A stretch of 32,964 nt of DNA. Origin: Thermoproteales archaeon (GTDB lineage: Archaea; Thermoproteota; Thermoprotei; Thermoproteales; Thermoproteaceae). Under the pieces are notes generated by a model. It searched no databases, was not told where the DNA came from, and was given only the letters and a program-made list of their open reading frames with translations. The DNA is taken from assembly GCA_027002815.1 (NCBI GenBank), contig JALWZH010000160.1, positions 1 to 32,964 of the forward strand. Reading direction: 5' to 3'. Made by a program: the position numbers and the translations under genes. Shown one piece after another: positions 1 through 32,964 of the stretch (within the stretch, counting starts at the first letter, position 1; each line of letters opens with the position of its first letter).

Positions 1-833
1 ACGTAGCTGGGCGCCTCGAGCCTCCTAAACGCGGCGATGGACCAGCGGAACGCCCTCGTGTAGAGGATCCCAACTAGCCCGGCCACGAGGCCCAGCACTG
101 CGTAGTACGGCAGGGCCGCCGGATTGTTGAACGTGTAGGGGTCGGGAAACGCGAATACGTGGTCCCACCCAGTCACCGATGCGAAGAGCATGTACCCTGT
201 TATGGACGCTATTATCGCCGGTATTATCACCTCGACCTCCAGGTCCCGCACGTACAGTATCTCGGCGGCCAGTATGGCGCCCCCTATGGGGGCCTTGAAT
301 ATCGCGCCTATGCCAGCCCCAATACCTGCGGCCAACGCTATCCTTCTCTCCTTCTCGGGCAGGTTAAGCGCCCTGGCCACCACCGAGCCGAAGCCAGCCG
401 CAGTCAGAGCAATGGGCCCCTCGCGGCCGGCGGACCCACCGAAGCCTATAGTTACCGCAGACGCGGCCAACTTGACTGGGGGCACAACGCCCCTTATCAC
501 GCCCCGCTCTCTGTGGAACGCCCTTATGGCCGCATCGGTACCATGGCCCTCGGCCTCGGGGGCCAGGCCATACGTGAGGACCCCGCTGGCCAACCCCGCC
601 AGGGCCATGAGGAGCACAAGCGCCATGGGATTGTCGGGATACGTAAACGTGGTACCCCCCTCCGACGGGGGCTCGGGCAGGGACATGCCAGTAAGCCACG
701 AGAAGAACGCTGCAGACGCCTTTATGCCGTAGTAAAGGGCCAACGCGGCGGACCCACTTACAAGCCCGATCAGGATGCTTATAGGGACCCAACGTCTTAG
801 GTACTGTAACGATTCTACGTCGAGTATGTTCAT
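1..833 (-). CDS. ClC-family chloride channel/transporter (3' part beyond the window)
   Basis: Integral membrane protein that would move chloride, probably as a Cl-/H+ exchanger. I translated the minus strand from ATG at 833; the frame stays open for 277 codons to the window edge, so the C-terminus is missing. Hydrophobic segments alternate with short loops. The family motif GREGP lies at about residues 136-140 with the gating glutamate at E138. A second family block, GIGAGIGAIFKAPIGGAI, follows at about 165-182. The first selectivity motif (GSGIP in classical ClCs) reads GHGTD at 96-100, preceded by PEAE, so it belongs to a divergent branch and its anion preference is not certain. The start codon overlaps the stop of the upstream FBP aldolase/phosphatase gene by one base (TGATG), so the two are probably co-transcribed and translationally coupled. 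Family assignment is secure; direction and stoichiometry of transport are inference. Confidence 0.9.
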   Translation of the reverse strand, partial: MNILDVESLQYLRRWVPISILIGLVSGSAALALYYGIKASAAFFSWLTGMSLPEPPSEGGTTFTYPDNPMALVLLMALAGLASGVLTYGLAPEAEGHGTDAAIRAFHRERGVIRGVVPPVKLAASAVTIGFGGSAGREGPIALTAAGFGSVVARALNLPEKERRIALAAGIGAGIGAIFKAPIGGAILAAEILYVRDLEVEVIIPAIIASITGYMLFASVTGWDHVFAFPDPYTFNNPAALPYYAVLGLVAGLVGILYTRAFRWSIAAFRRLEAPSY

Positions 834-2053
834 CAATCGTGTGTGGGTTGTTGGGTAGGCTGCGGCGCCGACACCCTGCCGGCCCTACGCTTCTCCTCCA
901 AGTACGCGGATCTCTTTGCCTCGTATTCGTCGGCCTCTATGGGCGGCACGGCGGACAGTATCTTTGGAAGGGGCGTGTACTCCATTTCCTCTGGGGGCAA
1001 CCTGTGCGGTTGGAATGGGCCCATCCTCCTGATGTATTCTGCTATTTGGGCGGCCAACTGGCGCGTATAGTCGAAGGCCGGATCGTCGAAGAGGTCTACG
1101 GGTCCCTCGAGGTAGCCGTCGTGAAGCTGGAAGCCCAAGGCCCCGATTTTGGGCGGCCCATCAAACCTCGTCATCCTCGGCCCCATGGCCGTCTTCTTCT
1201 CTGGCTCTATCTGGACGAACTTCATTGGCATGAGGGGCCCAGCATGGCTGCCCCTCATCCACCCGTGGACCAGGTGCGGATATGCGAATGCCTCAAGGAC
1301 CTCGCCTACAGCTGGAAGCCCGTGCTGGGCCCTTACGAGGGCCACCGGGTCATCCTTGCCCACGTACCTGCCGGCTATAAGGCTCAGCCTCTCAACGCTG
1401 ACTGAGGCGGCGGGTATGCCGTCCGTGCGCCTGTACACCCTCCTAGAAATGTATCTGCCCGGCGTCCCTATCAAGCCCAACAAGTAGTAGGACTCGTCAG
1501 GGGTGTTGAGCAGGTACACCTTGTGCTCAACAACGTCAAGCACCTCGAACGTGAAGCCCTCGTGCATTGCTGGGTCTATCACTAGGCCAGCGGTGTTGAA
1601 GGGATCTGCGAACATCCTGTACATGGGCAGATTGAACGCGCCCGGCTCCGTCTTGTCCGCCGCGAACGCTATTATGGGTTCGCTTGGCCTCTCCTCGATC
1701 TCCATTTCGGCCACCTGGGGGCCCATGCCCCTTATGTTCCCGCTGAACGTGTCCTTCAGGAGGTCCTGGCCGGCCCCATACAGTTTGAGCCTCTTGGAAA
1801 TGTTGTCGGTAATCTCCTTGAAGGTGTCCCAGGCAAGGCCATGGATATCTGCGTTGTTCTCGCCCTTGGTGTGGGTCATCAGGAGCGAGATGTCGTCGCC
1901 CACGTTAAACACGTAGTAGTCTATTATGACGCCCTTCTTCTGGGCGTCGGCCAGCTTCTCCGCTGCGTATGCCAACATCTTTGGGTGTACCCAGGAATGG
2001 CCGGGCCAACCGCCCACATCGGCCTTGATGAGGGATATCGTGATTCTGGCCAT
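833..2053 (-). CDS. fbp: Bifunctional fructose-1,6-bisphosphate aldolase/phosphatase
   Basis: Archaeal gluconeogenic enzyme (FBPase class V). It condenses dihydroxyacetone phosphate and glyceraldehyde 3-phosphate and then hydrolyses the bisphosphate to fructose 6-phosphate in one remodelling, Mg-dependent active site in the cytoplasm. The protein is 406 aa, near the usual length. Its N-terminus (ISLIKADVGG...GHS) carries the Asp and His of the metal site. The motif GRYVGKDDP places Tyr230 and Lys233, matching the Schiff-base Lys232 and Tyr229 known from the Thermoproteus and Sulfolobus enzymes. An upstream in-frame ATG at 2062 exists, but a TATA-like box at 2073-2083 sits about 25 nt before the ATG at 2053, and numbering from 2053 agrees with the family, so I prefer 2053. 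The tail from about residue 365 is charged and ends Gln/Pro/Thr-rich. First gene of a two-gene unit with the ClC channel. Confidence 0.95.
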   Translation of the reverse strand: MARITISLIKADVGGWPGHSWVHPKMLAYAAEKLADAQKKGVIIDYYVFNVGDDISLLMTHTKGENNADIHGLAWDTFKEITDNISKRLKLYGAGQDLLKDTFSGNIRGMGPQVAEMEIEERPSEPIIAFAADKTEPGAFNLPMYRMFADPFNTAGLVIDPAMHEGFTFEVLDVVEHKVYLLNTPDESYYLLGLIGTPGRYISRRVYRRTDGIPAASVSVERLSLIAGRYVGKDDPVALVRAQHGLPAVGEVLEAFAYPHLVHGWMRGSHAGPLMPMKFVQIEPEKKTAMGPRMTRFDGPPKIGALGFQLHDGYLEGPVDLFDDPAFDYTRQLAAQIAEYIRRMGPFQPHRLPPEEMEYTPLPKILSAVPPIEADEYEAKRSAYLEEKRRAGRVSAPQPTQQPTHD

Positions 2054-2072
2054 GGGGACCATGTTTTGAACG

Positions 2073-2083
2073 TATTAAAATTA
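2073..2083 (-). promoter_or_regulatory. TATA box of the fbp-ClC unit
   Basis: On the minus strand the sequence reads TAATTTTAATA. Its centre is about 25 nt upstream of the ATG at 2053, the distance expected when transcription begins at the start codon (leaderless mRNA). Confidence 0.6.
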
Positions 2084-2123
2084 TGTGGCCCAGAGCTACG
2101 TATACGTATAGTCGACGTTTACG

Positions 2124-3923
2124 CTACTCGTAATAGTAGTATTCGCCCGTCTGCTTCTGTTCCCTGTCGAGGACGCTGCCGGGCTTGTTTATACGCGGCC
2201 TGTAAGTCTTGGGATCCCTGCGAAAAGTGACGTCCATGTACTTCAGGAACGCGTTCATGCCACTCCTGACGTCCATGGGGCCCAACGCGTGCCCCTCCCT
2301 GGCCGGCGTCCCCAGGAAGGGCATGATTGAGGTGGACATGTAGTCCACCATGGCTATGTCGTGCTCCACCACTATGGCAGCGGACTCGCTTTCCTCTATT
2401 ATCCTCCTAATTGTGCGTGCCACCCTTATCCTCTGCTCAACGTCAAGGTACGCCATGGGTTCGTCCAGTATGTACAGTGTGGCCTTCCTCAACAGGGACG
2501 CCGCCAACACCACGCGTTGCAGCTCTCCCCCCGAGAGCTCGCCAATGTCCCTCTCCATTAGGGGATCCAGGAGCAGCCCGGAGGACACGTCAGGCCATAT
2601 CGGGTTCCCCGAGTAGTCCCCCACCTCCCTCAACATCCACGTCCTAACTGAAACTCCCCTGTTCCTGACAGCCAGGTCCCTGATGTACTGCGGCTTGTAG
2701 CTGACCCTCACATCGCCCATCGGCGTGACGTGGCCCTCGTCGGGCTCCACCTCTCCGGCAAGCATCCTGACGAAGGTCGTTTTGCCTATGCCGTTTGGCC
2801 CCACCACGCCGAGCACCTCTCCCCGGTATATTGTCCCAGCCTCCACTACCAGCTTGAAGTTCCCCATGGCCTTGAACAGTCTCTCCCATGAAACGAGCGC
2901 CCTGGACCTCTCGGCCTTCCTCTCGGGAGGACGCCTGTGGAACTGTATGGAGTAGTCCCTGATCTTCATGTTCTCGGAGGTCAAGTATCCCTGCAGGTAC
3001 TCGTTTATGCCCTCCCTGGCACCGCGCGGGTGCGAGACTATGCCGTAGGCCCCCGGCTTCCCGTATAGCAGGACCACGCTGTCGGCAACGTAGTCCAGGA
3101 CTGCCAGGTCGTGTTCTATAACCACTACGTACTTGTCTGGGTCCGCAAGGCCCTTTATGGCGTCGGATACCCTCATCCTCTCGTATATGTCGAGGTGTGT
3201 CGTGGGCTCATCGAAAATGTATATGTTGCCTCCCCTCAGCATGGCGGCGGCAACAGCAACCTTCTGCAGTTCCCCCCCAGATAAATTGCCCACGTCCCTA
3301 TCCATGATATGTTGCAGGCCAAGCCTTTCCACGACCTCCCTCAGTGCCTCCCCCTCACCCAGCCTAGAGAGCAGGTCCGCCACCCGTCCCCTGACGTATA
3401 ACGGTATAAGCTCAACGTACTGGACCTTGTGCACCGGCCTCAGTTTCCCATCGTAAAGGGACTTGAGGTACACCTGCATTTCGGTGCCCCTGAACATGCG
3501 TACGACCTCGTCCACCCCCACATCCCCATCGGCCCTGCAAAGGTTTGGCCTCAGCTCGCCGGCTAGTATCCTCGCTATGGTGGTCTTGCCAAGGGCGTTT
3601 TGGCCCATTACGCCCACGACAGCGCCCCTCTTCATGAGGGGCAGCCTGTAAAGCTTGAAGCCGCTTGGGCCGTACCTGTGCACGCACTCGCCCTCGAGCT
3701 CCTCCGGCATGTTCACTATCGTTATGGCGTCGAAAGGACACTTATGGACACATATGCCACATCCAACGCACAGCACCTCGCTTATGATGGGCCTACCCAC
3801 ATCGTGGTCGAACCATATGGCCCTTTTTCCCCCCTTGACAATTGGGCAGAAACGTATGCACGGCTGTCCACCACACTTGTCGGGCTTGCACAGATCTCTA
3901 TCGATTACTGCGAGTCTCCCCAC
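2124..3923 (-). CDS. Ribosome recycling ATPase ABCE1 (RNase L inhibitor homologue)
   Basis: Soluble twin-ATPase that splits 70S ribosomes after termination together with aRF1 or aPelota. Length 599 aa, as usual. The N-terminal iron-sulfur domain has both clusters: C12, C17, C22, C26 and C52, C55, C58, C62. NBD1 follows, with Walker A at 107-114 (GQNALGKT), signature LSGGELQ and a Walker B ending DEPTTHLD. NBD2 has Walker A GPNGIGKTT, a second LSGGELQ and DEPMAYLD. The C-terminus carries the basic hinge region and ends in a tyrosine run. NBD1's Walker A has Ala where Gly is usual (GxNGxGKT). The start is GTG at 3923, 7 nt after the stop of the zinc-ribbon gene and preceded by a G-rich SD-like stretch, so the two are one operon. 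Family assignment is secure. Confidence 0.97.
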   Translation of the reverse strand: MGRLAVIDRDLCKPDKCGGQPCIRFCPIVKGGKRAIWFDHDVGRPIISEVLCVGCGICVHKCPFDAITIVNMPEELEGECVHRYGPSGFKLYRLPLMKRGAVVGVMGQNALGKTTIARILAGELRPNLCRADGDVGVDEVVRMFRGTEMQVYLKSLYDGKLRPVHKVQYVELIPLYVRGRVADLLSRLGEGEALREVVERLGLQHIMDRDVGNLSGGELQKVAVAAAMLRGGNIYIFDEPTTHLDIYERMRVSDAIKGLADPDKYVVVIEHDLAVLDYVADSVVLLYGKPGAYGIVSHPRGAREGINEYLQGYLTSENMKIRDYSIQFHRRPPERKAERSRALVSWERLFKAMGNFKLVVEAGTIYRGEVLGVVGPNGIGKTTFVRMLAGEVEPDEGHVTPMGDVRVSYKPQYIRDLAVRNRGVSVRTWMLREVGDYSGNPIWPDVSSGLLLDPLMERDIGELSGGELQRVVLAASLLRKATLYILDEPMAYLDVEQRIRVARTIRRIIEESESAAIVVEHDIAMVDYMSTSIMPFLGTPAREGHALGPMDVRSGMNAFLKYMDVTFRRDPKTYRPRINKPGSVLDREQKQTGEYYYYE

Positions 3924-3930
3924 GTGCCCC

Positions 3931-4203
3931 CTAGTCCTCCCTCTCCGATTCGGCTTCCCTGAGGTTTTCCAGGAGCTGCTTCCTGTACTCCTCCAGTTCC
4001 TCGGCGTCGATCGTGGACTCGTACTTTTCCCCTATCATGACGCCACGCCTCTTGTCCTCGCCCACAGTGCTCTTCTGGTGATACGCGTCGCGCACCTTGT
4101 CGGTTATCTCCTCAACATGGCCACATTTGGGACACCGCAACACGTTCCTCTCGTCGACCTTGGCCGGCATCATGAGCGCCCCGTCCTTGGGACAGAACTT
4201 CAT
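3931..4203 (-). CDS. Small zinc-ribbon protein like the N-terminal domain of TFS/Rpb9
   Basis: A 90-aa protein. The N-terminal C4-C7 pair (KFCPKDG) and a later CPKCGH pair at about 24-27 form one zinc ribbon of the kind at the N-terminus of archaeal transcript-cleavage factor TFS (RpoM). The C-terminal TFIIS-type ribbon with its catalytic Asp-Glu hairpin is absent; the remaining roughly 60 residues are charged and helical. It therefore cannot be assumed to stimulate transcript cleavage. It could bind RNA polymerase through the Rpb9-like ribbon, or be a ribosome- or ABCE1-associated factor, since it is the first gene of the ABCE1 unit. A TATA box at 4224-4235 lies about 26 nt before the ATG. 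Zinc-ribbon call is firm; function is open. Confidence 0.7.
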   Translation of the reverse strand: MKFCPKDGALMMPAKVDERNVLRCPKCGHVEEITDKVRDAYHQKSTVGEDKRRGVMIGEKYESTIDAEELEEYRKQLLENLREAESERED

Positions 4204-4223
4204 TAAAAGGTGTTAAGGGAATC

Positions 4224-4235
4224 CATATATATACT
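4224..4235 (-). promoter_or_regulatory. TATA box of the zinc-ribbon/ABCE1 unit
   Basis: Minus-strand sequence AGTATATATATG, one of the best TATA matches in the window. It is centred about 26 nt upstream of the ATG at 4203, predicting a leaderless transcript. Confidence 0.7.
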
Positions 4236-4320
4236 TTTGCGAATCCCCCCACGTGCAGGGCACGAGAAACCATTAGCGATTTTAGGTACGGCGTACGGCT
4301 ACGCGTCACCCGCCCTATGC

Positions 4321-4326
4321 AAAAAA
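4321..4326 (-). terminator. T-tract terminator after the acidic microprotein gene
   Basis: Six consecutive T on the minus strand, 13 nt past the TAA of the 29-residue gene. Archaeal RNA polymerase commonly terminates at such U-runs. It would give a transcript of only about 100 nt. Confidence 0.5.
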
Positions 4327-4338
4327 GAGGTTAGTGTT

Positions 4339-4428
4339 TTACCACTCTTCCTCCTCCTCTTCCCACTCCTCAAATTCCTCGAACTCCTCCTCTTCCCACA
4401 GCTCTTCCTCCATTAGGAATGGGCGCAT
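4339..4428 (-). CDS. Acidic, tryptophan-rich 29-residue microprotein (unrecognised)
   Basis: Not a family I recognise. The minus strand from ATG at 4428 reads MRPFLMEEELW and continues for 29 codons to TAA. Of the 29 residues, 17 are Glu (all after residue 6), 3 Trp (11, 22, 29, the last being C-terminal) and 3 Phe (4, 16, 19); the only basic residue is Arg2. Net charge is about -16. Support for a real gene: a TATA-like box at 4448-4457 centred about 24 nt before the ATG, which is the spacing seen at neighbouring genes, and a T6 tract just downstream at 4321-4326. A second in-frame ATG at 4413 would give 24 residues. It lies between and independent of the zinc-ribbon/ABCE1 unit and divergent endonuclease V. 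It could form a helix with aromatic residues on one side, act as a nucleic-acid-mimicking or basic-protein-binding peptide, or be the marker of a small RNA. Function unknown. Confidence 0.5.
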   Translation of the reverse strand: MRPFLMEEELWEEEEFEEFEEWEEEEEEW

Positions 4429-4447
4429 GTGTGCCCCAACTGTGGTC

Positions 4448-4457
4448 TATTAAAGCA
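4448..4457 (-). promoter_or_regulatory. TATA box of the acidic microprotein gene
   Basis: Minus-strand GCTTTAATAG centred about 24 nt before the ATG at 4428. The spacing matches the other leaderless promoters here and favours 4428 over the internal ATG at 4413. Confidence 0.55.
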
Positions 4458-4512
4458 TTATTGTCCGTCCCTACGCCAACGGGCTTGACGGCCCAATGCG
4501 GCGCCGCCCAAG

Positions 4513-4521
4513 GATTAAATG
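4513..4521 (+). promoter_or_regulatory. TATA box of endonuclease V gene
   Basis: GATTAAATG centred about 25 nt before the ATG at 4542. It decides that start over the longer frame opening at 4419. It is divergent from the microprotein promoter about 65 nt away. Confidence 0.6.
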
Positions 4522-4541
4522 GGGCTGGCCTTGCCCGGGAC

Positions 4542-5267
4542 ATGGATGAGTCGGTCAGGAAGCGCGTACCCCCGGGATTCAGGCTGGAACTTGCCAGGCA
4601 CATACAGCGCAAGCTTTCCATGAAAGTGCGCGTGGAGAGCATAGGGAGCGTTGAGACGGTAGGCGGTGTGGACGTAGCATACATGGGGAGCCTAGCCTTC
4701 TCTGCCGCCGTTACGCTTAGCGTGGATGGGAGGCCCCTTGACGCCTGTTGCACGGTCAGCAAGGCCGTGTTCCCCTACGTGCCGACACTCCTCTCGTTCA
4801 GGGAGCTGACCCCCATGGTGAGGTCATTTCTGTGCCTGGGCGCGAGACCCGACGTACTCATGGTGGACGGGCAAGGAGTGATGCACCCTTATAGGCTGGG
4901 CATTGCGTCCCATATCGGGGTGTCCCTCGGCGTGAGGACAATAGGCGTAGCCAAGTCCAGGCTGTACGGCATTGAACACGGCGACACTGTTCTCGACGAA
5001 CACAGCGGCGAGCTGATAGGCAGGACTGTCATATGCGGGAAACGGAAGCTCTACGTGTCGGTCGGGCACAGGGTCGACTTGGAAGGGGCTGTGGACCTCG
5101 TCAAATCGCTTTGCGTGGAGACACGCGGCTTGCCGGCCCCCCTGCTGGCGGCCCACGACATGGCCAACAGGGCGAAAAGGTCGTGCATCGGCCTACAGTT
5201 GGACAGGTGGGGCAGCGCCACATGCGTTGGGTGTGGCCGAGACCCGCCAGGAGCTACACGACCTTGA
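4542..5267 (+). CDS. nfi: Endonuclease V (deoxyinosine 3' endonuclease)
   Basis: DNA-repair nuclease that recognises deoxyinosine, the product of adenine deamination, and cuts the second phosphodiester bond 3' of it; important at high temperature. The protein is 241 aa. Family motifs appear in order: GGVDVAY (first catalytic Asp, residues about 40-46), the wedge region [10 protein letters not shown], then [18 protein letters not shown] with the second acidic residue and the hypoxanthine-pocket glycines, and GVAKSRLYG. The C-terminus after about residue 215 has extra cysteines (SCIG, CVGCG) not typical of the family. Start at 4542 follows from the TATA box at 4513-4521. The 3' end overlaps the convergent proteasome gene by 14 nt. 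Assignment is secure. Confidence 0.93.
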
Positions 5268-5865
5268 CCGTTATGGACTCCTCGCTCACCTTGCCGTCCC
5301 TGGTTATGGTCATGACGTCTACGCCGTCACCGGAAACCGGGTCCCTCATCATGGCGGCCTTCACGGCGTTTACGGCAAGGTTGCGCGCCCTGTCCACCCC
5401 CACGTCGTCCCTGTACTCCTGTTCAAGCACGCTTATAGCCAGCTTGGTGCCCGTGCCCAGCGCCGCGTAGTTGTCCTCTATCAGGGAGCCCAGCGGGTCG
5501 AGCACGAAGAGCCGCGGCTCCTCGTCAACCCCACCCACTATGACCTCGGCAATGAAGGGTAGGAGCTTACGCTCGAACATTATTATGGACAGCAGTTTTG
5601 CCACGGACCTCACGGGAGGCCTCCTCTTGAGGTCCAACTGATAGAGGTTACTGTTAACTCTAAGTATCCTCGCAATCGTCTGCATGTCAGCTATGACCCC
5701 AGCGGCCGCGATGCCTATGTTGTCGGTTATCCGGAAAACCTTCTTGCCGGACCTGGAAAGCACGTAGAAACCGTAGGCTACCCTCTTCTCGGCGGCCAGC
5801 ACAACGCCATCGCGCGCCTTTATGCCTACAACGGTGGCCCCAAGACCGTACTCCTCGAAGGACAT
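5254..5865 (-). CDS. psmB: Proteasome beta subunit, probably non-catalytic
   Basis: 20S proteasome beta-type protein, 203 aa, with a short 9-residue leader and no alpha-type N-terminal helix. Aligning VGI, E26 and K42 to Val4-Gly5-Ile6, Glu17 and Lys33 of the Thermoplasma beta subunit puts Ala10 at the position of the nucleophile Thr1; the sequence reads GLGATVVGI. The codon is GCC, checked on the minus strand. The motifs [19 protein letters not shown] and GGVDEEP are otherwise normal. Many Crenarchaea have two beta subunits, one of them inactive, and this looks like the inactive one; a catalytic beta must then be encoded elsewhere. If processing occurred one residue later (A10/T11) Thr11 could be exposed, but the spacing to Lys would be off by one. 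TATA box at 5885-5892 about 24 nt before the ATG. Family secure; lack of activity inferred. Confidence 0.9.
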
Positions 5866-5884
5866 GTAGGGCGCCCATGCGCGG

Positions 5885-5892
5885 ATTTAAAA
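5885..5892 (-). promoter_or_regulatory. TATA box of the proteasome beta gene
   Basis: Minus-strand TTTTAAAT within a T-rich stretch, centred about 24 nt before the ATG at 5865. Confidence 0.6.
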
Positions 5893-5915
5893 AAGTGTTC
5901 CCGGCCACATAAAGG

Positions 5916-5924
5916 GTAATAAAG
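5916..5924 (+). promoter_or_regulatory. TATA box of the NOG1 gene
   Basis: GTAATAAAG centred about 26-27 nt before the ATG at 5947. It excludes the upstream TTG at 5932 as the start. It lies about 30 bp from the divergent proteasome TATA box. Confidence 0.55.
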
Positions 5925-5946
5925 TATTGGATTGTTATGTGTGGGG

Positions 5947-6948
5947 ATGAGGGGCGCCTTTAGGGTACCCTATGTACATACAAGCGAGGAGTTGGCCCAG
6001 ATAGTCCTGGCCATGTACCGTAAGGTCGAGGCCAGGTCGCCGAGCGTGGAGCCCGGCATAGTTAGGCTGAAACGGCTCGAGATAACGCGCGTTGTGAGGA
6101 CCGGCAAGGCGCTTGAGCGCATGTTGGGCGACACTGCGCGCAACATGCCGTTCCTCGGCGAGATGCATCCGTTTCACCGCGACCTTCTGGCCCTAGTCGT
6201 GGAGGAGGGCAACTACAGGCATTCCTTGGCCAAGGTCGGCAAGGCGTACAAGGCGATAAGGGCCATAGCTCGCGACGCCATAACAGCCATAAAGGTGGCT
6301 GAGGACAGGAGGGGCGTGGCAAGGGCCAGGCGCATGTTCCTCGGAAGGATAAGGGACCTCTTGGACGACCTGTCCAGCGACCTGGACCTGCTCAGGAAGG
6401 TGGCCCGCTTCCTGCGCTCGCTTCCCACAATAGATCCCGAGCTACCCACCATAATAGTGGCCGGCGCGCCCAACGTGGGGAAAAGCTCGTTCGTGAGGTG
6501 CGTGTCCTCCGCTGAGCCAGAGGTAGCCGAGTACCCGTTCACCACGAGACGCATACACGTGGGCCACATAGATTACATGGGTGTCAAGGTCCAGATAGTG
6601 GATACCCCGGGCCTGCTCGACAGGCCGCTGGGCGAGCTCAATGAGGTGGAGCGGCAGGCAGTAATAGCGCTTAGGCATATACGTCACGCTGCCATGTTCC
6701 TCATAGACCCAACCCATCACAGTGGGTACACGCTGGAGGAGCAACTCAGGGTACTGAACACGGTTAGATACGTTTTTGAAGGCGACTTGGAGGTGGTTGT
6801 GAATAAGGCCGACATTGCTGACCATGAGCAGCTTGCGGAGGTCTATGCCGTTTTTGGACGCGAGCTCCCCAAGGTCAGCTCGCTACATTGTGTGGGCACA
6901 CGGGAAGTGGTGGACGGTTTGGTTAGGCGCCTGGCAGGCTTCGGCTGA
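5947..6948 (+). CDS. NOG1-family GTPase
   Basis: OBG-type GTPase of the NOG1 group, which acts in assembly of the large ribosomal subunit. The protein is 333 aa, the compact archaeal form. An N-terminal helical domain (about 1-165, the NOG1 helical bundle) precedes the G domain: G1 GAPNVGKSS at 173-181, switch I around YPFTTRRIHVG, G3 DTPG at 219-222 followed by LLDRP (typical of NOG1), and G4 NKAD at 286-289. The eukaryotic C-terminal extension is absent. Start at ATG 5947 is set by the TATA spacing. It is divergent from psmB and convergent with rtcA. NOG1's ribosomal role is established in eukaryotes and assumed by homology in archaea. Confidence 0.93.
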   Translation: MRGAFRVPYVHTSEELAQIVLAMYRKVEARSPSVEPGIVRLKRLEITRVVRTGKALERMLGDTARNMPFLGEMHPFHRDLLALVVEEGNYRHSLAKVGKAYKAIRAIARDAITAIKVAEDRRGVARARRMFLGRIRDLLDDLSSDLDLLRKVARFLRSLPTIDPELPTIIVAGAPNVGKSSFVRCVSSAEPEVAEYPFTTRRIHVGHIDYMGVKVQIVDTPGLLDRPLGELNEVERQAVIALRHIRHAAMFLIDPTHHSGYTLEEQLRVLNTVRYVFEGDLEVVVNKADIADHEQLAEVYAVFGRELPKVSSLHCVGTREVVDGLVRRLAGFG

Positions 6949-6949
6949 C

Positions 6950-7012
6950 GGTCAGCCGTCAACACGGCGTGGCGCATCTGACCGCGGTGCCCGCCAAGTG
7001 CAGTCGGGCACC
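6950..7012. repeat. Two adjacent inverted repeats between convergent genes
   Basis: GGTCAG (6950-6955) pairs with CTGACC (6978-6983), enclosing a smaller CCGT/ACGG hairpin. GGTGCCCG (6986-6993) pairs with CGGGCACC (7005-7012) around an 11-nt loop. They fill the 77-nt gap between NOG1 (ending 6948) and rtcA (ending 7026), which face each other. Bidirectional 3'-end structure is the simplest reading; no T-run accompanies them. Confidence 0.5.
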
Positions 7013-7025
7013 CACGTATACGTAG

Positions 7026-8099
7026 CTAGCTCGGCCCCCGGACGTGTCCGACGCCCTCAACGCTTATGGTCGCCGGCGTAGAGATCTCCCCATCTACCTG
7101 GAACTTTACGCCTAGGAACCTCTCCACCACGTACATGTTGGTGGTAGCGTGCATGGTTAGACGCGACACGCATATGGTGCTCCGGCCACGGGCCAGGGCC
7201 ATGTACGGTATGAGCATGTCGCCCATGTGGCTGTCCACAGCGCATCCCGTGCCGAGCTCCTCCATGAGCCGCCGCGCCGCTTCCTCCCCCACGGCCTCCG
7301 CGGGCTTCCCCCTCTCGCCTAGGGAGTCTGCCCCCACCACGTTGCCCTGGTCCGACAGGGCCCATAGCACGATGCCGCTGCCCGGCCCGAGGTGTGGGTC
7401 CCTGTCAGGGGGATACGCCTCCACGCCCATCCCTATGGGCACTCCCAGCCCTTTAAGGGCCCTCTCGGCCGCCTGGGCCTGCCTCTCTGCTACATGCCTC
7501 GGGAGCCTCACGGCATGGGACAGGCCCCTCACCTCGACCAGCTTTCCGAAGCCCCTTAGGGTGACCGCCCTTAGCCCTTCGGAGGGCCTCACAGTGAGGA
7601 CCACCTCGCCGCCCCCACGCGGGTAGTGCCCCCGCCTAACCAGCGCCACGTCAGCATCCACCCCAAGCCTCGACAGTACCGGCAACATGACGAAGCGCAC
7701 GTAGTCTATGGGGGGCGCCATGGGCACATCGGTGCCGCCCCTGATCACGACCCTAGAAGCGCAGTGGGAGAGGGCGAGGGCCGGCAGCAGCGCCTGTATG
7801 ACCAGCGACGTGGAACCGGCGGTGCCGATGTCGAAGGTGAACGAGCCGCATCTGACGGCGCCCGGGCGGAACGACAGCTCTGTGGAGCCCTTGTACGCCC
7901 CCTCGACCTCGGCGCCGGTCAACTCCTTCAGGGCAAGCACGGCCGTCAGGTGTTGTTGTTGGAGGCCTGGGTTCCTCCTCCTCGCCCTGATGTTGACTAT
8001 GCGGAACGGTATCCCCAACACGGCGGACAGCGCCAGCGAGCTCCTAAGCATTTGTCCTCCCCCCTCGCCGAAGGAGCCATCTATCAGTACCTCGACCAT
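7026..8099 (-). CDS. rtcA: RNA 3'-terminal phosphate cyclase
   Basis: Converts a 3'-phosphate at RNA ends to a 2',3'-cyclic phosphate using ATP, through an enzyme-AMP intermediate on histidine. The protein is 357 aa. Seen: the N-terminal family signature DGSFGEGGGQMLRSSLALS (residues 7-25), the QQQHL segment, GGTDVPMAPPIDY, the RGHYPRGGGEV block, and the C-terminal TMHATTN with the nucleophilic histidine at H317. Length and all blocks are normal. A TATA-like box at 8118-8127 lies about 24 nt before the ATG. It is divergent from the SAM hydrolase gene. RtcB ligase is not in this window. Assignment is secure; physiological substrate in archaea is not settled. Confidence 0.95.
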   Translation of the reverse strand: MVEVLIDGSFGEGGGQMLRSSLALSAVLGIPFRIVNIRARRRNPGLQQQHLTAVLALKELTGAEVEGAYKGSTELSFRPGAVRCGSFTFDIGTAGSTSLVIQALLPALALSHCASRVVIRGGTDVPMAPPIDYVRFVMLPVLSRLGVDADVALVRRGHYPRGGGEVVLTVRPSEGLRAVTLRGFGKLVEVRGLSHAVRLPRHVAERQAQAAERALKGLGVPIGMGVEAYPPDRDPHLGPGSGIVLWALSDQGNVVGADSLGERGKPAEAVGEEAARRLMEELGTGCAVDSHMGDMLIPYMALARGRSTICVSRLTMHATTNMYVVERFLGVKFQVDGEISTPATISVEGVGHVRGPS

Positions 8100-8117
8100 C
8101 GGCAGAATTTTGGCGCC

Positions 8118-8127
8118 GTTTTTAGCT
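8118..8127 (-). promoter_or_regulatory. TATA box of rtcA
   Basis: Minus-strand AGCTAAAAAC centred about 24 nt before the ATG at 8099. It lies within 20 bp of the divergent promoter at 8141-8148. Confidence 0.5.
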
Positions 8128-8140
8128 TTTGTCGGGCAAG

Positions 8141-8148
8141 CTTTTAAG
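8141..8148 (+). promoter_or_regulatory. TATA box of the SAM hydrolase unit
   Basis: CTTTTAAG centred about 28 nt before the ATG at 8174. The in-frame ATG at 8162 would be only about 17 nt away, so 8174 is preferred. Confidence 0.5.
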
Positions 8149-8173
8149 CTCGGCTGGCCCTATGGGGACCACC

Positions 8174-8986
8174 ATGATAACACTGATCACAGACTTTGGG
8201 TATTCGGACTACTTCGTCCCGGTAATGAAGGGGGTAATAAAAACCGCGGTCCCCTCAGCGGAGATAATAGACATAACCCACGACATACCGCCGCAGAACG
8301 TGAGGAGGGCCGCGTTCGTGTTATGGAAAACCTACAAGTATTTTCCGCGGGGCACAATACATGTGGCTGTGGTTGATCCGGGCGTTGGCACTGGGAGGAG
8401 GGCCTTGGTGATTAGGACCAACAACTATTTCTTTGTGGGGCCGGACAACGGGGTCTTGAGCCTAGCCGCCTTCGAGGACGGCATACTAGAGGTGGTGAAC
8501 ATCACGTCTGTGGCGCCCCGCTCGTCGACGTTCCACGGCAGGGACGTGTTTGCCCCCGTAGCTGCGGAACTCCTAAGGGGCACCACACCGGGCTCCTTTG
8601 GGGAAACGGTCGATGCATCCACGTTGACGAGGCTCCAAGTGCCCCGCCCCTTAAGGCGCGGAGACGCCCTTCACTTGGAGGCGATATACATAGACAGGTT
8701 CGGCAACGTGTTTACGAGTGCCACGGAGAACGACGTGAGGTGGGCCAACATTGGGGACCTGTTCCTAGTGTCGGTAGGCCCGGCCAACCTCACGGTGAGG
8801 TTCCTGAGGACGTATGGAGAGGTGGGGCGGGGCGAGCCGTTGATGCTGATAAACTCTGAGGGTTACCTGGAGCTTGCCATAAATGGGGGCAATATGGCGG
8901 CCGCCTACGGCATAAGCGAGGGGGATAGTATCATCGTGAAAAGGCTTGGGGCCGCGTACCCGGAAAGTTCTGCCGGCAATGTTTAA
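8174..8986 (+). CDS. S-adenosyl-L-methionine hydrolase (adenosine-forming), DUF62 family
   Basis: Splits S-adenosylmethionine to adenosine and methionine with water as nucleophile, a relative of fluorinase and chlorinase. The protein is 270 aa. The start MITLITDFG is the family N-terminus, with D7 in the ribose/SAM site. The catalytic triad known from Pyrococcus PH0463 (D68, R75, H127) is visible as D68 and R75 (VVDPGVGTGRR) and H121 (STFHGRD). The C-terminal beta domain contains YIDRFGNVFT and the INGGNMAAAYGI block. A halogenase would carry a diagnostic insertion near the halide pocket, which I do not see. It heads a likely unit with the MoaD-like and Cgi121 genes, although the MoaD-like gene also has its own TATA box. 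Archaeal MAT lies 6 kb away, so SAM synthesis and breakdown are both encoded here. Confidence 0.9.
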   Translation: MITLITDFGYSDYFVPVMKGVIKTAVPSAEIIDITHDIPPQNVRRAAFVLWKTYKYFPRGTIHVAVVDPGVGTGRRALVIRTNNYFFVGPDNGVLSLAAFEDGILEVVNITSVAPRSSTFHGRDVFAPVAAELLRGTTPGSFGETVDASTLTRLQVPRPLRRGDALHLEAIYIDRFGNVFTSATENDVRWANIGDLFLVSVGPANLTVRFLRTYGEVGRGEPLMLINSEGYLELAINGGNMAAAYGISEGDSIIVKRLGAAYPESSAGNV

Positions 8987-8989
8987 ATC
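8981..8989 (+). promoter_or_regulatory. TATA box of the MoaD-like gene, overlapping the upstream stop codon
   Basis: GTTTAAATC contains the TAA stop (8984-8986) of the SAM hydrolase gene. Its centre is about 26 nt before the ATG at 9011, supporting that start over the GTG at 8990. Confidence 0.6.
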
Positions 8990-9010
8990 GTGCGGTTTGG
9001 GGGAACGAAC

Positions 9011-9286
9011 ATGCCCGTCAAGGTCAGGCTGGCCGGCGTGCTCAGGCACTTGGCGGGCACGGACACTGTCAGCGTTGAGGCGACCACCGTGAGGGAACTG
9101 GTAGAAGGGCTACGCACAGTTAACGAGAGGCTATACGAGAGGGTGTGGGACTGTTCCGAGAAGGACCTCGCCCCAGACATCTACATAGCGGTCAACGACG
9201 TCGATATAAGGCTGCTGGACGGCCTTAACACGCGCGTAGGCGACGGGGACACAGTGCTCCTACTCTCATACATACACGGGGGATAG
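9011..9286 (+). CDS. MoaD/ThiS-like ubiquitin-fold sulfur carrier
   Basis: A 91-aa beta-grasp protein ending in the free Gly-Gly needed for adenylation and thiocarboxylation by an E1-like enzyme. Visible traits: the N-terminal VKVRLAGVLRHLAG strand-helix, the TVRELVEGL helix, the VNDVDIRLLDGL strand typical of MoaD, GDGDTVLLL and the terminal GG. It may deliver sulfur for molybdopterin (tungstopterin) synthesis or tRNA thiolation, or modify proteins as a SAMP. No MoaE or E1 gene is in the window, so the role cannot be narrowed. Seven nt separate it from Cgi121. Fold assignment is strong; pathway is inference. Confidence 0.8.
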   Translation: MPVKVRLAGVLRHLAGTDTVSVEATTVRELVEGLRTVNERLYERVWDCSEKDLAPDIYIAVNDVDIRLLDGLNTRVGDGDTVLLLSYIHGG

Positions 9287-9293
9287 GAGGCCT

Positions 9294-9704
9294 ATGGTGC
9301 CCCGCCTATCGGTGAGGGTGGTGAGGTGCATGGGAAAGGTGACCGAGGAGGTCATAAGGGAATACGTGTCCCGGTGCAGCGCACGTATATGCGCGTTCCT
9401 ACGTGACGATCTGCCCGTAGACATGGGCCTCGTACAGGCGGCCTACTACGCGTATTTCCATACGGGCCCGGCGCGCAACCCAAATATAAGGCTGTTGCAG
9501 TTCCTCTCGACGGAGAGGAACATAGGCGACGCGGTTGGCCTGGCGCCCCTCGGCAGGGACAGCGCCTACGTGGTGATTGCAGACGAGGACGGCGAAAAGG
9601 TCGAGAGCTGCGTCAGGGACATGGGTTGCCTCGCAGTGGACCTGTGCCGGGGGGAATTCGACGCGTGGCGCATAACCGCGTTTGCCCTCGGGCTCTTCAA
9701 GTGA
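9294..9704 (+). CDS. cgi121: KEOPS complex subunit Cgi121 (probable)
   Basis: A 136-aa protein resembling Cgi121/TPRKB, the KEOPS subunit that binds Bud32 kinase and presents the tRNA 3' CCA end during N6-threonylcarbamoyladenosine (t6A37) formation. The supporting features are the length, the central segment NIRLLQFLSTERNIGDAVGL, which matches the family's L-L-x-(F/Y)-L-S-x-x-R-(Q/N)-I-x-x-A pattern, and the following hydrophobic strand VVIADEDG. The C-terminal third has additional cysteines. The ATG at 9294 follows a GGAGG Shine-Dalgarno, unlike the leaderless genes, which fits an internal operon position behind the MoaD-like gene. No other KEOPS gene is present. An unrelated fold cannot be fully excluded. 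Confidence 0.62.
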   Translation: MVPRLSVRVVRCMGKVTEEVIREYVSRCSARICAFLRDDLPVDMGLVQAAYYAYFHTGPARNPNIRLLQFLSTERNIGDAVGLAPLGRDSAYVVIADEDGEKVESCVRDMGCLAVDLCRGEFDAWRITAFALGLFK

Positions 9705-9714
9705 CCTCTGTTCC

Positions 9715-9738
9715 CCTCAGTGCCCGCGGTGCTTGAGG
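9715..9738 (+). repeat. Hairpin just after the Cgi121 gene
   Basis: CCTCA (9715-9719) plus GTGCC pairs with GGTGC plus TGAGG (9734-9738) across a 3-nt loop with one bulged T. Two of the inner pairs are G-U on the plus strand and would be A-C mismatches on the minus strand, so the structure, if real, belongs to a plus-strand RNA. Confidence 0.4.
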
Positions 9739-9883
9739 CCTTTCCAAACGTTCATGCCGCTGGAGACGGCCTAGGAACGCCTTTCATGAATAAACTCGGG
9801 GTGGAAACAGGACGATTTGTAGGCGAGGCCCTCCACAGCTTTCCGTTAAACCCTCGACGCGTCTAGCGGCACGCGTGGTCGTT

Positions 9884-10263
9884 AGGCGCCTTCACGTTGC
9901 TGGGCCTCGGGGCAAAGGCCCAACAGACACCCCCACGGCTTCACGCTGGCCAGGCCCGGGACGGACGACACGTGTCTGGCAGCAACACGAACGCTGGGGC
10001 GTTGCTGTCCCCGCGGCTCGACGCATGTGGGGGCCCACAGTTCCCGGCAGCCAAGGACACGTTTAACAGTCCTACATCGCCGCGGCCGGAACGTCGCCGT
10101 TCCAAGCGGGACTTGGTACGGTTCAACAGGTGTGGGCCGCCTACAGGGCGCTGTATGGCGTTGGACGTGGGCCTACAGCCATGCCCGTCAAGTAGAGACT
10201 AGCCGTAGAGACGTCCAGACAACGGTGGCAGGCTGGGACTCGCCGTGAAACCCCGATGCGCCT
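9884..10263 (+). ncRNA. Candidate structured RNA in a 558-nt gene-free stretch (strand uncertain)
   Basis: Between 9705 and 10262 I find no protein gene; the only frames are 60-100 codons, overlap each other and resemble nothing. The stretch is instead unusually rich in perfect inverted repeats: 9901-9907/9916-9922 (7 bp), 9924-9930/9972-9978 (7 bp), 9980-9986/10001-10007 (7 bp), 10026-10030/10035-10039 (5 bp), 10088-10093/10098-10103 (6 bp), 10102-10106/10112-10116 (5 bp) and 10150-10159/10171-10179 (9 bp with one bulge). AGGCGC (9884-9889) could pair with GCGCCT (10258-10263) to close the whole. Possible plus-strand TATA-like boxes are at 9789-9796 and 9844-9851. I looked for SRP helix 8 (CCGGAAGGGAGCAG) and RNase P core motifs on both strands and found neither. 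It may be an undescribed RNA, a very divergent known one, or decayed DNA. Exact ends are guesses. Confidence 0.3.
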
Positions 10264-10784
10264 CAAACAACCGATATTTTTAAAAGCGAGAATATGTCGT
10301 CCTCCCTCACCACGCTTATGCCTGTCCGTGTTGGGAACATGTCCAAGAGCACTATCTTGTCGGGCCTAGTCAGGTTGACCTTGCGCTCTATCCGTGACGC
10401 CACGGCCGATATTATGGACGCCCTGTCGTATGCTATTCCCCTTTTACGGACCTCAACCTTATACGTCTCTTCCCTACCTATACTCGCCTCGGCCATCTCC
10501 GCGGCACGCTCAGCAACAGCATCGAGATCGGTCTTGGCCACGTCCATTATGGGGACGATCTTGAGCACGAAGCGGGGGACATAGTACCTCGAGAGAACCA
10601 CGTCCCTTACCATGCGCGTGAACTGTACGGGGTCCCCCTCTACCCTGCCAGTAAGTAGCCCGTCAAAGCCTGTGAACCATATGGACGCAACCCTAACTCC
10701 AATTATGTCGCCGAGCCTCCTCAACTCCTCCATGCACGCCCGTTCCTTCCTCCATCCTGTACTTACGACCAGGTTAAACGACAC
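10263..10784 (-). CDS. THUMP domain protein
   Basis: A 173-aa protein whose C-terminal half is a THUMP domain, an RNA-binding fold that docks on the tRNA acceptor end: the block KVEVRKRG, the helix with ASRIERKVNLTRPDKIV, and a final strand-like LDMFPTRTGISVV. The N-terminal half (LVVSTGWRKERACMEEL) resembles the stand-alone archaeal Tan1/THUMP proteins, which in eukaryotes assist N4-acetylcytidine formation in tRNA. No catalytic domain is attached, so it would be an adaptor. Start: the TATA box at 10804-10813 sits about 24 nt before a GTG at 10784, making a leaderless GTG start. A longer frame runs to 10829 but would begin upstream of the promoter. The 3' end borders the structured stretch. 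Confidence 0.8.
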   Translation of the reverse strand: MSFNLVVSTGWRKERACMEELRRLGDIIGVRVASIWFTGFDGLLTGRVEGDPVQFTRMVRDVVLSRYYVPRFVLKIVPIMDVAKTDLDAVAERAAEMAEASIGREETYKVEVRKRGIAYDRASIISAVASRIERKVNLTRPDKIVLLDMFPTRTGISVVREDDIFSLLKISVV

Positions 10785-10803
10785 GCGTGGGCTGCCGGCA
10801 CAA

Positions 10804-10813
10804 GTATAAAAAG
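10804..10813 (-). promoter_or_regulatory. TATA box of the THUMP gene
   Basis: Minus-strand CTTTTTATAC centred about 24 nt before the GTG at 10784; it identifies that codon as the start. Confidence 0.65.
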
Positions 10814-10835
10814 ATGGCCGTCCCCCCAAACCCGT

Positions 10836-10850
10836 GTTCCGAACAGGTTC
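10836..10850. promoter_or_regulatory. Possible operator: GTTC/GAAC palindromes between two divergent promoters
   Basis: GTTC-C-GAAC-AG-GTTC: two overlapping palindromes lying between the THUMP TATA box (10804-10813) and the DUF357-nucleotidyltransferase TATA box (10860-10868). The position, just outside the plus-strand TATA, would suit a regulator. Chance occurrence is possible for arms of 4 nt. Confidence 0.25.
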
Positions 10851-10859
10851 AACTGCAAA

Positions 10860-10868
10860 CTTTTATTG
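10860..10868 (+). promoter_or_regulatory. TATA box of the DUF357-nucleotidyltransferase gene
   Basis: CTTTTATTG centred about 24 nt before the GTG at 10888. Confidence 0.6.
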
Positions 10869-10887
10869 TACGTAGCATCCCTACGAT

Positions 10888-11598
10888 GTGTTGGAAGGCG
10901 CGAGCCTAGCCGAAAGGATACATGCGTACATTAGGAACGTGGAGGAGGCTCTCTCCTCGGCGCAGCGCTTTGGCCTCTCGACGCGCGAAAGGGAGATCCT
11001 ACGCATAGCGAGGTCCTACGTAGACGACGCCAGGCACTACCTGGAAAAGGAAGACTATTACAACGCCATGGCCACTGTGGCATACGCGGAGGGATTGTTA
11101 GACGCCCTGCGCATCATGGGGCTCGTGGACTTTTCGTGGCCGCGTACATCGCGTAACGTGGAGCGCGCCCGCGTCAAGGTGATGGTGAGCGGGACCTTCG
11201 ACATACTGCATCCGGGCCATGCAAGGTACATACGCGAGGCGTGGGAATTGGGCCGCGTCGTTGCCGTGGTGGCCAACGATGAGACCGTGAGGAGGTTCAA
11301 GAAGAGGGACCCCATAGTGCCTGGAACGCAGAGGGCGGAGTTGCTTGAGTCGCTCAAGTACGTGGAGCGCGCCCGCGTGGGGTACCCCGACGACATGTTC
11401 AGGATTGTGGAAGAGGAAAGGCCTAACATCATTCTGCTGGGCCCTGACCAGCCCTTCGACGAGGAAACGCTCCGGAGGAGGCTACGTGAGAGGGGGCTAG
11501 AGGTCGAGGTCAGGAGGATGTCAAGCCCTTACCGGTGCCCCATGTGCTCCACAAGCGCCATAGTCAAGTCCATACTGGAAAAGCTCTGCGACAGGTAA
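10888..11598 (+). CDS. DUF357 domain fused to a cytidylyltransferase-like (FAD synthetase-like) domain
   Basis: Two-part protein, 236 aa. Residues 1-85 form an acidic helical region of the DUF357 type (AYAEGLLDALRIMGL at its end). Residues 95-236 are a nucleotidyltransferase of the HxGH class: VSGTFDILHPGHARYI with H108 and H111, the AVVANDETV segment, LLGPDQPF at 183-190, and a C-terminal CPMCSTSAIVKSI in place of the usual ISSS(S/T) loop. The closest characterised archaeal group is RibL, which makes FAD from FMN and ATP, so an adenylyl or cytidylyl transfer is expected; the acceptor is not certain. Leaderless GTG start at 10888, set by the TATA box. It is divergent from the THUMP gene. Confidence 0.82.
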   Translation: MLEGASLAERIHAYIRNVEEALSSAQRFGLSTREREILRIARSYVDDARHYLEKEDYYNAMATVAYAEGLLDALRIMGLVDFSWPRTSRNVERARVKVMVSGTFDILHPGHARYIREAWELGRVVAVVANDETVRRFKKRDPIVPGTQRAELLESLKYVERARVGYPDDMFRIVEEERPNIILLGPDQPFDEETLRRRLRERGLEVEVRRMSSPYRCPMCSTSAIVKSILEKLCDR

Positions 11599-11604
11599 GG
11601 GCTT

Positions 11605-11673
11605 GGCCGATTGCGGCGTGACCACGTGCACGCGTGGAACGGCCCAGGCACGGCTCCCAGCCACGGATCGGCC
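11605..11673. repeat. Inverted repeat with inner hairpins in the gap before UPF0179
   Basis: GGCCGAT (11605-11611) pairs perfectly with ATCGGCC (11667-11673). Inside are CCACG/CGTGG (11622-11626/11633-11637) and GGCT/AGCC (11652-11655/11659-11662). The outer 7-bp stem suggests a tRNA at first sight, but the enclosed sequence has no TTCRA T-loop and no D-arm, and the total is only 69 nt. It lies 7 nt past the stop of the preceding gene. Confidence 0.4.
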
Positions 11674-11726
11674 GCGTCCCGTGGGGTACAGGTAAAAGTT
11701 CTTTAGCCTGTGAGCGCGCCAAAGGT

Positions 11727-12230
11727 ATGGGTAATGGGTTTGTACGTCGCGATAGGCGCGCCGACCACGGCGACCCCCCGCAGCACCGCCAGCACTCGGC
11801 CGCCGCGCCGTCGGGCATAATAACGCTGGTAAGCAGGGAACAGGCGCTGGTGGGCTCACGCTTCAGGGTGTACTCAATACCGGAGGAATGCACGCGTTGC
11901 AGGTTATACGCGGCGTGTATGGGGAGGCTCGTGCCTAAAAGGGTCTACGAGGTCGTGGAGGTGCGTAGGGGGCTGGGCCAGAGGTGTCCACTCACCGGCT
12001 CTGAAATGGTGCCTGTAATAGCCGTGCATGTTCCAATACGCGTACTGGTGCCGGACAGGTACGCGTTGGAAGGCGCCATAATAACCTATGACTACTGGTG
12101 TGACTGTGAGGACTGTGTGAGGGACCCCATACTGAGGAGAGGCGAAAAGGTCAGGGTGTTGAGGATTGTGGGCAGAAAGGCGTGCAGCGGCAGGGAATAT
12201 GCCCTCGTCGAGGTGGTCCCAACCAATTAA
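11727..12230 (+). CDS. UPF0179 family protein (cysteine-rich, unknown function)
   Basis: Archaeal conserved protein of the UPF0179 family. The conserved body begins ITLVSREQALVGSRFRVY and shows the family cysteine pattern: CTRCRLYAAC, then CPLTG, then WCDCEDCVRDP and a late KACSG. These clusters look able to bind zinc or an iron-sulfur centre. Function is not known to me. The start is awkward: no ATG, GTG or TTG lies right before the conserved body. The nearest in-frame ATG is 11727, with a weak TATA-like TTCTTTAGCC about 24 nt upstream, giving a 30-residue Arg/His-rich N-terminal extension and 167 aa in all. An ATA start near 11815 is the alternative. The stop overlaps the convergent small gene by 4 nt. 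Family call good, start uncertain. Confidence 0.75.
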   Translation: MGNGFVRRDRRADHGDPPQHRQHSAAAPSGIITLVSREQALVGSRFRVYSIPEECTRCRLYAACMGRLVPKRVYEVVEVRRGLGQRCPLTGSEMVPVIAVHVPIRVLVPDRYALEGAIITYDYWCDCEDCVRDPILRRGEKVRVLRIVGRKACSGREYALVEVVPTN

Positions 12231-12427
12231 CGTTGGGGAGACCCCACCATGGCCCTCAGCTTCCTTATGATGGGCAGGTAGGGCTTGTACAGGCCCGCGC
12301 TCCTAGCGGCGTTGACCGCCTCCCTGTACAGCTGGAGCGCCTTTTCCCTGTCCCTGCCTACAAGCGCCTCAGCCTCCCTCAACATCTTAACTATGCGCCT
12401 CCCAAGCTCAACCGTATCCTCGGCCAT
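12227..12427 (-). CDS. Small helical protein, TPR-like (unrecognised)
   Basis: A 66-residue protein that I cannot place in a family. The central segment (EAEALVGRDREKALQLYREAVNAARSAG, about residues 18-45) has the A-x-x-L-Y-x-x-A-(V/I) spacing of a single tetratricopeptide-like helix pair, and the rest is also predicted helical, rich in Arg, Lys and Glu. A TATA-like box at 12446-12454 lies about 23 nt before the ATG at 12427, and codon use resembles the neighbours, so I take it as real. It converges on UPF0179 with a 4-nt overlap and diverges from Rio2. It could be an adaptor; no function is claimed. Confidence 0.6.
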   Translation of the reverse strand: MAEDTVELGRRIVKMLREAEALVGRDREKALQLYREAVNAARSAGLYKPYLPIIRKLRAMVGSPQR

Positions 12428-12445
12428 GGGTGGGACTGGAAGGAC

Positions 12446-12454
12446 CGTAATAAC
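12446..12454 (-). promoter_or_regulatory. TATA box of the 66-residue protein gene
   Basis: Minus-strand GGTTATTAC centred about 23 nt before the ATG at 12427. It lies about 20 bp from the divergent Rio2 promoter. Confidence 0.5.
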
Positions 12455-12465
12455 CTTTTCGACAG

Positions 12466-12478
12466 TAAAAGATTTACC
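12466..12478 (+). promoter_or_regulatory. TATA box of the Rio2 gene
   Basis: TAAAAGATTTACC; the core GATTTACC is centred about 25 nt before the GTG at 12499. Confidence 0.5.
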
Positions 12479-12498
12479 GGGCCGCCAAAACTCGACGG

Positions 12499-13452
12499 GT
12501 GAGCGTAAAGGACCTGGTCAGGGCCTACGAGGGTCTGGACAGGGCGGATCTCAGGGTACTACGCATAGTGGAGTTGGGCCACAGAAAACACGAGTACGTG
12601 CCAGTTGAGCTGGTGTTGGCGTATTCCAACATGCCTAAAACCGCCGTCTCCAGGTCCCTGGCCAAGTTGAACAGGCTGGGCATGTTGGTCAGGCGCGTGG
12701 GACCGTACACCGGGTACAAGATGACATTCCTCGGCTACGACTGTCTGGCCATCCACACGTTGAGGAAAAGGGGGATAATAGACAGCATCTCGTCGACGCC
12801 CATTGGGGTCGGCAAGGAGTCCGTGGTGTACTTGGGCGGGAGTGCCGACGGCGAGAGGTACGTCCTCAAGTTTCATAGGGTGGGGCTGACAAGCTTCAGG
12901 AATGTGAGGAGGCTCAGGGCGTGGCTGGGCGACAGGAGACACGTGACCCAGCTATACGAGTCTAGGCTCTCGGCCCAGATGGAATACAGGGCGCTGGCCC
13001 TACTTAGCGGCAGGACCAATGTGCCCAGACCGATAGACGTGAATAGGCACGTGGTGGTCATGAGCCGCATAGAGGGCTCGGAACTGTACAGGTTGCGCTC
13101 CGTCGAGGAACCGTTGCGCGTATTGGATGCCATAGTGGACAACGCGGCCAGGGCGTACCGCGTTGGAGTTGTGCATGGGGACCTCAGCGAGTACAACGTG
13201 CTAGTGGATGTGGAGGGCGACGTGTGGCTCATAGATTGGCCCCAGTGGATCCCCACAACGCATGGGTCTGCCCAGGCACTGTTCAGGAGGGACTTGGAGA
13301 GGGTGGCCTCGTTTTTCGCCAGGCGCTTCGGTATCGCCGTTGATATCGACAGGATGTGCCATGTCCCTTCTGGGGCGACTACAGGGATGAGCGTGGACGC
13401 ATTGATAGACGAGATCCTGAGGCGCGTGGAGGACGAGTTTGGAGAGGAATAA
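12499..13452 (+). CDS. rio2: Rio2 atypical serine protein kinase/ATPase
   Basis: Acts in maturation of the small ribosomal subunit. The protein is 317 aa. An N-terminal winged helix (about 1-90, diagnostic of Rio2 rather than Rio1) is followed by the RIO kinase domain: glycine-rich loop GVGKESVVY (103-111), ATP-binding Lys124 (YVLKFHR), helix C Glu162, hinge MSRIEGSEL, catalytic HGDLSEYNV with H226, D228 and N233, and metal-binding D246 in IDWPQW (245-250). All key residues are present. The GTG start at 12499 is leaderless by TATA spacing. A promoter for the next gene overlaps its stop codon. Assignment is secure. Confidence 0.95.
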   Translation: MSVKDLVRAYEGLDRADLRVLRIVELGHRKHEYVPVELVLAYSNMPKTAVSRSLAKLNRLGMLVRRVGPYTGYKMTFLGYDCLAIHTLRKRGIIDSISSTPIGVGKESVVYLGGSADGERYVLKFHRVGLTSFRNVRRLRAWLGDRRHVTQLYESRLSAQMEYRALALLSGRTNVPRPIDVNRHVVVMSRIEGSELYRLRSVEEPLRVLDAIVDNAARAYRVGVVHGDLSEYNVLVDVEGDVWLIDWPQWIPTTHGSAQALFRRDLERVASFFARRFGIAVDIDRMCHVPSGATTGMSVDALIDEILRRVEDEFGEE

Positions 13453-13459
13453 AAATAAG
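13448..13459 (+). promoter_or_regulatory. TATA box of the DUF460 gene, overlapping the Rio2 stop codon
   Basis: AATAAAAATAAG covers the TAA stop of rio2 (13450-13452) and is centred about 26 nt before the GTG at 13479. The longer frame starting inside rio2 at 13356 is therefore unlikely. Confidence 0.6.
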
Positions 13460-13478
13460 TGGGGGAGTTGTTCCACCT

Positions 13479-15311
13479 GTGATAGTTGGTATTGATAGGC
13501 ATGCCTCGTCCAACTTCGCATATGTCGTTTTTGACGATTCTAGGGGCTCGCCCGTGGAGAAGGGCTACGGCAACGACGCCAAGGTGTCCCTAGTGATCAA
13601 GCGGTACAAGCCGCGCATAGTAGCCATAGACAACGTCTCAGAGCTCCTGGAGAACGGGCGCCGAATAGTGAAAACTATTGGCAACGCCCCAATACGCATA
13701 GACGTAGTGCAGGTGACTACCATAGACGGAGTGTACGAGGCGTCAGTCGAGAACCTGGCGCGCAGGTACCTGGGCGTCACGTCCAGCAAGCTGGACCCCC
13801 TCTCAACCGCGTACTATCTCGCCGTGCTGGCCTCAATGGGCATAGGGTCCATCGTAAGGCTGTATGAGAGCGAGACACATATAATAGTGGGCAAGGCCAT
13901 GGCCACGAGGCAGGGCGGCATGAGTAGGAACCGTTACGAGAGGAACGTGGTGCACAGGGTTAAACAGATAGTAAATGAGGTCGTGCGTGCCTTGTCATCT
14001 GCAGGCGTGGACCACGACGTGTTCTACCGCGATAATGGCCTATCGGCGCTTGTGATAGCCTATGCGGACAGGCCGTCGGTGCTCCGCGTGGTCAAGCCGC
14101 GTAAGAGCCTCGACGTGGTGGTCAAGGTCCGCTCGGTGCCGAGCAGAGACATAAGGGTGATCGGGAGGGCCAGCGACACACCGTATGCAAGGCAATCCCG
14201 CCCAACGCGCCCCATCATAGTGGGCGTGGACCCCGGGATAGTTACGGGGCTGGCCGTGCTGGACCTCAGGGGAAACATACTCTACGTGGGGAGCCACCGC
14301 GGCCTCTCGCGTAGCAAGGCGGTCGAACTGGTCTCAAGGTACGGCAGCCCGTTGATCGTGGCTGTCGACGTTAATCCGCCCCCCGAATACGCCAAGAAGC
14401 TCGCAGCTATGGTGGGGGCGCAACTTTACTTTCCGAGCAGGGACCTCGGCGTGGACGAGAAGATCGGGATAATCGGCGATAGGATGGCCGCCGTCAACAA
14501 TTCCCACGAGAGGGACGCGTTGGCCGCTGCGTACAGGGCGTTCCACGAGCACAAGCCCAAGTTCGACAGGATAGAGAGGGAGGCCGCCGGCGTGGTGCCA
14601 AAGGACAAGGTCGACTCTATCAAGGCCCTCGTAGTTAAGGGGCGCAGCATAGTGGAGGCCATAGCGATGGTGCTCGACGAGAGGGGGAACACGGACAGGA
14701 CTAAGGTGATATACGTACAGCAGGAGAACAGGCGAGAGTGCAATGTCGAGGGGTACAAGGCGTACATATCCGCGCTGGAAAACGAGCTTGAGTCTGTTAA
14801 ACGGGAGAAGAGGGAGCTCGAGGACGCCCTGAGGAGACTCGAGGACGAGACCTACAGGGAGCTCAGGCGGGACATGAGGGTCAGGGAGCTTGAGTACAGG
14901 GTCTCCAACCTGCTGCAGGAACTGGAGAAGAGCCGCCTGGCGCTCGAGGAGTCTCTCGGCAAGTTCAGGGAGGTGCTGAGGGGCATATACGAGGGCCGGT
15001 ACCTCATAAGGATCATGAACCTGCTCGACGTTGATCCGCCGCTAGTGGACAAGGGGACAGTCCAGTCGGCCGAGGTAGGCGTGGCCATATCCGACATAAG
15101 AGACCTAAACGCGTCGAGGGACCTCCTCAAGAGGCTCGGCAAGGTGGTGGTGCCTCTGAGCGAGGTCTACGTGTACAACGTGGGGGACGTATACGTGGTG
15201 GACGCGGCCCGCCTCAGCAAGGTGGTCGAGGAGCTCAGCAAGGACAGATACGTGGACAGAACATCCCTTAGGAGGCTTGTGGACGAGTATAGGCGTACTA
15301 GAATAGGGTGA
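13479..15311 (+). CDS. DUF460 protein: two RNase H-like modules plus coiled coil
   Basis: A 610-aa archaeal protein of the DUF460 type; no function is established to my knowledge. Module 1 (1-120) starts VGIDRHASSNFAYVVFD and keeps acidic residues D6, D51 (VAIDNVSEL) and D106 (KLDPLSTAYYLA). Module 2 (245-355) repeats the plan: D251 (VGVDPG), D297 (VAVD) and D346 (NSHERDALAAAYRAF), the pattern of RuvC/YqgF-like RNase H folds. Between them is a basic region with RQGGMSRNRYERN. Residues about 424-500 are a strongly charged coiled coil, then a C-terminal alpha/beta domain. Both acidic triads look intact, so nuclease activity is possible, perhaps on structured RNA or DNA. It has its own promoter behind rio2 and overlaps the convergent MAT gene by 14 nt. 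Confidence 0.8.
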   Translation: MIVGIDRHASSNFAYVVFDDSRGSPVEKGYGNDAKVSLVIKRYKPRIVAIDNVSELLENGRRIVKTIGNAPIRIDVVQVTTIDGVYEASVENLARRYLGVTSSKLDPLSTAYYLAVLASMGIGSIVRLYESETHIIVGKAMATRQGGMSRNRYERNVVHRVKQIVNEVVRALSSAGVDHDVFYRDNGLSALVIAYADRPSVLRVVKPRKSLDVVVKVRSVPSRDIRVIGRASDTPYARQSRPTRPIIVGVDPGIVTGLAVLDLRGNILYVGSHRGLSRSKAVELVSRYGSPLIVAVDVNPPPEYAKKLAAMVGAQLYFPSRDLGVDEKIGIIGDRMAAVNNSHERDALAAAYRAFHEHKPKFDRIEREAAGVVPKDKVDSIKALVVKGRSIVEAIAMVLDERGNTDRTKVIYVQQENRRECNVEGYKAYISALENELESVKREKRELEDALRRLEDETYRELRRDMRVRELEYRVSNLLQELEKSRLALEESLGKFREVLRGIYEGRYLIRIMNLLDVDPPLVDKGTVQSAEVGVAISDIRDLNASRDLLKRLGKVVVPLSEVYVYNVGDVYVVDAARLSKVVEELSKDRYVDRTSLRRLVDEYRRTRIG

Positions 15312-16521
15312 CCTCCTGTCCAAGTATTGCCCGCGTTATGGAGGGCATGCGCCTGAGCTCTTCGGCAGCTATGCCCTCCACCTCGCCCCTCAGCTCGCCA
15401 GTTATTTCGCCCTGCTCAACGGACAGCTCCACGTTCACCACTAGGGGCTCGCTGATGGGCTTGCCTATCTGGCTCACAAGCTCCACGGTCACCTCAGCGA
15501 CGCCCTTTACCTGTCCATATATCCTTTCGGCCATGTTACGCGCAACCACGTTGTATATCTTGCCTATATGCGAGGTCGGGTTCTTCCCCGCCGTGGCTTC
15601 AAGCGACATGGGCCGCATTGGCGTTATTAGGCCGTTGGCCCTGTTGCCCCTGCCGGTCATGCCGTCGTCCCCATGTTCGGCCGACGTGCCGGTCACGGTC
15701 AGATAGAAGATGCCGTGTTCCGGCTTGTCTGCCGTGTTCACGGCCACGTCCACTGCGTAGTCGGGCACAAGCTTTGCGGCCAGGTCCTCCACGCTCCTCT
15801 TGACCTCGTCCTTCACCTGTATGTAATGGTCCTTGTCCTTGACTATCTGGGATATCATGGCCGCAGCAACCATCAGCTTCACCTCCTTTCCCAGGCGTAC
15901 CCCCATGACCTTCACGTCCTCGCCGACTTCCGGGAGCCTGCGCTTGAAATCACGCGAGTTGAGCGTGGTCTCTACCTCAAGCACGAGCCTCTCAAGTGGG
16001 GATAGGGGCGCATATCCTACGCCGACCGATGTATCGTTTGCCAGGGGCACCCCTCCGGTCCTTGCCCCGAGCTCGTACACCCCGACGAGGTCCACGGAGC
16101 CGGAGCCAATCTTGTAGTCCACCACTACGTGCCTTTCGGGGACCAGAAACCGGAAGTTCTCCCTTATCCAGGACGTCACGGACTCAAGCACTATTGGCCC
16201 GATAGGCACCTTGTGCACGGTTCCCCCCTCTCTGACCTCCGTTGTGGCTCTGCCGGACACAATTATATATATGGGCTGAACTACCCTGCCCCCGCCGAAG
16301 GCTGGGCTTGACTGTCCCCCAACCACCAACGTCTTGTCCAGGTTGTGGTGCAGTATCACGCCGAAGTTCTCCTCATAGTACTTCGAGAGCTCCACGCTGA
16401 CCCGTTCCGACACGGAGTCAGCCATGTAGTCCGGGTGGCCGAGCCCCTTCCTCTCCACTATCTCGACGTCATATGACGCGATGGGCTTCCTGCCTGTCTT
16501 GACCAGGTTGACGCGCGTCAT
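15298..16521 (-). CDS. mat: Archaeal S-adenosylmethionine synthetase (methionine adenosyltransferase)
   Basis: Makes S-adenosylmethionine from methionine and ATP, releasing phosphate and pyrophosphate. The protein is 407 aa, the usual length of the archaeal class, which differs strongly from bacterial MetK. Landmarks: ERKGLGHPDYMADS near the N-terminus, GGQSSPAFGGG, TGTSAEHGDDGMTGRGNRANGLITPMRP with the phosphate-binding Gly-rich loop, and GKNPTSHIGKIYN. The ATG overlaps the lsm stop codon (ATGA), so it is the last gene of the minus-strand cluster and translationally coupled. Its 3' end overlaps the DUF460 gene by 14 nt. Assignment is secure. Confidence 0.96.
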   Translation of the reverse strand: MTRVNLVKTGRKPIASYDVEIVERKGLGHPDYMADSVSERVSVELSKYYEENFGVILHHNLDKTLVVGGQSSPAFGGGRVVQPIYIIVSGRATTEVREGGTVHKVPIGPIVLESVTSWIRENFRFLVPERHVVVDYKIGSGSVDLVGVYELGARTGGVPLANDTSVGVGYAPLSPLERLVLEVETTLNSRDFKRRLPEVGEDVKVMGVRLGKEVKLMVAAAMISQIVKDKDHYIQVKDEVKRSVEDLAAKLVPDYAVDVAVNTADKPEHGIFYLTVTGTSAEHGDDGMTGRGNRANGLITPMRPMSLEATAGKNPTSHIGKIYNVVARNMAERIYGQVKGVAEVTVELVSQIGKPISEPLVVNVELSVEQGEITGELRGEVEGIAAEELRRMPSITRAILGQEVTLF

Positions 16522-16772
16522 GCTACTACGTCGGCCGAGGACACGAACATGACTTGGCTCCCCCTTATCATTATCTTGCCGTACTTTGCCTTAACAGAGT
16601 CTGTTATGGGGTCGTACTCCTCCGCCTCGTCTATTACGAGGTTCATACACGTATCATAGCTCAACAGTACGCCCCTTATATCGACGCCGCTTTTCAATTT
16701 CACAGATACGCTCTTGTTGGCCATTTTGGACAGCACCTTCAACGGCGACGGTATCTGCTGCGGCCTGGACAT
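16518..16772 (-). CDS. Sm-like (Lsm/SmAP) RNA-binding protein
   Basis: Forms homoheptameric rings that bind U-rich RNA. The protein is 84 aa from the ATG at 16772. Sm1 motif: VSVKLKSGVDIRGVLLSYD followed by MNLVID; Sm2 motif: GKIMIRGSQVMFVS. The usual RNA-binding Asp-x-x-(M)Asn and Arg-Gly residues are present. A longer frame extends to 16844, but a TATA box at 16791-16799 about 23 nt before the ATG at 16772 sets the start. It is coupled to the MAT gene by an ATGA overlap. The N-terminal 18 residues before the fold are slightly longer than usual. Confidence 0.92.
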   Translation of the reverse strand: MSRPQQIPSPLKVLSKMANKSVSVKLKSGVDIRGVLLSYDTCMNLVIDEAEEYDPITDSVKAKYGKIMIRGSQVMFVSSADVVA

Positions 16773-16790
16773 AGGGGTAACTCGCAGCGC

Positions 16791-16799
16791 CTTTAAAAG
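16791..16799 (-). promoter_or_regulatory. TATA box of the lsm-mat unit
   Basis: Minus-strand CTTTTAAAG centred about 23 nt before the ATG at 16772, in the 55-nt gap after rpoN. Confidence 0.6.
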
Positions 16800-16827
16800 T
16801 ATTGGCTCCGGCGTTGAGGCTACAGGC

Positions 16828-17028
16828 CTATTGGCGCTGTTCAAATTTCAGGAGGAGGTCTATCCACTCCACGTGGCCCATGAGGGTACGCCTACAGCAG
16901 TATCGCCTTAGACCTAGGGCGTCGAGCGCGCGTCCCGGGTGCTCGCCGGCAAGCACACGGCTCTTGAAGTCCTCCCATAGATACGCCACCGGCCTACCGC
17001 ACGTCCAGCACCTGACAGGCACGATCAT
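16828..17028 (-). CDS. rpoN: RNA polymerase subunit N (Rpb10)
   Basis: A 66-aa zinc-bundle subunit that holds the D-L-N assembly platform. The sequence [19 protein letters not shown] shows C7 and C10; the second pair is in [13 protein letters not shown]. Length and pattern are normal. Its start overlaps the stop of uS9 by 4 nt, and the order uL13-uS9-RpoN is conserved in archaea. Confidence 0.96.
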
Positions 17029-17483
17029 CTGTACGCCTTCTGGCGCTTAGAACGCGCGTGCTTTATGCCGGGCTTCTTGGGCTCGGCCCTCCGCGGGTCG
17101 CCCCTAACCATATACGAGTCGTAGGACAGGTAGAGTTGCTCCAACTCCTTGCTGCGCGTGTACAGCACGAGTCCCCGTGCGATCGCCATGCGGGTCGCCG
17201 CTGCCTGGCCCATGAAGCCTCCCCCTCTGACCTGTACATCTATGTCGACCTTGCTCGCTATCGCGTCGCCGGCCAAGAGAAGGGGCTCCATCATCTTGAT
17301 CCTGGCCATCTCCACAGGCCAAAGCTCCACGGGCACCCCATTCACCTTGACGCGCCCATGGCCCGGCCTTATGATAGCCCTGGCTATGGCCGTCTTCTTT
17401 TTCCCCACCGCAATAACTACACGCGGCTCCTCGGAAAGCTCGTAGGCCGCCAGGGCCTTCACCCTTTCATGTTCCTCGGCCAT
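17025..17483 (-). CDS. rps9: Small ribosomal subunit protein uS9
   Basis: A 152-aa protein. [22 protein letters not shown] is the family core near the N-terminus, [19 protein letters not shown] the middle, and the C-terminal tail ends KRQKAYR, the Arg-ended tail that reaches the P-site tRNA anticodon. An acidic N-terminal extension of about 20 residues precedes the core. It sits 6 nt after uL13 and overlaps rpoN. Confidence 0.96.
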
Positions 17484-17489
17484 CGCGTC

Positions 17490-18047
17490 CTACTGTTCGC
17501 CGCCTTTTAAAGCTATCCCGCCTGCCCTGTCAACGGCCCTGCGCCACTTCTCCCAGCCGGGGGGATCCACGCTTCTCCACAGGTCCTCAAGGGTGACATA
17601 TTTAGAGCCAGGTCTACGCCTCAGCACGGCCTTCTCGACCCTGAAAAGGACCAGCTCCCTACGCTTGAGGAGGTCCAGAGGCACGCCCATGTACACCCTC
17701 AACCTCTTCATAGCCTGCCTGCCCCTCCAGGCCTTACGCGGCACCATCCCCCTGACAACCCTCTTGAACACTCTGTCAGGTCTCCGGGGCACCTTGGGGC
17801 CGACCTTCTCCGGATTGTAGTGAGTCCTCCACTCTGATATCTTCCTCTTGTACCACTCCACCACCATGTGGGGATCCCCCGTCACTATGCCCCTCTCAAC
17901 GTTGACTACGGTTACTCGCCTTCCCTCGAGGATCCACTTGGCAACGAGCGACGCCAAGCGCCCCACTACGTGCCCCGAAGCATCGACAACGATGTCCAGG
18001 GAGTCGGGGTTATCATCGGCCAGGTTTACGTAGCGTATGTTGGCCAT
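17490..18047 (-). CDS. rpl13: Large ribosomal subunit protein uL13
   Basis: A 185-aa protein of the archaeal/eukaryotic type. DASGHVVGRLASLVAKWILEG near the N-terminus and VRGMVPRKAWRGRQAMKRLRVYMGVP in the middle are the family signatures. I start at the ATG at 18047 (MANIRYV), preceded by GGGCGGGA as a ribosome-binding site. A TTG at 18062 in the same frame lies inside the eL18 stop region and is less likely. The C-terminus past residue 150 is basic and longer than in bacteria. Confidence 0.95.
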   Translation of the reverse strand: MANIRYVNLADDNPDSLDIVVDASGHVVGRLASLVAKWILEGRRVTVVNVERGIVTGDPHMVVEWYKRKISEWRTHYNPEKVGPKVPRRPDRVFKRVVRGMVPRKAWRGRQAMKRLRVYMGVPLDLLKRRELVLFRVEKAVLRRRPGSKYVTLEDLWRSVDPPGWEKWRRAVDRAGGIALKGGEQ

Positions 18048-18054
18048 TCCCGCC

Positions 18055-18423
18055 CTACACAACTATCTTGACGTTGGAACCCTTTGGATTCCTACGTACA
18101 AGGTCCGGTATGGTGATCGCCTCGCATCCAGCCCTTTCCAATGCCTCAAGCGCCGACTTGGAATATTTCCAAGCGGCCACAGTGACCCTCTTATTCATGC
18201 GGCCCACGCCTAGCAGCTTGCCCGGCACAAGTATCGTGTCGCCCTCTGACGCAATACGGTCCACCTTGTACAGGTTCACTTCCCTCCTCCTTCGCCGCGG
18301 CTTGGAGATCAGCTCCGCAACGTACCTCCATATGGGACTGTTGTTGTCTCTTGCGGCCTTCCTAAGGAACCTCACCAACATCCGCGTCTGGGCACTGGTA
18401 GGCCCAGTAGGGTTAGGAGGCAT
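18055..18423 (-). CDS. rpl18e: Large ribosomal subunit protein eL18
   Basis: A 122-aa archaeal/eukaryotic-specific protein of the large subunit. Recognisable blocks: PTGPTSAQTRMLVRFLRKAA at the N-terminus, VNLYKVDRIASEGDTILVPGKLLGVG, and VTVAAWKYSKSALEALERAG. It has its own TATA box at 18443-18452, about 24 nt before the ATG, so it begins a new transcript although it stays in the conserved order RpoD-eL18-uL13-uS9-RpoN. Confidence 0.96.
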   Translation of the reverse strand: MPPNPTGPTSAQTRMLVRFLRKAARDNNSPIWRYVAELISKPRRRRREVNLYKVDRIASEGDTILVPGKLLGVGRMNKRVTVAAWKYSKSALEALERAGCEAITIPDLVRRNPKGSNVKIVV

Positions 18424-18442
18424 GCGCGTTGCTGGTCCCCAT

Positions 18443-18452
18443 CTTTTAAAAT
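18443..18452 (-). promoter_or_regulatory. TATA box of the eL18-uL13-uS9-RpoN unit
   Basis: Minus-strand ATTTTAAAAG centred about 24 nt before the ATG at 18423; a strong match. Confidence 0.65.
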
Positions 18453-18476
18453 TATCTCGCCCGCCCTATGCGCAGT

Positions 18477-18590
18477 CCCTTTGAAGGGCCCCTCCAACGC
18501 TCCTGTATCTGCCTCATGACCCCGCCCGCCTGTTAGGCGCCTCGACGGCCCGAGCAGCCCAGCCCCCTTGGCGTAGAGGCCCACGGGGGC
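18477..18590. repeat. Three hairpins in the 179-nt gap between RpoD and eL18
   Basis: CCCTT/AAGGG (18477-18488), CGCCT-GTT-AGGCG (18527-18539) and GCCCCC/GGGGGC (18562-18567/18585-18590). The gap is large for an otherwise tightly packed cluster and holds no convincing frame. The hairpins could end or stabilise the rpoD mRNA upstream of the eL18 promoter, or form part of a small RNA. Confidence 0.4.
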
Positions 18591-18602
18591 GGAGCTACAT
18601 GT

Positions 18603-19415
18603 TTATTCCTCAAGCGCCGTCTGTGCTGCGGCGTAACGCGCGGCCTTGAGCCTGAGCGCGTCCATGAAACTTTCCAGTTTCCACCTCAGTATCCTGAAGG
18701 CCTCACGGATCAGGGAGTCGACGTCCATATTGCCGTAGGACTCGGCCCAAAACACGTACTTGTCCGGCTCCGCATCGACCTTGACGTGCCCGTCGCAGTA
18801 CGCCTCTACGGACTTGAGCTTGCCGTAGGTGCACCTAGCGCCGTCCACCTGCACGGAGCCGCATAGCTCCTCTAAAAGCGATCTGCACTTGTCGGGTAGC
18901 TGGGACGACAAGGTTACGCGGGGATAGGCGTAATAGGCCGCGTTGCCGGCCTGCCACTTGGCGTGTTCCCGCGCCCTGCCGAGCCTGGCATACACTTCGG
19001 CGACCACCGACTGGCCGGTCTCCAGCTTGACCAGCGGCACGTTGTCGTGCACGGGACGCACGTCAGGCCGATCGCTGGACAACATGTATGAGTAGACCAC
19101 CATGGGTTCCTCGGCCTTGACTTGGAGGACGAGCTTAACAGTGCACTCGGTCGGGTCCACCAGCCCCATCTCGCACTCCTCTATCTTGGGCAGGCTTTCC
19201 AGTGGGGTCGTGAGGGGCACTAGCCCCAGCCTATGGGCAAGTACCTCGTCGTACATGACCGAATTGTTCTCTATAATGACCACTTCATGTATTGCGAGGA
19301 CTGGGACCTCGGAAACTATGACCCTCCTCAGCGAGTTGAGCGTGCCGGCGTCAACTCCCTCCACAACGAAGCGTATGTAGCCGCTACTCCTCTCAACTAC
19401 CTGGACCTTGACCAT
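18603..19415 (-). CDS. rpoD: RNA polymerase subunit D (Rpb3/alpha-like)
   Basis: A 270-aa assembly-platform subunit. The dimerisation domain shows FVVEGVDAGTLNSLRRVIVSEVP and AHRLGLVPLTTPLE, the usual alpha-motif regions. The inserted third domain (about 165-215) keeps four cysteines with spacing C-x7-C-x9-C-x11-C rather than a ferredoxin-like C-x2-C-x2-C-x3-C, so I do not see a standard iron-sulfur site. The C-terminus (IREAFRILRWKLESFMDAL) is the long dimerisation helix. It starts 4 nt after the uS12 stop, so it joins the RNA polymerase A''-eL30-NusA-uS12 cluster rather than following uS13-uS4-uS11, which is the commoner archaeal arrangement. Confidence 0.95.
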   Translation of the reverse strand: MVKVQVVERSSGYIRFVVEGVDAGTLNSLRRVIVSEVPVLAIHEVVIIENNSVMYDEVLAHRLGLVPLTTPLESLPKIEECEMGLVDPTECTVKLVLQVKAEEPMVVYSYMLSSDRPDVRPVHDNVPLVKLETGQSVVAEVYARLGRAREHAKWQAGNAAYYAYPRVTLSSQLPDKCRSLLEELCGSVQVDGARCTYGKLKSVEAYCDGHVKVDAEPDKYVFWAESYGNMDVDSLIREAFRILRWKLESFMDALRLKAARYAAAQTALEE

Positions 19416-19419
19416 GAGG

Positions 19420-19863
19420 TCACTTTATGGGCTTCTGCCTTTTCCCCTCTAGGATGGCCCTCAGCGACGTGTTGTTAACGAGGACAACCTTGAACCTGAC
19501 GCCGGGCAGGTCGCCATAGGCCCTCCCCTCAGGTCCCCCTATCCTCTCGACTATCACCTCGTCGTGCTCGTTTATCACGTTGAGCCCCCCGTCATACGGG
19601 ACGAAGGCCGTGATGACCCTGCCGTTCTTCACGAGCTGCACCCTGACGCATTTACGTACCGCGGCGTTGGGCTTCCTCGCCTCAACGCCTACCTTCTCCA
19701 GCACTATGCCCCTGGCCATTGGGGCCCCCTCCAGAGGGTCGAACTTCCTTGCGATGCCAAGCTTCTTCCTCTTGTACGTGACGTCACTCCACCTGAACTT
19801 TTTACGCTTCTTCCTCAGCTTGGCGGCCGCGTAAAGGCCGCTGGGCGACTTTTTGCCTGTCAT
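19420..19863 (-). CDS. rps12: Small ribosomal subunit protein uS12
   Basis: A 147-aa decoding-centre protein of the archaeal/eukaryotic type. The universally conserved loop PNSA reads PNAA here: R63-K64-P65-N66-A67-A68, confirmed from the codons AGG AAG CCC AAC GCC GCG. Aligned to human RPS23 (K60-Q61-P62-N63-S64-A65), Lys60 is Arg, Gln61 is Lys and Ser64 is Ala. Arg at position 60 has been reported from hyperthermophilic archaea as an accuracy-raising change; Ala at the serine that touches the codon-anticodon helix is less familiar to me. The rest is normal. TATA box at 19883-19892 about 24 nt before the ATG. Confidence 0.96.
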
Positions 19864-19882
19864 CGCGATTACCCCATGGCGC

Positions 19883-19892
19883 GTTTATTAAG
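19883..19892 (-). promoter_or_regulatory. TATA box of the uS12-RpoD unit
   Basis: Minus-strand GCTTAATAAA centred about 24 nt before the ATG at 19863, in the 46-nt gap after NusA. Confidence 0.55.
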
Positions 19893-19909
19893 CTTTACGC
19901 GGCTCCGAG

Positions 19910-20344
19910 CTAAGCCAGCACGACCCTATCTATGTCGAAGTACCTCTTGGCCAATAGGCGTGCACGTCCAACGTTCTTCCCATTTCGGCCTATGGCTATG
20001 GCCTTGTCCTCGGGGACCACAGTTGCGGTTGCGACGAGCAGGCCCTCGGCGCTTTTGCTTATTCTGACCGCTATGACCCTCGCAGGGTAAAGGGAGTTCC
20101 TGATCACCTCCTCGGGGGACTCGCCGTACTCGACCACCTCGACATCCCTGCCTATGAGCTGTCTGAGCCTCTTGATGTTCACCCCGCCCTTGCCCACGGC
20201 CAGGGCGGCCATGTTTTTCTGCACGACGAAGATCACCCTCTTATACTCGTCGTCTATCACGGTGTCGAGCGGCTGTATGCCCGTCAGGCTTTCGAACAAC
20301 GAGGCGTATCGTATCTCCTCGTCTGTGATCCTTATCTCGGGCAT
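19910..20344 (-). CDS. nusA: NusA-like transcription factor with two KH domains
   Basis: A 144-aa archaeal NusA. It consists only of KH domains and lacks the bacterial N-terminal polymerase-binding and S1 domains. The GxxG loops are GKGG (KH1, about 52-55) and GRNG (KH2, about 118-121). It probably binds nascent RNA in elongation or termination, or rRNA. Placement between eL30 and uS12 downstream of the A'' subunit is the standard archaeal order. It starts 3 nt after eL30 with an overlapping GGGGGAG ribosome-binding site. Confidence 0.93.
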   Translation of the reverse strand: MPEIRITDEEIRYASLFESLTGIQPLDTVIDDEYKRVIFVVQKNMAALAVGKGGVNIKRLRQLIGRDVEVVEYGESPEEVIRNSLYPARVIAVRISKSAEGLLVATATVVPEDKAIAIGRNGKNVGRARLLAKRYFDIDRVVLA

Positions 20345-20347
20345 GGC

Positions 20348-20653
20348 CTACTCCCCCTGCACTAGGCCCAGTATGTTGCTCTCCCCCGGCTCCACGACGG
20401 CCAGGGCGGCCACCCTGTGCGGCCTCCCGCAGGCGGTGCCCAACTCCCATGTGTTCCCATGGTACACGTATATTGGAGTGCCAGAAAGCCTACCGTAGTA
20501 CTCTATGTCCTGCCTTATGGAAAGGGGCGCATCGCTTGCCAGTATGACCATCTTGGCCGCGCCGCTGAGAAGAGCCTTAACCGTTTCCCTAGTCCCGAGG
20601 AGCACCCTACCAGTATTAATGGCGACCTTCAGTTCCCGCGCGACATCTATCAT
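20348..20653 (-). CDS. rpl30e: Large ribosomal subunit protein eL30
   Basis: A 101-aa protein of the L7Ae/L30e fold, which binds kink-turn RNA. Blocks seen: AINTGRVLLGTRETVKALLSG and KMVILASDAPLSIRQDIEYY, with GTACGRPHRVAALAV near the end. It has its own TATA box at 20674-20683, 25 nt before the ATG, so it can be transcribed independently of the polymerase genes before it. Confidence 0.95.
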   Translation of the reverse strand: MIDVARELKVAINTGRVLLGTRETVKALLSGAAKMVILASDAPLSIRQDIEYYGRLSGTPIYVYHGNTWELGTACGRPHRVAALAVVEPGESNILGLVQGE

Positions 20654-20673
20654 GCGCCTACATCGGTAACCCC

Positions 20674-20683
20674 ATTATAAAAG
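20674..20683 (-). promoter_or_regulatory. TATA box of the eL30-NusA unit
   Basis: Minus-strand CTTTTATAAT centred 25 nt before the ATG at 20653. Confidence 0.65.
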
Positions 20684-20696
20684 TTACGCGGGGCCC

Positions 20697-21851
20697 TCAC
20701 AACTCCATTAGTATCCTGACCATGCCAGTCCCCACCGGTATGTAGCGCCCAGCTATTATGTTTTCGAAGACGCCCTTGAACACCTCGCTCTCGCCCTTAG
20801 TGGCCGCGTCGACGAGGTTCTTGACGGTGACCTCGAATGCGGCCCTCGCCAGGGGACTCTCCTTCTTGCCAGCGACGCCGTGTCTGCCTATCTGGCGCAC
20901 CCTGCCAGTCCACGTCATGGCGTCGGCGACTAGGAACATGTGCCTCATGTCCACGTCGAGGCCTTGCTCGTCGAGAACCCTCTTGAGCTCGTTGGCTATC
21001 AACGTCCTGGCAGCCTCTATGCCCAACACCTCGGCTACCTCGTGTAGATCGTTGCTGTAGGTCCTCGTGGGATCCACGCCCTCTATCTGCAGCACGGCCT
21101 CCAGGTTCGAGCCCTCGGTTATTATGTACCACTCGCCCGTCCTCTCGTCCTGCCTCACCACGGTCTTACGCACGTTCTTTATGCCGCTTATCCTCGTCTG
21201 GAGCAGCTTATCCCTTATCTTTCTCAGCTTCACGGGGTCGTTGGTGTCGAGGCGGAACACGACCACGTTGCCGTCGAACTCGACCTCGAGCCCCTTGCCC
21301 CTCACCTTGGCAAGCACCTTCTCGAGGTGTTTTGGGGATATGTCCCTATACCTGAGCTGTTCTGGGTCCAGCTCCACCACAATGGAGAATGTGAGGTAGT
21401 CAACGTCGACGGACCTGGCCAGGGTTTCTAGGGTCACCGACTGTATCCTCTTGGCCACTTCCTCAGCCTTTTCCCTCGACTTGGAGTGTTCCTCGTCCAG
21501 GTAGACGTACATGAGGGGGGTTGCCGGCCTTCTCCGGGCGTCCACTATTTCTATCATCCGGGGTAGCCCAAGGGCCATGGAGAACTCGCGGAGACCGGCG
21601 AAGTGGAAGGACCTGAGGATCATCTGGGTGGACGGTTCTCCGATGCTCTGAGCCGTGACTATGCCTATGGCCTCCCCAGCATCTATAAGGGCCTTCACGT
21701 AAAGCTTGAGGGTTTCATATATGACCTCCAGCGCCTTTTCCCTGTCCATCTGTTCCCTGGACAGCTTGGCCACTAGCTCTCTGTACAGCGACTGGGGAAG
21801 CACCTCCCTGAGCCTTTCCAACACCGGCTCTACTTCCCTGAGCGCCGACAT
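20697..21851 (-). CDS. rpoA2: RNA polymerase subunit A'' (C-terminal part of the largest subunit)
   Basis: A 384-aa protein. It carries the trigger-loop and cleft regions of the beta'/Rpb1 homologue: EAIGIVTAQSIGEPSTQMILRSFHFAG (about 60-86, bridge-helix-adjacent region and trigger loop), VDARRRPATPLMYVYL, and the C-terminal RHMFLVADAMTWTGRVRQIGRHGVAG block. It begins one base after the A' stop codon, so the split of the subunit lies at the position typical of archaea. No intein is seen. Confidence 0.97.
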   Translation of the reverse strand: MSALREVEPVLERLREVLPQSLYRELVAKLSREQMDREKALEVIYETLKLYVKALIDAGEAIGIVTAQSIGEPSTQMILRSFHFAGLREFSMALGLPRMIEIVDARRRPATPLMYVYLDEEHSKSREKAEEVAKRIQSVTLETLARSVDVDYLTFSIVVELDPEQLRYRDISPKHLEKVLAKVRGKGLEVEFDGNVVVFRLDTNDPVKLRKIRDKLLQTRISGIKNVRKTVVRQDERTGEWYIITEGSNLEAVLQIEGVDPTRTYSNDLHEVAEVLGIEAARTLIANELKRVLDEQGLDVDMRHMFLVADAMTWTGRVRQIGRHGVAGKKESPLARAAFEVTVKNLVDAATKGESEVFKGVFENIIAGRYIPVGTGMVRILMEL

Positions 21852-21852
21852 G

Positions 21853-24531
21853 TCAGCCCCTCTGCCTCACCCTAGCAATTACCTGGTCTATGTTGACAGG
21901 CTTGCCGTGGTCGGACCTACTGACGTCGGTGAAGTCGTCGCTGTACTTGAACTGCACTATAGCGTCATTGCTGAACCTAACTGTGCCGTCATAGGCCACG
22001 TAGACGTCCTGCAACGCGTTGACGAGCCTCCTCTGCATGTAGCCCGACTGCGCTGTCCTGACGGCCGTATCTATAAGCCCGTCCCTCCCGGCGGCGGCGT
22101 GGAAGAAGTACTCCACGGGTCCCAGCCCTCCCTTGAAGTTCCCCTTCACAAATCCGCCGGCCTCGGGCCCAATTATGTCGGAGAACTCGAAGTGGGGCAG
22201 TGTCCTCAGCCTATAGCCCCTCTTTATCCTCTCGCCCCGGATGGTCTGTTGTCCCAGCACCCCGCTTATCTGGACCAGGTTTATGAGGCTGCCCCGCGCG
22301 CCCGTCTTGGCCATTATATACGCCTCGCTACGCTTGTCTATGTGCTTTTCCACCACCCTAGTGGCGTCCTCGCGTACCTTGGACAGCTCGATGGCCATCC
22401 GATTCTCAAGCGTCTCCTCGACGGTGTAGCCGGGGTCCGGCTGCAGGGTCTTGGCCAGGTACTCGTCCATGTACTTCCTCGCCCTCTCCTCTCCCCTACC
22501 TATTATGCCGTTGATCTCCTCATATGCCTCTGGGGGAAGGTCGAACGAGTCTATCCCAATGGTATAGCCCACCAGGTCTAGGTACCTCAGGAAGACCCTG
22601 AGCGCCGAGTCAAGCCACTTGCGGGCGACTCCAGCTGGGTAGTCCCTGGCTATTCTGTGCCACAGCGAGTCCACCTGTTCCGCGCCTATGGACTTCTTGT
22701 CCAGGACGCCGCTCGCCATGAACCCGTTCAGTATCACAAGGTACTCGTCCTCTAGGCATGTGGCAGGATCGGCGCACGTGCTGCGGAACGCCGTTGGTTG
22801 GACCCACGTGAAGTCCCTGGGGAGCAACATGGACATTACCTGCTTACCGGTCCATAGTTCCGCTGGGTGCATTATGGCGGGTTCCTCGATGTCGCCCACC
22901 TCCCTGGCCGCGCCCAGGAGGTAGGCCACCATTTCCCTGTCCAGCAGTGTATCCTTCCTAGTGAGCAGGTAGGCGCCTATTATGAAGTCCTGCCGTGCGC
23001 CTATGATGGGGCCGCCGTACCTGGGCGACACTATGTGCTCCTGCACCAACATCAGCAGTCTGGCCTCGGCCCTGGCCTCCTCGTTCTGCGGGACGTGCAG
23101 GTTCATTTCGTCCCCGTCAAAGTCCGCATTGTAGGGTGGGCACACGGCCAGGTGGAGGCGGAACGTGCGGCCGGGCAACACCTTGACCACGTGGGCCATG
23201 ATGGACATGCGGTGCAACGAGGGTTGGCGGTTGAAAAGGACCACGTCCCCGTCCTGTAAGTGCCTCTCCACCACCCAGCCGGGTCCGATCCTATCCACTA
23301 GGCTCTTCCTGTCGCGTACGTATCTCAAGTCCATGCGCCGTCCCTCGGGGGTGATCACGTAGTTCGCCCCTGGCCACGTTTCCGGCCCATTCATCACGAG
23401 TTGCCTCAACCGGTCCACATTCCATTCATTGACCCTTTCAGGGTAGGTGAGCACCTTGGCGACGTCTATGGGCACCCCCACCTCGTTTATGCTCAGGTTA
23501 GGGTCGGGGCTTATGACAGTCCGGGCCGAGAAGTCGACCCTCTTCCCGGAGAGGCTTCCCCTGAACCTTCCCTCCTTGCCCTTAAGCCGCTGTGCGAGAC
23601 CCTTCAGGGGCCTGCCACTCCTGTGCTTCGCTATGGACACGTTTGGAAGCTCGTTGTTGAAGTATGTTGCGATGTGGTATTGGAGGAGGCTCCAGATGCT
23701 TTCCACGACGCTTATGGGGGCCCCACCCTCGAGCTCGATCTTCAGCTTTTCGTTTATGCGCATTATGTCTATGAGCTTGTGCGTGAGGTCGTCCTCGCTC
23801 CTTATCCCGGTCTCCAACTGTATGGAGGGCCTCACGTGGGGCGGCGGCACTGGGAGGACCGTGAGTACGGCCCACTCGGGCCGCGCTATGGTTGGGTCAA
23901 AGCCGAGCAGCCTGAGGTCCTCATTGGGGACGCGCTCCAACCGCTCCCTGACCACTTCTGGGTCTATCTTGACCAGCGCCCCGTTCTCGGTCTCCTCGTA
24001 GAAGTCGTACGGTCGCTCCAGCTTCACCTTGTTCCTCTTCATGCCGCAGTGTGGGCACGTGGACCTCTCCGAGGCCCTCTTCTTTATCTTTTCCACGAGG
24101 TTATCTGCAAGAAGCTTCCACTTGGCGGAGAGCCTCTCAAGCCTCTCCCTGTACCTGGAAATCTCGTCGTTGCGGAGCATGATGCGCCCGCAGTGTGGGC
24201 ACGTGGACCTCAATATGTCGAATATGTACTTGGCGAACTCCACGTGTATGACGGGCTTCACAAGCTCTATATGGCCGAAATGGCCCGGACAGGCGTCGTG
24301 TGTGTTGTCGCAGGTCTCGCATCTGGCCCCGGGCTCCACGACTCCGAGCCTCCTGTCCATGAGGCCTCCCCTCACAGGGAGCCCCGCCTCGTCGTATATC
24401 TGTGATGTGGTGACCTCCATTACGGACATGTTCCTAATGGCGTCGGGCGACAGTATCCCGAACCTGATGCGGTGTATGGACTTAAGGGGCACTTCCGGCT
24501 GCGCTCGGGCAACTCCGAATTGAACTGTCAT
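21853..24531 (-). CDS. rpoA1: RNA polymerase subunit A' (N-terminal part of the largest subunit)
   Basis: An 892-aa protein with the catalytic motif NADFDGDEMN, whose three aspartates bind the active-site Mg. The N-terminal zinc site reads CETCDNTHDACPGHFGH (clamp), followed by two further CPHCG clusters at about 98-101 and 149-152. SGKRVDFSARTVISPDPNL, the RQPSLHRMSIM block and the bridge-helix region GAGFVKGNFKGGLGPVEYFFHAA-like segment near the C-terminus are all recognisable. A TATA box at 24555-24562 within the 34-nt gap after rpoB suggests an extra promoter. No intein or truncation. Confidence 0.97.
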   Translation of the reverse strand: MTVQFGVARAQPEVPLKSIHRIRFGILSPDAIRNMSVMEVTTSQIYDEAGLPVRGGLMDRRLGVVEPGARCETCDNTHDACPGHFGHIELVKPVIHVEFAKYIFDILRSTCPHCGRIMLRNDEISRYRERLERLSAKWKLLADNLVEKIKKRASERSTCPHCGMKRNKVKLERPYDFYEETENGALVKIDPEVVRERLERVPNEDLRLLGFDPTIARPEWAVLTVLPVPPPHVRPSIQLETGIRSEDDLTHKLIDIMRINEKLKIELEGGAPISVVESIWSLLQYHIATYFNNELPNVSIAKHRSGRPLKGLAQRLKGKEGRFRGSLSGKRVDFSARTVISPDPNLSINEVGVPIDVAKVLTYPERVNEWNVDRLRQLVMNGPETWPGANYVITPEGRRMDLRYVRDRKSLVDRIGPGWVVERHLQDGDVVLFNRQPSLHRMSIMAHVVKVLPGRTFRLHLAVCPPYNADFDGDEMNLHVPQNEEARAEARLLMLVQEHIVSPRYGGPIIGARQDFIIGAYLLTRKDTLLDREMVAYLLGAAREVGDIEEPAIMHPAELWTGKQVMSMLLPRDFTWVQPTAFRSTCADPATCLEDEYLVILNGFMASGVLDKKSIGAEQVDSLWHRIARDYPAGVARKWLDSALRVFLRYLDLVGYTIGIDSFDLPPEAYEEINGIIGRGEERARKYMDEYLAKTLQPDPGYTVEETLENRMAIELSKVREDATRVVEKHIDKRSEAYIMAKTGARGSLINLVQISGVLGQQTIRGERIKRGYRLRTLPHFEFSDIIGPEAGGFVKGNFKGGLGPVEYFFHAAAGRDGLIDTAVRTAQSGYMQRRLVNALQDVYVAYDGTVRFSNDAIVQFKYSDDFTDVSRSDHGKPVNIDQVIARVRQRG

Positions 24532-24554
24532 TCGCCTACTTTGGGATGTGTCCC

Positions 24555-24562
24555 ATTTAAAT
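24555..24562 (-). promoter_or_regulatory. Internal TATA box before rpoA1
   Basis: Minus-strand ATTTAAAT centred about 27 nt before the ATG at 24531. It would give a leaderless A'-A'' transcript beside read-through from rpoH-rpoB. Confidence 0.5.
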
Positions 24563-24565
24563 TCA

Positions 24566-27500
24566 TTATATCATCTCTGTGAGCTCCAGCTTTGGGTATA
24601 TGCCTAGGCTTATGAGCTCCTGCAACAGCAGTTTGAAGGCGTACGGCACTACTATCCTTGCGAAGCGCCCCTCCTCGCCGTGTATCGGACAGTAGGGCCT
24701 ATTCCTCTTCGCATCCCACCAAGAGACCTGGCCGCATTCCTCACACACATAGACCAGGTACTTGTCGCTTGACTCCACGAGCCTCTCGTGTATTAGCGCG
24801 GCGGCCCCATGCGCTATGAGCACGTCGCGCTCCATCTCGCCGAGCCTCAGCCCCCCCTCCCTGGACCTGCCCTCGGTGGGCTGTCTCGTAAGTATTTGGA
24901 CTGGGCCCCTCGCACGCGCGTGTATCTTATCGGCAACCATGTGGTGCAGCTTCTGGTAATACACAATACCTATGAATATGTCCGCCTCGAGTTGCCTGCC
25001 GGTTATGCCGTTGTACATCACCTCCCTGCCGTCCCACCTGAAGCCCAATTTGAGGAGGGCCTCCCTCAGCTCGCCCTCGCTTATTCCCTCGAAAGGCGTT
25101 GCGTCTATGAGCTCGCCCCTCATGGCCGCTATTTTTCCGGCTATGGACTCGAGCAGCTGCCCAATGGTCATCCGTGACGGTATTGCATGGGGATTGACTA
25201 TTATGTCGGGAACCACGCCGTCCTCAGTGAACGGCATGTCCTCATGTCTGAGCAGCATTCCGATAACGCCCTTCTGGCCATGCCTAGACGCGAACTTGTC
25301 CCCCAGCTCTGGCACCCTGAGCTCCCTCAGCCTCACCTTGACCAGCTTATTGCCGTCCGGCGTCTCGGTGATGATGACCTTGTCCACTATGCCCTTCTCC
25401 CCGCGCCTCACGGTAATCGAAGCGTCGCGTCGCTCGCGCACCATCCTCTCGGCGGTTTCTATGGTCGTGTAGAATCGGGGCGGCGCCGTCTTGCCTATGA
25501 GCACCTCGCCCCCAGACACGTACACCTCTGGGGACACTATGCCGTCCTCGTCCAGATGGCTGTACGCCTCGGCGCCCCTGTATCCCCTTACCGATGGGTC
25601 GGGGACCTCTATGCGGTCCTCCTCGCCGCCAGGGTACTTCTGCTCCTCCGTCTCGTACGTCCTGTAGAACGTGCTTCTGAACATTCCCCTCTCCACAGAG
25701 GCCTTGTTCATTATGACGGCGTCCTCTATGTTGTAGCCCGTATACGTCAGCAGGGCCACCACGGCGTTGTGGCCCGCCGGCTTCTTATCGTACCCAACTA
25801 TGTCTATGCCCCTAGTCGTGACTAAGGGCCTTTCCGGATAGTGTAACATGTGGCCCCTGCTGTCAAACTTGTAGTGTATGTTGAGCTGCGGCACACCAAG
25901 GGATTGTTTGGCCATGGCAGCCTCGTACATGTTGCGCGGCGACTGGTTATGCTCTGGGAACGGTATTATGGACGCAACTGCGCCGAATATAGAGCTGGGT
26001 ATTATCTCTACGTGCGTGTAGTTGCTCAAATCGCCGTAGGGGTCCACGGCTATACGGGCGTTCTCCTCCTCGTCGGCGTCGAGGTACTCCACTATGCCCA
26101 TGCGGACCAGGTCAGTCCACGTGAGCTCCCTGGACCTGAGCCTCTCCAGGTGTTCCTGCCTCAGTTTGAGGGTCCCGTTCTCCACCACGAGGAGAGGCCT
26201 CCGTATCCTCCCCCCATCGCAGTTGACGTACACAGTGCCGTTTATGTACGCGATGTTTATTTCGTCGCTTATCTTGCCGGCCCGCCTCAGTGACCTAATC
26301 GTCGAGACGAGCTTCTCTGGGGCCTCGTGTATGCCTATTAGCCTCCCATTGAGGTGAACCTCTGAGCCCCTGAGCCCTGCTTTCCGGGCCTCGAGCACAG
26401 GCCTCACGCCCAGATTGTAGAGGAGCGCCTCAACGTCGCCTTCCTTGACCCCCACTGTTACCGATGCCAGAATGGCGAGGTTCTTAACAAGGCCAACGTT
26501 CTGCCCCTCTGGTGTCTCAATCGCGCACAGCTTGCCCCACTGCGTTGGGTGGAGGTCCCGCGCCTCGAAGTGGGGCTGGGTTCTGCTCAGCGTGGACACG
26601 ACCCTTCTTAGGTGGCTCAACGAGGACAGGTAGTTGGTCCTGTCCAGTATCTGGGAGACCCCTGTGCGGCCCCCAACCCAGTTGCCTGTGGCCAGGGCAT
26701 GGCGCAGCCTCTCTGTAAGTAGGTCGGGCCTCACTATGGTTTGGAGACTCGGTATCCTCCCCCTTGCGTAATACTTTTCCAGTTGCGACCTCATCTCCTG
26801 GAGGAACTGCCTAAATATGGACCTGAAGAGCTGGGCCATCAACTCCCCGGCAAGGCGCACCCTCTTGTTGGCCAGGTGGTCCTTGTCGTCGGGTCTCCGC
26901 CTTCCCAAGTACATCTCGACAACCCCCTTAACGACCTGGCCAAGCATTATGGCCTTCTTCCTCCTGATATCCCTCTGCTCATCCTCATTGCTGGACGTGG
27001 TGCCCAGATGGGGGAGGAAGTACCTGTCGAGCGTCTGTAGCGCCCTCTCTATACGCACGGGCCTCGGCTGTCCTAGGGCGACCCTCCCCCCAATGTAGTC
27101 CAGCGCGTCGTCCTGCGTCGCCGCTATCTGGGAGGCCGATATGAGCGAGGGGAGCAACTCCTTCTGTATCTCGGTGTCGTCGGACACGGCCATAACTATG
27201 TCCTCATCGCTTTCCAGGCCCAGGGCCCTCATGTAGACGGGGAAGGGTATGCGGGCTGCGATAGACGGGGTATACACGTATATTATGCCGTTCTTGTGCC
27301 TCTCCACAGTCATGGTGGTCTTGTAGCCCTGGCCTGTGGATATGACCTTGGCTAGATGCGTGACAGACGCCCTGTCACTTACGTCGTAGATGGGTTTGTT
27401 GGTGGCAAGGTCCTCCTGGGATATTATGACCCTTTCCGACCCATTTATTATGAAGTACCCGCCGAAGTCCTCGGGGTCCTCAAATCTGCGCAGGAGGTCC

Positions 27501-27955
27501 TGCGGCTTGGCCCTGTAAAGGTGGCACTTCTTCGAGCGTACCATTATAGGCAGTTCACCGATGTAGACGCGCTCCTGGTGGGGCTCGTCGTTGACGTATA
27601 GGATCACATTGAGGTAGAGGGGGGCTGCGTAGGTTATGTTGCGCAGTCGTGCCTCCATGGGGTAAACCGGGCTCTCGCTGCCATCCGCTTCCTTGACCCT
27701 CGGCAGCCCGACGTCGATCCGCTCTAGCTTTATGCGGAGCCCTTTAACCTCAGTTTCCAGTTCCTTGAACTCCTCGACTATTTCCTGCAGCTTAACGCCA
27801 ACAAAATCATTAAACGATTCTATCTGATGTCTCACCAGCTTCTCTTCCTCTATGTACGCCCTGACCAGCATCCACCTGTCATCGCTTGTAGGGAACTCTC
27901 GAGGCAGGTGGCTCCCCCTCCTTATGGGGAGGGGGATATCCCTTGGGTCCCTCAT
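24566..27955 (-). CDS. rpoB: RNA polymerase subunit B (second-largest subunit, unsplit)
   Basis: An 1129-aa protein in one piece, as in Thermoproteota; many Euryarchaea split it into B' and B''. Seen: the N-terminal LVRHQIESFNDFV, the fork-loop and lobe regions, TYTGYNIEDAVIMNKASVERG, GDKFASRHGQKGVIGM with the NTP-contacting Lys and Arg residues, and the C-terminal zinc site CEECG...CPIHG, in which the fourth ligand position is His rather than Cys. The ATG overlaps the rpoH stop codon (ATGA), giving translational coupling. Confidence 0.97.
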   Translation of the reverse strand: MRDPRDIPLPIRRGSHLPREFPTSDDRWMLVRAYIEEEKLVRHQIESFNDFVGVKLQEIVEEFKELETEVKGLRIKLERIDVGLPRVKEADGSESPVYPMEARLRNITYAAPLYLNVILYVNDEPHQERVYIGELPIMVRSKKCHLYRAKPQDLLRRFEDPEDFGGYFIINGSERVIISQEDLATNKPIYDVSDRASVTHLAKVISTGQGYKTTMTVERHKNGIIYVYTPSIAARIPFPVYMRALGLESDEDIVMAVSDDTEIQKELLPSLISASQIAATQDDALDYIGGRVALGQPRPVRIERALQTLDRYFLPHLGTTSSNEDEQRDIRRKKAIMLGQVVKGVVEMYLGRRRPDDKDHLANKRVRLAGELMAQLFRSIFRQFLQEMRSQLEKYYARGRIPSLQTIVRPDLLTERLRHALATGNWVGGRTGVSQILDRTNYLSSLSHLRRVVSTLSRTQPHFEARDLHPTQWGKLCAIETPEGQNVGLVKNLAILASVTVGVKEGDVEALLYNLGVRPVLEARKAGLRGSEVHLNGRLIGIHEAPEKLVSTIRSLRRAGKISDEINIAYINGTVYVNCDGGRIRRPLLVVENGTLKLRQEHLERLRSRELTWTDLVRMGIVEYLDADEEENARIAVDPYGDLSNYTHVEIIPSSIFGAVASIIPFPEHNQSPRNMYEAAMAKQSLGVPQLNIHYKFDSRGHMLHYPERPLVTTRGIDIVGYDKKPAGHNAVVALLTYTGYNIEDAVIMNKASVERGMFRSTFYRTYETEEQKYPGGEEDRIEVPDPSVRGYRGAEAYSHLDEDGIVSPEVYVSGGEVLIGKTAPPRFYTTIETAERMVRERRDASITVRRGEKGIVDKVIITETPDGNKLVKVRLRELRVPELGDKFASRHGQKGVIGMLLRHEDMPFTEDGVVPDIIVNPHAIPSRMTIGQLLESIAGKIAAMRGELIDATPFEGISEGELREALLKLGFRWDGREVMYNGITGRQLEADIFIGIVYYQKLHHMVADKIHARARGPVQILTRQPTEGRSREGGLRLGEMERDVLIAHGAAALIHERLVESSDKYLVYVCEECGQVSWWDAKRNRPYCPIHGEEGRFARIVVPYAFKLLLQELISLGIYPKLELTEMI

Positions 27956-28209
27956 GCAGGTACCACGAACCTATATGTTTCCACTACTTCCGCCATGGGC
28001 GACCTCCTTCGAAGCCTCAGAAGATCGCCTGGCCTCGCCCCTACTACCCGTGCCAGGGGATCGCTGGCCCTTATCCATGGGATCTGCCATATCTTGGCCC
28101 TGAGGGACCTAAGTATCTTCTTGGCCTCCTCCCGTGGGACCACCTCGACCTGCGGATTGTATTGGTGTTCCAGTACCAGTGAAGACAATTCCCTCCTGCT
28201 TTTAGCCAT
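27952..28209 (-). CDS. rpoH: RNA polymerase subunit H (Rpb5 C-terminal domain)
   Basis: An 85-aa jaw subunit. EHQYNPQVEVVPREEAKKIL, QIPWIRASDPLARVVGARPGD and the ending ETYRFVVPA fit the RpoH family. An in-frame ATG at 28224 exists, but the TATA box at 28231-28240 is only about 11 nt from it and 26 nt from the ATG at 28209, so 28209 is the start. It heads the RNA polymerase operon H-B-A'-A''. Confidence 0.95.
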   Translation of the reverse strand: MAKSRRELSSLVLEHQYNPQVEVVPREEAKKILRSLRAKIWQIPWIRASDPLARVVGARPGDLLRLRRRSPMAEVVETYRFVVPA

Positions 28210-28230
28210 TGCAAACCACCACATTTGAAG

Positions 28231-28240
28231 AAAAATAAAT
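28231..28240 (-). promoter_or_regulatory. TATA box of the RNA polymerase operon (rpoH)
   Basis: Minus-strand ATTTATTTTT centred about 26 nt before the ATG at 28209. It lies in the short gap after atpA, whose mRNA must end or read through here. Confidence 0.65.
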
Positions 28241-28246
28241 TTTGTC

Positions 28247-30055
28247 CTAGACTCCCCTGGCCTTGGCCAGGAACTCCTCGACGAGTTTCCTCACCTCGCT
28301 CCTCAACGCCTCTATGTGCCTCGGTATGGCATCCCCAACCTCGTCATTCCTCACCTCAAGCCTCAGACGGGGTATCCTACGGGCCGCCTCCAGCTCCCTG
28401 AGCTCGGCGGCGGGCACGCCTTGGGCCACGGCCTTGGCCCCCTCCTCGTAGTAGGTCATGATGAGTTTGAGCAGCAGGTACTGTTTGATGGGTAGGGAGG
28501 GCGTATCCACCTCGTTAAACGCGTCCTGCTTCAGGAACCCCTCCCTCACGAAGTACGCGGTGTTAAGGAGGTGCTTCTCTGCCTCGCTTAGAGCCTCGGT
28601 GCCAAGTATCCTCACAACCTCCTGGAGCTCCGCCTCCTTGGTCAGTATCTCGACGGCCTGGTCCCTGAGCCTTCTCCAATCCTCCCCAGTCTCCTTTCTC
28701 CACCAGCCTTCCACAGTCTCAACGTACCTGGAAAAGCCCAGGAGCCAGTTGACAGCAGGATAATGGCGCGAGTAGGCCAGCCTCGCGTCCAAGGGCCAAA
28801 AGGCGCCCACGAAGCGTAGCGTGTTGGAGGTGACCGGCTCTGTGAAGTCGCCTCCTGGAGGCGATACTGAGGCTACCACGGTGACGGATCCCAGCCTATC
28901 GCCGCTTCCCATGAGGTACACCCTGCCAGCCCTCTCGTAGAACTCGGCGAGCCTTGTTGGCAGGTATGCCGGATAGCCCTCCTCGGACGGCATCTCGCCT
29001 ATGCGTAGGGCCACCTCCCTCATGGCCTCCGCCCAACGGGAGGAGGAGTCGGCCACAAGGAGCACGTCGTAGCCCATGTCCCTGACGTACTCCGCCAGGG
29101 TGACCCCCATATATATGGAGGCCTCACGGGCGGCAACCGGCATGTTGCTTGTATTTACTATTATAGTGGTCCTCTCGAGCAGCGGCCTACCAGTGGTGGG
29201 GTCCCTAAGTTTCAACAGGCCGTGCAACGCGTCTGCGGCCTCGTTGCCCCGCTCGCCGCACAGCACGGGCACTATGTAGCGGGCCTGGCTGAACATGGCC
29301 AGCGTCCTAATTATGACAGTTTTCCCGCTTCCAAAGGGCCCAGGCACGGCTGCTGTGCCTCCCTTTGCGATGGAGAATATCGTGTCGAGGACCCTAACCC
29401 CGGTGATCATGGGCTCCACGGGGGGCAGCTTCTCGCGGAACGGCCTCGGCCTCCTTACAGGCCACTTGTGCCACATCCTCACCTGTATCTCCGTACCCTT
29501 GGCGTCCACGACGGCTATGACGTCGTCCACAGCGTGCTCGCCCTCTGGAGCCACATACTTGAGCACGCCGGGCCTATTACCGGGCAGCGGCGGATACAGT
29601 ATCCTGTGTTCCGTGAGTTCCGTCTCCCTGACAACGCCAAGCACGTCCCCCGGCGCCACGGTCTGCCCCTGCCTCACAGTTGGGACGAACTTCCATTTCC
29701 TCTTGAGGTCTATTGGGGGCGCCTCCCCATACCCGATCCCCCTCCGTATGAAGGGCGACTTGACTGCTTCCTCTATATTTCTGAGCGGCCTTTGGACGCC
29801 GTCGTAGATCATCCCGATTATGCCGGGGCCAAGCCACGCAGAGAGCGGCTCGCCGCTCCTCACAACCTTTTCCCCCGGCTTTATGCCCGTCGTGTCCTCA
29901 TACACCTGTATGAACGCCACGTCGCCCTGTATACGCACAACCTCCCCGAATAGCCCCTCCTCGCCCACGAAGACTAGCTCGTAGAGCCTTGCGCCGGGCA
30001 GCTCGGCCTTGACTACTGGCCCCGAGATATAGATTATCTTACCTTGCCCTTCCAT
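28247..30055 (-). CDS. atpA: A-type ATP synthase catalytic subunit A
   Basis: A 602-aa catalytic subunit of the membrane-bound archaeal ATP synthase head. The P-loop GPFGSGKT is at 239-246; the archaeal/vacuolar non-homologous region lies around 110-200; LVADSSSRWAEAMREVALRIGEMPSEEGYPAYL is the catalytic-glutamate and nucleotide region; the C-terminal helical domain is complete. No intein in the P-loop, a common insertion site. It follows atpE by 5 nt. Subunit B, usually directly downstream of A, is not here: the next gene is rpoH. Confidence 0.97.
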   Translation of the reverse strand: MEGQGKIIYISGPVVKAELPGARLYELVFVGEEGLFGEVVRIQGDVAFIQVYEDTTGIKPGEKVVRSGEPLSAWLGPGIIGMIYDGVQRPLRNIEEAVKSPFIRRGIGYGEAPPIDLKRKWKFVPTVRQGQTVAPGDVLGVVRETELTEHRILYPPLPGNRPGVLKYVAPEGEHAVDDVIAVVDAKGTEIQVRMWHKWPVRRPRPFREKLPPVEPMITGVRVLDTIFSIAKGGTAAVPGPFGSGKTVIIRTLAMFSQARYIVPVLCGERGNEAADALHGLLKLRDPTTGRPLLERTTIIVNTSNMPVAAREASIYMGVTLAEYVRDMGYDVLLVADSSSRWAEAMREVALRIGEMPSEEGYPAYLPTRLAEFYERAGRVYLMGSGDRLGSVTVVASVSPPGGDFTEPVTSNTLRFVGAFWPLDARLAYSRHYPAVNWLLGFSRYVETVEGWWRKETGEDWRRLRDQAVEILTKEAELQEVVRILGTEALSEAEKHLLNTAYFVREGFLKQDAFNEVDTPSLPIKQYLLLKLIMTYYEEGAKAVAQGVPAAELRELEAARRIPRLRLEVRNDEVGDAIPRHIEALRSEVRKLVEEFLAKARGV

Positions 30056-30060
30056 CCCCC

Positions 30061-30630
30061 CTACATGCCGATCTCCCTATAAATTATCCGTTTTATTTCT
30101 TCCCTATTGTTCTCTATGAGCGTGTCGATAGTCCCATCTATTATTATGGAGTCGTCGTGGCTGCGCACCAGGACGCCCGACACGTCGGCCTCCCTGAATC
30201 TCAGCACTTCGATGCCGAGTTCCCTTGCAATAGAGGAAACGAGGTCTATGTGTTCCTTGCCGGTCTCCACGATGACCTCACCCCCAATGACGTCCTTGGC
30301 CCTCGACATGATGCCCCTCACGAGTTTGCCGTAGAGGTCCCTATCCGATAAGACGGAGCGTTTGACCTCCTCTATTACCTCCTGCGTCATCTTCTCTGCA
30401 AGAGCCAGCATCTCGCTTTTCGACTGGGATATGGCCTCGTATATTTTCCTCTCACGTTCCAGGCCCACCTCGCTCTCCACGCGTCCCATCCTTTCCCTAT
30501 ACTGCTCCACGACGCTTGCGGCCTCAGCCCTCAGCTCCACCTCAGGCCTGCCGAGCGCGCTCTGGATCCAGTCCCTGAGCTCCTCCACCTTGCGCAGCAC
30601 AAGTTGTTCTACTACCTTGGCCGAGCTCAT
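30061..30630 (-). CDS. atpE: A-type ATP synthase peripheral stalk subunit E
   Basis: A 189-aa stator subunit. The N-terminal two thirds are a charged helix suited to the E/G-type coiled-coil stalk; the C-terminal domain has the family features VSGVLVRSHDDSIIIDGTIDTLIE. Its ATG overlaps the atpF stop codon and the next gene, atpA, is 5 nt away, so F-E-A is one unit. Sequence conservation in this family is low; context and the C-terminal domain carry the call. Confidence 0.9.
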   Translation of the reverse strand: MSSAKVVEQLVLRKVEELRDWIQSALGRPEVELRAEAASVVEQYRERMGRVESEVGLERERKIYEAISQSKSEMLALAEKMTQEVIEEVKRSVLSDRDLYGKLVRGIMSRAKDVIGGEVIVETGKEHIDLVSSIARELGIEVLRFREADVSGVLVRSHDDSIIIDGTIDTLIENNREEIKRIIYREIGM

Positions 30631-30926
30631 CCTCCAATTGCCTGCCTAACCAATTGTAAGTAGTCCACCTCTTCCACTTGTCCATCCTCTATGCTGGGCA
30701 GCTCCACTATGAGGGGCCTCCGCAACTTGCCCCTCAGACTCGCGATCTCCCTTTTGGCCAGTCTGGACACAGCGGTGGTTATAAATATCGCAGATACAGT
30801 CCTGTCCTCGACAAGTTCTCCCAGCCTACGGAGCAGCGCGTCCCTGTCCTCGACTTGCTCCCCCTCGAAGCCCATCAGTTTGAACATCACCACTGTCCTC
30901 AAGTCGCCCAGCACGATCGCCCTCAT
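30627..30926 (-). CDS. atpF: A-type ATP synthase subunit F
   Basis: A 99-aa central-stalk subunit with a CheY-like fold. Recognisable: the N-terminal AIVLGDLRTVVMFKLMGFEG, the middle TVSAIFITTAVSRLAKREI, and LIVELPSIEDG near the end. Several in-frame ATGs precede it; the TATA box at 30946-30954 is 24 nt from the ATG at 30926, which also fits the usual family length. Confidence 0.92.
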   Translation of the reverse strand: MRAIVLGDLRTVVMFKLMGFEGEQVEDRDALLRRLGELVEDRTVSAIFITTAVSRLAKREIASLRGKLRRPLIVELPSIEDGQVEEVDYLQLVRQAIGG

Positions 30927-30945
30927 GGTGTGTCCCATCATTGGC

Positions 30946-30954
30946 ATTATTTTA
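30946..30954 (-). promoter_or_regulatory. TATA box of the atpF-E-A unit
   Basis: Minus-strand TAAAATAAT centred about 24 nt before the ATG at 30926, in the gap after carS. Confidence 0.55.
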
Positions 30955-30979
30955 ACGTTGCCCAGGGGCTCGACGCCGA

Positions 30980-31483
30980 TCAATAGGGGACGTTCTTGAG
31001 GCCCAGCTTGTAGGCAGCGTAGTTGGTGGCCATGTGTATAGGCACTGTGATTGCCAGCGCCATGGCTATTACAATACAGTTCAATTCCCTCATCATAGAT
31101 AACAGCAGCATGGAGAACGCCATGAAGTCGAGCTGATCCAACGGGACTGCCCTCTCCCCGGGCTCGAGACCCATACGCCTCTTGATGAAGGCTCCCACAA
31201 GGTCGCCTGTGAGCGCCCCAAGCGAGAGCATGAACGCCTCTAGAAATGTTATAACGGGGAATGCTATGGCATATCCGACAAGAGTACCAGCGGCACACCC
31301 GAAGAGGAACCCCTCCACAGTCTTGTTGTCCCCGAAGACCCTACGCCCATCTAAAAACAGTGCGCCCCCATCTATCGGCCTCCTCTTCAAAGGCAACCTG
31401 GAAACTATGACGGGAACGGAGTTTGCTATGTATGGAGGCCAAATGACCAGTAGCACGAAGCTTAGGTCATTGCCCAGATTCAT
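30980..31483 (-). CDS. carS: CDP-archaeol synthase
   Basis: Membrane enzyme that activates the archaeal lipid precursor (2,3-bis-geranylgeranylglyceryl phosphate) with CTP to give CDP-archaeol. The protein is 167 aa with about five hydrophobic segments. Family motifs: PPYIANSVPV near the N-terminus, FGDNKTVEGFLFG, GDLVGAFIKRRMGLEPG and PLDQLDF. Start chosen at the ATG at 31483 (MNLGNDLSF), which overlaps the end of the zinc-finger gene by 17 nt; a longer frame to 31537 lies wholly within that gene. Confidence 0.93.
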   Translation of the reverse strand: MNLGNDLSFVLLVIWPPYIANSVPVIVSRLPLKRRPIDGGALFLDGRRVFGDNKTVEGFLFGCAAGTLVGYAIAFPVITFLEAFMLSLGALTGDLVGAFIKRRMGLEPGERAVPLDQLDFMAFSMLLLSMMRELNCIVIAMALAITVPIHMATNYAAYKLGLKNVPY

Positions 31484-31847
31484 GGGCCTTACGCATGTGG
31501 ACGAGGAGGCTGTGGGCGCCAAGAAAAGCGCGTCCACATACTAGGCACATGTACATGGACGCGCCGCCCCTGTACATAACTACAGAGAAGTGGCGCCTCA
31601 GGTGTTTGAGGAACTCGGCCTCGCCGCCCACCTTCCCGTCACATATGGGGCACTGCCAGTTCTTACCTGACACTTTCCTGTGCTTATCCACGTAGTGGCC
31701 CAGGTACCTCCCCGCCTGCACCTCCTCGCCGCATATGAAGCACCTGTACTTCTCCCTGAGGGCCACGTACTGCGAGGAGGCCAGCAGCTCCCTGATGGCG
31801 GATTCCTCCCCCTCGCTGTCGCATATCGGACACAGCACCCTGGCCAT
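31467..31847 (-). CDS. Protein with three tandem C2H2 zinc fingers
   Basis: A 126-aa protein. Three classical-looking C2H2 units are visible: C36, C39, H51, H56; C66, C69, H82, H86; and C101, C104, H117, H122. An additional CPIC (C6, C9) at the N-terminus lacks an obvious His pair. The fingers are spaced 26-31 residues apart, closer to eukaryotic TFIIIA-like arrays than to single archaeal zinc ribbons, but the linkers are not TGEKP-like. Likely a nucleic-acid-binding protein, possibly a regulator or an RNA-binding factor. It overlaps carS and heads that unit. TATA box at 31867-31876. Exact target unknown. Confidence 0.8.
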   Translation of the reverse strand: MARVLCPICDSEGEESAIRELLASSQYVALREKYRCFICGEEVQAGRYLGHYVDKHRKVSGKNWQCPICDGKVGGEAEFLKHLRRHFSVVMYRGGASMYMCLVCGRAFLGAHSLLVHMRKAHESGQ

Positions 31848-31854
31848 GGAAGCC

Positions 31855-31862
31855 CTTAAATG
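31855..31862 (+). promoter_or_regulatory. TATA box of the 170-residue gene
   Basis: CTTAAATG centred about 26 nt before the ATG at 31884. It lies only 8 nt beyond the start codon of the divergent zinc-finger gene. Confidence 0.5.
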
Positions 31863-31866
31863 CGCC

Positions 31867-31876
31867 GTTATTAAAG
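31867..31876 (-). promoter_or_regulatory. TATA box of the zinc-finger/carS unit
   Basis: Minus-strand CTTTAATAAC centred about 24 nt before the ATG at 31847. It lies between the divergent TATA box and that gene's start, so the two promoters overlap. Confidence 0.6.
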
Positions 31877-31883
31877 GTTCCCC

Positions 31884-32396
31884 ATGATTGTGGGGGTTTC
31901 AATGCCCATGTGGGAGACGGGGTATGTTGGGGTAGCGTTCGGCCCTAGGGAACATTTCGACGTAGAGGTGCGGCCAATAATGAGGGTGTGCGGGGTACAC
32001 ACTCTTGACCTAGGCCGTCTGGCAAGGTACAAGTGGGGCTGTGTGTCGACTCTTGCAGCAAAGCTGACCGGATACGCCATGCTGGTGGACCCTTACGGCA
32101 TAGCCAACAGCCTAGCGTCCAGGCTCGGCGTGCCCAGGCCCACGCTGCTGGGGGCTATATGGGACGCGGTGGGGCGGCTCGTCTGCGAGGAACACAAGGG
32201 GATGATGGGCGCGGAGCTCGACGAGGAGGTGCCCAGCGGGGCGATCAAATGCGCTGCGTCGATGCCGTGTGGGGATGCGTGCGAGGCATCGAAGTTCTTC
32301 GCTTCAGCCGCCTCTATGGGCGTGGGAGGCGTGGAGATAAGGGACGTCAGGGATCGTGTCACGCGTGAGGCGTTGGGCTGGCTCGGACTGAGGTGA
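31884..32396 (+). CDS. Cysteine-containing protein of unknown function
   Basis: A 170-aa protein that I do not recognise. It has six cysteines: C36, C53, C101 and a C-terminal cluster C123, C129, C133, with histidines close by at H39 and H104 (CGVH, CEEH). The N-terminus alternates hydrophobic and Gly residues (IVGVSMPMWETGYVGVAFG), as in an alpha/beta fold; there is no signal peptide or membrane segment. Metal binding is possible but unproven. It shares a compact divergent promoter region with the C2H2 protein, and its last 38 nt overlap the convergent radical SAM gene. Codon use is like its neighbours, so I treat it as a native gene. Confidence 0.6.
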   Translation: MIVGVSMPMWETGYVGVAFGPREHFDVEVRPIMRVCGVHTLDLGRLARYKWGCVSTLAAKLTGYAMLVDPYGIANSLASRLGVPRPTLLGAIWDAVGRLVCEEHKGMMGAELDEEVPSGAIKCAASMPCGDACEASKFFASAASMGVGGVEIRDVRDRVTREALGWLGLR

Positions 32397-32964
32397 GTCC
32401 CGACAGTTGCGCCTCTATGTACCTGTCTATTTTCTTCACGTTCTTTTCTACGTACCCTATGAAGTAGTTTAGGAACACCCTGAGCAGCACGTTGTGGGAG
32501 TCCTTCAGGTAAAACCTGTTGAGTATGTCCTTAGCCCAATATATGGAGTGCCTAAACACTACCCGCAGCAGCTCTATGTGTTCCGGGAGTAGGTTGACCC
32601 TCTGCATCCACCCCCTCTTGTCGGCCCTTATATGGCTCATGGGCACGTAGAACAGGGGAACCACGAGACTCCTGTACGGCCTCATGCGCTCTATGAGCTC
32701 GATGGTCTGCATGACGTCGTCCGGCTCCTCTCCCGGTAGGCCCACTATTATGGTTATGGCGGGGATCAGCCTTACCTCATGCATGAGCGCCATAGACTCG
32801 AGGACCACGTCCCACCACTTGTCTATACTGTACGGAGCGGCTTTGCCGGGCATTATCTTCTTGGCAAGCCTTATAGACCCGGTCTCTAGGCCTACTTGGG
32901 CCCCCCACCACTCCTGGCGCCCATCCAACATGATTTCGGCTATCTTTGTCGTGAGCCCGCCCAG
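32359..32964 (-). CDS. Radical SAM protein, C-terminal part (N-terminus beyond the window)
   Basis: The frame is open from the right edge to a stop at 32359, 201 codons. The visible part resembles the second half of the radical SAM barrel in B12-binding-domain proteins: QVGLETGSIRLAKKIMPGK (the G-x-E-(T/S)-G strand), then ITIIVGLPGEEPDDVMQTIE, a conserved strand-loop with G-L-P-G-E, then a C-terminal helical tail with several aromatic residues. The CxxxCxxC cluster motif would lie outside the window, so class and substrate cannot be given. Overlaps the 170-residue gene by 38 nt at its 3' end. Confidence 0.85.
   Translation of the reverse strand: MGGLTTKIAEIMLDGRQEWWGAQVGLETGSIRLAKKIMPGKAAPYSIDKWWDVVLESMALMHEVRLIPAITIIVGLPGEEPDDVMQTIELIERMRPYRSLVVPLFYVPMSHIRADKRGWMQRVNLLPEHIELLRVVFRHSIYWAKDILNRFYLKDSHNVLLRVFLNYFIGYVEKNVKKIDRYIEAQLSGLTSVRASPTPHA

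Follow-up and report, generated by a model that had tools for sequence, protein, structure and literature searches.

The window, by which we mean the whole 32,964-nt stretch of DNA analyzed, carries on its minus strand a 29-codon microgene, with a short zinc-ribbon gene and the gene for the ribosome recycling ATPase ABCE1 downstream (Table 1). The encoded peptide, MRPFLMEEELWEEEEFEEFEEWEEEEEEW, has 29 residues, of which 17 are Glu, 3 are Trp (positions 11, 22, and 29), and 3 are Phe (positions 4, 16, and 19), with Trp as the last residue. The ORF list bears out the frame and composition given in the original prediction, including aromatic residues at 11, 16, 19, 22, and 29, to which Phe4 can be added; the TATA-like box proposed about 24 nt upstream and the T6 tract proposed 13 nt past the stop codon were likewise located. 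A Glu/Trp segment of this composition occurs once in the window, whereas 40 first-order Markov sequences averaged 0, so a composition of this type is not due to chance. In a genome of the same genus (G001), the protein is identical and the microgene differs by a single synonymous base change; the 36 nt 5′ of the microgene are unchanged and the T6 tract is kept, while the flanks have clearly diverged. Endonuclease V is 83% identical between the two genomes. The zinc ribbon matched TFS_arch over positions 1 to 60 of 101 (33.6 bits, under the cutoff of 64.75). A full TFS is encoded elsewhere in this genome (G000:C55:8318-8638), and a short TFS-like ribbon again adjoins ABCE1 in several families.

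Table 1. Features of the microgene and the adjacent ABCE1 unit in the window
Feature	Coordinates	Strand	Basis and remarks
Microprotein gene	4339..4428	-	29 codons plus stop, MRPFLMEEELWEEEEFEEFEEWEEEEEEW; ORF list, identical G001 protein, family of 116 cores
TATA-like box TTTAATA of microgene	4448..4454	-	Centered ~23 nt 5′ of ATG; inside 36-nt block unchanged in G001
T6 tract, likely transcription termination signal	4321..4326	-	Starts 13 nt past microgene stop; conserved in G001
TATATATAT box of separate zinc-ribbon/ABCE1 unit	4225..4233	-	TATATATA conserved in G001
90-aa zinc-ribbon protein, TFS N-terminal part only	3931..4203	-	Pfam Zn_ribbon_RPB9, E 4.9e-6; between microgene and ABCE1
ABCE1/RLI ribosome recycling ATPase	2124..3923	-	NF009945, 851.5 bits; conserved downstream neighbor of microgene family

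Substitution patterns indicate that the microgene is a genuine protein-coding gene. Of 15 Thermoproteaceae orthologues (from Pyrobaculum and its relatives), 13 allowed a gap-free comparison over 18 codons, and all 499 of their 499 pairwise base differences fall at codon position 3, with 0 at positions 1 and 2; 475 of the codon differences are synonymous and 24 are nonsynonymous. Together with the frame kept in G001 between diverged flanks, this confinement to third positions argues for a real protein gene. A TATA-like 8-mer starts 27 to 28 nt before the ATG in 15/15 Thermoproteaceae orthologues (two of them with only 5/8 matches), a spacing that favors the first ATG over an internal one, and T-runs follow the stop codon in all Thermoproteaceae orthologues examined. 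The microgene is therefore probably leaderless, with the layout of an independent unit in Thermoproteaceae, which supports the proposal of an independent leaderless unit for these archaea.

Related genes were found across the phylum. Searched as a DNA pattern, EEWEEE was present in 67 of the 81 class genomes, including 41 of the 43 good-quality ones, with a reversed-pattern control being rare; of 397 genomes from the phylum Thermoproteota, 223 had it. A few of these matches fall within larger proteins. The C-terminal signature EEEEW-stop (four acidic codons, Trp, and a stop-like codon) was present in 166 of 299 genomes, some chance matches included. Named loci with the microprotein include Pyrobaculum oguniense, Pyrobaculum sp. 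WP30, Thermocladium, and Thermofilaceae bins. A check for frame-breaking changes in relatives turned up none that speaks against the gene, and the frame is preserved across the phylum; the microprotein is conserved in most Thermoproteota families sampled. In a Thermocladium modestius draft (L132:2945-3205), the end of the frame, EWGGGIL.., departs from that of the close relative L133 (EWEEEF, then stop); the difference is a single additional G, which may be a sequencing error.

Family proteins are 20 to 80 aa long. The 116 distinct Glu/Trp cores collected contain 67.8% Glu, 13.1% Trp, 3.8% Phe, and 3.5% Asp, a composition that is partly a selection effect since the cores were chosen for acidity and aromatics. 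Spacing and C-terminal residue were not selected for. Aromatic residues are mostly spaced 3 to 8 apart, with spacings of 1 to 2 making up 3%, versus 33% in shuffled cores, and the last residue is W in 88 cores, F in 11, L in 7, E in 6, N in 2, I in 1, and D in 1 (W, F, L, or I in 107). The family thus follows a simple grammar of single aromatics between acidic runs with an aromatic residue or Leu at the end.

The original prediction knew of no named family, and the libraries searched agree: the window protein had no Pfam or NCBIfam match, its best PHROGs match was PHROG 4816 at an E value of only 0.073, the window sequence had no Rfam match, and a Pyrobaculum orthologue had no match among PDB sequences, although HMMER may score low-complexity Glu/Trp sequence too low. 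No such protein was described in the open-license literature searched, and the family is, as far as these searches indicate, unnamed. A viral origin was rejected after the stricter pattern EEWEEEEEW gave no match in viral contigs. AlphaFold2 predicted a single helix for the Pyrobaculum orthologue (residues 3 to 31, pLDDT 91.6); we do not take this model as evidence of a stable helix, and it is questionable whether poly-Glu would form a helix at neutral pH. The earlier suggestion of an aromatic-lined helix suits Thermoproteales (W12/W19/F22/W26 in Pyrobaculum); given that the aromatics of other groups are 4, 5, or 8 apart, a shared helical face does not characterize the family. The idea that all members form one amphipathic helix was accordingly discarded.

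The gene had been described as lying between the ABCE1 unit and endonuclease V. Neighbor clustering at 134 microprotein loci showed that endonuclease V is incidental, being absent from the recurrent neighbor clusters, and that ABCE1 is the conserved neighbor. ABCE1 was by far the commonest, at 64 loci, downstream and on the same strand; a THUMP protein lies divergently upstream at 35 loci, and a TFS N-terminal-like zinc ribbon lies between the microgene and ABCE1 at 17. Unlike in these relatives, the THUMP-like protein of the window (10263-10829, minus strand) is separate from the microgene. The microgene lies <2 kb upstream of ABCE1 on the same strand in 29 families by script and additionally in f35, for a total of 30, which do not represent 30 independent events because of shared descent. 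By hand count, ABCE1 is <2 kb downstream on the same strand in 24 of the 36 families sampled via the microprotein alone; the remaining families were sampled via ABCE1 and are biased towards linkage. The order of the microgene directly upstream of ABCE1 is thus recurrent in 30 families, and we infer that it is ancestral.

In the following, Sulfolobaceae-, Desulfurococcaceae-, Vulcanisaeta-, Thermofilum-, and Nitrosopumilaceae-like are presumptive family labels. The gap to ABCE1 is 40 to 48 nt in five of the six Sulfolobaceae-like genomes examined (f31), 52 to 74 nt in f20, f21, f30, f32, f38, and f54, and 109 to 185 nt in most of f15. In Desulfurococcaceae-like f16, the microgene is ≤1.4 kb from ABCE1, in either orientation, at five of seven loci. 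In Thermoproteus/Pyrobaculum, Vulcanisaeta-like, and Thermofilum-like (f5) genomes, the microgene lies away from ABCE1 yet is equally conserved; it also lies away in several further families and is unlinked at 15 of 17 f1 loci. At the ABCE1 loci examined, no microgene was near ABCE1 in Nitrosopumilaceae-like f17, f53, and f24, in f41, or in part of f22. Across whole genomes, the microprotein pattern is seldom found in f17, f53, and f24, which have ABCE1. Since ABCE1 occurs without a nearby member in these three families and in part of f22, the microprotein is not essential for ABCE1 everywhere. In one f22 genome (L261:346-3123, genus g38), the ABCE1 frame is 925 aa long, its Fe-S region being interrupted by intein-like domains (Intein_splicing and Hint_2, both below cutoff), and several more genomes of g38 have similar long frames.

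Various larger proteins bear fused Glu/Trp tails as well: a LysW-like zinc ribbon, a further zinc finger protein, PhoU/TrkA_C regulators, and two unknown proteins of the Pyrobaculum type. Three f36 loci (L215, L216, and L217) encode a LysW-like zinc ribbon whose long C-terminal Glu/Trp tail has W as its last residue; the ribbon scored above the PF21344 cutoff in the one tested. Paralogous proteins from one Pyrobaculum-type genome (G007; L150:3047-3424 and L151:2680-3033) have a microprotein copy at the end and no Pfam domain. Tails of the EEWEEE type were found in L104, L112, and L163, the first and last of which look alike, while L112 has PhoU and TrkA_C domains. Considering that like tails are fused to several other proteins, the Glu/Trp module may be a general docking tag, with the ABCE1-linked peptide being one use of it.

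Our preferred reading, which we hold tentatively as quite possible though short of probable, is that the microprotein is a flexible acidic-Trp peptide that acts in trans and has ABCE1 and/or the 30S subunit as its partner when ribosomes are split or recycled. As suggested by the linkage to ABCE1 and the analogy to eIF3j, the free peptide would bind ABCE1 and/or the 30S subunit and, once bound, could assist splitting or the post-splitting state. Its regularly spaced Trp and Phe side chains would dock in hydrophobic pockets, its Glu stretches would hold basic surfaces, and the C-terminal Trp would be a key contact. Action in trans is probable because the microprotein persists with its own promoter where ABCE1 lies elsewhere, and it is also supported by the Glu/Trp tails fused to other proteins. 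In eIF3j, a hydrophobic pocket takes up the conserved Trp52 of an N-terminal acidic motif, and nearby acidic residues are required for binding (PMC2824034). HCR1 was found in complexes with RLI1/ABCE1, and hcr1 deletion is suppressed by high RLI1 dosage (PMC3836723); work on the archaeal 30S-ABCE1 complex cites eIF3j as an ABCE1 helper in recycling (PMC7196836). A broader version, about which we are more doubtful, is that the family constitutes an archaeal ribosome-recycling cofactor, spread through the phylum and not named before, in which a peptide of 20 to 80 residues cooperates with ABCE1 through an acidic-Trp code and represents an eIF3j/Hcr1-type motif as a stand-alone gene.

It is unlikely, in our estimate, that the microprotein is instead a nucleic-acid mimic or an acidic chaperone for OB-fold, chromatin, or ribosomal proteins, following DSS1/Sem1-like logic. 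Aromatic side chains combined with negative charge would suit such a function, as would the information-processing neighbors (THUMP protein, TFS-like ribbon, and ABCE1), and the link to ABCE1 would then reflect co-expression with a translation operon; ABCE1 synteny may indeed stem from co-expression instead of physical partnership. However, the DSS1/SEM1 Pfam profile had no match in seven members at E values up to 10, free microproteins gave chance-level Pfam matches at most, and the recurrent proximity to ABCE1, including in rearranged genomes such as those of f16, is left unexplained. No finding points to the chromatin or nucleic-acid-mimic function raised in the original prediction, whereas synteny points to translation.

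A rather improbable alternative is that the microgene encodes an ABCE1 leader peptide, with translation of the Glu run destabilizing the ribosome, sensing splitting or Mg status, and setting ABCE1 expression in cis. Its position 40 to 185 nt upstream of ABCE1 in many families would be suitable. Acidic nascent chains are reported to destabilize ribosomes (PMC9718836), and ribosome pausing is reported to be modulated by an ABC-F protein in a paper where acidic residues are a recurrent term (PMC11282234). Such destabilization needs neither a C-terminal Trp nor regular spacing, however, and like tails are fused onto other proteins. In the window, moreover, a T6 tract follows the microgene and a separate TATA box precedes the ABCE1 unit, and Pyrobaculum/Thermoproteus, Vulcanisaeta-like, and f5 genomes conserve the protein at sites distant from ABCE1. 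The microgene lies outside the 5′ leader of ABCE1 in the window and at 15 of 17 f1 loci, while its position in other families would allow an upstream ORF.

We give still less weight to an adaptor for iron-sulfur insertion into ABCE1, whose C-terminal Trp would be read by the assembly machinery as for Lto1 and the eukaryotic CIA tripeptide. ABCE1 does have Fe-S domains, and Trp ends 88 of 116 cores, but we know of no archaeal counterparts of Cia1 and Met18. The Yae1-Lto1 adaptor is needed for Rli1 maturation and the C-terminal Trp of Lto1 is critical, but the motif was reported to be missing from the archaeal homologues compared (PMC4523923, PMC10623007). The tripeptide [LIM]-[DES]-[WF] was found in 0/116 cores, with position -3 being Glu in 115, which rules out a CIA targeting tripeptide by sequence. 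A chance low-complexity ORF or a noncoding RNA, as short length and very low complexity might suggest, is hardly credible and was ruled out, provided that the orthologue set is correct, by codon substitutions confined to third positions and by the lack of an Rfam match, conservation across the phylum also standing against it.

The microprotein is strikingly simple, with a near two-letter code under strong purifying selection, and belongs to a widespread Thermoproteota family of tiny proteins that can easily be missed in annotation owing to filters on length and low complexity. Should it work with ABCE1, archaea would gain a recycling accessory factor, and ABCE1 assistance outside eukaryotes would be directly testable in Sulfolobus, given the short distance to ABCE1 in most Sulfolobaceae-like genomes examined.

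Several known systems share features with the microprotein. LysW combines a zinc ribbon with an acidic tail that has Trp near the C terminus (EDWGE), as does the f36 ribbon with its Glu/Trp tail; the free microprotein differs in having no ribbon and ending in W. DSS1/Sem1 is small, acidic, and Trp/Phe bearing and binds partners via charge and aromatics, but DSS1 contains both Asp and Glu as well as a C-terminal helix, and the microprotein has no Pfam match to it and a different gene context. Lto1 shares a C-terminal Trp and a link to ABCE1, while the microprotein has no deca-GX3 domain and none of the 116 cores follows the tripeptide rule. Compared to eIF3j, a protein of ~260 aa whose C-terminal part is folded and which has eIF3b as a partner (to our knowledge, no eIF3b is known in archaea), the microprotein is free, 20 to 80 aa long, and almost pure Glu/Trp, with no folded eIF3j-type C-terminal domain. 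The eIF3j profile PF08597 had no match in seven family members at E values up to 10 and none in 81 whole genomes, nor did it match in the control genomes. Whereas eIF3j/Hcr1 is functionally and physically linked to ABCE1/RLI1 and the small subunit, the link of the microprotein to ABCE1 is one of gene order. No sequence homology was detectable; the resemblance is compositional, a conserved Trp set in an acidic stretch with cores here of 68% Glu and 13% Trp, and would bear on the mode of action.
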